From IMG/VR virus record IMGVR_UViG_3300029987_000009, positions 1 through 50,567 of that record: a stretch of DNA of 50,567 nucleotides; one strand, 5' to 3'. A program made the position numbers and the translations under genes. The stretch is from a virus. Below are positions 1-50,567 of the stretch, piece after piece. Within the stretch, counting starts at the first letter, position 1, and each line of letters begins with the position of its first letter. The notes under the pieces are model-generated. The model was given only the letters and a program-made list of their open reading frames with translations, was not told the origin of the DNA and searched no databases.

Positions 1-248
1 ACACAGTGATGGTTAGTGTTACGGGTGATGAAGACGCCCAAAAAGCAGAAATTGAATCAACAAAATTGTTTAGGTTTGCATTTACTGCTCAAGGGTGCAG
101 ATGTGAAGAAAATGAAGAGTGTGAAGACGATGGGTATTTGATTCATTATTATGTTTCAACTTTGCGAAGAGGTCACGACTGGTTGAGGTATGGTTATATT
201 GATGATCATGAGGAACTGTTTGGCATCCCACAAGGAGAAGACGAATGA
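1..248 (+). CDS. 3' part of the gene that spans the contig ends (partial)
   Basis: This is the C-terminal 81 or so codons of the protein that starts at 50026, repeated here because of the terminal overlap. The reading frame enters at base 3 and stops with TGA at 246-248. It is not a separate gene. The visible part contains a Cys- and Glu-rich stretch (C-R-C-E-E-N-E-E-C-E-D-D-G) and ends in an acidic tail. The stop overlaps the start of the next gene (ATG at 245), so the ligase operon continues unbroken through the contig junction. Function unknown; see the full-length copy. Confidence 0.85.
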   Translation, partial: TVMVSVTGDEDAQKAEIESTKLFRFAFTAQGCRCEENEECEDDGYLIHYYVSTLRRGHDWLRYGYIDDHEELFGIPQGEDE

Positions 249-250
249 AA
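1..250. repeat. Terminal direct repeat, left copy
   Basis: Bases 1-250 match 50318-50567 except for one position: C at 128 versus T at 50445. The mismatch is silent (both codons are Asp). The repeat lies inside a protein-coding gene. This means the contig closes on itself, either as a circularly permuted or circular assembly overlap, or as a true direct terminal repeat. A sequence difference between the copies favours an assembly overlap from a mixed population over a physical repeat, because replicated phage termini are normally identical. The unit genome is then about 50,317 bp. Confidence 0.95.
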
Positions 251-439
251 CGCATTTGTGTTGGTGATATTATTAGTAGTGGAAATTGCAAGCATGTTGT
301 TCGTGCTTGTAATCATACTTCAGTGGGTACAATTATTACTACTGATGATTGGCTTCAGTTTCAATTGGAGTCTGTTCAGTTGATTACTGAAGCAACTCCG
401 AATACTATTGAATTTCTCAAACTCTCAAAGGACTTTTAG
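245..439 (+). CDS. Small hypothetical protein in the ligase operon (64 aa)
   Basis: The ATG overlaps the stop of the upstream gene (ATGA), and the Shine-Dalgarno lies in its last codons (ggagaagacg). The stop is two bases before the next gene, so the three are almost certainly co-translated. The protein has a K-R-I-C-V-G-D start and a T-T-D-D-W-L-Q-F segment. It has no membrane segment and no motif I recognise. Its position between the unknown 179-aa protein and a COOH-NH2 ligase suggests an accessory role in the same pathway, but nothing in the sequence proves this. Confidence 0.7.
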   Translation: MKRICVGDIISSGNCKHVVRACNHTSVGTIITTDDWLQFQLESVQLITEATPNTIEFLKLSKDF

Positions 440-441
440 TC

Positions 442-1242
442 ATGGAAAAAAGCATTGTGTTGGTTGGTAGCGATCCCGAAGTTTTCATTCGTGATCTGAA
501 TACCAAGGAACCTCGTTCTATTATTGGCCGTCTTGGTGGCGATAAGTGGAACACCATGCCGATTTCGTCTGAAGGACATGGCGTATTGGAAGACAACTGC
601 TCTGCAGAATTCAACATCCCTCCGTCAGATAATGCAGAGGACTTCGTCAAGCATACTCGTTTCTGCATGGATTGGATTAATCAGAAGATGATCAAGGAAC
701 ACAACAGCGAGGTATTCAATGCTGCTTCTGTGATCTTCTCTGACGAGGAACTGGAAGACCCTGCTGCGTGGGTGTTTGGTTGTGAGCCTGATTACAATGC
801 CTATACTGGCAAGCAGAATCCCAAGCCGCATGCAGATGAGCCTAATCTTCGCTCTGCTGGCGGACATGTGCATATTGGATTCAAGAAGAATCCCACTAAG
901 CAAGCTGCACAAAAGGTTATCCGTGCTGCTGATATCTTCCTTGGTGTTCCCTCTGTGTTGTTGGATGATGATACCCGTCGTCGTGAGTTGTATGGCAAGC
1001 CCGGAGCCTTTCGTTATAAGTCTTATGGTGCTGAGTATCGTACCCTTAGTAACTTCTGGGTGTTTGATGATAATCTGATTAAGTGGGTGTTCAATCAGGT
1101 TCAAACACTGGTTGCCTACGCTCATAATAAGGCTGTGCCTGCTAACGATGAGTGTGCTGCCCGTATTCAGGAAGCAATCAACACAAACAATCGTCGTCTT
1201 GCTTCAGACATTATTCGTGACTTTAATATCGTAATGCCCTGA
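442..1242 (+). CDS. phiEco32-type COOH-NH2 ligase (amidoligase)
   Basis: The 266-aa protein has the marks of the phage COOH-NH2 ligase type 2 family, a branch of the glutamine synthetase / gamma-glutamylcysteine synthetase fold. These are an N-terminal G-S-D-P-E-V-F strand (residues 9-15), E-D-N-C-S-A-E-F-N (50-58), S-A-G-G-H-V-H-I-G-F (138-147), which supplies metal and nucleotide ligands, and G-A-E-Y-R-T-L-S-N-F-W (196-206). Such enzymes join a carboxylate to an amine using ATP. It sits with a second amidoligase, two glutamine amidotransferases and an ATP-grasp ligase. Iyer and Aravind predicted that clusters like this make or attach peptide-like modifications. The substrate is unknown. Family call is strong; reaction is inferred from family. 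Confidence 0.85.
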   Translation: MEKSIVLVGSDPEVFIRDLNTKEPRSIIGRLGGDKWNTMPISSEGHGVLEDNCSAEFNIPPSDNAEDFVKHTRFCMDWINQKMIKEHNSEVFNAASVIFSDEELEDPAAWVFGCEPDYNAYTGKQNPKPHADEPNLRSAGGHVHIGFKKNPTKQAAQKVIRAADIFLGVPSVLLDDDTRRRELYGKPGAFRYKSYGAEYRTLSNFWVFDDNLIKWVFNQVQTLVAYAHNKAVPANDECAARIQEAINTNNRRLASDIIRDFNIVMP

Positions 1243-1254
1243 TTGGAGAGAATG

Positions 1255-1902
1255 ATGCAATGGGATTTTGATCCGTGTGCTTTTGACAAAAAGTACTACC
1301 GGGATAAGTATGATGGAACAATCATCCTATTTAACGATGTGCCAATGTCCATTCAGATGCATGATGCTTCTTCTGTAATTGGAGAGGAAGCTTATAACTA
1401 CAGCACAAGTGGGGTTGAATTGGGTATTAAACCCTTCCTTCCTAATAGCCAGTGGTTTATGGATGATGTGCATTTGAAGACTCCTGTGTACATGCGTCGT
1501 GTTCCTCGCCGTCAATGGCATCGCTCCTTTCACAGGGAACAGTATGAGTTCAGCATTCCATATCTGCATGGATTTCGTCTTCGTAATAATATGCCGAACT
1601 TTGGTAGTCAAGTCTCCACAGCACGGGCAGTACATAACAACACTACAATGAAACTGGAAGAAGCAGTCAAACTTCTACGTAAGAATCGTAAGCATGGTGG
1701 TGAGGTTCTTACTAAGGATTTTGCATTGATTCGTAACAGTGAGACTGTTTATAGTCTGTGTAATTCTGTTGGTATTGTTGCTTTGGTATTGCCTGCAGAT
1801 AATGTTATTCTTGTGGGTCATAATCTGTATCAAGAGGTGTCAGATTATCTGGTTAATTCTGAGGAGGGAACATGGGCTTTGAAGCTGACGAAGTGTCTTT
1901 GA
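1255..1902 (+). CDS. Hypothetical protein between two amidoligases (215 aa)
   Basis: I placed the start at ATG 1255 because GGAGAG at 1246-1251 gives a good spacing; an in-frame ATG at 1252 and a TTG at 1243 are alternatives. The protein is soluble, rich in Tyr, His and Arg in the middle (Y-M-R-R-V-P-R-R-Q-W-H-R) and lacks any nucleotide-binding motif I can see. It overlaps the following amidoligase gene by 31 bases. The tight packing between two ligase genes suggests a partner or substrate-binding subunit. I do not recognise the family. Confidence 0.75.
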   Translation: MQWDFDPCAFDKKYYRDKYDGTIILFNDVPMSIQMHDASSVIGEEAYNYSTSGVELGIKPFLPNSQWFMDDVHLKTPVYMRRVPRRQWHRSFHREQYEFSIPYLHGFRLRNNMPNFGSQVSTARAVHNNTTMKLEEAVKLLRKNRKHGGEVLTKDFALIRNSETVYSLCNSVGIVALVLPADNVILVGHNLYQEVSDYLVNSEEGTWALKLTKCL

Positions 1903-2912
1903 ATCGTAAGTGGCATGAGATGATGAGTACATCACAGAATGTGACTCTTCCTACACATCCGGATGTCCCAGACACAAATCTGTTTGGGCTTAATCCAGCC
2001 AACACATTTGGGATTGAGGTTGAAGTTGAGAATGTTTTCCCAAGTATGTCTGAGGAAAAGCTTGCATCCTATTGTGCATCACTTGAGTCTCTTTCTGTTG
2101 ATGGATGGTGGCGCACAGATGAAGATGGAAGCCTCCGTAATAGTGGGCGTGAGTTTATTTCATACCCATTGAAGGGGAATGAAGTTGGGTATGGATTTCA
2201 ACGTTTGTTTTCTGTGCTGCATCCAAAGGCAGACTTTAATCTTCGTGCTGGTATTCATGTTCATGTGAACTGTCGTGATATGCGACTTGGACAGATCAGT
2301 AAAGCTATCCTTCTTGCAGTTGTCTTTGAGTCCATGATGTTTAGGATGACCGACCCATCAAGACACAACAACATCTTTTGTGTTCCAGTGACTGCTTCTG
2401 ATGGTATTTGGGACATGCTCAACTGGTTTGCCACAAACAAGGGACCGGCAGTACAAAAGTATAGTGCATTGAATGTTGTTCCGTTAACTGAACGGTCTTT
2501 TGGTACTGTTGAGTTTCGTCATCTGGAAACTACTAATGATATGCAGAAGTTGCAGCGTTGGCTTCAGGTGATTGATAGTATCTGGACATATGCACGTAAT
2601 CCAATTACATTTACAGACCTGCTTTCTCGGGTGTCGGCGCTTACAACCTCAAGTATGATCTTTAACTTTGGTGAAGATGTGTTTGCTGATGTTTGGAGTA
2701 GTGTTAAGAGCTATGCTGATCGACATGAAATTAACCATACCATTGCAAAAGTGAAGCAGATTGTGTACACAGATAGTAATGTGTTTTGTGGTGATGATAT
2801 GGCTTCTTGGTTGTCCAGTCATGCAAAGTTCCAGCAACACAATATTTCTTGTCTCTTCCAACATCTTAGTAAGACATCACTGGACACACCAGTAGAAAAC
2901 CCAGAGGACTAA
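1872..2912 (+). CDS. Amidoligase (GCS/GS-fold, amidoligase_2-like)
   Basis: The 346-aa protein starts at ATG 1872 behind a clear GGAGG. Family marks are F-G-I-E-V-E-V-E (46-53), the catalytic/metal strand of amidoligases; D-E-D-G-S-L-R with G-R-E-F-I-S-Y-P-L (83-100); A-G-I-H-V-H-V-N (126-133), with the paired His and Asn; and a late G-T-V-E-F-R-H-L-E segment supplying the phosphate-contacting Arg. Family members form amide bonds with ATP hydrolysis. This second, distinct amidoligase alongside the one at 442 suggests two consecutive ligations or a heteromeric enzyme. It ends in P-E-D, whose codons plus the stop (gaggactaa) form the Shine-Dalgarno of the next gene. Confidence 0.85.
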   Translation: MGFEADEVSLNRKWHEMMSTSQNVTLPTHPDVPDTNLFGLNPANTFGIEVEVENVFPSMSEEKLASYCASLESLSVDGWWRTDEDGSLRNSGREFISYPLKGNEVGYGFQRLFSVLHPKADFNLRAGIHVHVNCRDMRLGQISKAILLAVVFESMMFRMTDPSRHNNIFCVPVTASDGIWDMLNWFATNKGPAVQKYSALNVVPLTERSFGTVEFRHLETTNDMQKLQRWLQVIDSIWTYARNPITFTDLLSRVSALTTSSMIFNFGEDVFADVWSSVKSYADRHEINHTIAKVKQIVYTDSNVFCGDDMASWLSSHAKFQQHNISCLFQHLSKTSLDTPVENPED

Positions 2913-2915
2913 TTT

Positions 2916-4265
2916 ATGTGTGGTATTGTACTCACCTTCTCCACGGCTGTTGGTGGAATGTCAACAAAGAACCAGAAAGTCTTTGAAGACACACTGTTTA
3001 TGACTTCTTTGCGAGGAATGGATAGCACAGGAGTATTCACTTACGACAAGAATAAAGGTGACGAAGTTATGCTTGTTAAGGAAGCATATCCAAGTCCATT
3101 GTTCTTGCAGACTAAGGATTACGAGAAGCTGGAAAGTCATTTGTTTTATGATTGTCGTGCAGTTATTGGGCATTGTCGTGCAGCTACTCGTGGAACAGTC
3201 AAAGACGAAACAGCGCACCCATATCATCATGGTAGTATTATCTTGGTGCACAATGGCACATTACCAAGTCATCATGGAATAGCAACTAAAACATTTACTG
3301 TTGATTCTGAGGCGATTTGTCATGCACTTAGTGAACGGCCTTGGGAAGAGGTATTGCCAGAGATTCATGGTGCTTTTGTGTTGATCTGGTATGACTTGAT
3401 TCGTAAGGTACTGTGTATCGCATCCAATGGAGAGCGGCCTTTCTATACAGCAACCAGCAAGTCTGGTGATTTGTATGGAGCATCTGAGTATGGTATGCTT
3501 TCTGCTGCTATTGATCGTAACAAGGAAGACCTCATAAAGGATAAGGATGGTAGTTGTTTCTATGCTTTCCCAAAGAATACAGTACTAGAAATTCCTTATG
3601 ATTTTAAGGGGAAGTGGACTGATTTGGATTTCAAGCCATTCAAGGAAGCAACAAAGTCTTTTATGCAGGGTCATCCCAAGGTTACGCAGGGAAATACTGG
3701 GAATATTAAACAACTGACCCACTCCAAGAAAGAAGAAAAGCCTGTCACTGGAAAGAAGCCTACTGGATTTCGTAATGAAAGTGAGCTTACCAATCCACCA
3801 AGTAAAGTTTGGTTTGAGATTGAGAAGATCGAAGATGCAAGTACGAAGCATAATACACAGAGAATTTGGGGTCGTGGATTTCTTCCTGATAACACTGAGT
3901 ATATTACTTGCACACTCACAAGAAAGCAGGTTGATTTCAAAGAAGGGGATTTTATTGAGGCAAAGCCATACCTTGCATATACTCAGTGCAAAGATGATTA
4001 TATTTCTGAGCCGGGTAAATTGCATTTTATGGTAGACTTCAAGTCTTATTTACTTCTTGGAGATTGTGAAGATGAAGTTAATGACTTGGATGGCAACTCC
4101 GTTACAAAGGAGGAATGGATGCAACGTTCTGATCAAGACAGGCGTTGTTCTTATTGTAACGGTTTGTTGTCTTATTTTGATTTGCAGTATGCAGTCACCC
4201 ATCGTACCAACAGCCACATTGACACCGTGATTTGTGGCAATTGTATTGACGCATCTATTAACTAA
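2916..4265 (+). CDS. Class II glutamine amidotransferase with C-terminal zinc ribbon
   Basis: The protein begins M-C-G-I-V, so removal of Met exposes the N-terminal Cys nucleophile typical of Ntn-hydrolase glutamine amidotransferases. Further family marks are S-L-R-G-M-D-S-T-G (32-40), I-G-H-C-R-A-A-T-R-G (glutamine/loop contacts, about 84-93), V-H-N-G-T-L (about 111-116) and a later G-A-F-V-L-I-W-Y. It would release ammonia from glutamine and pass it to a partner ligase. After residue 220 comes a linker, a beta-rich module and a C-terminal C-x2-C...C-x2-C zinc ribbon (about 410-443), an uncommon addition for this family. At 449 aa it is longer than a bare GATase II domain. Confidence 0.88.
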   Translation: MCGIVLTFSTAVGGMSTKNQKVFEDTLFMTSLRGMDSTGVFTYDKNKGDEVMLVKEAYPSPLFLQTKDYEKLESHLFYDCRAVIGHCRAATRGTVKDETAHPYHHGSIILVHNGTLPSHHGIATKTFTVDSEAICHALSERPWEEVLPEIHGAFVLIWYDLIRKVLCIASNGERPFYTATSKSGDLYGASEYGMLSAAIDRNKEDLIKDKDGSCFYAFPKNTVLEIPYDFKGKWTDLDFKPFKEATKSFMQGHPKVTQGNTGNIKQLTHSKKEEKPVTGKKPTGFRNESELTNPPSKVWFEIEKIEDASTKHNTQRIWGRGFLPDNTEYITCTLTRKQVDFKEGDFIEAKPYLAYTQCKDDYISEPGKLHFMVDFKSYLLLGDCEDEVNDLDGNSVTKEEWMQRSDQDRRCSYCNGLLSYFDLQYAVTHRTNSHIDTVICGNCIDASIN

Positions 4266-4278
4266 GGAAACCACCACC

Positions 4279-5262
4279 ATGAATATTGTTATCCGTACCC
4301 AGAAGATTGGATCTATCTTTGCAACTGCACTCAAGAGTGCCCTTGAAGAGCTGGGCCATGATGTAATCCGATCCTCTAAGAATGGAAAGACTAAGCGTAA
4401 GATCTTTGACATGGATCAAAAAGCCATTGGAAAGATCAGCCAGTTTGTTGCTTTCCAGCAGGCTGGAGTTAGTACTGTTCCCAACACTATCAATAAGGCA
4501 GAGGCATTGTCTTGGGCAGCTGATGGTAGTACTGTTGTGTGCCGAACTCTTACCAATGCACACTCTGGAGAGGGCATTGTACTGGCAGAAACTCCAGATG
4601 CTGTTGTTGAAGCTCCACTTTATACTAAGTATATCCGGAAGTTTGCAGAGTTTCGTGTTCATATCTTCAAGAATGATATTATCTTCATTCAAAAGAAGAA
4701 AGCACAAGCTGCTGCAGTTGAGGCAGGAACTGTTAACTATCAGATTCGTAATCATCAGTATGGTTGGGTGTTCAGTCACAATGATCTTGATATTCCTGAC
4801 CAACCACAGTTGGAAAGTGTAGCAAAGCAAGCCGTTCGTGCAACTAAGTATCTATATGGTGCAGTTGATGTTATTTATAATAAGCGAGATAACAAATACT
4901 ATGTACTGGAAGTTAATAGTCGTCCGGGAATCGAAGGAGCAACTGCAATTCAGTATGCAAATGCTGTAGTTTCTTATCTGGAGTCTGGTGAGAAGTCTGT
5001 GGTTGCTGGTGCTATTGTAGAAATTAATCCTTGTAGTGCTTGGCTTGAACGTTGTATCAAGATGAATGTACCTGCTTATCAGATTACAGATACCATCTCT
5101 GTTGAACTGTTGCTTCGGGCCGTCGCATTCTGCTATGATAAGGGATGGCGTTCTACTGCAGAACGGGAACTGGGTGTATTCCATACCCAGTCAGAGGTGT
5201 TCAACCTGTACCCGGAAGTTGCAAACGAGCTTAACGAATTCCTTGCAGGAAAGGTTGCGTAA
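4279..5262 (+). CDS. ATP-grasp ligase (RimK/D-Ala ligase-like)
   Basis: The start is ATG 4279 behind AAGGAAA; an upstream in-frame start at 4234 would overlap the previous gene needlessly. The 327-aa protein shows the ATP-grasp layout: a pre-ATP-grasp N-terminal region, a glycine loop N-A-H-S-G-E-G-I-V-L (about 102-111), F-R-V-H-I-F (about 133-138), and the Mg/ATP site A-V-D-V-I-Y...Y-Y-V-L-E-V-N-S-R-P-G (about 196-218) with the acidic E-x-N signature. Such enzymes activate a carboxylate as acyl phosphate and join it to an amine or thiol. With the adjacent GATase and amidoligases it forms the core of the modification cluster. Substrate unknown. Confidence 0.9.
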   Translation: MNIVIRTQKIGSIFATALKSALEELGHDVIRSSKNGKTKRKIFDMDQKAIGKISQFVAFQQAGVSTVPNTINKAEALSWAADGSTVVCRTLTNAHSGEGIVLAETPDAVVEAPLYTKYIRKFAEFRVHIFKNDIIFIQKKKAQAAAVEAGTVNYQIRNHQYGWVFSHNDLDIPDQPQLESVAKQAVRATKYLYGAVDVIYNKRDNKYYVLEVNSRPGIEGATAIQYANAVVSYLESGEKSVVAGAIVEINPCSAWLERCIKMNVPAYQITDTISVELLLRAVAFCYDKGWRSTAERELGVFHTQSEVFNLYPEVANELNEFLAGKVA

Positions 5263-5991
5263 ATGGACTACAGCCAGATGGAGCTAAAGCTTGCGCCTGT
5301 CTCTGGTTATGATGAGATTGGACAGCAATCTAATGTCAAGTTTTCTATGGCTGTGGTTGAAGACAACTGCCTAAAGCAGTTGTTTTCTCCCATTAAGTGT
5401 CGTGATTTCTTGAATGAAGTGGTACGCAAGCAGTATCAGCCTGCGTTTTCAGAAAGGATCTATTCATTTCCAATCACTGCTGTTCCTGTATTTGATCATG
5501 CAAATCCTCCAATACTGTTGGCACATTTCTTCCCTAAACGAAAGCTAAAGAAGATTCAGGAACTATTCCCTGATGTTTATTTTAGTGAAGTTATTGAAGG
5601 TAATGTTCTGATCATTCCACTTCAGAATCTTGAATACATGTCAACATTTCTGATGTCTTACATCTCTCACATTATTCGTGTTGTTGAGCAGTATAATGAT
5701 GTGTTTGATATTTCTACTTGGACTAAGTATTCAAATGAGCAGGACTATGCCAAAAACCTTATAAAACTATGTCGTACTGAATATGCACATATCTTTAACT
5801 TCTTTGTGGACTGCAAAGATACTATTGCAAGGCACACAGGTGGTACTGGTATGGATGAAGTTGAGAGTATGAAGAATAGGACTACATACCACAATGGAGC
5901 AGGCATGCTTGGTGTTATGCGGTACAAGAATAACAAAGTCCGGCTGATGTTTGAAGATTGGTGGAATGATGCTTATGGGGAGGATGTATGA
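5263..5991 (+). CDS. Hypothetical protein following the ATP-grasp ligase (242 aa)
   Basis: The ATG directly abuts the stop of the ATP-grasp gene, implying translational coupling. The protein is soluble and alpha/beta in look, with V-P-V-F-D-H-A-N-P-P and a C-terminal H-T-G-G-T-G-M-D-E-V segment. I do not recognise a family. Its N-terminus D-Y-S-Q-M-E-L-K-L-A resembles DNA polymerase I motif A, but the rest shows no polymerase motif B or C. It is the last gene of the ligase cluster and is followed by overlapping small genes, so it may be the terminal pathway member or an unrelated accessory gene. Confidence 0.75.
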   Translation: MDYSQMELKLAPVSGYDEIGQQSNVKFSMAVVEDNCLKQLFSPIKCRDFLNEVVRKQYQPAFSERIYSFPITAVPVFDHANPPILLAHFFPKRKLKKIQELFPDVYFSEVIEGNVLIIPLQNLEYMSTFLMSYISHIIRVVEQYNDVFDISTWTKYSNEQDYAKNLIKLCRTEYAHIFNFFVDCKDTIARHTGGTGMDEVESMKNRTTYHNGAGMLGVMRYKNNKVRLMFEDWWNDAYGEDV

Positions 5992-6194
5992 GGTGTCGTG
6001 CCTGCAACAGAGAGTTGTCTGATTATGAATCTACACGTAAGAATCCAGACACAGGTGAGTATGAGGATATTTGTAATCAATGTCGTGCTGGTTATCTTCG
6101 GTGGGCAATATACTGCCCATATAATACAGATGATGTAGAGTTGATTAATACAGTAATGTATAAACCACGAACACAAACTAGGAGCACGGAATGA
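5988..6194 (+). CDS. Small zinc-finger-like protein (68 aa)
   Basis: The gene overlaps its neighbours at both ends by four bases (ATGA type). The protein starts M-R-C-R-A-C-N-R-E-L-S-D-Y-E-S-T-R and continues to D-I-C-N-Q-C-R, giving C-x2-C...C-x2-C, a compact zinc-binding knuckle. Proteins of this pattern are common in phage replication regions and are often annotated as zinc-finger proteins of unknown role. The C-terminal 30 residues have no feature I recognise. Confidence 0.75.
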   Translation: MRCRACNRELSDYESTRKNPDTGEYEDICNQCRAGYLRWAIYCPYNTDDVELINTVMYKPRTQTRSTE

Positions 6195-6379
6195 TTGGAA
6201 TTTATGTATGCCCTTCCCGTCTCTTTCTATTTACACCCACTACGTTCTATGCAATAGAAACGCATAATGAGCGCATGCGTTACCGCAAAGAGATGGCATA
6301 TAGTAGTGCCGCAGTAGAAGAGTGTAAAACAACACAGGAAAAGTATCTAGTTGGACTTGTGCATACTGTTGAGGACTAG
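6191..6379 (+). CDS. Microprotein of the C-terminal G-x-F/L-x3-E-D family (62 aa)
   Basis: The protein ends L-V-G-L-V-H-T-V-E-D, fitting the C-terminal signature (hydrophobic-G-x-F/L-x3-E-D) shared by about ten small proteins between 6191 and 14235. The last codons (gttgaggactag) carry the Shine-Dalgarno for the next ATG at 6382. The N-terminus (M-I-G-I-Y-V-C-P) differs from the other members. No membrane segment or known domain. The stop is TAG straight after the conserved E-D, which shows that TAG is a real stop in this phage. Confidence 0.7.
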   Translation: MIGIYVCPSRLFLFTPTTFYAIETHNERMRYRKEMAYSSAAVEECKTTQEKYLVGLVHTVED

Positions 6380-6381
6380 AG

Positions 6382-6561
6382 ATGAAAACATATCTGAGAA
6401 AACAAGAAGGTCTGGGAGGAGATTATTTCTTTTTATTTACAAAAGAAATGTACTACCACTACGCCACTGACATAAGCTTTGTAAGTGAGAAGGCTATAAT
6501 TAAGACTAGTTATAGTTACTCTACAGGTGCAATTGGTAGTTTGATTATGGAGGAGGACTGA
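6382..6561 (+). CDS. Microprotein of the G-x-F-x3-E-D family (59 aa)
   Basis: I read this ORF directly from ATG 6382. It starts M-K-T-Y-L-R-K and ends A-I-G-S-L-I-M-E-E-D. The start and end match the microprotein at 7438 (M-R-T-Y-L-K-R ... A-I-G-S-F-E-L-V-E-D), so the two are paralogues with a divergent aromatic middle (Y-F-F-L-F, M-Y-Y-H-Y). The final codons gaggaggac give a strong Shine-Dalgarno for the TTG start of the primase gene. Function unknown. Confidence 0.7.
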   Translation: MKTYLRKQEGLGGDYFFLFTKEMYYHYATDISFVSEKAIIKTSYSYSTGAIGSLIMEED

Positions 6562-7263
6562 TTGAGTGAATTCATCGGACATGAGCCTTGTCCTATCTGC
6601 GGCTCTAGAGATAACCTAGCACGATATGATTCTGGTTCTGCTTTTTGCTTTGGTTGTCGTAGGTACTTTCCAACTACTATACAGAACAGGATTGCTGCTA
6701 AGAATAGTCCAGTTGAATCAGAAAAATCTATTGGACTTCCTAGTGATTATGATCCACAATACCATCCCAAGGAGGCTCTGGATTGGATCAGTCAGTATGG
6801 ATTCAATAGACAGCGGATGTTCAAGTATCGTATTGGTTGGTCTGAGTATAACAAACGATTAGTATTTCCTATCATTACACACAACAGACTACTTGCATGG
6901 CAAGGTCGGTCATTTACAGCAAAGCCTAAGTGGAAAACTCAAGGAGATATTCACAGCTTTCTGTGGCCGCTTAAATATAATAGTAATAAATTGGTGCTTG
7001 TAGAAGATATTATTTCTGCTTATAATGTCCATGAAGCTGGCTATGGTGTTGCTCCTTTGTTTGGATCACACATTACTAATGCACAACTCACTGGGATTTT
7101 AAAGAATCAATATAGTGAAGTTGTGTTTTGGCTTGATAGGGACAAATACAAAGAAGCCGTGCAGATGGCAGGGCAGATTGGTGAAGTTGGCATAAAGTCA
7201 AGCTTTATTGTAACAGATAAAGACCCAAAGGAATACAAAGACATTAAAGGAATTCTAAAATGA
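6562..7263 (+). CDS. DNA primase (T7 gp4 primase-half-like)
   Basis: The start is TTG 6562, fixed by GGAGGA at 6550-6556 in the end of the upstream gene; no ATG fits. The 233-aa protein has an N-terminal zinc finger C10-x2-C13...C29-x2-C32 for template recognition, then a TOPRIM-type core with K-L-V-L-V-E-D-I-I-S-A-Y (the acidic metal site, about 145-156) and V-V-F-W-L-D-R-D (about 190-197). It would make RNA primers for lagging-strand synthesis. Unlike T7 gp4, where primase and helicase are fused, the helicase here is a separate gene at 8279, with five small genes in between. Confidence 0.85.
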   Translation: MSEFIGHEPCPICGSRDNLARYDSGSAFCFGCRRYFPTTIQNRIAAKNSPVESEKSIGLPSDYDPQYHPKEALDWISQYGFNRQRMFKYRIGWSEYNKRLVFPIITHNRLLAWQGRSFTAKPKWKTQGDIHSFLWPLKYNSNKLVLVEDIISAYNVHEAGYGVAPLFGSHITNAQLTGILKNQYSEVVFWLDRDKYKEAVQMAGQIGEVGIKSSFIVTDKDPKEYKDIKGILK

Positions 7264-7427
7264 ATCTTGAATTATATGTATGGCCAACTTCGGCGAGGTG
7301 GGGGATTACTATTAAAATAGAAAAGTGCTGGTACAGCATACACCCCAAGTATTACCTAATTGAAAAGAGCAGAAAGGACCCTAAATGGTACAGTACAGTA
7401 CAGTATCGGTTGGTGAGTTTAAAGTAG
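7260..7427 (+). CDS. Small hypothetical protein after primase (55 aa)
   Basis: I read this ORF directly: ATG 7260 overlaps the primase stop (ATGA) and the frame ends at TAG 7425-7427. The protein begins M-N-L-E-L-Y-V-W-P and is rich in Trp, Tyr and Lys (K-C-W-Y-S-I-H-P-K-Y-Y). It lacks the C-terminal G-x-F-x3-E-D signature of its neighbours. The tight coupling to primase and the length of open frame support it as a gene. Function unknown. Confidence 0.6.
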   Translation: MNLELYVWPTSARWGITIKIEKCWYSIHPKYYLIEKSRKDPKWYSTVQYRLVSLK

Positions 7428-7437
7428 AAGATTAGTA

Positions 7438-7611
7438 ATGAGGACATATCTAAAAAGAGATGGTGATGTTTTTTACATATACTCCTTCAATTATTACTAT
7501 GGAGCAACTGGGCCTTACGCACACAGACTAGCAACCACTGAAGGGTTCTATTTAATCGGCAACGAACATGAGCGACAGGCAATTGGTTCTTTTGAACTTG
7601 TGGAGGACTAA
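7438..7611 (+). CDS. Microprotein of the G-x-F-x3-E-D family (57 aa)
   Basis: Read directly from ATG 7438. It starts M-R-T-Y-L-K-R-D-G and ends A-I-G-S-F-E-L-V-E-D, matching the member at 6382 at both ends. The middle is aromatic (F-Y-I-Y-S-F-N-Y-Y-Y-G). The last codons gtggaggac form the Shine-Dalgarno for the next gene, whose ATG follows the stop without a gap (TAAATG). There is no membrane segment. The paralogy suggests local duplication and rapid divergence. Confidence 0.7.
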   Translation: MRTYLKRDGDVFYIYSFNYYYGATGPYAHRLATTEGFYLIGNEHERQAIGSFELVED

Positions 7612-7782
7612 ATGATACCTATTGAACTTGCAATGGGGACGAATGGGCGTAGTGTTTTTATCCAAACAAATAAGACTCGTTATATGTACTCATATTATTG
7701 TAGTTATGATCACAAGATTCTTCACTGGAGCTATTCCTATAGGTTATCTTATCCTTGTGGTTCCTTTAAAGAGGAAGACTAA
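7612..7782 (+). CDS. Microprotein of the G-x-F-x3-E-D family (56 aa)
   Basis: Read directly: ATG 7612 abuts the previous stop and the frame ends at TAA 7780-7782. The protein begins M-I-P-I-E-L-A-M and ends P-C-G-S-F-K-E-E-D, the family signature. The middle is Tyr/Ser rich (R-Y-M-Y-S-Y-Y-C-S-Y, W-S-Y-S-Y-R-L-S-Y). A 70-aa frame overlapping this one (7622-7834) is a shadow: it lacks a Shine-Dalgarno and the signature. The terminal gaggaagac supplies the ribosome site for the next start at 7782. Confidence 0.65.
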   Translation: MIPIELAMGTNGRSVFIQTNKTRYMYSYYCSYDHKILHWSYSYRLSYPCGSFKEED

Positions 7783-7955
7783 TGGCAACAATACACACAT
7801 GGCCGGCGACCGACGTGGTGGGGGCTACAAGTGACCTTGAGAATTGGCAATACAACGATCATCCCCTTAATGACCCGGAGTATGTAAGTAGCAAACATAA
7901 ATACGTCTAGTATGGCAAAACCCAACTAGGAACCTTTATTGAGGAGGAGGATTGA
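7782..7955 (+). pseudogene. Microprotein family member interrupted by an in-frame amber codon
   Basis: ATG 7782 overlaps the previous stop (TAATG). The frame runs 42 codons (M-A-T-I-H-T-W-P-A-T-D...S-K-H-K-Y-V) to TAG at 7908-7910. It then continues in the same frame for Y-G-K-T-Q-L-G-T-F-I-E-E-E-D before TGA at 7953-7955. The post-amber tail is exactly the family signature, and the read-through length (about 57 aa) matches the relatives (56-59 aa). Either an amber mutation has broken the gene, or suppression/read-through yields two products. TAG ends other genes here, so global recoding is unlikely. The final gaggaggaggat also serves as ribosome site for 7957. Confidence 0.6.
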
Positions 7956-7956
7956 C

Positions 7957-8145
7957 ATGAACACCTTAGATATCTGCATAGCCCCTTGGGGTAAAAATAT
8001 ACCTTCTGGTGCTATATTTGGTGAAGGTGGACTACAGTATTTTGTTTTAGGAGGGAATCGAGGGCATGAAGTGGGTCTGATACAGCGGGATGGGCTTCTG
8101 CCATATACCCTACGGTCAGTAGGCAAAGTGCTCTTGACAGACTGA
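7957..8145 (+). CDS. Small hypothetical protein (62 aa)
   Basis: The start is ATG 7957, set by the strong GAGGAGGAGG at 7941-7950. The protein is glycine-rich (G-A-I-F-G-E-G-G-L-Q-Y-F-V-L-G-G-N-R-G-H-E-V-G) with no charged tail and no signature of the microprotein family. It is the last gene before the AT-rich leader of the helicase. The promoter TTGACA begins inside its last codons. Function unknown. Confidence 0.65.
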   Translation: MNTLDICIAPWGKNIPSGAIFGEGGLQYFVLGGNRGHEVGLIQRDGLLPYTLRSVGKVLLTD

Positions 8146-8162
8146 AGCTTTTGTGTTACCCT
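8134..8162 (+). promoter_or_regulatory. Putative promoter TTGACA-N17-TACCCT upstream of helicase
   Basis: TTGACA lies at 8134-8139 and TACCCT at 8157-8162, 17 bases apart, followed by AAAT. Exactly the same -35, spacing and TACCCTAAAT occur at 48597-48629. The -10 keeps the most conserved positions (T1, A2, T6) of a sigma70 box. Both copies run directly into an AT-rich hairpin leader. Confidence 0.6.
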
Positions 8163-8268
8163 AAATATATTATATATTAATACTATATATAATATATATA
8201 CTATATATAGTATATTATTAATAAATATACTATATTAATAGATAATAAATAATATAGTATATTTAGTA
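8161..8268 (+). repeat. AT-rich palindromic leader before the helicase gene
   Basis: This 110-base stretch is nearly pure A+T. It holds a palindrome centred near 8206 (ATATACTATATATAGTATAT) and a perfect 15-bp stem with arms at 8223-8237 and 8250-8264 around a 12-base loop. The second hairpin ends just before the helicase Shine-Dalgarno (aggag at 8270-8274). It may act as a leader RNA structure that controls helicase translation, or as an easily melted DNA element such as an origin. The sequence alone does not decide. Confidence 0.65.
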
Positions 8269-8278
8269 TAGGAGAATA

Positions 8279-9505
8279 ATGTTAGAACTTCTTAAATTCT
8301 TACTGAGCAAAGACAACTATGTAAAGTATAGAGGTTTCGTACCTAAGGGAACGAACCCTACAGTTGATCTGTTGTATGACTACCTAGACCAACTCTTTGG
8401 TAGTTTAGAACGAGACCTTACCTTCGATGAGTATAGTGCCTTTGTACTCGGACAGCTACCCAACATCACCAAGAAGGATCGGGATACCTATGAACTCATC
8501 CAAACACTCATTGACAAGGCAGGAGGTAGCAACATTGCTGCAGACGCTGCAGAACTGCTACTTAACAACCTCCGAGAACGATCGAATTCTTTCAAGCTTG
8601 CTGAAGCTTATCTTAACTTCAGTGAAGGAAGAATCACATCAGACGAACTACACAGCACTATTGATTCTTGTACGATTGTCCGTACATCTGTCGAACGCAC
8701 TAGGATGGTTCAGGAAGACCTTGAAGCTCTCGTAACACAGGAAGTACTAACACCAGGCTTACGATGGCGCCTGAAGGCTCTAAACCAATCCCTTGGGTCA
8801 TTACGTATGGGAGACTTCGGTTTCATCTTTGCACGTCCAGAGGTTGGCAAAACTACGTGGTTGTGTTCAGAAGGTTCCTTCATGCTTAAGCAGTTGGTAG
8901 AAGCAAATAAACCACTGCTATACATCAACAACGAAGAAGAGTCGCGTAAAGTTAAGGTACGCTTCATCCAATCTTGGTTTGGTGTGACACGTCAGCAGTT
9001 GATTGCGAACCTTAGGGAATATAGTGAACGCTTTCGTGAAGAGACAAAAGGACTGTTCTGCATCAATGAGGGCTCTTTAAAGGACCGTAGAGAGATTGAA
9101 TCTATCATTGAGTACTACCAGCCCGGCTTGATCATTTGTGATGCCCTAGACGCTATAGAGGGCTTTAAAGCGGATCGAGAAGACCTGCGCCTAGGTACAA
9201 TCTTCAAATGGGCACAGGATTTATCCAAACAATACTGCCCTTTCATTGGTACAACATGGGCAGATGGTTCTGCAGAGGGTATCAAGTGGCTCAACATGGG
9301 GCATGTAACCAACGCCAAGACGGAGAAGCAGAAACCAGCACAGTTCATCCTTGGCATTGGTTCAACTGGTGATGATTACATGCGACACATTGCAATCTCA
9401 AAGAACAAGTTGATTGGTGATCCGGATACAGAAGAAGGACTTCGACATGATCGGTTTGATGTGCTTATTCGACCAGAAACAGCTAGATTTGAGGATATAG
9501 GATGA
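8279..9505 (+). CDS. Replicative DNA helicase (DnaB/T7 gp4 helicase-like)
   Basis: The 408-aa protein starts at ATG 8279 behind AGGAG. The RecA-fold core carries Walker A A-R-P-E-V-G-K-T (185-192), where the first Gly is replaced by Ala, and a Walker B strand L-I-I-C-D-A-L-D about 90 residues later. It also has a C-terminal H-I-A-I-S-K-N-K segment like the arginine/sensor region of DnaB-type helicases. The N-terminal 150 residues are helical and replace the primase half found in T7 gp4. It would unwind DNA as a hexamer together with the separate primase at 6562. The stop overlaps the next ATG. Confidence 0.82.
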   Translation: MLELLKFLLSKDNYVKYRGFVPKGTNPTVDLLYDYLDQLFGSLERDLTFDEYSAFVLGQLPNITKKDRDTYELIQTLIDKAGGSNIAADAAELLLNNLRERSNSFKLAEAYLNFSEGRITSDELHSTIDSCTIVRTSVERTRMVQEDLEALVTQEVLTPGLRWRLKALNQSLGSLRMGDFGFIFARPEVGKTTWLCSEGSFMLKQLVEANKPLLYINNEEESRKVKVRFIQSWFGVTRQQLIANLREYSERFREETKGLFCINEGSLKDRREIESIIEYYQPGLIICDALDAIEGFKADREDLRLGTIFKWAQDLSKQYCPFIGTTWADGSAEGIKWLNMGHVTNAKTEKQKPAQFILGIGSTGDDYMRHIAISKNKLIGDPDTEEGLRHDRFDVLIRPETARFEDIG

Positions 9506-9705
9506 AAAACTTATTGTACTTTTATACAAGATCCAGAGAAAGTTCGGCGTACTTGAAGAGGGAACTTGATGGAAAGTTTCAAGATGGATCTAATTTGGGT
9601 TGGCAAGCTCCATTATTTTCTCTGGAATGGAGTAAATTTATTATTTCAGTGGAACATAGCCATAGTCATGATGTTGCAGGTCACTTTCAGGAAGTAGAGG
9701 ACTAA
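9502..9705 (+). CDS. Microprotein of the G-x-F-x3-E-D family (67 aa)
   Basis: ATG 9502 overlaps the helicase stop (ATGA). The protein starts M-K-N-L-L-Y-F-Y-T-R and ends V-A-G-H-F-Q-E-V-E-D, the family signature. The closing gtagaggac is the ribosome site for the next gene at 9708. It is slightly longer than the other members. Function unknown; the gene sits between helicase and three further small genes. Confidence 0.7.
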   Translation: MKNLLYFYTRSRESSAYLKRELDGKFQDGSNLGWQAPLFSLEWSKFIISVEHSHSHDVAGHFQEVED

Positions 9706-9707
9706 AA

Positions 9708-9887
9708 ATGAAGTTATTCTATACTATGAGTGCAATCTATGCAGGAATGGAAGGAGCCTGTTACTGGGCTAGTCACTGGGGTTTAGTTGATCCTGATGAG
9801 GTACACTATGATAGTCTCCCCGGTTGGGAGGCTTACTTTCATCCTGAATATCAATATCATGGTACATTTGCAGTTGTGGAGGATTGA
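9708..9887 (+). CDS. Microprotein of the G-x-F-x3-E-D family (59 aa)
   Basis: Read directly from ATG 9708 to TGA 9885-9887. It starts M-K-L-F-Y-T-M-S-A-I-Y-A-G and ends Y-H-G-T-F-A-V-V-E-D. The first residues resemble the 9502 member (M-K-N-L-L-Y-F-Y-T). The middle is Trp/His rich (C-Y-W-A-S-H-W-G). The final gtggaggat is the Shine-Dalgarno for the next ATG, which abuts the stop (TGAATG). Confidence 0.7.
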   Translation: MKLFYTMSAIYAGMEGACYWASHWGLVDPDEVHYDSLPGWEAYFHPEYQYHGTFAVVED

Positions 9888-10064
9888 ATGACTTTATTTG
9901 AAGGAACTTCGTGCATTCGTTGGCCACGTATGGTACATGAAGAAGCTGGATATAGAATTGATACTATTAGTGAAGAATATAAAACATATAGCTCTGTTCC
10001 AGAGGCCATTATGCGAAGTGTTGGTGTGTCTAGTCTTGGCTTCTTTTCTATTGAGGAAAATTGA
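9888..10064 (+). CDS. Microprotein of the G-x-F-x3-E-D family (58 aa)
   Basis: Read directly: ATG 9888 directly follows the previous stop, and TGA is at 10062-10064. The protein begins M-T-L-F-E-G-T-S-C-I and ends S-L-G-F-F-S-I-E-E-N, a variant of the signature with Asn last. A different frame at 9898-10092 is open by chance but lacks a ribosome site and the signature. The terminal ttgaggaaaa supports the next start at 10064. Confidence 0.65.
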   Translation: MTLFEGTSCIRWPRMVHEEAGYRIDTISEEYKTYSSVPEAIMRSVGVSSLGFFSIEEN

Positions 10065-10246
10065 TGACAGTAACTACATCAACTATAACTAAGTTATGTA
10101 TACTTAAAAACTACCATAACTTCACACTAGAGGGATACATCATCTCTCGTGGAGAAACCTTTGGGTTACTTTATGGTGGTAAGTATAAAGTAATTTCATT
10201 GGAAGAACTTCAAGAGTTCATGAAAGGAAAAGAAAGTGGATATTGA
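10064..10246 (+). CDS. Small hypothetical protein (60 aa)
   Basis: ATG 10064 overlaps the previous stop (TGATG). The N-terminus is Thr-rich (T-V-T-T-S-T-I-T-K) and the C-terminal half reads L-L-Y-G-G-K-Y-K-V-I-S-L-E-E-L-Q-E-F, a small beta-alpha look. It overlaps the following nucleotidyltransferase gene by 11 bases. It lacks the signature of the microprotein family. Function unknown. Confidence 0.65.
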   Translation: MTVTTSTITKLCILKNYHNFTLEGYIISRGETFGLLYGGKYKVISLEELQEFMKGKESGY

Positions 10247-10928
10247 AGAGCAGAAAGTAGTTGCAACAGAAGCTCTCCGACGAATCAAAGACTGCATTAA
10301 ACATTCTTATATTGTTGGTGGCGCTATTCGCAACTGGCTACTAGACCGCCCTGCAAAAGACATTGACTTCTATGTAAAACCAAAGGCAGACTTTTCATAC
10401 GAGGATATGTGTAGTCTATTGTCCAGTGCAGGACTTTGTGATTTTTATTTGGTTGGTGCTGTAGGTAATCCAGAAAAATATCCTACAAGAGTTATCAACT
10501 ATGTCCTTGAGGGTGTCTTTGAGGAGATGCCAATTCAAGTGATTGTCCTTAAGGAAATGCTAAGCCCAGAAAGAGCAGTAGAAAGTTTCCCCATTGACAT
10601 CTCAAGGGTATGGGCAACATACTACAATGATGAGTTGCTTATGGGTGTGTCAAAAGAATGCCAACACGCATTTAATAGCAAACATATTACTGTTCTGCAT
10701 AAACCAGAGTGCATTAAGGACATTACATATATCCGCAAGATTCAAGGATATTTTCCTGATTGGGAATTCGTATGTCAGTATGATCTAGATAAAATGGAAA
10801 AGGAATTCACTGACCAGAAGACAAAAAAGATTTATAAAGAAGACCACTGTCTTGCTGTGACTGACTTGCCTTTTTTGTTTGGAACAGATCCTACAACAAA
10901 TGTTGTTACACCTACTGTGGAATTCTGA
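10236..10928 (+). CDS. Nucleotidyltransferase (CCA-adding / poly(A) polymerase head-like)
   Basis: Start at GTG 10236 behind aaggaaaagaa. The 230-aa protein has the class II nucleotidyltransferase signature Y-I-V-G-G-A-I-R-N-W-L-L (25-36) followed by A-K-D-I-D-F-Y-V (40-47), where the D-x-D pair binds metal for nucleotide transfer. CCA-adding enzymes continue with an RNA-binding body of 200 or more residues. Here only about 180 residues follow, so tRNA CCA repair is possible but not shown. Alternatives are nucleotide addition to another RNA or to a protein. Located between helicase-linked microproteins and thyX. Confidence 0.75.
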   Translation: MDIEEQKVVATEALRRIKDCIKHSYIVGGAIRNWLLDRPAKDIDFYVKPKADFSYEDMCSLLSSAGLCDFYLVGAVGNPEKYPTRVINYVLEGVFEEMPIQVIVLKEMLSPERAVESFPIDISRVWATYYNDELLMGVSKECQHAFNSKHITVLHKPECIKDITYIRKIQGYFPDWEFVCQYDLDKMEKEFTDQKTKKIYKEDHCLAVTDLPFLFGTDPTTNVVTPTVEF

Positions 10929-10931
10929 TAT

Positions 10932-11543
10932 ATGAAAATCATTTCACCTTCATTTGAAATTATTGCATTTACTCCTAACCTTGAAGAGGTTATTGAACTA
11001 GCAGGAAGGGTCTGCTATAAATCAGAAGATAAGATTTGTCAAGGATCTGCGCATAAGTTTGTGTCAAAGATTCGTAGTCTTAATCATGAGTCTGTATTGG
11101 AGCACGGTAGTATTACAGTGAAGTTTATCTGTGATCGTGGAGTTTCACATGAGCTTGTACGACATCGTGTGGCCAGTTATAGTCAGGAATCTACTCGCTA
11201 CTGCAACTACACAGATGGGAAGTTTGATGGTGAACTTACAGTAATTAAACCTTGTTACTGGGAAGAATCTAGTGTAGGATATAGTACTTGGAATCTTGCT
11301 ATGGAACAGGCAAAGTCCAACTACCAGTTCCTTATTCGATCTGGTGCTACTGCACAGGAAGCAAGGGCAGTCTTGCCTAACTCATTGAAGACTGAGATTG
11401 TGATGACGGCTAATCCTCGTGAATGGCGGCATGTGATTAGTATGCGATCTGCTAAAGCTGCGCATCCACAAATGCAGGAATTGATGATTCCATTGAAGGA
11501 ATGCTTTGCTAGACATTGGCCTAGTTTATTTGGAGATTTGTGA
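10932..11543 (+). CDS. thyX: Flavin-dependent thymidylate synthase ThyX
   Basis: The 203-aa protein carries the diagnostic ThyX motif R-H-R-x2-S-x4-S-x-R as R77-H78-R79-V-A-S82...S87-T-R89, and is of usual length. It converts dUMP to dTMP using methylenetetrahydrofolate and NADPH through FAD, in the cytoplasm, as a tetramer. Together with the class II ribonucleotide reductase at 18008 it supplies dNTPs for phage replication. The stop overlaps the ATG of the next small gene. Confidence 0.95.
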   Translation: MKIISPSFEIIAFTPNLEEVIELAGRVCYKSEDKICQGSAHKFVSKIRSLNHESVLEHGSITVKFICDRGVSHELVRHRVASYSQESTRYCNYTDGKFDGELTVIKPCYWEESSVGYSTWNLAMEQAKSNYQFLIRSGATAQEARAVLPNSLKTEIVMTANPREWRHVISMRSAKAAHPQMQELMIPLKECFARHWPSLFGDL

Positions 11544-11767
11544 TGTTTGATGATGAAGATAAAATGTGTGAAGAGATTAGACGCAAACAAGCACCTGCAA
11601 AAGCACATGGACTAGTTCCATATAGTGAGATTGCTGAACTGAAAAAGCAGCTCAATGAACTACAAAGTACTGTAGATAATCTCATTAAACAGAAGGGACG
11701 ATATAATACGGAAATCGCCTATAAGCAGTTAGTGGATATGTACTTGTCTCAAACTGAGGAGAAGTAA
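11543..11767 (+). CDS. Small coiled-coil protein (74 aa)
   Basis: The start is ATG 11543 overlapping the thyX stop (TGATG); GTG 11540 is possible. After a charged N-terminus (D-D-E-D-K-M-C-E-E-I-R-R-K) the segment E-L-K-K-Q-L-N-E-L-Q-S-T-V-D-N-L forms clear heptads, so a short coiled coil is likely from about 28 to 52. No other domain seen. The next ATG abuts the stop. Confidence 0.7.
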   Translation: MFDDEDKMCEEIRRKQAPAKAHGLVPYSEIAELKKQLNELQSTVDNLIKQKGRYNTEIAYKQLVDMYLSQTEEK

Positions 11768-11971
11768 ATGCGAAGACCCGTGAAATGGAGGTATCTAGAA
11801 AAAAGGTTAAATAAAAAGCCATATAGTTATCGGTACCTTGCACTTCGTTCTGGCCCATACCTTAAATTTAATGGAGTGGATAGGAGAATCTTGAATTCTT
11901 CATACTGTGTGATCTTTCCTTCAATGCGATTTGAAGAATTCCTCCTGAAGAATATGAGGGAATTATTTTGA
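11768..11971 (+). CDS. Small basic hypothetical protein (67 aa)
   Basis: ATG 11768 abuts the preceding stop. The N-terminal half is strongly basic (R-R-P-V-K-W-R-Y-L-E-K-R-L-N-K-K-P), which would fit nucleic-acid contact. The end R-F-E-E-F-L-L-K-N-M-R-E-L-F is helical. It overlaps the TTG start of the polymerase N-terminal gene by four bases. Function unknown; position suggests a replication accessory. Confidence 0.65.
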   Translation: MRRPVKWRYLEKRLNKKPYSYRYLALRSGPYLKFNGVDRRILNSSYCVIFPSMRFEEFLLKNMRELF

Positions 11972-13137
11972 AATGGTTGATCTTCGACTGTGAAACAACA
12001 ACACATATGAAGGGGAATCCATTCAGTAAGTACAACAGAGCAGTTGTCTTTGGATTTAAATCGGACAGTATTGGAACTGTGCTTATCTGGGAGGATGAAT
12101 CTAATGTGGTTGAACGTATACAGAAGATCATTGACGACCATGATATTATTGTTGGTGCAAATATCAAGTTCGATATTCACTGGTTGATTAGGTATGGTAT
12201 TAAGTTTAACAATAATAAGTTGTGGGATGTTTTGATCTATCGGTATCGTGAACTGTACCAAGCTAAACGGTTTATCTCACTTAACGATTGCTGTGAGGCT
12301 TATGGTATTCCTACTAAACTAGATGTAGTAAAAGAAGTATATTGGAAAAATGGAATTGACACTGATGCAATCCCTCGGGACATTCTTGGTGAGTATCTGG
12401 TTCGTGACTTGGATTGCACAGGAGCAGTCCTTGATGTCCAGCGAAAAGTGCGGCCTAGTTGGTTTACTTGCTTTAGACTTGATTGTGTTGACCTCTGGTC
12501 ATTAATTGAGATGGAGCAGAATGGTGCTCCTGTTAATGTTAAGGGAGTACTAAATGAGCTTGAAGTACAGAAGGGCCGTAGGGTTGAGCTTTACATGGAA
12601 ATCATGGATGCAATTAGTCCTGATTACGATATTAACCTTGGTAGTTCTGATGAGCTTTCCGTTGCTTTGTTTGGTGGTGTCATTTACGAAAAGTATAAAC
12701 TACCTATTGGTGAGTATAAGTCTGGTGCCAAGATCGGGCAGACCAGATATAAATGGTTTGTAAATGAACATGCATATGAAGGGCAATATACACCGGTAGA
12801 GGGTTCTGAGGTAGATAAGGTTGCTAAGGATGAGGAAGGAAACACAATCTTTAAATATTACTCTACATCTGAAGACAACCTAAAAAAAGTAAAGTGCACA
12901 AAGAAACGTAGGAAAGTACTTGACAATATCATTGAAGTAGGTAAGGTTGATAAGTTGATTCAATCATACCTCAACAAGATTCCTGCAATGATTGAAGAGT
13001 ATGGCTGGGAACATGATACACTCCATCCTAATTTCAATTCAACTATTACCATTACAGGGAGATTGAGTTCAGATAAACCCAACTTTCAGAATTTACATCC
13101 AACCTTTCAGAAGTATGTGGAGACTCGCTATAAATGA
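11968..13137 (+). CDS. DNA polymerase family A, N-terminal part (3'-5' exonuclease plus thumb)
   Basis: Start is TTG 11968 with gaggg upstream. The 389-aa protein has all three exonuclease motifs: ExoI D7-C-E9-T-T, ExoII N-I-K-F-D69 and ExoIII Y143-x3-D147. The C-terminal end contains T-I-T-G-R-L-S-S-D-K-P-N-F-Q-N-L, the T-G-R-L-S-S...N-L-Q-N motif that in Pol I lies just before palm motif A. The chain then stops, and the rest of the polymerase is encoded by the overlapping gene at 13134. It provides proofreading and primer-template grip. LUZ24/PaP3-like phages also have a polymerase split in two, so this is unlikely to be a sequencing error. Confidence 0.9.
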   Translation: MKWLIFDCETTTHMKGNPFSKYNRAVVFGFKSDSIGTVLIWEDESNVVERIQKIIDDHDIIVGANIKFDIHWLIRYGIKFNNNKLWDVLIYRYRELYQAKRFISLNDCCEAYGIPTKLDVVKEVYWKNGIDTDAIPRDILGEYLVRDLDCTGAVLDVQRKVRPSWFTCFRLDCVDLWSLIEMEQNGAPVNVKGVLNELEVQKGRRVELYMEIMDAISPDYDINLGSSDELSVALFGGVIYEKYKLPIGEYKSGAKIGQTRYKWFVNEHAYEGQYTPVEGSEVDKVAKDEEGNTIFKYYSTSEDNLKKVKCTKKRRKVLDNIIEVGKVDKLIQSYLNKIPAMIEEYGWEHDTLHPNFNSTITITGRLSSDKPNFQNLHPTFQKYVETRYK

Positions 13138-13847
13138 TTATCTCTGTAGATGCAAAGGCACTAGATTGGTTGGTAGGTATTTATTTATCCCAAGATAAGA
13201 TAGGAATGCAGGAATGGAATGAAGGTATAGATCAACATACAATGAATCAGGAAGCCTTTGTACTTCCTTCTAGGTTGATTGCTAAGAAGTTCCTTTTCCG
13301 TGCTATTTTCTTGGGGTCTGCCTATGCATATGCAAATGATCCTGAGTTTATGCACGTATCCTCAACCCAGAGATATTGGGAAGCAGTTATAGAAAGATTC
13401 TATGATAAGTATTCAGGCTTTGGAGAGTGGGTAGAAGCTACACTGAAGGAAGTGATCCTAAATAAAGGACACTACACAGGAATCCATGGAGCACAATGGT
13501 ACTATCAGCCTGTGGAGAAGCGAGGGGAGAGTGTATGGCCTAAGACACAGATCGCTAATTTCCCAATCCAATCCTTGGAGAGTGAGATTATGAAGTTGTA
13601 TAGGATTGCAGTCCTTAGGCGGTTAAAGCGGGAATTTCCTGAAGCCAAGCTTTTTTCTTCTGTGCATGACTCACTTTGTATTGACACTCCTGAGGAGTTC
13701 CTGTACAATATAAAGTATATGCTGGACGAAGAGGCCAAGAAGATTCCAGCTTTACTCAAGCAATATTACAACATTGATTTCAACATTGAGTTCAGAGTGG
13801 AATCTTGTTATGGTATGAACTATTATGATTTGGTGGAATTTAAATGA
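13134..13847 (+). CDS. DNA polymerase family A, C-terminal part (palm and fingers)
   Basis: ATG 13134 overlaps the stop of part 1 (ATGA), giving coupled 1:1 synthesis. The 237-aa chain starts exactly at motif A: S-V-D6-A-K-A-L-D11-W, where D6 is the first catalytic Asp and D11 stands where most family A enzymes have Glu. Motif B is R47-x3-K51-x3-F55-x3-F59-x-G. Motif C is S-V-H-D-S-L. The two parts should assemble into one replicase. F59 takes the place of the usual Tyr of motif B. The gene ends by overlapping the next small gene. Confidence 0.9.
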   Translation: MIISVDAKALDWLVGIYLSQDKIGMQEWNEGIDQHTMNQEAFVLPSRLIAKKFLFRAIFLGSAYAYANDPEFMHVSSTQRYWEAVIERFYDKYSGFGEWVEATLKEVILNKGHYTGIHGAQWYYQPVEKRGESVWPKTQIANFPIQSLESEIMKLYRIAVLRRLKREFPEAKLFSSVHDSLCIDTPEEFLYNIKYMLDEEAKKIPALLKQYYNIDFNIEFRVESCYGMNYYDLVEFK

Positions 13848-14026
13848 TCTTATGTAACTTTGCTTCAAAGGAAACGTGTGTGATCTATGAGCCCCTTGAA
13901 TTTGTATGTTTCTACTGGGCTATAAACCATGAAAGTACTCGCATAACAGGAAACACAATTAACGGTGATCTAAATAAGCTTATTTCTACGTCTAATATTA
14001 TTGGTAACTTTAAGGAAGAAGCGTGA
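13844..14026 (+). CDS. Microprotein with G-x-F-x3-E signature (60 aa)
   Basis: ATG 13844 overlaps the polymerase stop. The protein ends N-I-I-G-N-F-K-E-E-A, a variant of the family C-terminal signature with Ala last. The final codons aaggaagaa serve as ribosome site for the GTG start at 14023. The middle contains two Cys-aromatic clusters (C-V-I-Y, V-C-F-Y-W). Function unknown; membership of the family is less certain than for the 6382-9888 group. Confidence 0.6.
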   Translation: MILCNFASKETCVIYEPLEFVCFYWAINHESTRITGNTINGDLNKLISTSNIIGNFKEEA

Positions 14027-14235
14027 TTATTGCCCTTAGTAATGGAGGTAATATTGGGTTTGCATATAGGTATGCAGGAAAAAATCTATATGTAGTTACC
14101 AAGAATAAGGGACTTTCCCTAACTAGTATGGAAACTAAAACAACACCTGATATTTTTCTACAGTCTAGTACTCATCTTGGTTATTTTAAGGAAATATATG
14201 AGCAAAAAGCAATACCCACATCTGCAGGAATTTAA
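14023..14235 (+). CDS. Microprotein with G-x-F motif (70 aa)
   Basis: The start is GTG 14023, overlapping the previous stop. The protein begins M-I-I-A-L-S-N-G-G-N-I-G-F-A-Y and contains T-H-L-G-Y-F-K-E-I near residue 51-59, aligning with the G-x-F-K-E signature, but it then runs 11 residues further. The DNA after G-Y-F (aaggaaatatatg) acts as ribosome site for an out-of-frame gene at 14198. The extension may be a late read into the next gene. Function unknown. Confidence 0.55.
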   Translation: MIIALSNGGNIGFAYRYAGKNLYVVTKNKGLSLTSMETKTTPDIFLQSSTHLGYFKEIYEQKAIPTSAGI

Positions 14236-14311
14236 TGTGAGTCCTCGCAGGAATGCAGTAAAACGAAACAGTTGGTGGGCACGTACTGACTGGAAAAGTA
14301 AACAACACTAA
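14198..14311 (+). CDS. Very small basic protein overlapping out of frame (37 aa)
   Basis: Read directly from ATG 14198 behind AAGGAAA to TAA 14309-14311. The sequence is strongly basic and Trp-containing (M-S-K-K-Q-Y-P-H; R-R-N-A-V-K-R-N-S-W-W-A-R; W-K-S-K-Q-H). Its first 38 bases overlap the end of the 14023 frame. It precedes the SSB-like gene by 12 bases. A nucleic-acid-binding microprotein is plausible but unproven. Confidence 0.5.
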   Translation: MSKKQYPHLQEFNVSPRRNAVKRNSWWARTDWKSKQH

Positions 14312-14323
14312 TAGGGAAATTTA

Positions 14324-14911
14324 ATGTCAAATCCAAGCATGCAGTTGTCCGTTCGTATTCTTGATGTACAGATTGAAACTCGTAAGACAGCAAAGAGTTC
14401 TTATAAGATTGCAACAGTTGATTATAAGGACTTGAAGGATGGTAAGACTGGTAGTCGTAAGGTGATGTCCTTTGGCGCTAGCGAAGCTGCTTTTGGCTTC
14501 TTGGTCGGTCATGAAGTTAATGGTAACGAATACACAGTAACTGCGGAGAAGATCAATGATTTCTGGAATTGGATCAAAGTGGAAGAAGGCACTAATGGAG
14601 GAAGTGCTCCCAGTACTACTTCCAGTGGTAGTGGTAACTCTATTCTTTCTGGGACTAGTGCACGTACTGGGGATGCTGAGCGGCAGCAATTGATTGTACG
14701 TCAGAATGCCCTTACCAATGCAATTAAGTATTTTGAGGTAACTGGAAATAAGAAGGCAACTATCAATGATGTTGCAACTATTGTACAGCAGTTTGCGGAT
14801 ATCGTCTTTGGTAAGTTTGATCCTGATATTGATACTGGTGCGAAGTCTGCACCTAAGGTAAATAAGAATACAGATGCAGTTCTCGATGAAGATGGAGATG
14901 TGGAGTTCTAA
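14324..14911 (+). CDS. Single-stranded DNA-binding protein-like
   Basis: The 195-aa protein begins with a beta-rich domain (about 1-85) that looks like an OB fold, followed by a low-complexity Gly/Ser/Thr linker (about 89-112) and a helical segment. It ends in a highly acidic tail with a terminal aromatic (V-L-D-E-D-G-D-V-E-F). A flexible linker and an acidic tail ending in Phe are hallmarks of SSB and T7 gp2.5, where the tail contacts polymerase and helicase. The gene lies between the polymerase and the 5'-3' exonuclease. The role is inferred from architecture and context, because no exact family match is visible. Confidence 0.7.
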   Translation: MSNPSMQLSVRILDVQIETRKTAKSSYKIATVDYKDLKDGKTGSRKVMSFGASEAAFGFLVGHEVNGNEYTVTAEKINDFWNWIKVEEGTNGGSAPSTTSSGSGNSILSGTSARTGDAERQQLIVRQNALTNAIKYFEVTGNKKATINDVATIVQQFADIVFGKFDPDIDTGAKSAPKVNKNTDAVLDEDGDVEF

Positions 14912-14913
14912 TT

Positions 14914-15009
14914 ATGATTGAAACCTCGGTTGCAGTTGCTTTTTTAGTATTAAGTATCTGCTTGTCTGCTTGTCTTGTTCTAATTACAATTAAATATTTG
15001 GATATCTGA
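14914..15009 (+). CDS. Single-pass membrane micropeptide (31 aa)
   Basis: Read directly from ATG 14914 to TGA 15007-15009, whose A is shared with the next ATG. After M-I-E-T the chain is one hydrophobic helix (V-A-V-A-F-L-V-L-S-I-C-L-S-A-C-L-V-L-I) and ends K-Y-L-D-I. It would insert in the inner membrane. No clear strong Shine-Dalgarno precedes it (gatgtggag is the best). Function unknown. Confidence 0.5.
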   Translation: MIETSVAVAFLVLSICLSACLVLITIKYLDI

Positions 15010-15854
15010 TGCACGCCAATATCGACATGGATGTAGTCCTGTGGAAGTGTTCTGCAGGAAGCAGCTATGTGGCTAAGTATAAGAAACAGGAAGCCCTCGA
15101 AAGGGGGTTTTCTGAGCCACAACCTCTTAACCTAGCGCAATGTATTGAACTACTTGTTGACTACGTAGATAATATTCTAGAAAAAGTCAACACTAAACAA
15201 TATACATTGTGGTGTACTCCGAAAGGAAAAGATGCGAACTTCCGGTATAAACTTTTTAAAGAATATAAAGGGAATCGAACTGGAGAAAAGCCAGCCTGCT
15301 TCCATGATCTGCAAAAGTTCGCAGAGGAATATTACAAAGATCATTTCAAGTATGCAAACTTCTGTGAAGCAGACGACATGCTCGCATGCTTGCAAACAGA
15401 CGACACAGTTGCATGTACCATCGACAAAGACATGCAGCAGTTCCCCGGAAAGCATTACCATCTTGACAAAGCAACCTTAATTGAAGTAAACTATGATGAT
15501 GCGTGGCACACCTTCTGGAAACAGATGTTGATGGGTGACCGCATTGACAACATTATTAGTCCTATTAATCGCTGTGGTCCTGCTACAGCAGAAAAGATTC
15601 TATTACGTGGTGGCCCTCCTGACTATCCTGATATTGTCCGGGAGGCTTATGGAGACGATAAACGTTTCACTATTAATTACAATCTTGTACATCTTTGGCG
15701 TAAGCCTTGGCAGTTGTTTGATGGGCAGTATCTACAAACATACAATAATGAAGCGGACTTCAGAAAGGCATTGGACGAACTTTGCGTAAACATGGAAAAA
15801 AGAGGGAATCCGGACATCGTAGCAAACTCGAAGATGACTTCGGAGACATTCTAA
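15009..15854 (+). CDS. 5'-3' exonuclease (T7 gp6 / FEN-like)
   Basis: The 281-aa protein follows the flap-nuclease plan: N-terminal D-M-D (6-8), a middle F-C-E-A-D-D-M-L-A (about 116-124) with the clustered acidic metal ligands, T-I-D-K-D-M-Q-Q-F (about 136-144), and G-D-R-I-D-N-I (about 175-181) leading into a helix-hairpin-helix-like C-G-P-A-T-A-E-K-I-L. It would remove RNA primers and degrade host DNA. The C-terminal end overlaps the endonuclease gene by 73 bases in another frame. Confidence 0.82.
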   Translation: MHANIDMDVVLWKCSAGSSYVAKYKKQEALERGFSEPQPLNLAQCIELLVDYVDNILEKVNTKQYTLWCTPKGKDANFRYKLFKEYKGNRTGEKPACFHDLQKFAEEYYKDHFKYANFCEADDMLACLQTDDTVACTIDKDMQQFPGKHYHLDKATLIEVNYDDAWHTFWKQMLMGDRIDNIISPINRCGPATAEKILLRGGPPDYPDIVREAYGDDKRFTINYNLVHLWRKPWQLFDGQYLQTYNNEADFRKALDELCVNMEKRGNPDIVANSKMTSETF

Positions 15855-16186
15855 CTAGTTTGGGTATTGAACAAGTTTATGAAAAAGACCACCTAGCATA
15901 TACAGTACCAGAAAGTAAGCATAAGTACACGATTGATTTTACTTTGCCAAATAAAATCTTTATAGAATGCAAGGGATATCTACGTGATTATGATGAGCGG
16001 CATAAATATCAGTTGATTAAAGAACAACATCCTGAAGCTGATATTCGTTTTGTGTTTGCTAATCCATATAAGATGATTTCACGTACAAAGATGGACCACA
16101 AGGATTGGTGCATTAAGTTTGGATTTCCTTGGTGTGCTGTCTCTGACGTAGAAACAATAAAGAAATGGAGTGAAGAATGTTTGTAA
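15782..16186 (+). CDS. Holliday-junction resolvase, T7 endonuclease I family
   Basis: The start is TTG 15782, inside the exonuclease gene; no ATG lies before the first catalytic residue. The 134-aa protein aligns with T7 endonuclease I over its whole length: S-K-L-E17, Y-T-I-D52-F-x-L-P-N, I-F-I-E62-C-K64-G, matching T7 E20, D55, E65 and K67 with a constant offset of three. The segment L-I-K-E-Q-H-P-E-A-D-I-R also matches. It cuts branched DNA and resolves replication or packaging intermediates. Confidence 0.92.
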   Translation: MRKHGKKRESGHRSKLEDDFGDILTSLGIEQVYEKDHLAYTVPESKHKYTIDFTLPNKIFIECKGYLRDYDERHKYQLIKEQHPEADIRFVFANPYKMISRTKMDHKDWCIKFGFPWCAVSDVETIKKWSEECL

Positions 16187-16356
16187 CTTCCGTAGTACAG
16201 AAGCCTGATGGAGAGACCATTAAGTTTGAAGCAGAACTAAGTGAACAGGAATTTTCCTTTATCTTCAATCAGGGCCTGAATCTACTGCTTGCACAGGGAG
16301 CTATTAAGCCAGAGTATCTTAAGCCAGTAGATAAGAAAGAGATTGTACTCTCATGA
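16177..16356 (+). CDS. Small hypothetical protein (59 aa)
   Basis: Read directly: ATG 16177 overlaps the endonuclease stop region and TGA is at 16354-16356, overlapping the next ATG. The protein (M-F-V-T-S-V-V-Q-K-P-D-G-E-T-I-K-F-E-A-E) is mixed beta and helix, with L-S-E-Q-E-F-S-F-I-F-N-Q-G and K-P-V-D-K-K-E-I at the end. A ribosome site (aatggagtgaag) is present. I do not recognise it. Confidence 0.65.
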   Translation: MFVTSVVQKPDGETIKFEAELSEQEFSFIFNQGLNLLLAQGAIKPEYLKPVDKKEIVLS

Positions 16357-17093
16357 GGATTCTCCTACTTGATATTGAAACCTTTCCGAATCTTGCATAT
16401 ACCTTCAATCTTTGGAACACTACGATCACTAACGACAAGATCATTACTCCCGGTCGTACAGCATGCTGGTCTGCTAAGTGGTATGGCGACCGTTCTATTT
16501 ATTTCTCTGGACTTAATGAATCCACAGAACTGGACATGGTGCATCGTATCCACGATCTACTCTCTGAGGCGGATGTGGTAGTTCATTATAATGGCAAGAA
16601 GTTTGACATTCCTACATTGAACAAGGAATTCTTGATGTTGGGGTTGACTCCCCCTAAGCCATATAAGCAGGTAGATCTTTACCAAGTTGTCAAGCGAAAC
16701 TTCCGGTTTGCTTCTAATAAACTTGATTTTGTGTCTCAGCAGTTGGGTATTGGCACAAAGACACACCATAAAGGATTCGATCTTTGGAAGGGTTGTATGG
16801 AAAACCGTCCAGATGATTGGGCCGTTATGAAGGAATATAACATTAACGATACCATCCTTCTTGAGAAGTTGTATGATAAGTTGATTCCTTGGGTACCTAA
16901 TCCACCCAACTACAATCTGTTTAGTGATATTTCCTGCTGTCCTTCTTGTGGAGGTGTGCATTTCCAGAAGCGTGGATTTACTAATACAGTACGACAACGG
17001 CAGCGGTATCAATGTACTGACTGTGGTGCTTGGTTCCAAGATCGTCTTGGAGTAAAAGAAAAAGAAGTTAAGTTCAATTCTGGAGGTGTTTGA
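16353..17093 (+). CDS. DnaQ/RNase H-fold 3'-5' exonuclease with C-terminal zinc ribbon
   Basis: The 246-aa protein opens with L-L-L-D7-I-E9-T-F-P, the DEDD first motif, followed by V-V-H-Y-N-G-K-K-F-D (about 77-86) as second motif and Y-N-I-N-D-T-I-L-L-E-K-L-Y (about 162-174) as third. The last 45 residues form a C-P-S-C-G-G...C-T-D-C-G zinc ribbon that probably binds nucleic acid. It is a second proofreading-type nuclease besides polymerase part 1. It may act in host DNA degradation or recombination. Confidence 0.8.
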   Translation: MRILLLDIETFPNLAYTFNLWNTTITNDKIITPGRTACWSAKWYGDRSIYFSGLNESTELDMVHRIHDLLSEADVVVHYNGKKFDIPTLNKEFLMLGLTPPKPYKQVDLYQVVKRNFRFASNKLDFVSQQLGIGTKTHHKGFDLWKGCMENRPDDWAVMKEYNINDTILLEKLYDKLIPWVPNPPNYNLFSDISCCPSCGGVHFQKRGFTNTVRQRQRYQCTDCGAWFQDRLGVKEKEVKFNSGGV

Positions 17094-17305
17094 TGTCTGC
17101 ATTGGATGTACAAGAAGGTGGCAATCATTATCAGCAGTTTGTAATTCAGCCAATTGAATTTATTACAAAGAATAAAATTCCCTTTATTGAGGGGAATGTT
17201 ATTAAGTATGTTTGTAGGCATAGAAACAAAAATGGTATAGAGGATTTGAGGAAAGCTAAGCATTGTATTGATTTGCTGATTGAAATGGAGTATCCAAATG
17301 CTTGA
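17093..17305 (+). CDS. DUF3310-like small protein (70 aa)
   Basis: The start is ATG 17093 overlapping the nuclease stop (TGATG). The protein fits the DUF3310 pattern: G-G-N-H-Y-Q-Q-F...I-Q-P-I-E-F-I, then G-N-V-I-K-Y-V-C-R-H-R-N-K-N-G-I-E-D-L-R-K-A. These small helical proteins are frequent in phage nucleotide-metabolism regions, and their biochemical role is not settled. It lies just upstream of the ribonucleotide reductase. Confidence 0.82.
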   Translation: MSALDVQEGGNHYQQFVIQPIEFITKNKIPFIEGNVIKYVCRHRNKNGIEDLRKAKHCIDLLIEMEYPNA

Positions 17306-17504
17306 AGTATTAAAGGGGGATACATATGGAATCTGGAATGTGTATCTTGAGGATGATGATGCCCCTGTTGGGGAGATTGTAATTCATTGTGGTGGTTTGT
17401 CTTTTGAGGCCGCTGATCCTCTTGGAGTAGTTTATTATATTGACTTTGTAGTTGATCTTGCCAAGGCAATGCAGGAATGCAAGAAGGAGTTGGATGATGC
17501 TTGA
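17298..17504 (+). CDS. Small acidic hypothetical protein (68 aa)
   Basis: I chose ATG 17298, which overlaps the previous stop by eight bases; the TTG at 17280 adds six residues without a better ribosome site. The protein reads G-I-W-N-V-Y-L-E-D-D-D-A-P-V-G-E-I-V-I and ends in an acidic helix (C-K-K-E-L-D-D-A). Function unknown. Confidence 0.6.
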   Translation: MLEVLKGDTYGIWNVYLEDDDAPVGEIVIHCGGLSFEAADPLGVVYYIDFVVDLAKAMQECKKELDDA

Positions 17505-17754
17505 TCAATATATTCAAATGATTATCTTTATTCTTGGTGTTTCTGCGTTGTTTATGTCTCAATCTAAAACACCAAAGGAACGATTTATTGGTTGTATTCT
17601 TGGTCTTTGTAGCCAACCTTTTTGGTTCTATACTACATTTGTAAATCAACAATGGGGTATTTTTATGGCTTGTATTTTTTATACTCTTTCTTGGTTGCGA
17701 GGGTATCTTAATGCTGCAGAAGGAGTGAAAGAATGCTTGACCTCGAAGCTCTGA
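17497..17754 (+). CDS. Small membrane protein (85 aa)
   Basis: The start is ATG 17497 (17494 also possible) just before the upstream stop. Three hydrophobic stretches are visible: I-Q-M-I-I-F-I-L-G-V-S-A-L-F (about 5-19), F-I-G-C-I-L-G-L-C-S-Q-P-F-W-F (about 28-44) and I-F-M-A-C-I-F-Y-T-L-S-W-L (about 53-65). The size and topology would fit a holin-like or membrane-remodelling protein, but it lies in the early block, not with the lysis genes. Role unknown. Confidence 0.6.
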   Translation: MLDQYIQMIIFILGVSALFMSQSKTPKERFIGCILGLCSQPFWFYTTFVNQQWGIFMACIFYTLSWLRGYLNAAEGVKECLTSKL

Positions 17755-17930
17755 TTGATTTGCTTACTGCAAGATATGATCCACATGATTTAATTGATCT
17801 GTTGGAAGTTGATATTGAAGAGCTTGTTGAAGCCCTTAAGGAAAAGATTGAAGATGACTTTGACCGCCTTGCCGAAATTGTCCTACAAGACCAAGAAAAC
17901 TCTGAAGACGAATCGTCAGAGGGATACTGA
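17733..17930 (+). CDS. Small very acidic protein (65 aa)
   Basis: ATG 17733 lies within the end of the membrane-protein gene, behind aaggagtgaaag. The protein is a run of acidic amphipathic helices (D-L-E-A-L-I-D-L-L; L-L-E-V-D-I-E-E-L-V-E-A-L-K-E-K-I-E-D-D-F) and ends S-E-D-E-S-S-E-G-Y. Such highly acidic phage proteins may mimic DNA or bind host factors. That is speculative. Confidence 0.6.
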   Translation: MLDLEALIDLLTARYDPHDLIDLLEVDIEELVEALKEKIEDDFDRLAEIVLQDQENSEDESSEGY

Positions 17931-18030
17931 AGAGCAGCTTGGTACTAAGGCATACCGCCTCCGTAGTATTGAAACCGAAGAACAAAAAAAGGAACTCAAA
18001 GAATTCTATGAGCACGGAACAACAGACTGA
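17854..18030 (+). CDS. Small basic protein overlapping the reductase start (58 aa)
   Basis: ATG 17854 follows aaggaaaag within the acidic-protein gene. The frame ends at TGA 18028-18030, 23 bases into the reductase gene. The N-terminal half is basic (K-L-S-Y-K-T-K-K-T-L-K-T-N-R-Q-R) and the second half is a charged helix. It may exist mainly to carry translation into the reductase gene. Moderate confidence because both neighbours overlap it. Confidence 0.45.
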   Translation: MTLTALPKLSYKTKKTLKTNRQRDTEEQLGTKAYRLRSIETEEQKKELKEFYEHGTTD

Positions 18031-19906
18031 AAAGGATTTTGAACAGTATATTAGCTTCTCCCGTTATGCACGTTGGATTGAAGCAGAGAGTAGGCGGGAG
18101 ACGTGGGAAGAAACAGTACGTAGATACTGTAATTTTTTTGCTAAGCGGTATCCAAAGCATGCAGCATGGTTTAATGATATCGCTTTTCCTGCAATCTACA
18201 ACAAAGAAGTAATGCCCAGTATGCGGTGCTTGATGACTGCTGGGCCTGCACTGGATCGAGATAATATGGCAGGGTTTAACTGTTCCTATCTACCTATTGA
18301 TGATCCCCGTGCATTTGATGAGATGCTTTATGTACTAAGTTGTGGTACTGGTGTTGGTTTTAGTGTAGAACGTCAATTCATTAATCAATTGCCTACAGTG
18401 GCAGAGGAGTTCCATGAGTCAGATACAGCGATTAAGATCCGTGATAGTCGAATTGGTTGGGCTTCAGGACTCCGCGAACTCATTGGCCTGCTCTATCAGG
18501 GCCAAGTGCCTAAATGGGACCTATCGAGCGTCAGACCTGCAGGAACTCGACTCCGGACTTTTGGAGGCCGTGCTTCAGGCCCAAGCCCACTCAACGATCT
18601 CTTCCTGTTTGTTGTTGGAGTCTTTAAGAAGGCTGGAGGACGCAAACTAAACTCTGTAGAGTGTCATGATATTTCTTGTAAGATTGCTGAGGTTATTATC
18701 GCAGGGGGAGTGCGACGTTCTGCTTTAATTAGTTTGTCTAATCTTAGTGATGAACGTATGCGAAATGCTAAGACGGGGCAGTGGTGGGAAAATAACTCCC
18801 AGCGCACTCTTGCTAACAACTCTGTGGCATATACAGAAAAGCCCGAGATTGGTGTATTTATGCGAGAATGGGCATCGTTGTATGATTCTCATTCTGGCGA
18901 ACGAGGTATCTTTAATCGGCTGGCTAGTAAGAAAGCAGCCGCTGCTATTGATCGTGATCCCGGCTATGAATTTGGTGCTAATCCTTGCGGAGAGATTAGT
19001 CTTCGACCAAATCAGGTGTGTAATCTAACCGAGGCCATCCTACGGTACGAAGATACTTGGGAGGATATTAAACGTAAGTTGGAAATTGCAACTATTCTTG
19101 GTACATTCCAAGCCACACTTACAGACTTCCAATATGTGCGTAAGATTTGGAGCAAGAATACTGCTGAAGAGGCTCTGTTGGGGGTTTCCCTGACAGGCAT
19201 TATGGATAGCCCACTATTGAATGGAAACTATGAGAAAAGTGAAGTTGTGGCAAGTCATCTCGTGGATTTGCGAGAATTCGTCAGAGCTGTTAATCGAAGC
19301 TGGGCTATTGATCTTGGCATTAACCCTGCTGCTGCAAGTACTACAATCAAGCCATCCGGGACTGTAAGTCAGTTAGTGAACTCTGCATCTGGTATTCATC
19401 CACGATACAGTCAGTATTATATTCGTACTGTGCGGTCTGATAAGAAAGACCCACTTGGTGCCTTCTTGGCTGCACAGGGAATTCCTGTTGAAACAGATGT
19501 GTATCATCCTGATGTTAGTGTGTTTAGCTTCCCTATCAAGGGACCGGCTAAATCAGTGTATCGTAATGATCGTACTGCGATTGAGCAGCTTGAGCATTAT
19601 CTCCTGTTCAAACGTAACTGGACTGATCATAACGTATCTATTACTGTTTATGTAAAGGAAAATGAATGGATGCATGTAGGAGCATGGGTGTATGAGCACT
19701 TCGACGAATTATGTGGAGTCTCTTTCCTACCCCATAGTGACCATGTCTACAAGCAGGCTCCGTACACGGAGATTGACCAAGTGCAATATGAAAAGGCTGT
19801 TTCAGCGTTCCCTGTTGTCAATTGGGAGACTTTCACTGAAACAGAAGATGGCACTACGTCAGCGCGTGAACTTGCGTGCTCCTCTGGGGCTTGTGAAATC
19901 CTATGA
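18008..19906 (+). CDS. Class II (adenosylcobalamin-dependent) ribonucleoside triphosphate reductase
   Basis: I chose ATG 18008 (M-S-T-E-Q-Q) behind aaggaactcaaag, giving 632 aa; the frame is open upstream to 17939. Hallmarks of monomeric RTPR/NrdJ are A-G-F-N-C-S-Y-L (first redox Cys), N-P-C-G-E-I-S-L (thiyl Cys, Asn and Glu of the finger loop), K-P-S-G-T-V-S-Q-L-V (phosphate-binding turn) and a C-terminal C-S-S-G-A-C pair for thioredoxin re-reduction. No NrdB-like radical subunit gene is present, as expected for class II. It makes dNTPs and needs B12 from the host. With ThyX it forms the phage dNTP supply. Confidence 0.92.
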   Translation: MSTEQQTEKDFEQYISFSRYARWIEAESRRETWEETVRRYCNFFAKRYPKHAAWFNDIAFPAIYNKEVMPSMRCLMTAGPALDRDNMAGFNCSYLPIDDPRAFDEMLYVLSCGTGVGFSVERQFINQLPTVAEEFHESDTAIKIRDSRIGWASGLRELIGLLYQGQVPKWDLSSVRPAGTRLRTFGGRASGPSPLNDLFLFVVGVFKKAGGRKLNSVECHDISCKIAEVIIAGGVRRSALISLSNLSDERMRNAKTGQWWENNSQRTLANNSVAYTEKPEIGVFMREWASLYDSHSGERGIFNRLASKKAAAAIDRDPGYEFGANPCGEISLRPNQVCNLTEAILRYEDTWEDIKRKLEIATILGTFQATLTDFQYVRKIWSKNTAEEALLGVSLTGIMDSPLLNGNYEKSEVVASHLVDLREFVRAVNRSWAIDLGINPAAASTTIKPSGTVSQLVNSASGIHPRYSQYYIRTVRSDKKDPLGAFLAAQGIPVETDVYHPDVSVFSFPIKGPAKSVYRNDRTAIEQLEHYLLFKRNWTDHNVSITVYVKENEWMHVGAWVYEHFDELCGVSFLPHSDHVYKQAPYTEIDQVQYEKAVSAFPVVNWETFTETEDGTTSARELACSSGACEIL

Positions 19907-20082
19907 TCTACCTAAAATTGGCATTTATCCCGGGGGTTGTTATTGGACTTGATCTTCCTGAGAATCATCCTCTTGGATTTAAAGCTGGTGTATTGTCTGT
20001 ATCTACAGCATCCTTACGACTGTTTCTTGGTATCTTGATAGTTGAAGTTGGTTTGTGTGATGATGTTGTTTTAGATGAGTAA
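19903..20082 (+). CDS. Small hydrophobic protein after the reductase (59 aa)
   Basis: Read directly: ATG 19903 overlaps the reductase stop (ATGA), and TAA 20080-20082 runs into the A-tract of the terminator. The chain (M-I-Y-L-K-L-A-F-I-P-G-V-V-I-G-L-D-L-P; L-R-L-F-L-G-I-L-I-V-E-V-G-L) is mostly hydrophobic and ends D-D-V-V-L-D-E. The hydrophobic parts are short for membrane spans, so a small beta protein is equally likely. It is the last gene of the rightward arm. Confidence 0.65.
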   Translation: MIYLKLAFIPGVVIGLDLPENHPLGFKAGVLSVSTASLRLFLGILIVEVGLCDDVVLDE

Positions 20083-20123
20083 AAAAATAGCCCCCTTTCT
20101 CAAACGAGATTGGGGGCTTTTTA
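20081..20123. terminator. Bidirectional terminator between convergent arms
   Basis: The stem pairs AGCCCCC (20089-20095) with GGGGGCT (20112-20118), with an inner CTC/GAG pair. It is flanked by seven A on the left and five T on the right, so it can stop transcription in both directions. It sits exactly between the rightward replication arm and the leftward structural block. Confidence 0.92.
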
Positions 20124-23100
20124 TTATTCAGCGTTTGCTGCATTAAGTTTATTGAATGCCTCTACTTGTTCCTTTGCTCGAATCAAAGCACGAGTCTGCT
20201 TAAGATTACGATTAAGGTTCTGGAAAGCTGAGTTAGACTGGAATGCATTCTGTCCTACAGATTGAATTCTCTTCTGTATTTCAGCAGAATCACCCCCAAG
20301 CTCCATGTACTTCTGATACAAATCCTGCAATTTACTCTTACCATCATAACTAGTTCCCAATCTATTGTTTACTACCATAGCTGGAATCTCGGTGTTTAGT
20401 TCAGAGAGAATTGAATTTCTTGCATCAGTCCTAGCCTTCTCTTGCTGACTAAGTCCATAAGACAAGTCACGTTCCTGTGCTTCCCTGAGTGGAGTAACGC
20501 CAGTCAGTTTACGTAGTAGCTGCTCTCTTGGAGTACGCTCAACAGTCTTTACGTTGGTGCCTGCATCATTCATCTGCTGGAATTCAAAGTTACCTTTTGC
20601 ATTGGTATGTCCAATGTTCTCTTCAAGGGCTCCCTTGATGTAGGGCAGATTAGGCGCAAGCCGTGCAGCCTGATTAGTAGTTCTAAGCCTATCGTCCTTC
20701 CCTTCTCGGAACTGGTTAATCACACCGGGAACCGCTCCAGTCAAATTCCTTGCTACAGAACCAACAGCACTGTACAACGGCCAAACATAGCTAGAAAAAT
20801 CCCCGCCCGGACTACCCGTTTGAAATGAACCAGAGAAGTCAAGTCCAGTGGTATCAGAGAACAGTCCCTTAGAAATACTAGGAGGCAGTTGTCCCATAAT
20901 CATCTTGGAATTAGGTGCATTAAGGATAGCAGGATCTTTTGAATTCTTGCCCCACATATCCTTCAAAGTATCATAGATACCCGCCATGTAGTTCAATCCG
21001 GGAATCGCCATAATACCACCAAGACCAAGCATCATTCCTATCTTAACCATAAAGGCAGCTTTTGCACCCGGCTGATTCATGAACTTTGCATCACCATATA
21101 GCTTAGTAAGCTCATTGAACATAAAGGTACGCAGGTTACCAGCACCCTCACCCAGCACACCAGCCTTCTTCAACCAACGCGGCTGATTAGCTTTAAGTGA
21201 GGAATTCATCATAACTTCTGACATATGCTTAGCATACTCAAATGCCCGAGCTTCAGGAACACCAGATTCAATGAATGCTCTAGACACCGCAGTAAAAAAG
21301 TAAGAACGACCAACCAAGTCAGGAGTACGTGTAATCACATTAGCAAGTGAATTAACTGCTTCACTTCCATAACTCCCACTATGTGATACATTAAGATCGG
21401 CTGCATAAGTATCTGCAATGCCATTATCTTTCATGTACTGCCACATACGTTGTCCTAGTGTGTCCCCAGCCATTCGTGGGTTATCAATACCCATCTTATG
21501 ATTCCAACCCTCTTTACCCATACGAGCTGTATTTGCTGCTGCATCTCCGATAGCCATAACTAGTGGTTTTATCAACATCAACTTACCCTGCACACCTAGC
21601 TTAGTATAAGCCATACGGGCAGCTGCTAAGCGGGTATTAACTTCTGCTGCATTCTGCACACCTTGAATGCCCTGCACAATTGCTGTGCTGGTATTAGATA
21701 GTACCTTAGCAGTTAGCCACTTCTTCATATCTCTGGCGAAATTAGTGACCGACCTAGAATTAATTGCTGGATTACCAACATATTTATTCAAGTCAACTTT
21801 CTCAGAAATATACCTACCAAGACTATCCAGAGTTTCGTTAGTAACTACACCATAGTGACTGTCGTAATACTCCTGTAGTACTTCTGGCAGATTAACTTTT
21901 CCTTGTGCTAAGAAGTCTTGTTTAAGGGCACTCAGTTGTCTACTGGCCTTCTGTGCTTCTGTGAACAGGTGACCACCCTGTAACTGACTAGTAAGGGAAT
22001 CAATAGCCCTTGTAGCCTGTTCTTTAGGATTAAGCCAAGGCTCATCACCTGCCCATCCACGAACACCCATACGGGCCTGTGTGTGCCCTTGATAGTTATA
22101 TGCATCCTTCCAAGCATTCTGCACATCCTTCATACCTAACTTATCCAGTATTGCCTGATCCCCAGCAGTAATTGCTAAGTCAGTTTTGTACTGTTCTAGT
22201 AGACTTTGTGTTCCAGTCTTTTCACCAGTAAACCCACGAGTGCGTGGAGCAGGTTCTGTCATAGTTACAGAATGCGACTTAGAGTCAAATCCATATTCTT
22301 CTGGGTGCTGTGTGATGTACTTGTATGCTTGATTAAAAGTTCTTATATTATCTCCAGAAATACGAACAGGCATAGATACATGCTTGCCATCTTTATCTGT
22401 TAATGTTACAAGAGATTCATACTTGCCCTTCCAAGATCTACCAAAGTACTTACCATTATCCATATTAGGCAAATCCTTTGGTACAGCAATACCATCGTCA
22501 ATCTGTTTCTGTTTGTAGGCGTCATTAACTCTATCGTACAGCTTATCCATCTCAGCACTGATCGAGTCCATGTAAGCCTTAACACGCGGAGAACTTCCCT
22601 CTTCTCCCCTAATATACTGCATGATACCATCACGAGCAGTATTAATCCCATCAAACCACTTAAGACTATTGAACTTGGTAGAGATGTTTCTTTCCGCCAT
22701 TTCAGCAGCCAACTTCGCCTTCCTCCCTCCAGTTTCAATCATTTTAGAACCCCAGACATATGCAGGATTATCTTGCATGACCCTACGCATAGCTGCACCT
22801 TGGGTAAGTACATTCCTACGACCAACCATCTTGGGAATATCAGAAGACTTAGAGATGTCCTTCTGTACATCAGTATACACATCAGATACATTATCACGAG
22901 CATAACCAAATGCCTGTTGGAATCCTTTTGAATCCTCTAGAGGAGTTACAGTAGCAACCTTATTAGCAGGTTCTACAGAAGGAGATGCCGCATTCATGAT
23001 CTGTGCATTTGCAGCCTGAGCTTCAGGAAATAATTCAGGAAGACTTGACTTGTAGTAGTTCAAATCAGAAGGAAACTGTACAGCATTATTTTCTGCGTAG

Positions 23101-24290
23101 TCTTCAACCTGCTTCTGTATTGGACTAGGCTCACTAAACTTAAACTGTGAGTTTTCAGGAGGGGTGTCTACCAATACCTGTGGAGTATTCCTCCAGTTTC
23201 CTTTACTACCAATAGTAGGAAGAGCATTGTTAGGGTTGTCTTCTCCAAACCAAGGCTGATTAGGGCTGAGAGGCTCTGCAGGAATTGCATCACGTCGAGC
23301 AAAAGGCGCCCTATTAGCAGAGGAGTATATGCTTGTACGATATTCCATTGGATCATATGGAGCAATCTCAGGAGACACAACTGGAATATCTGGTAGTGGG
23401 GCTTCCTGTGTAAGATTGGTTAGTGTATTCTCAACAGGTACAGGAGGATTTTCAGGTCCAATATTTGCATCAGTAGGCTGATCAAATAGCTTTGGTCCTT
23501 GTGCTTCATACCGAGCCTGATCAGCTATCTGTGCTTGTGCTGCTTGGTCCTGTGCAGCCTTAGCTGCTGCTTGCTGTAAAGCTACATCCTGTTGTGTCTT
23601 CAGGGTGGCATCTGCAGAAGTCCTACGGGCCTCAGCAATATTAGCAACAGGTTTGGCCACACCCTCTAATGCCATCCCACCTGCCATTGCAAGTTGTACT
23701 GCATTACTGATGTCAGTACCAAACTGCTGGTCTCCTGTAGCAAGTTTAGCCATTTCACCGTAGCCCGCCCCCGTCCCTTCTAGGGCAGCTCCAGTAGCCG
23801 CCATGGGAGAGCCATACATCTGCAGTAAAGGATCATTAGTGGAGTCAAATGGAGTAAACTTTTGCATACGCTTCTGCATAGCTTCTAGCCCAATTTTACC
23901 CCCATCCTCTCCATGAAGGCTGGCATTAACACCCTTAACTGCACCTTCAATACCACCAATAATCCCGCCCGGAATCTGTGCCGCTGCATTGATGGGGGCT
24001 TTTAGTTGTGCTATTGCTGGATGCAGTAATGCAGAGAGTCTATCTGTTACCGGTGCTTTTGAATCCAGTACAGTAGCTCTATCCTTTGCTATCTGTGTGT
24101 TTACATCCTTATACCATTTACCAATACTATCAGTAACACCTCCTAACCAAGAGTCAGGAGATTTCTGTACAGTAGGAGCAGCCCCTCCTGAAAACTGATC
24201 CGGGGAGGTTACAGATAGCTTACTGTAATCGTCAGGAGACGGAACAGATAGCTTGGAAAAGTCATCAGGAGAGGTTACGTTGATTGCCAT
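20124..24290 (-). CDS. Large internal virion / DNA-ejection protein (1388 aa)
   Basis: The start is ATG 24290 behind aaggaataaac. The N-terminus carries three imperfect copies of a S-P-D-x-[FY]-S-K-L-S-V unit (about residues 6-34). The body is long, helical, and rich in Ala, Gln, Asn and Asp. Around 1110-1160 there is a hydrophobic region (M-V-K-I-G-M-M-L-G-L-G-G-I-M-A-I-P-G-L) that could enter the host membrane. Length, position as last gene of the late block and composition match internal core proteins ejected with DNA (T7 gp16 / DarB-like). I see no lytic transglycosylase motif. Confidence 0.72.
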   Translation of the reverse strand: MAINVTSPDDFSKLSVPSPDDYSKLSVTSPDQFSGGAAPTVQKSPDSWLGGVTDSIGKWYKDVNTQIAKDRATVLDSKAPVTDRLSALLHPAIAQLKAPINAAAQIPGGIIGGIEGAVKGVNASLHGEDGGKIGLEAMQKRMQKFTPFDSTNDPLLQMYGSPMAATGAALEGTGAGYGEMAKLATGDQQFGTDISNAVQLAMAGGMALEGVAKPVANIAEARRTSADATLKTQQDVALQQAAAKAAQDQAAQAQIADQARYEAQGPKLFDQPTDANIGPENPPVPVENTLTNLTQEAPLPDIPVVSPEIAPYDPMEYRTSIYSSANRAPFARRDAIPAEPLSPNQPWFGEDNPNNALPTIGSKGNWRNTPQVLVDTPPENSQFKFSEPSPIQKQVEDYAENNAVQFPSDLNYYKSSLPELFPEAQAANAQIMNAASPSVEPANKVATVTPLEDSKGFQQAFGYARDNVSDVYTDVQKDISKSSDIPKMVGRRNVLTQGAAMRRVMQDNPAYVWGSKMIETGGRKAKLAAEMAERNISTKFNSLKWFDGINTARDGIMQYIRGEEGSSPRVKAYMDSISAEMDKLYDRVNDAYKQKQIDDGIAVPKDLPNMDNGKYFGRSWKGKYESLVTLTDKDGKHVSMPVRISGDNIRTFNQAYKYITQHPEEYGFDSKSHSVTMTEPAPRTRGFTGEKTGTQSLLEQYKTDLAITAGDQAILDKLGMKDVQNAWKDAYNYQGHTQARMGVRGWAGDEPWLNPKEQATRAIDSLTSQLQGGHLFTEAQKASRQLSALKQDFLAQGKVNLPEVLQEYYDSHYGVVTNETLDSLGRYISEKVDLNKYVGNPAINSRSVTNFARDMKKWLTAKVLSNTSTAIVQGIQGVQNAAEVNTRLAAARMAYTKLGVQGKLMLIKPLVMAIGDAAANTARMGKEGWNHKMGIDNPRMAGDTLGQRMWQYMKDNGIADTYAADLNVSHSGSYGSEAVNSLANVITRTPDLVGRSYFFTAVSRAFIESGVPEARAFEYAKHMSEVMMNSSLKANQPRWLKKAGVLGEGAGNLRTFMFNELTKLYGDAKFMNQPGAKAAFMVKIGMMLGLGGIMAIPGLNYMAGIYDTLKDMWGKNSKDPAILNAPNSKMIMGQLPPSISKGLFSDTTGLDFSGSFQTGSPGGDFSSYVWPLYSAVGSVARNLTGAVPGVINQFREGKDDRLRTTNQAARLAPNLPYIKGALEENIGHTNAKGNFEFQQMNDAGTNVKTVERTPREQLLRKLTGVTPLREAQERDLSYGLSQQEKARTDARNSILSELNTEIPAMVVNNRLGTSYDGKSKLQDLYQKYMELGGDSAEIQKRIQSVGQNAFQSNSAFQNLNRNLKQTRALIRAKEQVEAFNKLNAANAE

Positions 24291-24300
24291 TGTTTATTCC

Positions 24301-25392
24301 TTATTTCCAACCGGCATTCTTCATTGCAGCTACGATAGCCGCATCAGATGCTCCGGGGTTATTCTTCTTGAATGTATTAAAAGCTTCTTGTGCTTTAGGA
24401 TGCGTAAATCCAGTTCCAGCCTGTTGTGCTTGGGGAGTGGGGGCAGCGGCCATAGGTGCCTGCCTAGCAGCAGCTGAAGGCGCAACTGGAGTGCGTGTAG
24501 TCGTAGTAGACATATTGTTAAAGTCAGGCGTCTGGGTAGTAGAGTACGCACCAAAACTTTGTTTCTTTGCAGTTAGATTACTAGACAAGGCATCATATGC
24601 TTTATATTCTTTCATCAACTGTGCTGCTTGATCTGGGGAGTTATCACCAGAAGTAAGTGCAGCTTCCAATTGAGCTTTACGAGATTCTGCACCAGCAATA
24701 GTCTGATCAATATTCATATGACCATCTTTAAAGCTTAGTAGTAGACTCTGACGATCTCTAGCAGCGTTTGCTGCAATTTGAGCTGCAGTGATTCGTGCAT
24801 TGGCTCCAATACCTGCAACCTTTTCTGCACTATTTCCCCGAATGTTAGCAACATCAACTCCCTGCTGATAACGGGTATCTGCAATATCACGAGCACGCTG
24901 ATTAGTGGCTGAATTAGTTACTACCTTAGTAGCAGACGGACTAAGATTCTGGTTCCCTGCATACTGTTGTAGCATCTTAGTATTAAGACTACCATCTGGG
25001 TTACTAAGTGCAGTTTTAACAGATTCAGGAAGTGTAGGAGAAATCCTAGCCCAATTAGCCTGTGCTGTTGCTTCATCACCCCCTGCCATAGTACTAACAG
25101 AAGGTGCGGATGCCTGTTGCTGTGAGATTTCACCTTGTGCCTGTAGACCTGGAATACGTGCATTAGTTTCCCTTGTCTGTGCATCTACCTGTGCAGCATA
25201 TGACTGTGCCTGTTGCTGTTTAAGTGCCATCTCAGTCTCTGCTTGCTTCTGTGCTATCATATCTTGATACTGTCTTGCAGATGTATTATAGGTATCTTGT
25301 TGTCCCTGCAAAAAAGCAGCCAAAGGCCCAAATGTTTGAGCACCCTCCCCATATTGTGGCTGTGTGTAGTTATTACCAATTACATCTGCCAT
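24301..25392 (-). CDS. Internal virion protein, Ala/Gln-rich (363 aa)
   Basis: ATG 25392 follows ggaggttccta and overlaps the upstream stop (TAATG). The protein is rich in Ala and Gln with long helical repeats (A-E-T-E-M-A-L-K-Q-Q-Q-A-Q-S-Y-A-A-Q), a Pro/Ala/Thr linker around 290-325 and a small C-terminal module N-P-G-A-S-D-A-A-I-V-A-A-M-K-N-A-G-W. The composition is typical of ejected core proteins. It lies between other internal proteins. Confidence 0.65.
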   Translation of the reverse strand: MADVIGNNYTQPQYGEGAQTFGPLAAFLQGQQDTYNTSARQYQDMIAQKQAETEMALKQQQAQSYAAQVDAQTRETNARIPGLQAQGEISQQQASAPSVSTMAGGDEATAQANWARISPTLPESVKTALSNPDGSLNTKMLQQYAGNQNLSPSATKVVTNSATNQRARDIADTRYQQGVDVANIRGNSAEKVAGIGANARITAAQIAANAARDRQSLLLSFKDGHMNIDQTIAGAESRKAQLEAALTSGDNSPDQAAQLMKEYKAYDALSSNLTAKKQSFGAYSTTQTPDFNNMSTTTTRTPVAPSAAARQAPMAAAPTPQAQQAGTGFTHPKAQEAFNTFKKNNPGASDAAIVAAMKNAGWK

Positions 25393-26168
25393 TAGGAACC
25401 TCCAAATAAATTAGATAGATAGTCAACACCACCTGTATCGTAGTTATTAGTGTTTCCTATGTTCTGAGCAATAGGATCACTTGCTGCATTATAGGTGTCA
25501 CTATAGTTACTGGTAGTATTGTCTGAGTTTCCATAGTCAATACTGTTAAAGCTATTATTACTATTACTTCCAGTAGTATTCCCATTAATTGCATTAGTCA
25601 TTGCATTACTAACGTCATTACCATAGGTGCCATATGCATTAGCGATGGGATCACTTGATTGCTGACTACCAGTATCTGCTGTACCTGAGTTAAATAAACT
25701 TTTGGCTTGATTTCCCAGCCAACCAATACTAGAAGTAAGTCCTTGATTAGCTGCCTGAGCTAGTGGACTTTGTACCGTTGCCCCATTAGAGTCTTTCTGA
25801 TTTCCAAGAAGACTACCAAGTACAGTCATATACGGATTAGCAGTATTGTAGGTAGATGCTGTTTTTGCATAGTTACCTATTTGATTACTTAAATTACTAC
25901 GATATTGAGTTAGCCAATTATTGTATGCAGCTTCACGGGCTACTCCAGTCTTGTAAGCATCTGTAGTTCTCCCAGAAGCAGCATTCTGCGCTTGCAGATC
26001 ATTATAGAATTGTTTGTCTGTTGCAGAATACTGCCCATACAATGAACTAGGATTACTATAACTTGCTTTAAGTTGATTGTTTAGATCTGTTACATCCTTT
26101 GCTGTTTTTGTAGAGGCGTTAGCTCCCAGCAAAGAGGTAAGTAAACTTGCGTAATTAAAGTCACTCAT
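25392..26168 (-). CDS. Internal virion protein, Asn/Ser-rich (258 aa)
   Basis: ATG 26168 has ggagtaaaat upstream and overlaps the previous gene by eight bases. The first 110 residues are helical (L-L-G-A-N-A-S-T-K-T-A-K-D-V-T-D-L-N-N-Q-L). The second half is a low-complexity stretch of Asn, Ser, Gly, Thr and Tyr (N-G-N-T-T-G-S-N-S-N-N-S-F-N-S). Such flexible chains occur in phage core and ejection proteins. Exact role unknown. Confidence 0.6.
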   Translation of the reverse strand: MSDFNYASLLTSLLGANASTKTAKDVTDLNNQLKASYSNPSSLYGQYSATDKQFYNDLQAQNAASGRTTDAYKTGVAREAAYNNWLTQYRSNLSNQIGNYAKTASTYNTANPYMTVLGSLLGNQKDSNGATVQSPLAQAANQGLTSSIGWLGNQAKSLFNSGTADTGSQQSSDPIANAYGTYGNDVSNAMTNAINGNTTGSNSNNSFNSIDYGNSDNTTSNYSDTYNAASDPIAQNIGNTNNYDTGGVDYLSNLFGGS

Positions 26169-27294
26169 ATTTTACTCCGTTATTACTGGAAGAATTACTA
26201 GCACTTCCAGAGGACAACATACCAGAAAGTCCATTAGTCATTGAACCACTATTATTAATGCCCATAGAATTAAGTGCAGAATTTATAGCAGCATTTTGTG
26301 CATAGTTACTTGCAAAGTTGGTAGCAACATTAGTTAGTGCATCTTTTGAACCTGTAATTCCGTTCATCAGACTACCAAGACTCAGACCAGAAGCTGTAAG
26401 ACCTGTGTTTACTGCACTTTTTGCAGCAGACTCTTCTTTACCTGAGAGAAGATTACCAAGAACACTACCAAATCCACCTCCTATTGTACCACCAAACAGA
26501 CTCCCAAGCAAGCCCGTAACACTACCAATATTACCTAAAGCAGCATTACTGATTCCAGATAATGCCATTCCAAGTTCTCCATAGCCTGTAAGTGCCCCAG
26601 CAACAGAACCAAATGAGCCCAAGGCAGATAGAGCGTCGTGTCCGATTGAGCCGTAGTTTGTATTAGTCTGTCCATTTAAGTCTGTATAGGACCAAGGAGT
26701 TCCAGTAAGTGCTCCTTCAAATCCAAGATTATTATATTCAGCCACTGCAGCAGGACTAGCCCCCTGTGTATAGCTATTTGTTCCTGCTATATTATCGGCT
26801 TCCTGCTGATCTTGAAATTGTTGCTCTGGATCACGATCATCTTTTACAGACCACTGATCCATAAGAGATTGAAAAGCTGCAGCCTGTTGTTGAGCTGCTA
26901 TTTGAGTATAAGCCTCATTAGCTGCATCAGGTGTATCTTGATATCCAGTATTTGGATCTCCCCAACCATAGCTACCAAAATCCCATCCAGAATAGGTGCC
27001 ATAGAGAGCAGCTTCTGTCCCTTTGTCATTATAACTCCAATCAATTCCTCCTTTTCCTGTATCCCATCCTCCAAATTGCTGGCCGTTATCAGTAAAAGAT
27101 CCGAAGGTACCCCCATTAGGACCAAACCCTGTTCCTCCCCAGCCAGCAGTATCAGTAGCATCATTACCGCCTTTTCCACTATCCGACACAGATCCCGGAT
27201 CGGCAGCAGATTGATCATTATCTGAACTCCACCCATTGTCTCCACCAGTGTCACTATCATCGCTGCTATCATCACTACTGCTGTCATCTGCCAT
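26161..27294 (-). CDS. Internal virion protein with Asp/Ser-rich N-terminus (377 aa)
   Basis: ATG 27294 has aaggaatttat upstream. The first 30 residues are almost entirely Asp and Ser (M-A-D-D-S-S-S-D-D-S-S-D-D-S-D-T). A Gly/Trp-rich region follows (W-G-G-T-G-F-G-P-N-G-G-T-F-G), then a Gly/Leu-rich helical part (about 230-330), G-x-x-x-G-like, that could insert into membranes. This resembles ejection proteins that form a channel. There is no enzymatic motif. Confidence 0.6.
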   Translation of the reverse strand: MADDSSSDDSSDDSDTGGDNGWSSDNDQSAADPGSVSDSGKGGNDATDTAGWGGTGFGPNGGTFGSFTDNGQQFGGWDTGKGGIDWSYNDKGTEAALYGTYSGWDFGSYGWGDPNTGYQDTPDAANEAYTQIAAQQQAAAFQSLMDQWSVKDDRDPEQQFQDQQEADNIAGTNSYTQGASPAAVAEYNNLGFEGALTGTPWSYTDLNGQTNTNYGSIGHDALSALGSFGSVAGALTGYGELGMALSGISNAALGNIGSVTGLLGSLFGGTIGGGFGSVLGNLLSGKEESAAKSAVNTGLTASGLSLGSLMNGITGSKDALTNVATNFASNYAQNAAINSALNSMGINNSGSMTNGLSGMLSSGSASNSSSNNGVKYE

Positions 27295-27304
27295 TATAAA
27301 TTCC

Positions 27305-27466
27305 TTATCCTGTGTATCCTACATAAGCTGCTATTGCATCAACTTTAGACTCTATAGAATCTAATTTATCCTTTAATTTCTGTAGGTATTCTTTTATAAT
27401 AAAATCCCGATCTGATTGCTCTGAAAACTTAGTAGTGGGAACTGGAGGAACATTAACTATTGTCAT
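27305..27466 (-). CDS. Small coiled-coil structural accessory (53 aa)
   Basis: The start is ATG 27466, sharing its A with the previous stop (TAATG); the longer frame to 27592 is inside the tail gene and unlikely. The protein begins M-T-I-V-N-V-P-P-V-P and then forms a charged helix (F-I-I-K-E-Y-L-Q-K-L-K-D-K-L-D-S-I-E-S-K). It may link tail hub and internal proteins. Function unknown. Confidence 0.65.
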   Translation of the reverse strand: MTIVNVPPVPTTKFSEQSDRDFIIKEYLQKLKDKLDSIESKVDAIAAYVGYTG

Positions 27467-29508
27467 TATGAAACTCCTGTAGTATATTCTGTTTGTAATC
27501 CATAAAAACGATAGCTCTGTGCTGGTTGTCCAACACCTGAAGTGGTATCTACTACAGAATAGGTTAGTTGATGTATAATAGCTTGTCCCCAATTCTTAAA
27601 ATTCAAGTTGTTCTTATTAGTACCAGAGACAGAGATGGTTGCATTTGTGTCACCAGAAAACTTGTCCATAGTTATGGTATGTGTTACATTAGTTGGAGAG
27701 AATACAGCACAACTTACCTCATTAATAAACTTTCTATTACCACTACCTAAATCAGTAGGATTACATTTAAGAGTAACTACAATGGGATCATAGCCAGAAC
27801 CATATCCTGGAACTGTATCTTTTGTTACATAATTTAATGCAGTTCCACCATAAGACGCAAATACAGGTGTCACCTGTGAGGAATTTACTGGATTACGTGA
27901 CCAACAAAAAGCAGCCTGTCCAATTTCTGGATGATCTTTAGTTTGATGTACTATGTTAATAGGGACGATTCCATCCCAAAATCCCCACACATCCTCGTCA
28001 ATATCATACACACAGACAGGACCACTCAGTAAACTCATATTTAAAATATAGAATTTTTTATTTCCTGTAGCAAAATAAAAAGAACGCATAAAGACATCAT
28101 TATTGACATCAGCGCTTATCTTTGGAGTATATAAACTAAGTAGTTCATCTATCCATTTAGTAGATATAGACTCACATGTAGTTTCAGTAAGTTTATATAC
28201 TTTTCTGGAACCAAACGAATCACATCCAATAAAATAACAAGAATTATTAATGGAAGTTAGTGAGGAAGGAACAGACAAACCAACCATCTTTGTATAACTG
28301 GTATTTCTCTGTAATGGACTTGTACTTGTTAAGCCTCCATTATAAAAGAATTCAATACTAGTGTCTTTAAGAGCAACTACGTAATTATTAATTCTAGCTA
28401 GTGCTTGTATTCTACCGGGAAATTGAGAGGCACGAATTAAATTAACAGAAGTATCCCATGTATTGATATCATTTAATGTTGAATTATGTATAGTATCTGT
28501 ATTCTGCTCCGCAATGAATAAGTACCCATCCATACTAACCATGTGGGGAATAGGAGAGAAAGTCAACTGAGTAGAATCACCGGAAGCCCACTCACCTGTT
28601 GTAGATGCAAATCTATACACCTGTATCTGTTGGAATGTTGCAGTTGTAATTGTATTTCCAGTGGCTTTAATAACTGCTGCATTTAGAGTGCCATCTGAAG
28701 TAAACGTATCTGTAATTAAAGAGTAATACTCTCTTGGGGAGGTTGTAGATGGAATATATGAGATAGTCGCAGTTGTTGTGAAGGTCTGTGTTCCATTAGA
28801 TAATGAAATAGTAAATGTTTCTCCTATATTTCCTTGAACAAAAACATGCATAACGTACCTATATCCAGTTGTATTTGTAGTAGGTAAATTAGTAAAGAAT
28901 TGTCCAGTAGTTGTGTAGAAATTCATTACATTAGGGGAAGCTGAAGATACGTTAGACCACACCCAAGAACCTGATCCACTTTGCAAATTATATGGTTGTT
29001 TTACAAATCCAGTAGTACTATTTGTAATATCCATATTATAAAGAAGGGCACAATCACTATCTGCTATTAGTGCAAGTTCTCTATTAGTTGCAGTATAGTT
29101 ATGATTAAGAATAGGGGCGTAGGCTCTCCCACTAGTCATGAATCTAGTAAAATAAGTGTGATTAGCACTTCCGGGAACAAATGCAGTGCCAATGCTAATC
29201 TGTGGGTTTGCACCCATTACATATGTGCATTGGCTATACATATTGGATGTAGTAGCAAATGTCAGGTCATTAGCAGACACTAATGATCCTGTTGCCGTGT
29301 TTATAGGCTGGACACCAAAAGAAGGCCGTTGGGTAAAGAATGTTTGATTTTCTGCACTTGTGTTTGCTACTGTCTGCTCTGCCCGCACTCCTTCTGATTT
29401 TACACGGTTAATGACAGCATTACGAACAACACCTAAATACTCTTCTTGTACACCACTACAAAATGTCTGGAACTTAGAACTCCTACTATTTTGTTTAGCT
29501 TCTGCCAT
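27466..29508 (-). CDS. P22 gp10-like tail hub / DNA stabilization protein (680 aa)
   Basis: I chose ATG 29508 (M-A-E-A-K-Q-N-S-R-S), which overlaps the gp4-like gene by 14 bases, over the longer frame. The protein is beta-rich and repetitive. The middle has the blade-like pattern H-M-V-S-M-D-G-Y-L-F-I-A-E and N-N-Y-V-V-A-L-K-D-T-S-I-E-F-F-Y-N-G-G, seen in P22 gp10-type packaged-DNA stabilization proteins, where W-S/F-A-S motifs contact DNA exit channels. It would form the lower neck or tail hub below the adaptor. Confidence 0.75.
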   Translation of the reverse strand: MAEAKQNSRSSKFQTFCSGVQEEYLGVVRNAVINRVKSEGVRAEQTVANTSAENQTFFTQRPSFGVQPINTATGSLVSANDLTFATTSNMYSQCTYVMGANPQISIGTAFVPGSANHTYFTRFMTSGRAYAPILNHNYTATNRELALIADSDCALLYNMDITNSTTGFVKQPYNLQSGSGSWVWSNVSSASPNVMNFYTTTGQFFTNLPTTNTTGYRYVMHVFVQGNIGETFTISLSNGTQTFTTTATISYIPSTTSPREYYSLITDTFTSDGTLNAAVIKATGNTITTATFQQIQVYRFASTTGEWASGDSTQLTFSPIPHMVSMDGYLFIAEQNTDTIHNSTLNDINTWDTSVNLIRASQFPGRIQALARINNYVVALKDTSIEFFYNGGLTSTSPLQRNTSYTKMVGLSVPSSLTSINNSCYFIGCDSFGSRKVYKLTETTCESISTKWIDELLSLYTPKISADVNNDVFMRSFYFATGNKKFYILNMSLLSGPVCVYDIDEDVWGFWDGIVPINIVHQTKDHPEIGQAAFCWSRNPVNSSQVTPVFASYGGTALNYVTKDTVPGYGSGYDPIVVTLKCNPTDLGSGNRKFINEVSCAVFSPTNVTHTITMDKFSGDTNATISVSGTNKNNLNFKNWGQAIIHQLTYSVVDTTSGVGQPAQSYRFYGLQTEYTTGVS

Positions 29509-30196
29509 AAGTAGATACCCCAAAATAGGTTGAATTAGATTCCGGATTCCAATCAATTGCATCTTTTAATGCGGATGCTGCTGATGAATTAAGTGAATTA
29601 GTTGTTTCCAAAGAAACGCCATACTCTGGAGCCAACCTAACACATAGACCATAAATCAGTGCTTCTCCCCATTCCCTCGGAAATACAATGCTATCTGTTA
29701 TATTAGTGTAGGCAGTCTCATTCCTATACCCATACAGACGAACGGTTTTTGTTGCTGCTGTCACAGCATCTGGAGTTAAATACATGGTACATAGAATACC
29801 ATCAGGAGAAATACAAACCATAACAGGAGTGCCCTGTTGTGATTTGTTAGTCATTGCAAAATACTCCTCTCGGCTGATAACCCGAAGAGGCATTTCAATG
29901 CCGGTAGTAGTATCCTGTAGATAGGCAAGGTAAACATTAAATAATCCACCTGTGGAATCACCAACATCTGTAATGTGATATGTTGCTGTTCCTGCTACTA
30001 GCGGAGTAATTCTGAATTCAGTTTCTTTGTAAAAAGGCATACCAAGTGTAAAAAATCTGCCAGCCATGATATTCAAAGCATCCATAGCCTCTGCTGCCTG
30101 TACATCAGTGGCAGTTCCTCCTTGAATATTTACACCCAACTTACGCAAAGCGATATTAATTACATCAGAAACGGTAATAGTATAATTTGTACTCAT
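29495..30196 (-). CDS. Head-to-tail adaptor, P22 gp4-like (233 aa)
   Basis: ATG 30196 follows atggaaatcaacc and overlaps the previous stop. The protein starts with a helical part typical of P22 gp4 (V-S-D-V-I-N-I-A-L-R-K-L-G-V and A-M-D-A-L-N-I-M-A-G-R-F), then a beta part, and near the end F-P-R-E-W-G-E-A-L-I-Y-G-L-C-V-R-L-A-P-E-Y-G, a strong adaptor signature. It attaches to the portal ring and receives the gp10-like hub. Confidence 0.82.
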   Translation of the reverse strand: MSTNYTITVSDVINIALRKLGVNIQGGTATDVQAAEAMDALNIMAGRFFTLGMPFYKETEFRITPLVAGTATYHITDVGDSTGGLFNVYLAYLQDTTTGIEMPLRVISREEYFAMTNKSQQGTPVMVCISPDGILCTMYLTPDAVTAATKTVRLYGYRNETAYTNITDSIVFPREWGEALIYGLCVRLAPEYGVSLETTNSLNSSAASALKDAIDWNPESNSTYFGVSTYGRS

Positions 30197-30504
30197 GGTT
30201 GATTTCCATTAAATAAATCCCATCCAGCAACAGCCCACCCAGCAATAGCAATCCCTGCAATAGCAGTTCTACTTACTACACTAGGCTCTATAAAGACATC
30301 AGGCGGACGAGGGCGTGGTAGGGGGATCGTTATACGATCAATTCGCGCTTTAACAAAGTCTTGTGGATGCCGCAGTTCAAAGTCTGGAGGACACACCATT
30401 AGATTGTCCCATCTAAGCCGAAGCTGAGAGCGCCTTACCTTATTCCCACAAGAATCACAAATACCCCACTCATCACCGGGAATGTATTGCCATTCTTTTG
30501 CCAT
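30193..30504 (-). CDS. Zinc-knuckle structural protein (103 aa)
   Basis: ATG 30504 follows aaggaactatc. The protein has G-I-C-D-S-C-G-N-K-V-R...M-V-C-P-P-D-F-E-L-R-H-P-Q-D-F, a pattern I know from small virion-neck proteins of many podoviruses. The usual second Cys pair is reduced to one Cys here. The C-terminal part is hydrophobic (A-I-A-G-I-A-I-A-G-W-A-V-A-G-W). It precedes the gp4-like adaptor, so a role in tail assembly is likely. Confidence 0.7.
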   Translation of the reverse strand: MAKEWQYIPGDEWGICDSCGNKVRRSQLRLRWDNLMVCPPDFELRHPQDFVKARIDRITIPLPRPRPPDVFIEPSVVSRTAIAGIAIAGWAVAGWDLFNGNQP

Positions 30505-30513
30505 GATAGTTCC

Positions 30514-30696
30514 TTATTTCAAGTAGGGCTTAACAAATATAATAAAACCTCCAATAGCAGCACCGCAAGCGCATACAAATTTGAGAAAGTTAAGAATTCC
30601 TCTAGACTGCTCCCAAAGGTTAAGAAGCTCACGAACATCTGTACGTAGTTCCGAAACTTCTCTTTTAACATCCTCCAGCTCCTGTTGAATATCCAT
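30514..30696 (-). CDS. Coiled-coil plus single transmembrane protein, holin/XhlA-like (60 aa)
   Basis: The start is ATG 30696, fixed by the strong AAGGAGGT seven bases upstream; the longer frame from 30723 ignores it. An N-terminal coiled coil (Q-E-L-E-D-V-K-R-E-V-S-E-L-R-T-D-V) leads to one membrane span (F-V-C-A-C-G-A-A-I-G-G-F-I-I-F-V). This is the plan of XhlA-type hemolysin/holin accessory proteins. It lies in the virion block, far from the lysis cassette. A membrane role in lysis or DNA entry is possible. Confidence 0.62.
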   Translation of the reverse strand: MDIQQELEDVKREVSELRTDVRELLNLWEQSRGILNFLKFVCACGAAIGGFIIFVKPYLK

Positions 30697-30706
30697 TGGA
30701 ACCTCC

Positions 30707-31018
30707 TTAGGCAGCAATTTCAACTACCCCTGCTGTAGTGGCTGCTGTAAACCTCAATCCAGCCACAGGAGATTTAATGTAGTCATTGGTATTAGCTGAT
30801 ACAGTGCCGCCGGGCCAAGTGAACCAGTTTGCACTACCGGGAATCTCGGCTGCATTAGGAGTGAGACTATACTCTACTTTAAGAGTCCCACCAGAACCTA
30901 CAATGGCTGATACTGAGATAGGATAGGGATAAGACTGTGTGTCCAATGTTACAGCCCCTGTAAGTGGAACTGCAATAGACTTAAACTTAACAGGAACCTG
31001 TTGAATATACATTCCCAT
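30707..31018 (-). CDS. Small beta-rich virion protein (103 aa)
   Basis: ATG 31018 follows aaggagtaaatc. The chain is beta-rich with Thr/Ala/Val and few charges (T-G-A-V-T-L-D-T-Q-S-Y-P-Y-P-I-S-V-S; T-A-A-T-T-A-G-V-V-E-I). It looks like a decoration or neck protein. It is the first gene after the capsid-side terminator. I cannot name a family. Confidence 0.62.
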   Translation of the reverse strand: MGMYIQQVPVKFKSIAVPLTGAVTLDTQSYPYPISVSAIVGSGGTLKVEYSLTPNAAEIPGSANWFTWPGGTVSANTNDYIKSPVAGLRFTAATTAGVVEIAA

Positions 31019-31044
31019 GATTTACTCCTTATTTGTTTGCATAA

Positions 31045-31089
31045 ATAAAAAACCCCCAGCAGACTACTGGATAATAATCTGTGGGGGCT
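31045..31089 (-). terminator. Leftward terminator after the capsid genes
   Basis: On the minus strand CCCCCACAG pairs with CTGCTGGGGG (one bulge), followed by TTTTTTATT. It lies right after the capsid-associated gene and before the tail genes. A partly efficient terminator here would raise capsid transcript levels relative to tail and internal proteins. Confidence 0.85.
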
Positions 31090-31093
31090 TGTC

Positions 31094-31531
31094 TTAGTTG
31101 TAGAGCTTTTCACCCGGACCCGGAACAATATACTCTACCTTGATGATCCAAGGACCACCAGAAGTGGAAGCAGTGCCAGTTTCAGCATACTTCGCATAAA
31201 ACGGAGTATCAACAGTAAGTTGTTTGCCCATAATATTTGCAGGAACATATGAACTTGCCGGATTATACCCCTGCCCAGTTGCAGCAGAAAGTACAGTATA
31301 CCCAGCAAGGAACTCATTTGCAGTAGTAGTACTACCGGCATTTACCGTAGCAGTTGTTCCTGCATTAGAGATAGACTGACCAAGTACATACATCCCAACA
31401 ATGATTGCAGTTTTAGGCAGAATGAAAGCCTTAAATGCAGTCGTGTCTGTACGAGTAACTACAGCATATTTCGTGTAGCTTTCGTATGCCTTAGGAGTAA
31501 TAGTACTAACTACAGTAGTCAAAGCAGCCAT
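31094..31531 (-). CDS. Capsid-associated / decoration protein (145 aa)
   Basis: ATG 31531 follows aaggagtaattt. The protein is beta-rich with Ala, Thr and Val (V-V-T-R-T-D-T-T-A-F-K-A-F-I-L-P-K-T-A-I-I-V), with few charges. It follows the major capsid gene directly and precedes a terminator, so it is probably abundant in the virion. A head-decoration or head-completion role is inferred from position only. Confidence 0.65.
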   Translation of the reverse strand: MAALTTVVSTITPKAYESYTKYAVVTRTDTTAFKAFILPKTAIIVGMYVLGQSISNAGTTATVNAGSTTTANEFLAGYTVLSAATGQGYNPASSYVPANIMGKQLTVDTPFYAKYAETGTASTSGGPWIIKVEYIVPGPGEKLYN

Positions 31532-31541
31532 AAATTACTCC

Positions 31542-32453
31542 TTACGCACCAGCGTTCCCGTAGATGCAACGCGGATCAGTGTAGCCCCAACTTGCACGGA
31601 ACGAAGCCTTGAACCGAGCATTTTCGGTATCAAAGTCATTATCAGCAGGAGAGAACTCATCTGCACGACGCTGGAAGTACTTCAGACCATCATTCACATC
31701 AGTCTTCAGGAACCAACCATTACCAGTAGTCAGGTAGTGAGAGGCAACAACTTCCGGCACAAGGCCCATATCCTTCAGAGCATTCAAGTCATTCAGGTCA
31801 GTACCAACACGACCTTCAGTCTTAAGAATACGCTGAGCTTCAAAGGCAAGTGTATACGGGATAATCAGCTTCTGCGGACGTACAGCAATACGCAGACCGC
31901 GGTCATTAGTCCAACCAGCGATGTTAATCACTGCATCTTCAAGAGCGGCTTCTGACAGATTGGCATAAGTCGTCGGACGATTGGACCAAGTACCACCAGC
32001 AACGTTCGGGTGTGCAGAACTAACCAGATACTGACCATCACCGCCAGTAGAACCACTAAAGGCATTGTTGAACACAGTGTGTGCCAACACTTCCTTAGTT
32101 TGTCGCATTGAGAATGCAAGCCCCTTAGCCTTCTGAGAACCTACTGTATCATACTGGTCATCTTCAAACATTTCACGAGTGATAATGAAACCAAGTGCAA
32201 ACACAGCATGCGTATATCGCGTAGTGTAGCCCTGACGTTCACTGTCATAAGCAATAACACCACCTTCTGCTTTACGCTGCAGCAGACCAAAAGAACTAAC
32301 ACCAACATCTTCTTCGTACGCACGGTCAGAGGTCAGATTTTCAAAGCCAAGCTTTGTCCACTCCTGCGGATACTCCGTATATTCCTTACCCCAGATCGCA
32401 TTGATGCCGGGCCACAAGAGCTTCGCAAAGCTCGAAGAGGTCATAATAGCCAT
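31542..32453 (-). CDS. Major capsid protein (Mu gpT-like, HK97 fold)
   Basis: ATG 32453 follows aaggaaggtatatt. The 303-aa chain resembles Mu gpT-type capsid proteins: an N-terminal helix with W-P-G-I-N-A-I-W-G, F-A-L-G-F-I-I-T-R-E-M-F-E-D-D-Q-Y (spine helix region, about 87-104), F-N-N-A-F-S, and a C-terminal R-A-S-W-G-Y-T-D-P-R. There is no separate N-terminal scaffold domain; a dedicated scaffold gene lies upstream. It would form the T=7-type icosahedral shell. Confidence 0.85.
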   Translation of the reverse strand: MAIMTSSSFAKLLWPGINAIWGKEYTEYPQEWTKLGFENLTSDRAYEEDVGVSSFGLLQRKAEGGVIAYDSERQGYTTRYTHAVFALGFIITREMFEDDQYDTVGSQKAKGLAFSMRQTKEVLAHTVFNNAFSGSTGGDGQYLVSSAHPNVAGGTWSNRPTTYANLSEAALEDAVINIAGWTNDRGLRIAVRPQKLIIPYTLAFEAQRILKTEGRVGTDLNDLNALKDMGLVPEVVASHYLTTGNGWFLKTDVNDGLKYFQRRADEFSPADNDFDTENARFKASFRASWGYTDPRCIYGNAGA

Positions 32454-32472
32454 AATATACCTTCCTTAAAAA

Positions 32473-33066
32473 TTAAACGCCAGCCGTACCAGTTGCCGGA
32501 GCAAGCTGATGGTTGTTGATCTGCACTACAACCTGTGCATTGGTTGCCGTATAGACATTATCCGGAGCTTCCACATACTCAAGAATGCGCAGAGGAGCAG
32601 ACGCACCGTTAGCCACAGCAGCATCAACCAACTGCCCAGAACGACCATTAGCACCAGCAGTACCAGTATTAATGACAGTATTCAGGCCCAAGTTAGCAGA
32701 AGCCAAAGCAGTACCAGACATTGCGCCCTGAAAGAGTACCTTCGGATCATCAACAACATATACCTGCATACCTGCAGTAATAGGAGCAGTAGAACCAATA
32801 GTAAGATTCAGATTAAGCGGATTGGGAGCAAACCCAATCACAACACCAAGAACAGACTGAGAAGCACCATTAGCAGCAGCAGTAACACCCTTAAGCGGAA
32901 CAGCAGCAGTACTAATACCAACAGAAGGAACGGTACCCGTACCATCAAGAGCAACAAAATCACCAACAAACATATTACCACTGGCATAGTAAACACGAGC
33001 TGCACCAGTCCACGGAGCACCATTAGAGTACTTAACCGGGGTAAAACCACCGAGGTAGTTAGCCAT
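32473..33066 (-). CDS. Head decoration/stabilization protein (DUF2190-like, 197 aa)
   Basis: ATG 33066 follows aaggagttttatgt. It is Ala/Gly/Val-rich and beta-like (G-D-F-V-A-L-D-G-T-G-T-V-P-S-V; P-L-K-G-V-T-A-A-A-N-G), resembling capsid-stabilizing beta-tulip proteins. It sits immediately before the major capsid gene in transcription order, a usual place for such proteins. Family call is tentative. Confidence 0.68.
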   Translation of the reverse strand: MANYLGGFTPVKYSNGAPWTGAARVYYASGNMFVGDFVALDGTGTVPSVGISTAAVPLKGVTAAANGASQSVLGVVIGFAPNPLNLNLTIGSTAPITAGMQVYVVDDPKVLFQGAMSGTALASANLGLNTVINTGTAGANGRSGQLVDAAVANGASAPLRILEYVEAPDNVYTATNAQVVVQINNHQLAPATGTAGV

Positions 33067-33082
33067 ACATAAAACTCCTTAA

Positions 33083-33466
33083 TTATTTAACTTCGATTGA
33101 ACCGAAGTTTCCTTGTTTAGCTTCACGAGTAGTGTCAGCAACAAGAGCATCAGACTGTGTTGCCATAGCCTTTTGATCCTCATCCCACCACTCCTTAGGA
33201 ATCTTCATCAAGACTCCAGTGACGCCACCACCCACAGAGACAGTCTTTGCAGAGCCCTCTGCTGTAGGAATAGATACACGACGATCTCCGATCTTAATGT
33301 CACTGTCAGTTACAACTTCCCAACCGGATGCCTTCATGCTATCTACACGCCCATCAACATCATTGACAATGTAGTATTCAAAACTAGGGTTCTTCCCCTG
33401 AACATTCAATCGGGTACGAGAAAACTCACCGATTGGGGTTCTAGTCTTACGTGTGCGGTCTACCAT
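33083..33466 (-). CDS. Hypothetical virion-morphogenesis protein (127 aa)
   Basis: The start is ATG 33466, overlapping the scaffold stop (TGATG). The protein is charged (M-V-D-R-T-R-K-T-R-T-P-I-G-E) with a central W-E-V-V-T-D-S-D-I-K-I-G-D-R-R-V and a later I-P-K-E-W-W-D-E-D-Q. It lies between scaffold and decoration genes. I recognise a recurring podovirus gene of this position, but not its function. Confidence 0.65.
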   Translation of the reverse strand: MVDRTRKTRTPIGEFSRTRLNVQGKNPSFEYYIVNDVDGRVDSMKASGWEVVTDSDIKIGDRRVSIPTAEGSAKTVSVGGGVTGVLMKIPKEWWDEDQKAMATQSDALVADTTREAKQGNFGSIEVK

Positions 33467-34335
33467 CACTTGTCTCCATTCATTTTACGAAGTTCTTTTG
33501 CATAATCATCAACAGATTTATACAAACCACGATTAACAAAACGCTGTGCTACTTTACGTTCTTCATCAGTTAGAACAATCTTAGCTTCCTTGGGTTTAGC
33601 CCCAGTCTGCCCACTACCCTCAACAGCAGAGGGTGCCGTACGCTTTGCATTCTTAAACTTATCAGGGAATCGTGCACGTACTTCCTTATCAATCAGGACA
33701 AGTACAGCAGCAGGATCACTCTTAGCTTGTGGATTAAGATCAAGGAATCCCTTAGTGAACGTATCAACATAACGAGTCATTTCCTGGTCCTTCAAATACC
33801 AAGAATTACGTTCCTGCCATTCAGACACCTCAGGAGCAGCAACACCGGCTTTACGCTGTGCCTCAACTTCAGCTTGGCGTTTCAGTTCGGTTTCATTAAG
33901 CTTGAAGTCGATAATTGCTTCGTCAATCTTAGCAACTTCTCCTGCGTTACCTTCTTCATACGCACGTTGCTTGGCTTTATTCAAATCAGCAAGTACCTGT
34001 TTACGGGTATATTCTTCAACCTTACGATGATGATCAGTGACCTGCTCAATAGTCTTTTTCAATTCCTTGATTTCAGAGTTCTGAGCAGCAATCTTATCAA
34101 AGAAAGATTTACGCTGTACAAATTCCTTAGCAGTTACAAAGTCCTCTGCTTCACCAGTCCATTCAGTCTGTGGACGCCAGCCCATTTCAAGCGCTTGATC
34201 CTCATACTTAGAACGACTCGTAGTAGATTCCTTTTGCTCTGTCCCTTCCTGCTCAACAGCAGCAGTAGATTCAGTAGCAGTTCCTTCCGTAGTAACTGCA
34301 TCAGTATCTACAGTTTCAGTCTGATTTTCAGCCAT
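33466..34335 (-). CDS. Capsid scaffolding protein (289 aa)
   Basis: ATG 34335 follows agaggaataaaa. An acidic Thr/Glu N-terminus (about 1-40) is followed by a long charged coiled coil (I-A-A-Q-N-S-E-I-K-E-L-K-K-T-I-E-Q-V; R-K-Q-V-L-A-D-L-N-K-A-K-Q-R-A). A basic C-terminal helix (V-D-D-Y-A-K-E-L-R-K-M) closes the chain. This is the usual build of podovirus scaffolds, and it lies between portal and capsid genes. It would shape the procapsid and leave before DNA packaging. Confidence 0.8.
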   Translation of the reverse strand: MAENQTETVDTDAVTTEGTATESTAAVEQEGTEQKESTTSRSKYEDQALEMGWRPQTEWTGEAEDFVTAKEFVQRKSFFDKIAAQNSEIKELKKTIEQVTDHHRKVEEYTRKQVLADLNKAKQRAYEEGNAGEVAKIDEAIIDFKLNETELKRQAEVEAQRKAGVAAPEVSEWQERNSWYLKDQEMTRYVDTFTKGFLDLNPQAKSDPAAVLVLIDKEVRARFPDKFKNAKRTAPSAVEGSGQTGAKPKEAKIVLTDEERKVAQRFVNRGLYKSVDDYAKELRKMNGDK

Positions 34336-34337
34336 TT

Positions 34338-34667
34338 TTATTCCTCTTTGATAATAGCAATAACGTCTTCATCATTCACAATAGTAAACACCTGTTTAGT
34401 AGTGGGATCAGTTACCAACTTCCCACCATAGCGAGAATAAACAATAGTGTCTCCCACATTACACCAAGGAGTACCCCCAAAGTCCTTAAAGGCAGTACTA
34501 CCAATACCAACAACAATTCCGCGATCTACTGCATTCTTTCGTTGCAGAGCTTCATCTGCATCCTTAAGAAGCTCAATCCCAGCCTTTTTGGCACTGGCAA
34601 ATACATCATCAACGTCCTCGACTTCAAGAGGTTTAAGCATTACTCTATGTCCGCAAATGGTAATCAT
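34338..34667 (-). CDS. GroES-like co-chaperonin (109 aa)
   Basis: The 109-aa protein matches the GroES/Cpn10 fold: G-H-R-V-M-L-K-P-L-E-V-E-D (6-18, the R-V-x-[VI]-K-P strand), R-G-I-V-V-G-I-G (about 49-56), V-G-D-T-I-V-Y-S-R-Y-G-G-K (about 71-83) and E-D-V-I-A-I-I-K at the end. The region 25-45 would hold the mobile loop that docks to host GroEL. T4 gp31 is the classic phage example, needed to fold the capsid protein. Its place between portal and scaffold suggests the same job here. Confidence 0.85.
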   Translation of the reverse strand: MITICGHRVMLKPLEVEDVDDVFASAKKAGIELLKDADEALQRKNAVDRGIVVGIGSTAFKDFGGTPWCNVGDTIVYSRYGGKLVTDPTTKQVFTIVNDEDVIAIIKEE

Positions 34668-34867
34668 TCCACATCTCCAATATCAAACTGACTCACATCC
34701 TCAAGTGCCCTGAAGTACCCCTGATAGAATTCATTAGGTAGTCCGTCAGGTGCTAGGTTATGTGCCAACTGAATTAGACATCCCTGTTGCTTATCTGCAA
34801 TAGCCTCAAGAAAAGCCTCAGTGACAGGATGATTACTCCACTCTTGGAACTCTGATTTACTAATCAT
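34664..34867 (-). CDS. Small hypothetical protein next to portal (67 aa)
   Basis: ATG 34867 follows aaggaataaacaag. The protein (K-S-E-F-Q-E-W-S-N-H-P-V-T-E-A-F-L-E-A-I) belongs to a type of small helical protein often found downstream of the portal gene in podoviruses. It overlaps the GroES-like gene by four bases. Function unknown. Confidence 0.68.
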   Translation of the reverse strand: MISKSEFQEWSNHPVTEAFLEAIADKQQGCLIQLAHNLAPDGLPNEFYQGYFRALEDVSQFDIGDVE

Positions 34868-34873
34868 TCTTGT

Positions 34874-36934
34874 TTATTCCTTCGTCTTAGGTTGTTTTGC
34901 AGCCCTCTGCTTTACTTGTGCCATCTGCGTTTGCTGTGACAAGTTCTGCTGGTGCTGCTGTTGTGAATGCAACATATCAAGTGCATGTTGCTGTGACTGC
35001 TGCTGCATATCAAGTCCAGATTTTGCAGATTGTAACTGCATATCCATTACCTGCTGTGCTGCATCCAGTTTAATACCTGTAGTTGTCTGCTGTTGCTTAA
35101 CTGCCATATCAAAGGCCATTTTCTTCTGCTTTAATGCGCTTTCTGCTGCTTGTGTCTGTAGTTTCTGCTGAGCAAGTGCTGCTGTAGTTTGACCTTGTAG
35201 TTTGATAAGTCCAGCCTTGGCCTGTGCCTGTATCACCTCAGGATTAGGTTGCTGTGGCTGGGGATTAAAGGCAGGAGCACCTTTAGTCAATTTCTGGATT
35301 GTGTCATCATCCATACCCATCCCATTGAGCATTTCAAGTGTAAATGCCTTTGGATCAATTGTGCCCATCTGAATGAGAGAGCCAATCTGTTGGTATTTCT
35401 GCTGACGTTCAAAGTCACTAGCAGCCATCGGATCAGCAGTAGGATATACAAACCGATCAGATCCATTAAAGTCTGATTTAGTTGCGGTAGGTGTTGCTAA
35501 GATCTGCTGATAAGAAGACTCATCAAGATACTTACTATTAAGCTTATAAAGCAACCTAAACTCTTTTGTAAGAGAACGATACACTCGTTTATAAATAGCA
35601 GTAAACAACTTCATACCTTGTTCGATAGTCTGTTGTGTAGTGTATGCGGGGGTGTTCTGTCCGGGCATCTTACCTACAAAGATTTCAGCTACAGAAGCTA
35701 ACTCCTTGGCCGAGGTATTAAGCAGCCCAAGCAACTGAAAGAGGACATTACTAGGTTCACGAGTAGGAAGGGGAAAGATATTAGCTTTGAGGTCAGAACC
35801 CACATTATTAACCTCTTTCCATTCACCCGGCCTAAATGTCTTATCTCCTTGCCTGATCTTAAGTCCTTTGCCTAAGAAACCTGCCTGTAGGTTAGACATT
35901 GTACCTGCATCAATAAGCTGATTCAGCAAAGAGTCAATAGCTTCATTGATCGGCCCAAGCATGTGACCAAAGCCACGAGTGTAAAAGGAACCATCAGGAC
36001 TAGGGAAGAATGTATATTTTACAAAGTAGCAATCAGTTTCAATCTTAACTACCTCAGATTCATTAAATGTAATTGAATCTTCATCAAAGCGAGGAGTAAG
36101 TCTCAGAACCTCCCGAGTCTTGTAATCCACCAGAGCGATGTAAGGCTCACGGTAACCATCATCATCCAAATCGTAGTACATATGCTGTTCCAGCAATGTG
36201 TATGGAGTAGTGTAGTCTTCTTCAGACGCAGGTACGATATTCTTAGAGACATTGATTGCTTCTTTCTTATTATCTTCTACAGAAGGACTACCTAGATCAA
36301 CCTTACGATAAATCCCAGCACGGACCTTCTCTTCAATCCAGTGAATGTCTCGGTACAACACATGGGTTGCACGAGGGCAGGTTTCTAGATTTTCAGTCCA
36401 ATAGTTGACTACAAAGTTAAATGGATTAATCAATTCAGAGCAGTTGGTACCGCAATCAGGACTATAATAAATCTTCTTAATCCCCACTCCAAAAATAGGT
36501 AGAATCAAGAGTAGATTATCCATACTATCTTCCCAATCATTCATTTCATACAACAATTGGTAAGACATGTATGTCCCAATATTCTTGGATCGCTGCTGCA
36601 TCTGTTGTGCAAAGGGAGCAGCAGGAACAACAATATTAACTAGATTACCATTGGAGGGAACCAGAGTGGGATAAGCACGAGCAGCAAACTGCATTGCAGC
36701 AGTAGATATAATCGGATACTTTACATTAGCAGCACCAGCCCAAGGAAAGGTTTTTTCCTTAGTAATCTGCATAGAAAGTTCCAGATATTTCTTTACGTCC
36801 CGCTCCCATCCAGCACGAGACTGAAGGTCAGCATCATAGCCCTCTACAACCTCCATGCCAATTTTATGCAGTGTATCTTCGTCAAGATGTTCTGCAATGT
36901 TGGTTGCGTTTTCAATAATATCCTTAATTTTCAT
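34874..36934 (-). CDS. Portal protein (686 aa)
   Basis: The gene follows terminase with only two bases between. The 686-aa chain has the layout of podovirus portals. It includes an N-terminal helical part with W-E-R-D-V-K-K-Y-L-E-L-S, then P-W-x-G-A-A-N-V-K-Y-P-I (about 60-71), a common portal signature, then a stem and wing, and a long Gln-rich C-terminal coiled coil (about 560-680, Q-Q-Q-S-Q-Q-H-A-L-D-M-L) like the P22 barrel. It forms the dodecameric DNA gate and binds terminase and the gp4-like adaptor. Confidence 0.87.
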   Translation of the reverse strand: MKIKDIIENATNIAEHLDEDTLHKIGMEVVEGYDADLQSRAGWERDVKKYLELSMQITKEKTFPWAGAANVKYPIISTAAMQFAARAYPTLVPSNGNLVNIVVPAAPFAQQMQQRSKNIGTYMSYQLLYEMNDWEDSMDNLLLILPIFGVGIKKIYYSPDCGTNCSELINPFNFVVNYWTENLETCPRATHVLYRDIHWIEEKVRAGIYRKVDLGSPSVEDNKKEAINVSKNIVPASEEDYTTPYTLLEQHMYYDLDDDGYREPYIALVDYKTREVLRLTPRFDEDSITFNESEVVKIETDCYFVKYTFFPSPDGSFYTRGFGHMLGPINEAIDSLLNQLIDAGTMSNLQAGFLGKGLKIRQGDKTFRPGEWKEVNNVGSDLKANIFPLPTREPSNVLFQLLGLLNTSAKELASVAEIFVGKMPGQNTPAYTTQQTIEQGMKLFTAIYKRVYRSLTKEFRLLYKLNSKYLDESSYQQILATPTATKSDFNGSDRFVYPTADPMAASDFERQQKYQQIGSLIQMGTIDPKAFTLEMLNGMGMDDDTIQKLTKGAPAFNPQPQQPNPEVIQAQAKAGLIKLQGQTTAALAQQKLQTQAAESALKQKKMAFDMAVKQQQTTTGIKLDAAQQVMDMQLQSAKSGLDMQQQSQQHALDMLHSQQQHQQNLSQQTQMAQVKQRAAKQPKTKE

Positions 36935-36936
36935 AT

Positions 36937-38457
36937 TTAGTATCCAGTGATTTCACTTCTACCTTGCTGTTGTTGGTAAGATTCAAACTCTTCGTTTGCT
37001 TCATCCTCATCAATTTCTTCCTGTGTGTTACTCTCTACAAAGTAATCCAGTAACAAACCCATATAAGACATACCATCAACCATATCATCATGTTTCGATC
37101 GTGGAAACTGACATAGTTGATCTTCCAAGTCGGAATAGTATTCCAAGTCTTTATTGAATCTAACAGACCCTAGTCGCAAGCGAGCTTGTATAGAATATGT
37201 ACGAGTTAGTTTATCAGATTTATGTGGAGATAATGGGATTAGATTGGCAATTGCATTTTTACGGAGCATCTCCTCACGTAAGAAAGGTCCAATTGCTTTA
37301 GAGACCTGCATCTCTTCAATACCAAACGCCATTGGTTTATAGATTGCTTGCAACCGTATAATAGTATCTACAATCTGTTTGCCATCCATTCGTTCTTGAA
37401 TGATGTCTACAATATGTAGTACATTTGATTCATCAACACCACCAACAATAAACACAGAGTAGTCGGCTCGATCTTTTTCTGAGATGGCTAAGTCGGCTGT
37501 GACATAGAAGTTCTTTGGTTTCTTAATGTCCTCAGTACTCATCGGTAGAAAATCACTTCGCTTGAAGTGGGCAGTAGACTCATCAATTGGGATATTCAGA
37601 TATTCCTGAGCATACCCAGCAGGGTTGCCTTGAGACACATACATATCACGAATACTTAGTAATTCATCCTTGGAAAACTTCTGTTCCCAGAGAATACTAC
37701 TAAAATCCTTATTATGTGCTCTATACTTAACTGATGTCCAAGCACTTGCATTACGACCAATAGAAGACATTTTAAGTTCCTCTACTATAGTATTGCTACT
37801 ACGTTCCTTAGGCATCAGACGTTCAAGTAGGGAATCCAAGTGGAGGATTGTACCTACCATTCTAACTGTACCTGCACTAGCCTTACAAGGAAGAAGAGCA
37901 TTCATGAACCAGTTACGGAATTTCTCCCGCCTATCTTTGTTCATACAAATTTCATCATCTTCCAAATCATCACATAAGATCAAATCAGGTCTAGTACCAT
38001 TCCACAAAATACCACGCATTCTCTGATTAGAACCTTTAGCAAAGACCCTAAAAGAGGTGCCATCTTTAAATCTACAAATAACATCAGTATTAGTATCTCT
38101 ATCAAACTTAACTTCACCTTTATCATCTAACTGAAAGTCAAAATGGTTCTTGATAAATTCATTATCGCTAATGATATTTCTTATTTCCTGTACAAAAGCA
38201 GCAGCTTGGTCTTCAGTATTAGATACAATCAACACATGCCGCTTTTCTCTAAATAAAAGACAAGAGAGGGCATAAGTAATTGTCCCTGCTGTAGATTTTG
38301 CATGCCCGCGTGGAGCAGCTACAGCTACATACTTATTATTGGAGCAGAATAAATCCCACAGTTCATGGTGAAACTTCGGGGTTTCAAGAGAACCATCGAA
38401 GCCTTTAACAAGACAACTTTTAACGAAACCATAAATGATTGTACTGTTAAGACTCAC
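36937..38457 (-). CDS. Terminase large subunit (506 aa)
   Basis: ATPase motifs: Walker A A48-P-R-G-H-A-K-S-T56 and Walker B L159-I-L-C-D-D-L-E166. Nuclease motifs: T-A-D-L-A-I-S (RNase H-like first Asp, about 324) and K-H-D-D-M-V-D-G (last acidic pair, about 461). The length is typical. It packages DNA into the procapsid through the portal and cuts concatemers. The small-subunit gene is separated from it by the lysis and tail-fibre genes. Confidence 0.93.
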   Translation of the reverse strand: MSLNSTIIYGFVKSCLVKGFDGSLETPKFHHELWDLFCSNNKYVAVAAPRGHAKSTAGTITYALSCLLFREKRHVLIVSNTEDQAAAFVQEIRNIISDNEFIKNHFDFQLDDKGEVKFDRDTNTDVICRFKDGTSFRVFAKGSNQRMRGILWNGTRPDLILCDDLEDDEICMNKDRREKFRNWFMNALLPCKASAGTVRMVGTILHLDSLLERLMPKERSSNTIVEELKMSSIGRNASAWTSVKYRAHNKDFSSILWEQKFSKDELLSIRDMYVSQGNPAGYAQEYLNIPIDESTAHFKRSDFLPMSTEDIKKPKNFYVTADLAISEKDRADYSVFIVGGVDESNVLHIVDIIQERMDGKQIVDTIIRLQAIYKPMAFGIEEMQVSKAIGPFLREEMLRKNAIANLIPLSPHKSDKLTRTYSIQARLRLGSVRFNKDLEYYSDLEDQLCQFPRSKHDDMVDGMSYMGLLLDYFVESNTQEEIDEDEANEEFESYQQQQGRSEITGY

Positions 38458-38469
38458 GATGCTCTCCTA

Positions 38470-38607
38470 TTATCGTCCTCTACCTCCGGACTTACGTTTC
38501 ACACTAAATGCAATTGCTTGGGCCTGTTTAAGGGGTTTTCCTGCTTTGAGTTCAGCAGCCACATTCTTACCAAAAGCTTTCTTTGATTTTGATTTAGTTA
38601 GCGGCAT
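38470..38607 (-). CDS. Very small basic protein (45 aa)
   Basis: Read directly on the minus strand from ATG 38607 to TAA 38470-38472. It begins M-P-L-T-K-S-K-S-K-K-A-F-G-K-N and continues A-E-L-K-A-G-K-P-L-K-Q-A-Q-A-I-A-F-S-V-K-R-K. This K-P-x-K-Q-A-x-A-I-A-x-S-V-x-R pattern is a recurrent small phage protein family found next to terminase genes. Role unknown; the basic character suggests nucleic-acid contact. Confidence 0.78.
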   Translation of the reverse strand: MPLTKSKSKKAFGKNVAAELKAGKPLKQAQAIAFSVKRKSGGRGR

Positions 38608-38710
38608 CCGTCAGCTTCCCAATAAGATATGCAATACCAGCAAGTACCTTAGTCAGCACACACTGCACTGCAATAAGAACATATTTAGCTACAAGTTTTA
38701 CATACTTCAT
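38594..38710 (-). CDS. Hydrophobic micropeptide (38 aa)
   Basis: Read directly from ATG 38710 behind aaaggaaactaac to TAA 38594-38596, overlapping the next gene by 14 bases. The chain (M-K-Y-V-K-L-V-A-K-Y-V-L-I-A-V-Q-C-V-L) is an amphipathic to hydrophobic helix and ends K-L-T-D-A-A-N. It may associate with membranes. The good ribosome site supports it, but its size keeps confidence moderate. Confidence 0.55.
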   Translation of the reverse strand: MKYVKLVAKYVLIAVQCVLTKVLAGIAYLIGKLTDAAN

Positions 38711-38721
38711 GTTAGTTTCCT

Positions 38722-38997
38722 TTACTTTGCTCGCTGTTTACGCTTAGCTTCTTTCGTAAGATTCGCCTTTGCCGTAATTGCTCTAAGATTAGACCGATTA
38801 TTAGACCCACCGCCAAGAAGGGCATGAAGGTGATCAACATGCATAGAATCACCCTTTTGTACTTTTCCTGCTTTTTCCATGATGCTCCTAGCTGCATTTC
38901 TCTTTGCCCTGTCTTTTATACGTTGACCACCTTTGTGGGAATGATCCCAGTTTTTCTCTGCTTGGTAGTCTCGTTTACCATTTTTCATAAAGGGCAT
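38722..38997 (-). CDS. HNH-type small nuclease-like protein (91 aa)
   Basis: The protein is basic, with V-D-H-L-H-A-L-L-G-G-G-S-N-N-R-S-N-L-R near residues 54-72, the D-H...N...N-L-R core of HNH nucleases. The upstream R-A-K-R-N-A-A-R region takes the place of the usual first zinc Cys pair. Small HNH proteins beside terminase genes often aid packaging. An alternative start is Met4 (38988), because no clear ribosome site precedes either. Confidence 0.75.
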   Translation of the reverse strand: MPFMKNGKRDYQAEKNWDHSHKGGQRIKDRAKRNAARSIMEKAGKVQKGDSMHVDHLHALLGGGSNNRSNLRAITAKANLTKEAKRKQRAK

Positions 38998-38999
38998 GA

Positions 39000-39140
39000 T
39001 TAACTGTCTGCTGGCAAAGGAATATTACCTGCAGCAATCCACAATATGTACTGTTGGTAGTCAGTATTTTCTGGGTCAAATGGAATTCGAGCACCATCAG
39101 AAAGACGAATAACAGAATTATAACTAGTTAATTGATACAT
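39000..39140 (-). CDS. Short tail-fibre-associated protein (46 aa)
   Basis: Read directly from ATG 39140 to TAA 39000-39002. The sequence (M-Y-Q-L-T-S-Y-N-S-V-I-R-L-S-D-G-A-R-I-P-F; D-Y-Q-Q-Y-I-L-W-I-A-A-G-N) matches a well-known module, S-V-I-R-x-x-D-G-A-x-I-P-x-D...D-Y-x-x-Y-x-x-W-x-x-x-G-N, found alone or as the N-terminus of tail fibre assembly proteins. It directly follows the tail fibre gene. A fibre chaperone role is likely. Confidence 0.8.
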   Translation of the reverse strand: MYQLTSYNSVIRLSDGARIPFDPENTDYQQYILWIAAGNIPLPADS

Positions 39141-39142
39141 AG

Positions 39143-40366
39143 TCAAAGCTCCGCTGAACATTCAAGAAGATTATTTACAACGTGATATCCGCCTACAGTA
39201 TAACCTGTTCCTGCTCCATAAAAGTAAAAACCACGAACATTAATGGCGGCATATGATGTGAAGGTTGTGATAGTTTCTGCAGTACCACCAATACGAATAA
39301 TTGCATTATTCCCGGAACCACTAATAGTGATCAGAGTGGGAGTTGCTCTCATATCTACTGGAAACTGAACAGTAAGTCCAAGATTAGTGCTACTAATTGC
39401 ATATGCATTTCCTGCAGAGCCTGCACGAACATAATATCGTTGACACATATACAACTCAGTATTTATTGATCTAAATTCAAATGGAGTCGCTACTGTTCCA
39501 AACTCATACTGTGGACTGCTGAAAGTTCCAGTAGATAATTCAATAGTTTGGTTTGTCCCACCAACCGCCGTACCTGTAATTCCTGAAGTCCCATAACTTC
39601 CACTATCAATCCTGGCAGTTGAGGTTCCTACCCAAGTCAGGGTATAGGTACCACTTCTTAGATTCAGTCCTTCAATCACCTGCATTAAAGTTCCTGCGGT
39701 AATGGTAATTGTAGTTACATTTGCTGTATTAGAAAAAGTATAAGTGCAACCAGAAGCTCCTGCCTTCCACCTATCATGGCCATAAGCACCAGCAGCTAGT
39801 GTTACAGTACCTGATACCCCTCGTTGATTTATGTTAAATGTAGCATTTATTAATTTATTGCGTAGGGATGTTGGAGAGTCTAGCCAAGAAGCAGTAGTGC
39901 CGTTTGTTACCAGTGCGCCTGTATGGCCTGTTTGTGTTGGAAGTGGATTAACTGCAGAACTAATTTGTGTTTGGAGTTTACCAAAACCAGCCAAAACGGT
40001 ATCTGTTGCCACTACAGCAGAATTAGTTCCAGTAGAAAATCCAGTTAGTGTAGTTCCACGAATAGTGGTATCAATTCCAGTAAGAGAATAAGCTTTAATC
40101 TGTACTGGAGTGGTGGTATAAAAATTCCCTCCAGATTTGATGGAAAACTGCTCTGCTCCAGTCAAAGATCCACCAGCAGTTGCTGGCATGTCTAAAGGAA
40201 TAGACACATTACTAGACCAGTCAGTCATTATACTGCCTGTTGCCAGTCCTGTGAGTGCTAGTTGCCTAGATACATTTAAGTGAGATACTCCATTATTAAT
40301 AGTAGTATCTACTTGGTTTAACCAATCCGCTGTAATGATAGTACTACCATCTACAAATGTAGTCAT
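39143..40366 (-). CDS. Tail fibre protein (407 aa)
   Basis: ATG 40366 follows aaggatttaag. N-terminal region: D-G-S-T-I-I-T-A-D-W-L-N-Q-V-D, the T-A-x-W-L-N-x-V-N motif of podovirus fibres and appendages. Middle: F-N-I-N-Q-R-G-V-S-G...Y-G-H-D-R-W-K-A-G (about 170-200), the usual start of a carbohydrate-binding tip module. The remainder is beta-rich. It would bind the host receptor and set host range. Confidence 0.82.
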   Translation of the reverse strand: MTTFVDGSTIITADWLNQVDTTINNGVSHLNVSRQLALTGLATGSIMTDWSSNVSIPLDMPATAGGSLTGAEQFSIKSGGNFYTTTPVQIKAYSLTGIDTTIRGTTLTGFSTGTNSAVVATDTVLAGFGKLQTQISSAVNPLPTQTGHTGALVTNGTTASWLDSPTSLRNKLINATFNINQRGVSGTVTLAAGAYGHDRWKAGASGCTYTFSNTANVTTITITAGTLMQVIEGLNLRSGTYTLTWVGTSTARIDSGSYGTSGITGTAVGGTNQTIELSTGTFSSPQYEFGTVATPFEFRSINTELYMCQRYYVRAGSAGNAYAISSTNLGLTVQFPVDMRATPTLITISGSGNNAIIRIGGTAETITTFTSYAAINVRGFYFYGAGTGYTVGGYHVVNNLLECSAEL

Positions 40367-40375
40367 CTTAAATCC

Positions 40376-40816
40376 TTATGCTGTAAAATAAGAGCCAGAA
40401 ACTCTCACTCTAGTAGTACTTAAAAAATCAGTATTTGTCAAATAATTTAAAGCTCCTGTTCCTTGCCACTGCACTGCTACATTACTAGTTCCAGGAATTA
40501 TGTAAGCTATAAAATCACCAACAGTACTGGTATTATATAAATTAAGCATTACAGAAGAAGGAGCAGTTACTATACTACTTTCTACCCATGGTATATTAGT
40601 TTGTATTGTACAATTTCCAGTAGAAGAACCTGAGGCACTTAATATAATTTCAACAAAATAAGTTACTAATGTTCCTCGTTTTACATACTGGCAGTATTGG
40701 GAGGTATAGGTCATACCTGTGTTTGTGCCACCAAATAGTAATTGAGGTGTACTTACTCCATTAAATCCAGCATCATTAGTGCCCCACAGGGAGGATGGAA
40801 TTCCATCGCCAGCCAT
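40376..40816 (-). CDS. Small tail/fibre structural protein (146 aa)
   Basis: ATG 40816 follows aaaggattaatt. The protein is beta-rich with Thr, Ser, Gly and Asn (S-L-W-G-T-N-D-A-G-F-N-G-V-S-T-P-Q-L-L-F-G-G; Q-Y-V-K-R-G-T-L-V-T-Y-F-V-E-I). Similar sheets occur in fibre tip and head-fibre proteins. It lies just upstream of the main fibre gene, so a second fibre component is likely. Confidence 0.65.
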   Translation of the reverse strand: MAGDGIPSSLWGTNDAGFNGVSTPQLLFGGTNTGMTYTSQYCQYVKRGTLVTYFVEIILSASGSSTGNCTIQTNIPWVESSIVTAPSSVMLNLYNTSTVGDFIAYIIPGTSNVAVQWQGTGALNYLTNTDFLSTTRVRVSGSYFTA

Positions 40817-40818
40817 AA

Positions 40819-41292
40819 TTAATCCTTTTTAGTGCAGACTTCTGTTGTATACTCCTGCAAACTTTCAAGTCTGGCACCATCATCTATAGCATCCTTGATT
40901 AATTGATCAAGTTCTTCTGCCGTAAGAATTGTAGCGTTTTGCTCGGCTGCAGGAGTACTGCTTCCGGAGGTGGGTTCACTTGTTCCACTACTGGGCACAT
41001 TGATGAGCTTTGTAATGTACTGCACCCGATGAGACTTGAGCTGAGTAAGCAGATCATTAATACGTACTTCATACTTCTGTCCAATCTGTGCATTTTCCTG
41101 CACCTTATCTTCATAACTCTGTTTACTTGCTTCTAGTGCAGCTGTATACCTTTTCTGCTGATCAAGTACCAAAGTATCATACGTTTTAGTATCTTTCCAA
41201 CCACGAATAGTCCAACCACCACTAAAAGCACCAGTAATTGCAATTCCAATTGCTACAATAGCAATGTACAACTTATACTGTGCAAACATCAT
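40819..41292 (-). CDS. Inner-membrane spanin (Rz-like, 157 aa)
   Basis: ATG 41292 overlaps the endolysin stop. One N-terminal signal-anchor (Y-I-A-I-V-A-I-G-I-A-I-T-G-A-F, about 9-23) is followed by a periplasmic coiled coil (Y-T-A-A-L-E-A-S-K-Q-S-Y-E-D-K-V-Q-E-N) and a Ser/Pro/Thr linker. This is the Rz layout. It joins the inner membrane to the lipoprotein partner encoded inside it (40899-41072) and fuses inner and outer membranes at the end of lysis. Confidence 0.85.
   Translation of the reverse strand: MMFAQYKLYIAIVAIGIAITGAFSGGWTIRGWKDTKTYDTLVLDQQKRYTAALEASKQSYEDKVQENAQIGQKYEVRINDLLTQLKSHRVQYITKLINVPSSGTSEPTSGSSTPAAEQNATILTAEELDQLIKDAIDDGARLESLQEYTTEVCTKKD
40899..41072 (-). CDS. Nested outer-membrane spanin lipoprotein (Rz1-like, 57 aa)
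   Basis: This ORF lies wholly inside the Rz-like gene in another frame. From ATG 41072 it starts M-K-Y-V-L-M-I-C-L-L-S-S-S-L-I-G-C-S, a lipoprotein signal with lipobox L-I-G-C. The mature part of about 40 residues is short and Pro-containing (V-N-P-P-P-E-A-V), as in Rz1. Lambda has the same embedded arrangement. The ORF could begin further upstream (41114), but the signal peptide fixes 41072. Confidence 0.88.
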   Translation of the reverse strand: MKYVLMICLLSSSLIGCSTLQSSSMCPVVEQVNPPPEAVLLQPSKTLQFLRQKNLIN

Positions 41293-41891
41293 AGAATCTC
41301 CATTGATGCTGTGTAATATACTTTGTGTTCTGCAAGACCAACCATAGACGGCTGAAACTTCTTGTAAACCGCATCAAAACCACCAGAGTCACATGCAGTT
41401 GCACAACCTTTTACAGTCCAGAACCAAGTAGAACTATCACAACCACCTTTAGGAGTAGTAACATAATCTGGATTAGTTGATTCTGGAAGTCCCACATACT
41501 TAAAGAAGTTTAGGTATGTACCTTTAAAAGTTAATTGACAAGGTCCCTTGCCACGATAATTCCAACCATCACTAGGACCATTACCATATAAACCAGAGTA
41601 GACGAAATTCGCCAGCTTTTCTGGCTGATTTACATATTGTTTTGCTTCGTCTACAGACTTAAAGTGACTGCGAAATACAGCATAAATACGACCTGCATCA
41701 CTATAATTCATGTTCTCAGTGAGGTGTGTAAAACACATAGACTCGCCAAGAACCACTGCAAGCAGAGATGCTACATGTTCCTTCTTGGTGATCTTGAACT
41801 TGTCAAGTGCCTCGTTAAAACAAGTAACAAACTCAGGATCAAAGTAAGGACGTTTACCATAAATGGTATAAATTTGTTCAATGGTAATCAT
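41289..41891 (-). CDS. Endolysin, glycoside hydrolase family 19 (200 aa)
   Basis: The protein shows the GH19 chitinase/muramidase-like fold: L-G-E50-S-M-C-F-T-H-L-T-E59-N-M-N-Y-S with the two catalytic Glu, then F-V-Y...G-W-N-Y-R-G-K-G-P-C-Q-L-T (about 107-121), a family signature. There is no signal peptide or membrane segment, so it needs the holin to reach the cell wall. It cuts peptidoglycan glycan strands. ATGA overlaps on both sides tie it to holin and spanin genes. Confidence 0.92.
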   Translation of the reverse strand: MITIEQIYTIYGKRPYFDPEFVTCFNEALDKFKITKKEHVASLLAVVLGESMCFTHLTENMNYSDAGRIYAVFRSHFKSVDEAKQYVNQPEKLANFVYSGLYGNGPSDGWNYRGKGPCQLTFKGTYLNFFKYVGLPESTNPDYVTTPKGGCDSSTWFWTVKGCATACDSGGFDAVYKKFQPSMVGLAEHKVYYTASMEIL

Positions 41892-42343
41892 TGTGAAAGC
41901 CTGTGAAATGTTCTATCTGTAAACCAATAGGATACCATAGAAGCGATCAAAGTGCGATCAAACTCAGTAGCAATGTCAGTTACAGATAGATTATGTGCAA
42001 TAGCAGAATACAAAAGGAATCCTTTGTATGTAGTGTATAGTACCAAGCAATACCAGTAGGTCAGTGCTGGACGTACAGCAGAATTAACAAAATCAAGATA
42101 ACTGTTTCCTGTGGAAGCATTGTCAGGAGCAGGAGGACTAGCATCAGTTTCAGTAGGCACCGGGATCGGCCTTGCTGCCAAAGCTTCGCTAAGTTTTGCA
42201 TCTGTTTGAGCCCTTGATAATTCTGTTTGGGCATGGAGACGTTCCATGTCCTGTTCATGTGTTTGTTTCTTGTTAAGATAATCTGAAGCCCATACAAATA
42301 AACGAGTTGCTGCACCACCAATAAGGCCACAGACTTCAATCAT
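41888..42343 (-). CDS. Holin-like membrane protein (GTA-type 3TM-like, 151 aa)
   Basis: A cytoplasmic coiled segment (about 25-55) is followed by a Pro-rich linker and a C-terminal hydrophobic part: V-R-P-A-L-T-Y-W-Y-C-L-V-L-Y-T-T-Y and S-M-V-S-Y-W-F-T-D-R. R-P-x-x-x-W and [YW]-F-x-D/G-R are marks of the gene-transfer-agent-type 3-TM holins. It directly precedes the endolysin with overlap, so it should form the lysis pore. Confidence is tempered because the first membrane span is weak. Confidence 0.75.
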   Translation of the reverse strand: MIEVCGLIGGAATRLFVWASDYLNKKQTHEQDMERLHAQTELSRAQTDAKLSEALAARPIPVPTETDASPPAPDNASTGNSYLDFVNSAVRPALTYWYCLVLYTTYKGFLLYSAIAHNLSVTDIATEFDRTLIASMVSYWFTDRTFHRLSQ

Positions 42344-42939
42344 TCTTTATACTCCGTTGGGCTATTTTCAGTTACATCAATGATGTTTTCTTCTTGTTCC
42401 TTGTACCGTAGGTTCTCAGTAGCCACATGTGTAAATGCAGCCATAAGTTCCTTAAGTGCATCGCCAGATTTCTTTTCTTCCTGAGCACCAAGCTGTCGAA
42501 TACGATCTGCTAGGATCTCTTCCTTATCGATAAGGTCAGAAGCAATTCGGTGTGCATCACGGGCATTAACAGGAACACGAACAAATTTACCAGTCTTCTG
42601 GTCGTACTGAACATTACCATTATCCAAACGATCATCAATAACCTGTAGTGCCTTTTCCTTGATCTTCTTCAGTACTTTGTTGTTTTCAACCTTATCCTGA
42701 ATCTGAAGATCATTGATTAGCTCTCCCCACCAAGGTGCTTTACGCCATTTATAGAGGGTAACAGTTGAGATGTTGAGTTGCTTAGATACGAAGTTCCAGT
42801 TCCCCGTTGCGAGGTAGAGAGAGGCAGCTTCCATCTTTTCCTTCATGGTGTAACGTCCACCCTCTTCAACAGATTTGCGGACATACATCATTTTGCCTTT
42901 GTATTCAGCAGGCTTACCGGGGAATTGATTTAGTGCCAT
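42340..42939 (-). CDS. Terminase small subunit (199 aa)
   Basis: I chose ATG 42939 (M-A-L-N-Q-F-P-G-K-P) with gaaaggaccaaag upstream; the frame is open to 42966. Residues about 45-75 form a helix-turn-helix (Y-L-A-T-G-N-W-N-F-V-S-K-Q-L-N-I-S-T-V-T-L-Y-K-W-R), typical of DNA-recognition small terminases. A long charged coiled coil and an acidic C-terminus follow. It would recognise the packaging site. It is first in the leftward block, just behind a strong promoter. Confidence 0.8.
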   Translation of the reverse strand: MALNQFPGKPAEYKGKMMYVRKSVEEGGRYTMKEKMEAASLYLATGNWNFVSKQLNISTVTLYKWRKAPWWGELINDLQIQDKVENNKVLKKIKEKALQVIDDRLDNGNVQYDQKTGKFVRVPVNARDAHRIASDLIDKEEILADRIRQLGAQEEKKSGDALKELMAAFTHVATENLRYKEQEENIIDVTENSPTEYKE

Positions 42940-42979
42940 CTTTGGTCCTTTCGTAGACAAGTTCACATCCTATAATTCC

Positions 42980-43008
42980 ATTATATCACACTTAAAAGAA
43001 AAAAGCAA
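42980..43008 (-). promoter_or_regulatory. Leftward late promoter TTGCTT-N17-TATAAT
   Basis: On the minus strand TTGCTT (43003-43008) and a perfect TATAAT (42980-42985) are 17 bases apart, preceded by an extended TGTGA element. Transcription would begin near 42972, 30 bases before the terminase small subunit gene. It is the best-placed promoter for the entire structural and lysis block. Confidence 0.82.
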
Positions 43009-43184
43009 GCTTTTCATATGATTTATTTAATTTTCTTCTTTTATAACACAAAAAAGAAATAAGTAGATAGGAATGAAAGTAGTAATGCCTCTATAAGCCC
43101 TTAAAACGACTTTTGAGAGGTTTTAATAGTGGGAAGGATAAAGTACCCCAGAAAAGGATTAAAATTGATCCTAGAGCGTTTTAA

Positions 43185-43586
43185 GCCCTTTAGCTAGGGC
43201 AATATGTGGTCGCCTTCGTCTCCATTGACCACGGATCATTGCACTTCTAGTACAATGGTAGGTAGCCCAACTCTCTACAAAGAGGTTGGTGCTACTTTAT
43301 CAAATACGTAGATATATATATATATATATATATGCGCAGTTCGGAACAATAGTGACGAACGTAGCTATTCGTCGCTCTGTTCCTCAAGCTCCATAGGAGC
43401 AATAATGCTTTTGAACTACAACATAGTCTACCCTTCTCTACAAGAAGGTAGACTTTTATCTCTTTATCGCTTTTCGTCGTTACACTCCTCAAGCTCTTTC
43501 TTTTTCTTTGTTCTTTATATATTTCTTTTTTCTTTTTCTTTTATATATATTATTAGCTATAAGTACTTTTAGTAGTACTTATAGCT
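43185..43586. repeat. Array of consecutive hairpins in the intergenic region
   Basis: Stems read directly: GCCCT/AGGGC (43185-43200), GTGGTC/GACCAC (43206-43232), a 14-bp bulged stem at 43262-43295, GGAACA...GACGAA/TTCGTC...TGTTCC (43343-43383), GCTCC/GGAGC (43388-43400), AGTCTACC/GGTAGACT (43425-43454, followed by T4) and a perfect 13-bp stem AGCTATAAGTACT with its complement (43555-43586). The density in 400 bases is well above chance. Confidence 0.8.
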
Positions 43587-43725
43587 TTTATATATAAATA
43601 TATATTTATATGTATTTATATAAATAATAATTATTTATTATACCACAGATTTTCTATTTGTCAATACCCCATGTGTACTATTTTTATCTTCTATGCGCAG
43701 GTCGAGTGCTAACGAAGACCGTAGC
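43331..43725. repeat. Duplicated 34-base module TATGCGCAG...CGTAGC
   Basis: Copy 1 at 43331-43365 and copy 2 at 43692-43725 both run TATGCGCAG-[T/G]-TCG...ACGAA...CGTAGC. A second pair, TTCGTCG...CTCAAGCTC, occurs at 43368-43392 and 43473-43497. The copies have diverged internally but keep ends and length. They may be protein-binding sites or relics of a duplicated RNA element. Confidence 0.7.
43637..43664 (-). promoter_or_regulatory. Leftward promoter TTGACA-N16-TATAAT
   Basis: On the minus strand a perfect TTGACA (43659-43664) and a perfect TATAAT (43637-43642) lie 16 bases apart. Its transcript would cross the AT-rich hairpin at 43555-43586 and the hairpin array before reaching the terminase gene. 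It may make a structured leader or a separate small RNA. Confidence 0.82.
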
Positions 43726-43894
43726 AAAAATAACATATTTATTCCCCCATGTCAAGATACGTTCTTCTAACTTATATCAGATCCCCCTTGTTTGTTCGTT
43801 CTTTGAACTCAAATCTAGTAATCCCCCTAGATTCTAAAAATAGGCTAGAAAATTAGAGTGACCCTTATGCATTTATTCCTTCGGTCGATCTTTT

Positions 43895-43922
43895 CCCCCC
43901 ACCCCCTTCCCCATAGCCCCCC
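43895..43922 (-). other. G-quadruplex motif (G6-N4-G4-N2-G5-N1-G6 on the minus strand)
   Basis: The plus strand reads C6-A-C5-TT-C4-ATAG-C6. The minus strand therefore has four runs of at least four G with loops of 4, 2 and 1 bases, a very favourable quadruplex; the plus strand could form an i-motif. It is the only such run in this AT-leaning genome and lies in the control region. Confidence 0.88.
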
Positions 43923-43956
43923 ATATATAAGCATTCTAGTCTGCTAGTATATCAGT

Positions 43957-43985
43957 TCAATATCACAGAGTCATCGCTTTGTCAA
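43957..43985 (-). promoter_or_regulatory. Leftward promoter candidate TTGACA-N17-TATTGA
   Basis: On the minus strand TTGACA (43980-43985) and TATTGA (43957-43962) are 17 bases apart. Another TTGACA on the same strand at 44007-44012 lacks a good -10. The start would fall about 30 bases before the G-quadruplex motif, so the quadruplex would lie in the early transcript. Confidence 0.6.
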
Positions 43986-44217
43986 GAGAAATATATTTTA
44001 TTTGTGTGTCAACCTATAAGATGTATGTGCGTTACACCTTATAAATATGGGGTTGTATGTATCCTATACTGTACCGAACGGTTTAGTTAATCCTCAGCTA
44101 TCCCCCTAATCCTATTATAGATTTATCTATCCCCATTTATTTTTACACTATTGATCAATCTATATTGGTGTGTGCTACTATGCACATATTGGTTAAACAA
44201 CAGCAGGAACAGACATC

Positions 44218-44322
44218 ATGGAAAACTTCTTCGACACCTTGGATAGTGTACTCTTCATTACCTTTGGCATTGTTATGGGTGGCCTTCCTATCCTTGTGGC
44301 TATCCTGCACTCCATTAACTAA
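44218..44322 (+). CDS. Single-pass membrane micropeptide (34 aa)
   Basis: Read directly from ATG 44218 behind caggaacagacatc to TAA 44320-44322. The chain M-E-N-F-F-D-T-L-D-S then forms one membrane helix (V-L-F-I-T-F-G-I-V-M-G-G-L-P-I-L-V-A-I-L). It is the first rightward gene after the control region. Early phage membrane micropeptides often block superinfection or perturb the host membrane. No direct evidence here. Confidence 0.6.
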   Translation: MENFFDTLDSVLFITFGIVMGGLPILVAILHSIN

Positions 44323-44340
44323 CTCACGAGGATCAACATT

Positions 44341-44562
44341 ATGTATAAGAACAAATCCGGTGGTTTTGATGTAATGTCTGATGAATTTAAGTCAAGCGCC
44401 AATGTAAATGAAGAGGGTACTATTGACTTCGTGAAGCCCGCTGGCTGCGTCTCCGCTGACTATTCGCAGATCGAGCTGTGCATCATGGCGGATGTCACGA
44501 GCGAGCAGCTACAGTTCGGAGCGAAGGAATGGGGAACAGATATTAATGGCAGTAAGTTCTAA
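44341..44562 (+). CDS. Small protein carrying a DNA polymerase I motif A peptide (73 aa)
   Basis: ATG 44341 follows gaggatcaacatt. Residues about 37-49 read V-S-A-D-Y-S-Q-I-E-L-C-I-M-A, matching the Pol I palm motif A (V-S-A-D-Y-S-Q-I-E-L-R-I-M-A) at all but one position; the preceding F-V-x-P also fits. No other polymerase motif is present, so it cannot be a polymerase. The DNA of this part (about 44434-44533) is near 60% GC by my count, well above its surroundings, which suggests acquisition from a GC-rich polA gene. The phage's own polymerase has a different motif A. Role unknown. Confidence 0.7.
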   Translation: MYKNKSGGFDVMSDEFKSSANVNEEGTIDFVKPAGCVSADYSQIELCIMADVTSEQLQFGAKEWGTDINGSKF

Positions 44563-44573
44563 AGGATAAAATC

Positions 44574-44684
44574 ATGGCTAAGCGTAAAGTTAATGTTCCT
44601 GCTCTTCCCAAAGGCATCACGATTTATCGTGATACTGAATGGCAGGAATGGGTACGCGAGCATGCCGCTGGTGTAGTTGATTGA
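44574..44684 (+). CDS. Very small basic protein (36 aa)
   Basis: Read directly from ATG 44574 behind aaaggataaaatc to TGA 44682-44684. It starts M-A-K-R-K-V-N-V-P-A-L-P-K-G and has a Trp-containing middle (Y-R-D-T-E-W-Q-E-W-V-R-E-H). The spacing and ribosome site suit an operon with the two upstream micro-ORFs. Function unknown. Confidence 0.55.
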   Translation: MAKRKVNVPALPKGITIYRDTEWQEWVREHAAGVVD

Positions 44685-44712
44685 TTCGTGTCTTGATAGT
44701 TCATTTTTATAG

Positions 44713-44751
44713 CCCTGTCTGTTTGTGATAGTTAAATGTAAATAGACAGGG
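44713..44751 (+). terminator. Hairpin after the micro-ORF operon
   Basis: CCCTGTCT (44713-44720) pairs perfectly with AGACAGGG (44744-44751), with a 23-base loop. The following sequence (ttaagtaaa) has no long T-run, so it is a weak terminator or an RNA-processing structure. It ends the three-gene micro-operon. Confidence 0.5.
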
Positions 44752-44924
44752 TTAAGTAAAGTGTTCTACACTGAGTACATAGTAAAGCATACAGAAAGAC
44801 ACAGCAGTAGCCCTAAAAGCTTCTGTATTGAGTTTTCCAGTGTGCTAAGCTATAGTGTATCCAAAACAAACAGAAAATCGTTTGTAGGCTGTTTTAAGCG
44901 GTTTGGTAAAGTTTGAAATAAAGC

Positions 44925-44953
44925 TTGCCTAAATCGAAAAGACTAGCTACAAT
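44925..44953 (+). promoter_or_regulatory. Rightward promoter TTGCCT-N17-TACAAT
   Basis: TTGCCT (44925-44930) and TACAAT (44948-44953) are 17 bases apart, a good sigma70 arrangement. Transcription would start near 44960. The first coding start downstream is at about 45527, so the transcript has a leader of more than 500 bases. Confidence 0.75.
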
Positions 44954-44959
44954 ACACAT

Positions 44960-45526
44960 AACAACACCGATTCAGAACTTGAAGTGTTTGCAGCCTGGCG
45001 AATGGCGATACACCGAAAGGGAGCGAGGTGGATTAAAAATCTGAGGCAGGCATTTTGTACAGTTTCCTTTGTTGCGGAAACATGCGCTAACGCAAGATAC
45101 CTATCTAAATGATCCTTATATAGCATGTGTCACCATGTTGGTACATGTTCCCTATATGTGCGGTTCAATAACTGATCAGATAGAAGATGGGGCTTAATAG
45201 ATAGTCATGTGAAAGCTTAAGGTGTGGAAAAGTGTGTCAGCGAAATGAACAGCTATAGGCTGGGAGAGTAGCGAAACATTTACAACTAAATAACTGTACT
45301 AGGATGATACCTGTCCTGTTCTTTAACAATTCGCAGATGTTCCCAGTATTTCCAGTAAGATGGGAACATTTGTGATTCATAATTGTTAAATGAAATATGC
45401 CGTATAAGCGGCTGAATTGGTCTCTTTTGAAATCTTGTGTGTTACATGGAACCGCCACAAGATGAATATAGAGAACAACATAAAACACATTAGTTGTTAC
45501 GTAGTAACTTGAGCGTAGCGAATAGT
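44960..45526 (+). ncRNA. Candidate structured leader or non-coding RNA
   Basis: About 570 bases without a credible gene follow a good promoter. Structures include a GCCTG/CAGGC closing stem (44993-45051) enclosing CACC/GGTG and GATT/AATC hairpins, a GTTTCC/GGAAAC hairpin near 45062-45080, and the boxA-like double hairpin at 45317-45390. Long structured early leaders in phages can control termination or act as small RNAs. I see no match to a known RNA family or tRNA. The minus-strand 83-aa frame at 45237-45488 is a chance opening. Confidence 0.5.
45317..45390 (+). promoter_or_regulatory. boxA-like element within a nested double hairpin
   Basis: TGTTCTTTAACAATT at 45317-45331 differs by one base from the E. 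coli rRNA boxA (TGCTCTTTAACAATT), the NusB/NusE binding site for antitermination. Its TTTAACAATT pairs with AATTGTTAAA (45381-45390). Inside, ATGTTCCCA (45337-45345) pairs with TGGGAACAT (45361-45369). The paired state would hide boxA, suggesting a switch. Confidence 0.6.
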
Positions 45527-45697
45527 ATGTTTTATCTTGTTTATAACCAAGGATTCAATGTGTATTACGTTGAATGTATTAAACGCAAGCGTAGTAAAAT
45601 ACATCCTATGCCTTGTGCTAGGGATGCAATGCAGGCCATGCTAATTGCCGAGGCCTGTGGTATCGGTAAGCCCATAAGGGCTTTTTATGTAGACTAA
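45527..45697 (+). CDS. Small protein at the end of the leader (56 aa)
   Basis: I chose ATG 45527; an upstream TTG at 45494 would add 11 residues. The protein reads M-F-Y-L-V-Y-N-Q-G-F-N-V-Y-Y-V-E-C and later D-A-M-Q-A-M-L-I-A-E-A-C-G-I-G-K, a beta-alpha look. The ribosome site is weak. The last codons overlap a terminator-like hairpin (45668-45686). Function unknown. Confidence 0.6.
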   Translation: MFYLVYNQGFNVYYVECIKRKRSKIHPMPCARDAMQAMLIAEACGIGKPIRAFYVD

Positions 45698-45737
45698 CAA
45701 TTTTGTTAGGTCTATTTTCATTTGAAGGCGAAAGCCT
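45668..45737 (+). promoter_or_regulatory. Attenuator-like series of three hairpins
   Basis: First AAGCCC-ATAA-GGGCTT followed by TTT (45668-45686), a compact intrinsic terminator. Second, AGACTAACAA with TTGTTAGGTCT (45691-45713). Third, AGGC-GAAA-GCCT, a GNRA-loop hairpin (45726-45737) that ends five bases before the GTG start at 45742 and would cover its ribosome site. The order suggests control of read-through and translation of the next gene. Confidence 0.6.
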
Positions 45738-45741
45738 GAAG

Positions 45742-46218
45742 GTGGAGATTCACGAACTGCTTATGTTTTGCGGTTCTCAGGTACTGCACCATCGTAATAC
45801 CACCCCTGTTTGTGAATTGCTGGCAAAACTGCCGGGAACCATTAACAGCAAGGGTATTGCACAGTGGCTTGTTGAGTTCTTCCCTGTGTCCGTTGCAAAG
45901 GGTGTTGTAAAGGTGTTTGGTGAAAAGCATGAAAGTTGGATTGAATTCACATCCAATATTGATGTGAGTCTCGCCAATGCAGATGCCACCCCGTTTTATG
46001 AGTTCCATACTGCCTCTGACGTGTCTGCCAAGCCCACAAACTTCAAGGTGGAGCTGGACAAGTTGCTTGCCAAGGCAATGCTGGATTCCAGTGCAGAGGG
46101 TGCATCTGACTTGGTTACTTTGTATAAGGCATTGCCAAAAGATCGGCAAGACGCTATCGAAAAGCGCGTATCTACCTTGAAAAAGGCAAAGGAAACAAAG
46201 GAAAGTAAGGTAGTTTAG
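45742..46218 (+). CDS. Conserved hypothetical phage protein (158 aa)
   Basis: The start is uncertain. GTG 45742 (V-E-I-H-E-L-L-M-F-C) lies after a GNRA hairpin and gaaagcctgaag. The frame is open to TTG 45703, where no ribosome site is seen. The protein has S-Q-V-L-H-H-R-N-T-T-P-V-C-E-L-L-A-K-L-P-G-T-I-N-S-K-G, a helical middle, and a Lys/Glu-rich tail. It resembles a conserved early phage protein of unknown function. The start next to a hairpin suggests translational control. Confidence 0.65.
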   Translation: MEIHELLMFCGSQVLHHRNTTPVCELLAKLPGTINSKGIAQWLVEFFPVSVAKGVVKVFGEKHESWIEFTSNIDVSLANADATPFYEFHTASDVSAKPTNFKVELDKLLAKAMLDSSAEGASDLVTLYKALPKDRQDAIEKRVSTLKKAKETKESKVV

Positions 46219-46228
46219 TTAATACTGA

Positions 46229-46252
46229 TATCCTCTTGGAAACAGGAGGATA
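46229..46252 (+). other. GAAA-tetraloop hairpin after the 158-aa gene
   Basis: TATCCTCTTG and CAGGAGGATA pair in 9 of 10 positions around a GAAA tetraloop (46239-46242). There is no T-run, so it is more likely an RNA-stability or processing element than a terminator. It lies 30 bases before the next gene. Confidence 0.55.
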
Positions 46253-46281
46253 GATTGTATTCACTAACAGGAGTAAATAGG

Positions 46282-46452
46282 ATGTTTAATGGATTTGGGG
46301 TGTTTGTTTGTTTTTTATTTATTTTGGGATTTATTCTCATCCTCAGTGTGCTTTTGTGGTTTTTGTTTGTAAATCTACCATTACCTTTGTTTTGTTTCTT
46401 TCTTGGAATTATTTTAATAGTGATTGCCGGATTCATTTCAGTAGACATTTAA
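46282..46452 (+). CDS. Two-span membrane protein (56 aa)
   Basis: The start is ATG 46282 with aggag eight bases upstream; an upstream TTG at 46255 is less likely. Nearly the entire chain is hydrophobic: F-V-C-F-L-F-I-L-G-F-I-L-I-L-S-V-L-L-W (about 8-26) and L-F-C-F-F-L-G-I-I-L-I-V-I-A-G-F (about 36-51). It would sit in the inner membrane as a hairpin. Role unknown; candidates are superinfection exclusion or an early membrane effector. Confidence 0.65.
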   Translation: MFNGFGVFVCFLFILGFILILSVLLWFLFVNLPLPLFCFFLGIILIVIAGFISVDI

Positions 46453-46462
46453 ATGTTAAAAG

Positions 46463-46508
46463 TAATTAACCTAGGAATTTTAAATAGTTCCTAGTATTAA
46501 TTATTTTT
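46463..46508 (+). terminator. AT-rich intrinsic terminator
   Basis: TAATTAAC-CTAGGAA pairs with TTCCTAG-TA-TTAATTA (46463-46503) and is followed by TTTTT (46504-46508). The stem is long though AT-rich. It separates the 56-aa membrane protein gene from the next membrane protein gene and would limit read-through. Confidence 0.78.
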
Positions 46509-46526
46509 ATAGTAAGGAGGTTCAGT

Positions 46527-46763
46527 ATGTTTGGTGAGCTTACATTTACACTTTTTATTTTGTGGTGTATTTTAGACATTATCTTGATCATTATGGCAAT
46601 TGGTGCATGGGATCATGTTGATCTTTATGACAAGAAAATGAATAGACGTCTGTTTTACATACTTTTGTGCCTTCCTCCATTTGGATGGGCAGTGGCGGTT
46701 GTTCATGTAGCTTATGTTGATTGTGGTCTTGAGAGATACAATCTGTTCAAACGACTGTTTTAA
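46527..46763 (+). CDS. Two-span membrane protein (78 aa)
   Basis: ATG 46527 follows a strong taaggaggttcagt. The N-terminal span is F-T-L-F-I-L-W-C-I-L-D-I-I-L-I-I-M-A (about 7-24). A charged loop with D-L-Y-D-K-K-M-N-R-R follows, and the second span is I-L-L-C-L-P-P-F-G-W-A-V-A-V-V (about 45-60). It may be a holin-like or superinfection-exclusion protein. No family is recognised. Confidence 0.65.
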   Translation: MFGELTFTLFILWCILDIILIIMAIGAWDHVDLYDKKMNRRLFYILLCLPPFGWAVAVVHVAYVDCGLERYNLFKRLF

Positions 46764-46775
46764 GGAATAATTAAC

Positions 46776-46943
46776 ATGAAAATGTCCTTTGAAGATTCAT
46801 TAAAGTTACTTGCAAAAATGCGGGATGCTGGCTTTAAATTTGACGATCCAGAAAAGATTCTAGGCACAATGAAACGACCGGGAAATGAGGTTGAATTGTG
46901 TGAGGAAGTTGTTAAATTTTGTGAGGAGAATAAAATTGTTTGA
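46776..46943 (+). CDS. Small helical protein (55 aa)
   Basis: Read directly from ATG 46776 behind taaggaataattaac to TGA 46941-46943. The sequence M-K-M-S-F-E-D-S-L-K-L-L-A-K-M-R-D-A-G-F-K-F and the end E-E-V-V-K-F-C-E-E-N-K-I-V indicate two amphipathic helices. The terminal gaggagaa codons are the ribosome site of the next gene. Function unknown. Confidence 0.65.
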   Translation: MKMSFEDSLKLLAKMRDAGFKFDDPEKILGTMKRPGNEVELCEEVVKFCEENKIV

Positions 46944-47301
46944 TCCAAAGAAACCAGTGCAGACCCGCGATGGACACAAGGCACGGATTGTAGCTACAGA
47001 TGTAAAGAATGAAGCTTATCCTGTGCTTGGTGTGATAGAGCATGATGGTGGAGAAACAGAGGGTGTTTATTGTTACACAAAAGAAGGACTCTTATTTGAT
47101 ACTTGTGTTTACAAAAACAGAATAGATCCAAGAGATCTTGTAAACATTCCTACCAAAAAGTGCGGATGGATTAATGTTTATTACGGAGGTTACTTTCCAA
47201 AGCACTCTGCGCCCATTTATAAAACAAAAAAAGATGCTGCAGATAACGCTTCAAGTATTTCAAACATAGCACAAGTATTTATTGAATGGGAGGAATTATG
47301 A
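46936..47301 (+). CDS. Conserved small phage protein (121 aa)
   Basis: The start is TTG 46936, with GAGGAG seven bases upstream and F-D-P-K-K-P-V-Q-T-R-D-G-H-K-A-R-I right after it, the usual N-terminus of a frequent phage protein family (F-D-x-x-K-P-V-x-x-R-x-G-x-K-A-R). An ATG at 46885 in the same frame would overlap the upstream gene by 59 bases. Beta-rich, cytoplasmic. Function of the family is unknown to me. Confidence 0.7.
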   Translation: MFDPKKPVQTRDGHKARIVATDVKNEAYPVLGVIEHDGGETEGVYCYTKEGLLFDTCVYKNRIDPRDLVNIPTKKCGWINVYYGGYFPKHSAPIYKTKKDAADNASSISNIAQVFIEWEEL

Positions 47302-47341
47302 TTAACTAAATTAATTGGGCTTCTACACAAAATTGATTAGT

Positions 47342-47380
47342 TAGCGCCTTTATCTGACTGGATTCGGGCGCTACTATAAT
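47342..47380 (+). promoter_or_regulatory. Promoter candidate overlapped by an inverted repeat
   Basis: A perfect TATAAT lies at 47375-47380. The -35 is weak (CTGACT at 47354-47359, N15; or ATCTGA, N17). An inverted repeat TAGCGCC (47342-47348) and GGCGCTA (about 47368-47374) ends right at the -10. It could be an operator or a hairpin. The next gene starts at 47404 with aggaggt. Confidence 0.45.
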
Positions 47381-47403
47381 CACTTTTACACAGAGGAGGT
47401 TTT

Positions 47404-47589
47404 ATGTCGATTACATCATTGATTGGAAAATATGAAAGCCTTGCAGCGTTCCATGCTTCTATGGCTACTCTAGAGGCGGGCACAGAGAATGCCTCAGCTG
47501 CAACTAATTATGCAGAAAAGGCTCAACTTTGTGATGAAATTGTAAGTTCTCTTAAGGAACTTCTGCAGACTACCATCAAAGGAGTATAG
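47404..47589 (+). CDS. Small helical protein (61 aa)
   Basis: ATG 47404 follows gaggaggtttt. The protein is Ala/Thr-rich and helical (L-A-A-F-H-A-S-M-A-T-L-E-A-G-T-E-N-A-S-A-A) and ends K-E-L-L-Q-T-T-I-K-G-V. No motif is recognised. It begins the operon that runs through the ligase cluster. Confidence 0.65.
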   Translation: MSITSLIGKYESLAAFHASMATLEAGTENASAATNYAEKAQLCDEIVSSLKELLQTTIKGV

Positions 47590-47591
47590 TT

Positions 47592-47942
47592 ATGGCAAGT
47601 AAAAAGAAAGCAGTGCATCCACATGCGAAGTGGATTAGGGCTTGGCTTGCTGGTGAGCAGGTACAGTATCGTAATCTAATTACTCCTATATCAAATGATT
47701 GGATTGATGTTAATAATGTTAATTATTTTGTGTTGGAAGATGGAGATGAATTCCGCATTGCACCTAAGACAGTAAAGACGATTGGATATCGTAGGTTTAT
47801 TGCACGTCGATCAGACGATGGTATATTTTATATGGATACTGCTCTTGAGCCATCCGCTCTTGATCCATTCGGTTTGCCTTCTGATGTTGTCAAGTGGATT
47901 GATATTGAATGGCAGTATGCGGAGGTGGAAGTATCTGCTTGA
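47592..47942 (+). CDS. Hypothetical protein (116 aa)
   Basis: ATG 47592 has aaaggagtatagtt upstream, the same ribosome cassette as the gene at 47978. The protein begins M-A-S-K-K-K-A-V-H-P-H-A-K-W-I-R-A-W-L-A-G-E-Q-V-Q-Y-R, a phage module seen in several small early proteins (H-x-x-x-W-x-A-x-A-x-G-x-x-V-Q-x-R). The TGA stop is part of the 19-base repeat TTGACAACTACAAACAACT. Function unknown. Confidence 0.68.
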   Translation: MASKKKAVHPHAKWIRAWLAGEQVQYRNLITPISNDWIDVNNVNYFVLEDGDEFRIAPKTVKTIGYRRFIARRSDDGIFYMDTALEPSALDPFGLPSDVVKWIDIEWQYAEVEVSA

Positions 47943-47957
47943 CAACTACAAACAACT
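47939..47957 (+). repeat. 19-base direct repeat TTGACAACTACAAACAACT, copy 1
   Basis: This repeat recurs exactly at 48597-48615. In both places the TGA in TTGACA is the stop codon of a gene. Copy 2 acts as a promoter -35 region with TACCCT downstream; copy 1 has TATAAT only 12 bases after TTGACA and leads into the next ribosome site instead. It probably arose by local duplication of a gene end. Confidence 0.85.
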
Positions 47958-47977
47958 ATAATTAAAGGAGTATAGCT

Positions 47978-48211
47978 ATGTGGCCGTTCAAACAGAAACA
48001 AACAGAAAAGAAAAAAATCAACACGCACATTTGTGTAGATTGCATTCATTGTAAATTTTCATATCCTGCTTCTACATTTATCTGTCAAACCACAGTAAAA
48101 TGGGGGGATGTTAATCCTGTTACTGGAGATAGACCACTACTAAGCATGGCAACATGTGAATCACTGCGAAAAGCTTCTCCTATAACTTGTATCCACTATA
48201 TAAAGGAATGA
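47978..48211 (+). CDS. Cysteine-rich small protein (77 aa)
   Basis: ATG 47978 has aaaggagtatagct upstream. After M-W-P-F-K-Q-K-Q-T-E-K-K-K it has C-V-D-C-I-H-C, then C-Q-T, C-E-S and C-I-H, six Cys in all with His. This spacing suggests a zinc site or a disulfide knot. No signal peptide. Function unknown. Confidence 0.68.
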   Translation: MWPFKQKQTEKKKINTHICVDCIHCKFSYPASTFICQTTVKWGDVNPVTGDRPLLSMATCESLRKASPITCIHYIKE

Positions 48212-48213
48212 GT

Positions 48214-48600
48214 ATGACTGATGTTACTTTGATCCCAATTATTGGGGCTTATTGTAGTCAAGTATACATTACAGAAAATAAAGAAGAATTTTATTTGTTC
48301 TTTAGGATGATTGGAGAAAGCCAAAACAAACTGCTTAAGTTCTACCATGAACAAGAGTGTTGTGAGCAGGTGTTTATTGAAGATGTTTGTGGTGACATTA
48401 AAGATCTTATGTATAGTCCTATAACACAAGCAGAAGTTGTGTCAGAACAAAAAGATGCGCGCCTTGGTGACTCACAGACATGGACTTTCTACAAATTTGC
48501 TACTGCAAAGGGTAGTGTGACTCTTCGTTGGTTGGGAGAATCCAATGGCTACTACAGTGAGCGAGTTGATCAGAAAATCTACGAACTGATTCCTACTTGA
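48214..48600 (+). CDS. DUF7448-like protein (128 aa)
   Basis: I chose ATG 48214 (M-T-D-V-T-L-I-P), which has AAAGGA at 48202-48207 at good spacing; ATG 48208 is possible. The core F-Y-H-E-Q-E-C-C-E-Q-V-F-I-E-D-V-C-G-D-I-K-D-L matches the H-x-x-x-C-C-E-x-V-x-I-E-D-I-x-G-D-x-x-D-L pattern of this small phage family. The rest is beta-rich. The role is not known. The stop TGA is within the promoter TTGACA. Confidence 0.75.
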   Translation: MTDVTLIPIIGAYCSQVYITENKEEFYLFFRMIGESQNKLLKFYHEQECCEQVFIEDVCGDIKDLMYSPITQAEVVSEQKDARLGDSQTWTFYKFATAKGSVTLRWLGESNGYYSERVDQKIYELIPT

Positions 48601-48625
48601 CAACTACAAACAACTGTAGTACCCT
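48597..48625 (+). promoter_or_regulatory. Promoter TTGACA-N17-TACCCT (copy 2)
   Basis: TTGACA 48597-48602 and TACCCT 48620-48625 lie 17 bases apart, followed by AAAT. The arrangement is identical to 8134-8162. It would drive the lipoprotein gene and the ligase cluster downstream through the contig ends. Confidence 0.62.
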
Positions 48626-48711
48626 AAATTATATATAATATATATTAATAACTACTACTTATTAGTAGTAGTTATATTTATATATTATTAATTAACATAA
48701 AGGAATAAATC
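48626..48711 (+). repeat. AT-rich hairpin leader before the lipoprotein gene
   Basis: The stretch is almost all A+T. It holds a perfect 11-bp stem ATAACTACTAC / GTAGTAGTTAT (48648-48675) around a 6-base loop, flanked by TA-rich arms that could extend pairing. Same design as the helicase leader at 8161-8268: promoter, AT tracts, hairpin, then ribosome site. Confidence 0.65.
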
Positions 48712-48879
48712 ATGAAAAATATCTTTGTTGTATCTGTATTGTTTCTTTCTGCATGTGGTGGAGGAGGTGGTGATACTGTTGATGATGTACCACAGACCAC
48801 AGCAAGTGACAATGTAGTAGTGACTCCCATCCCAATCATGCAGCCTGTACCCACAAACAAAGGTGATTTGAATGGCTAA
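48712..48879 (+). CDS. Small outer-membrane lipoprotein (55 aa)
   Basis: Read directly from ATG 48712 behind aaaggaataaatc to TAA 48877-48879. Signal: M-K-N-I-F-V-V-S-V-L-F-L-S-A-C with lipobox L-S-A-C, then G-G-G-G-G-D. The mature part is about 40 residues, acidic, Thr/Pro/Val rich. Lysis spanin is already encoded elsewhere, so this one may block superinfection at the cell surface, as small phage lipoproteins such as T5 Llp do. That is an inference. Confidence 0.78.
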   Translation: MKNIFVVSVLFLSACGGGGGDTVDDVPQTTASDNVVVTPIPIMQPVPTNKGDLNG

Positions 48880-49060
48880 CTTTCTTGGCATCTTGGTCTT
48901 TGTATGGAGTTATCTTGGTGCTTACACCTTCTGTAGGTGGATAGAACAGGAACGATACTCCAGTACACTACGGAAAGGTTTGTTTCTGTTTTGTGGTGGT
49001 CCTTTTGTTTGGATTGCTTCTGTTTATGTTTTAATTTACTTTAAAGTAAAGGAAGGTTAA
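48872..49060 (+). CDS. Small membrane protein (62 aa)
   Basis: ATG 48872 overlaps the lipoprotein stop by eight bases. Two hydrophobic spans are visible: F-L-G-I-L-V-F-V-W-S-Y-L-G-A-Y (about 4-18) and G-P-F-V-W-I-A-S-V-Y-V-L-I-Y-F (about 43-57), with a basic loop between. Coupling to the lipoprotein suggests a joint envelope function. Its stop shares its last base with the next ATG. Confidence 0.68.
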   Translation: MANFLGILVFVWSYLGAYTFCRWIEQERYSSTLRKGLFLFCGGPFVWIASVYVLIYFKVKEG

Positions 49061-49464
49061 TGGCAATTGCACTGAAGATTACCAATGGTGGTGAAACGGT
49101 TGAGCCACTAGAGAAGCGGACTGCTGTTGTATATAGTGGTGGTAGTAGTTATTATCCGGGAAGTTCCCTTACAAAAGCAGACTATGAACGAGCAATTACA
49201 TTTGCTGTTAATGCTGATCTGCACATTGGTAAGAAATTTAAGATCAGGAATTATCCCAACACAACAGCAGAGATTATCGAGATTATTCCTTACACAGACA
49301 ATCGTGTATATCTTACGTTTCAACAGATATATGACAGTGAACCTAACTGGAGGAAGGTGTCATTTATTCGTGTAATGCGAAGTTCATTTACTGGTAGTCC
49401 ATACCCATCCACCATCGCCTTGTGTGAGATTGATAATACTGAGGAAATCATTCATGAATGTTAA
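49060..49464 (+). CDS. Hypothetical protein upstream of the class I amidotransferase (134 aa)
   Basis: ATG 49060 overlaps the previous stop (TAATG). The protein is beta-rich (L-K-I-T-N-G-G-E-T-V-E-P; F-K-I-R-N-Y-P-N-T-T-A-E-I-I-E-I-I-P), with a Ser/Gly/Tyr loop (Y-S-G-G-S-S-Y-Y-P-G-S-S). No catalytic motif is evident. It overlaps the amidotransferase gene by 11 bases, so it may belong to the ligase pathway. Confidence 0.68.
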   Translation: MAIALKITNGGETVEPLEKRTAVVYSGGSSYYPGSSLTKADYERAITFAVNADLHIGKKFKIRNYPNTTAEIIEIIPYTDNRVYLTFQQIYDSEPNWRKVSFIRVMRSSFTGSPYPSTIALCEIDNTEEIIHEC

Positions 49465-50026
49465 GTCTGTGCTGTATAACAACTTCGCCCATTGGGATGA
49501 GCGGTATCCAGATTGGAAGAGGTCGGTCATTCACCGTGATTCACACATTGATGATATCACAGCAGATGATGTGCTGATTCTGCATGGAGGCACTGATATT
49601 AATCCTTGGCTGTATGGAGAACTTCCGGAAGGTCATACAGATTTCCCAGATAGGGAACGAGATGAATTTGAAGTACGTGCAATCAAACAGGCATTAAAGG
49701 TTGGGGCAAAATTGTTTGGTATTTGCAGGGGAGCACAGCTGCTAACCGCTTTGAATGGTGGTAAGTTGATCCAGCATATTGAAGGGCATCATAGCACGCA
49801 CAAGCTGGATGAATTTGCAGGCATTGCTACTAGTAGTTGCCACCATCAGGCAATGATTCCATCTGAAACCGCACAGGTCATCGCTACACATGACGGCATT
49901 CCTGAGATTGTGTATTATGCGCCAACAAACAGTTATTGTGTGCAGGGGCATCCTGAATGGATGAGTAGCAGCCATCCTTTTGTGGAGCTTAATTTCAAAC
50001 TTTGCAGGGAATTGTGGGGTATCTGA
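49454..50026 (+). CDS. Class I glutamine amidotransferase (peptidase C26-like, 190 aa)
   Basis: The start is ATG 49454 behind gaggaaatc, inside the end of the previous gene; a longer frame from 49424 is less likely. The catalytic triad is complete: nucleophile in F-G-I-C91-R-G-A-Q-L-L, and H166 with E168 in V-Q-G-H-P-E-W. L-I-L-H-G-G-T-D-I-N-P forms the oxyanion strand. The gamma-glutamyl hydrolase/GATase1 family removes or transfers glutamine-derived ammonia or cleaves gamma-glutamyl bonds. It opens the ligase cluster that continues past the contig junction. Confidence 0.9.
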   Translation: MNVKSVLYNNFAHWDERYPDWKRSVIHRDSHIDDITADDVLILHGGTDINPWLYGELPEGHTDFPDRERDEFEVRAIKQALKVGAKLFGICRGAQLLTALNGGKLIQHIEGHHSTHKLDEFAGIATSSCHHQAMIPSETAQVIATHDGIPEIVYYAPTNSYCVQGHPEWMSSSHPFVELNFKLCRELWGI

Positions 50027-50565
50027 TGACAGACACACATAAGACTTTCTATGATGCAGAGTACACATTCAACTGGCTCAAAGGAAAAAAGATAAAGCTG
50101 ATTCACAATGAATACAAAGTAGAAAAATATAAGACTGGGAGGGGAGATGGTGAGTGGTATCTTGATGCTATGGAAGGGTATAATAAGGATATTAAAATAA
50201 ATTACTGCACAATCCTAACAGGAACCTGCTCTGCAGTGCAGATACACCGCCATGGTGAATACTGGTCTAAAGAAAAACTTGAAGATACTGTGTATTTCTT
50301 TGCTCAGTTGGGCATTAACACAGTGATGGTTAGTGTTACGGGTGATGAAGACGCCCAAAAAGCAGAAATTGAATCAACAAAATTGTTTAGGTTTGCATTT
50401 ACTGCTCAAGGGTGCAGATGTGAAGAAAATGAAGAGTGTGAAGATGATGGGTATTTGATTCATTATTATGTTTCAACTTTGCGAAGAGGTCACGACTGGT
50501 TGAGGTATGGTTATATTGATGATCATGAGGAACTGTTTGGCATCCCACAAGGAGAAGACGAATGA
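50026..50565 (+). CDS. Unknown protein of the ligase cluster (179 aa)
   Basis: ATG 50026 overlaps the amidotransferase stop (TGATG). The chain reads F-Y-D-A-E-Y-T-F-N-W-L-K-G-K-K-I, a central Y-F-F-A-Q-L-G-I-N-T-V-M-V-S-V, a Cys/acid cluster C-R-C-E-E-N-E-E-C-E-D-D, and an acidic end. It could be a small acetyltransferase-like or binding domain, as such clusters sometimes include, but I see no acetyl-CoA signature. Its C-terminal part is repeated at 1-248 because of the contig overlap. Confidence 0.72.
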   Translation: MTDTHKTFYDAEYTFNWLKGKKIKLIHNEYKVEKYKTGRGDGEWYLDAMEGYNKDIKINYCTILTGTCSAVQIHRHGEYWSKEKLEDTVYFFAQLGINTVMVSVTGDEDAQKAEIESTKLFRFAFTAQGCRCEENEECEDDGYLIHYYVSTLRRGHDWLRYGYIDDHEELFGIPQGEDE

Positions 50566-50567
50566 AA
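50318..50567. repeat. Terminal direct repeat, right copy
   Basis: Matches bases 1-250 with one silent difference (T at 50445). It lies within the coding sequence of the 179-aa protein and includes the first bases of the next gene. It indicates a closed or terminally redundant molecule. Confidence 0.95.

Follow-up and report, generated by a model that had tools for sequence, protein, structure and literature searches.

A phage cassette of two amidoligases, an ATP-grasp ligase and glutamine amidotransferases across the ends of a virus record, and its candidate γ-glutamyl pathway

Introduction

What does a phage make with two amidoligases, an ATP-grasp ligase and glutamine amidotransferase (GATase) genes set side by side ahead of its replication genes? 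A cassette of two amidoligases, an ATP-grasp enzyme, a GATase and a cyclotransferase has been reported in phiEco32, 7-11, PA11, tf, MR299-2, LUZ24, PaP3, CW02 and RIO-1 (PMC5498523). That paper, which cites Iyer and Hardies 2013, calls it a 'peptidoglycan modification cassette' made up of a γ-glutamyl amidoligase, a cyclotransferase and an ATP-grasp enzyme. According to the same paper, the cassette was first predicted by Iyer et al. in 2009. Peptidoglycan modification directed against superinfection is a published proposal without experimental proof (PMC5498523, PMC10580990), and our literature search found no published gene-specific functional test of the cassette. A relative of its first ligase is present in 313 of 50,697 deposited phage records (~0.6%). 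Here we describe a cassette of this type whose genes run across the two ends of a virus record, and ask which of its components are constant, which chemistry they would most reasonably support and on what substrate.

Results

The window, meaning the whole stretch of DNA analysed, is the IMG/VR virus record IMGVR_UViG_3300029987_000009 of 50,567 bp, in which the following genes bear on the question.

49454-50026, plus strand: GAT1, class I amidotransferase fold, Peptidase_C26/PuuD-like, probable γ-glutamyl hydrolase (Pfam, PDB, NCBIfam)
50026-50565, plus strand: u179, accessory ORF of the variable slot between GAT1 and LIG1 (without Pfam or PHROG match)
245-439, plus strand: u64, 64-aa ORF of the same variable slot (without Pfam or PHROG match)
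442-1242, plus strand: LIG1, COOH-NH2 ligase (PF14395, phrog_3815)
1255-1902, plus strand: u215, unannotated, between LIG1 and LIG2 (profile)
1872-2912, plus strand: LIG2, Amidoligase_2 (PF12224)
2916-4265, plus strand: GAT2, class II (Ntn) glutamine amidotransferase domain with a C-terminal extension ending in a zinc ribbon (GATase_6)
4279-5262, plus strand: ATP-grasp ligase, RimK/α-L-glutamate-ligase-like (RimK Pfam)
5263-5991, plus strand: u242, conserved protein (profile)
5988-6194, plus strand: u68, small protein with an N-terminal Cys-x-x-Cys zinc-ribbon-like motif (profile, weak zinc-ribbon matches)
6562-7263, plus strand: DNA primase, next in the same operon (phrog_47, 6.3e-32)

These genes form one operon in the order GAT1-u179-u64-LIG1-u215-LIG2-GAT2-ATP-grasp-u242-u68, followed by two small ORFs and the primase. 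Bases 1-250 of the record repeat 50318-50567 with one mismatch, which looks like population variation, and collapsing this 250-bp overlap, which falls within the u179 gene, closes the record to a circle of ~50,317 bp. Because the break falls inside a gene, the record is probably a circular permutation whose end is an arbitrary assembly break and not a phage terminus, and because of the repeat no gene is truncated at the junction; the whole of u179 lies at 50026-50565, and after the collapse the following ORF shares the bases ATGA with it. The amidotransferase/amidoligase/ATP-grasp cluster that the original prediction had placed across this junction is borne out, its ORFs lying at the coordinates above and five enzymes (GAT1, LIG1, LIG2, GAT2 and the ATP-grasp ligase) passing Pfam gathering or curated cut-offs with concurring PHROG families. 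From GAT1 to the primase the intergenic gaps range from -31 to +13 nt, being 0 nt directly before the primase, in keeping with the earlier statement that all genes overlap or abut, and most operon genes carry a purine-rich stretch directly 5′ of the start codon. COOH-NH2 ligase, Amidoligase_2, class II GATase and RimK-like ATP-grasp genes therefore stand adjacent in one operon, as in the phiEco32/RIO-1-type cassette, with abutting ORFs leading into a replication-gene neighbourhood.

Three further features of the window were recorded. A DUF7448 protein (5e-22) is encoded at 48187-48600, just upstream of the cassette, and a 1388-aa protein with zero Pfam matches, probably structural, at 20124-24290 on the minus strand. 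Two ORFs (11968-13137 and 13134-13847) overlapping by ATGA together encode the family A DNA polymerase; N-terminal polymerase homologues in three related loci (L088, L025 and L017) likewise end at ~370-390 aa, which suggests that the split is genuine and not a sequencing frameshift.

A profile scan yielded 80 IMG/VR loci, and HMMs of the cassette genes were mapped over 92 loci. LIG1, LIG2, GAT2 and the ATP-grasp gene occur together in 67 of the 67 loci with sufficient flank, a set that includes some near-duplicates and close relatives and in which, all loci having been collected via LIG1, only the presence of the other three enzymes is evidence. The genes follow a few fixed orders. The window type reads GAT1-LIG1-u215-LIG2-GAT2-ATP-grasp-(u242), the PaP3, LUZ24 and phiEco32 type LIG1-u215-like-LIG2-GAT2-ATP-grasp-GGCT (GGCT being γ-glutamyl cyclotransferase), and a third arrangement GGCT-ATP-grasp-GAT1-LIG1-GAT2-LIG2. 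The proposed kinship with the phiEco32 and LUZ24/PaP3 clusters holds, these having the same LIG1-u215-LIG2-GAT2-ATP-grasp order ahead of the primase.

By terminase and cassette together the nearest named relative is Alcaligenes phage vB_Af_QDWS535 (OK172329), which has the same GAT1-LIG1-u215-LIG2-GAT2-ATP-grasp order and a terminase large subunit 52% identical over 76%, but differs in an extra cyclotransferase upstream and in lacking u242. The window terminase is nearest to those of QDWS535 and of a Manatee Spring phage, and the cassette is like that of Pseudomonas phage O4 (NC_031274, Zobellviridae, Paundecimvirus), in which GATase I, LIG1, a u215-like gene, LIG2, GAT2 and ATP-grasp share one operon near the primase, with GAT2 placed before LIG1 and without u242, unlike the window. 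The same annotations as in O4 are given for the Pa11virus group in the TC6 paper (PMC6209634). Carriers of the cassette also include the E. coli laboratory-collection phages Bas87, Bas89, Bas91 and Bas92 and therapeutic Pseudomonas phages. Bacterial genomes gave one hit (L088, JAGWIG010000036.1), a contig of a metagenome-assembled genome (MAG) with a whole window-type cassette; this contig is probably of phage origin and was placed in a Pseudomonadota MAG by binning. Two loci carry a further Amidoligase_2 gene, placed several kb ahead of the cassette (L044 at 2881, L040 at 435), and Proteus phage Privateer encodes a ribose-phosphate pyrophosphokinase and a nicotinamide phosphoribosyltransferase, an NAD-rebuilding pair, at 2180-4902, ~10 kb upstream of its cassette.

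The mapping sorts the smaller ORFs into core and accessory. We regard u215, from its position and profile matches, as a putative near-constant fifth component between LIG1 and LIG2. It was detected in 47 loci by a profile with a motif around RxPxRQxxRG and is visible by profile only, tblastn against the phage records returning zero matches; its positional equivalents in Bruynoghevirus, Kuravirus and Grimontviridae match weakly, and no copy was located in the third arrangement, which has GAT2 between the two ligases. u242 is confined to window-type cassettes (29 hits by profile, with two tandem diverged copies in L031, L076 and L081), and u68 is a conserved downstream neighbour in 41 loci. Structural models of u215 (pLDDT 78) and u242 (pLDDT 72.5) gave no PDB fold match at E < 0.001. 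The 179-aa and 64-aa ORFs, listed in the original prediction beside the five enzymes, were rejected as core components: they have no homologue among the 92 related loci and are ORFans of the GAT1-LIG1 slot, which is variable or absent (63 loci), being empty in many relatives and filled by unrelated ORFs in others. For the proteins that precede LIG1 in other phages, among them PaP3, phiEco32, O4 and Privateer, Pfam gave no significant match.

Judged by their conserved residues, the core enzymes are intact. In LIG1, D51, E56, R137, H142, H144, E198 and R200 are kept in 99-100% of 89 homologues, and in LIG2, which scores 26.8 bits against Amidoligase_2 (cut-off 22), E49, E51, D85, S87, E94, H129, H131, E214 and R216 are kept in 99-100% of 86. 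The motifs E-x-E, H-x-H-V and G-x-x-E-x-R of E. coli YbdK (glutamate-cysteine ligase 2) recur in the same order in LIG2 and partly in LIG1, pairwise profile scores with YbdK being weak beyond the motifs, and no solved structure matched LIG1 or LIG2 by sequence. Their glutamate-cysteine ligase (GCS)-type fold is thus predicted from the Pfam assignment and three motifs in YbdK order. The ATP-grasp ligase scores 22.8 bits against RimK (cut-off 21), has profile matches to RimK, α-L-glutamate ligases, cyanophycin synthase and Ddl, and keeps K52, E124, R126, K140, D197, E211 and N213 in 100% of 87 homologues; it stays far below the RimK α-L-glutamate ligase equivalog (NCBIfam rimK_fam, 19.1 vs 143.4 bits). 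GAT2 (GATase_6, 5.9e-14) carries the class II GATase active site, with Cys2, R88, N113, G114 and D130 in 93-99% of 87 homologues, and its zinc-ribbon cysteines 411, 414, 440 and 443 are invariant in seven aligned members. Some records name it glutamine-fructose-6-phosphate aminotransferase, an identity with GlmS that we reject, since GlmS also has two isomerase domains and the match is limited to the GATase part (29.9 vs 418 bits, NCBIfam). Loss of catalytic residues in most relatives, named at the outset as an observation that would speak against the cluster, was not seen, the residues being essentially invariant across 69-89 homologues.

GAT1 had been counted with GAT2 as one of two ammonia donors, a view that its relatives weaken. 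Its Pfam match to Peptidase_C26 (3.1e-20) ranks ahead of GATase (3.4e-9), its PDB matches are Lin1909 and PuuD, and its NCBIfam matches are PuuD (4.7e-8) and γ-glutamyl-CDP-amidate hydrolase (7.9e-8), both under the curated cut-off (32.8 vs 266 bits for the PuuD equivalog, γ-glutamyl-GABA hydrolase, and 32.6 vs 250 bits). The Cys-His-Glu triad of class I GATases and Peptidase C26, here C91, H166 and E168, is present in 100% of 69 homologues. When 50 whole cassette records were searched with PF06094 (GGCT) and PF07722 (C26), 48 encoded one or the other (C26 only in 26, GGCT only in 12, both in 10); the two with neither are a record that starts inside GAT1 at the contig start (L030) and a 22-kb fragment (L067). 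As background, the PaP3 cyclotransferase matches 218 and GAT1 60 of the 50,697 phage records by tblastn, which is less sensitive than profiles. No GGCT was found in the window genome, where the C26 enzyme at 49454 is the sole detected γ-glutamyl-cleaving candidate. GAT1 as a strict replacement of GGCT was rejected, as both are present in 10 of the 50 records.

GAT1 is more likely a γ-glutamyl-cleaving enzyme than an ammonia donor, because it is closest to γ-glutamyl hydrolases and because relatives without GAT1 carry a γ-glutamyl cyclotransferase. C26-like class I enzymes include glutaminase-type amidotransferases too, and GAT1 could still be a glutaminase. Since the GGCT and C26 families both act on γ-glutamyl bonds, family membership suggests that a γ-glutamyl bond is first made and then cleaved. 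In many loci the GAT1 and LIG1 genes are directly adjoining or overlapping.

Discussion

We propose that the cassette encodes a cytosolic pathway of the phage in which a γ-glutamyl-type amide or isopeptide would be made at the expense of glutamine and ATP and its γ-glutamyl group then removed or exchanged, most likely on an envelope precursor, and we give this reading as a whole a probability of about 0.5. The γ-glutamyl-type pathway taken on its own is somewhat more likely than not, and a peptidoglycan or envelope precursor as the target is a tentative assignment. Gene content, synteny, conserved catalytic residues and a near-universal γ-glutamyl-cleaving family are the observations that the model has to fit; each reaction, the order of the reactions and the target are what we infer from them. 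GAT2 would hydrolyse glutamine to ammonia (and glutamate), LIG1 and LIG2 as GCS-type ligases, with u215 as their partner, would activate carboxylates and form γ-glutamyl amides, the RimK-like ATP-grasp ligase would add an amino acid, and GAT1, or γ-glutamyl cyclotransferase in other phages, would cleave the γ-glutamyl bond. The multistep, ATP- and glutamine-dependent amide or peptide synthesis of the original prediction is supported as an interpretation.

A simple hydrophobicity scan found no transmembrane-like segment or signal peptide in the cassette proteins, so the substrate should be cytosolic, be it an envelope precursor, a protein or a metabolite. Of these we would place first an envelope precursor such as the peptidoglycan stem peptide, which may be altered early in infection to the benefit of the phage, for example against superinfection. 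Nothing in the present evidence points to peptidoglycan more than to a protein, a nucleotide or a free metabolite. Several other readings were weighed.

The closeness of the ATP-grasp ligase to RimK and α-L-glutamate ligases, the cytosolic nature of the proteins and the early-type operon position ahead of the replication genes would all suit ligases that tag proteins of the host or the phage with glutamate or a short peptide in a RimK- or Pup-like manner, with GAT1 or GGCT reversing the tag, and Burroughs et al. have argued that host proteins may be substrates of phage ATP-grasp peptide ligases (PMC4431377). A RimK-type tag, however, needs fewer parts than two more ligases and a glutamine amidotransferase, the ATP-grasp ligase falls far under the RimK equivalog cut-offs and the variable slot holds no conserved acceptor gene, and we consider protein tagging unlikely.

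We hold it to be no likelier that the product is a diffusible small molecule, such as a modified amino acid, a γ-glutamyl-polyamine or an antimetabolite, which interferes with the host by inhibiting one of its pathways or by blocking a defence signal. The architecture would resemble secondary-metabolite logic if γ-glutamyl were a carrier or a protecting group that C26 or GGCT takes off, and bacterial genomes all but lack the cassette (one hit), but the cassette has no constant exporter or tailoring enzyme, and PADLOC gave only two weak, chance-level and thus unusable matches. Another reading has ligation followed by deprotection yield a new small molecule or conjugate with γ-glutamyl protection, u215 being an essential subunit so far overlooked, and has this product directed not at peptidoglycan but at a host function or defence; it seems to us quite unlikely.

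The same genes in the planctomycete phage ZRK32 have been proposed to be nitrogen-metabolism auxiliary genes that aid host ammonia assimilation and amino-acid synthesis, yet the evidence there is growth with phage added and is not gene-specific (PMC10945688). Bacterial hosts generally possess their own ammonia-assimilation enzymes, this role would poorly explain a fixed multi-ligase cassette in lytic phages, and we consider it improbable. Envelope, virion and DNA had all been named as possible targets, and hypermodification of phage DNA bases is the least probable of the readings considered: the cassette is co-operonic with the primase and near replication genes, but the window proteins scanned include no hydroxymethyl-pyrimidine synthase, base kinase or 7-deazaguanine gene and ThyX as the only thymidylate enzyme, so that DNA modification is unsupported by the genome parts examined.

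Returning to the γ-glutamyl pathway, four fixed enzymes joined by a near-constant γ-glutamyl-cleaving enzyme yield a specific and testable prediction, namely γ-glutamyl amides. The product, if proven, would amount either to a new metabolite of phage origin or to a new means by which phages change the cell envelope. An evolved Bruynoghevirus, FJK, acquired missense mutations in its amidoligase and GATase genes after both 15 and 30 biofilm training rounds, at different positions in the same genes (PMC11450229), which indicates that these genes respond to selection and does not itself show their function.

The window cassette is a new member of an already described type. Like those of RIO-1, phiEco32, LUZ24, PaP3, PA11, tf and CW02, it combines four core enzymes with a γ-glutamyl-cleaving enzyme beside replication genes, and unlike the RIO-1/phiEco32 type it has GAT1 (C26) in a genome without cyclotransferase, together with u242, u68 and two ORFan insertions. 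To this type we add the near-universal C26/GGCT pairing, the identification of u215, a division of the ORFs into core and accessory, and residue-level conservation. Two schemes offer a parallel. In the PuuA/PuuD pathway putrescine is γ-glutamylated and the γ-glutamyl group is later removed, PuuD being a C26 enzyme, and in butirosin synthesis a γ-glutamyl group serves as protection and the deprotecting enzyme is a cyclotransferase. In both, as proposed for the cassette, a γ-glutamyl group is put on and later taken off, an analogy in the way of working and in nothing further.
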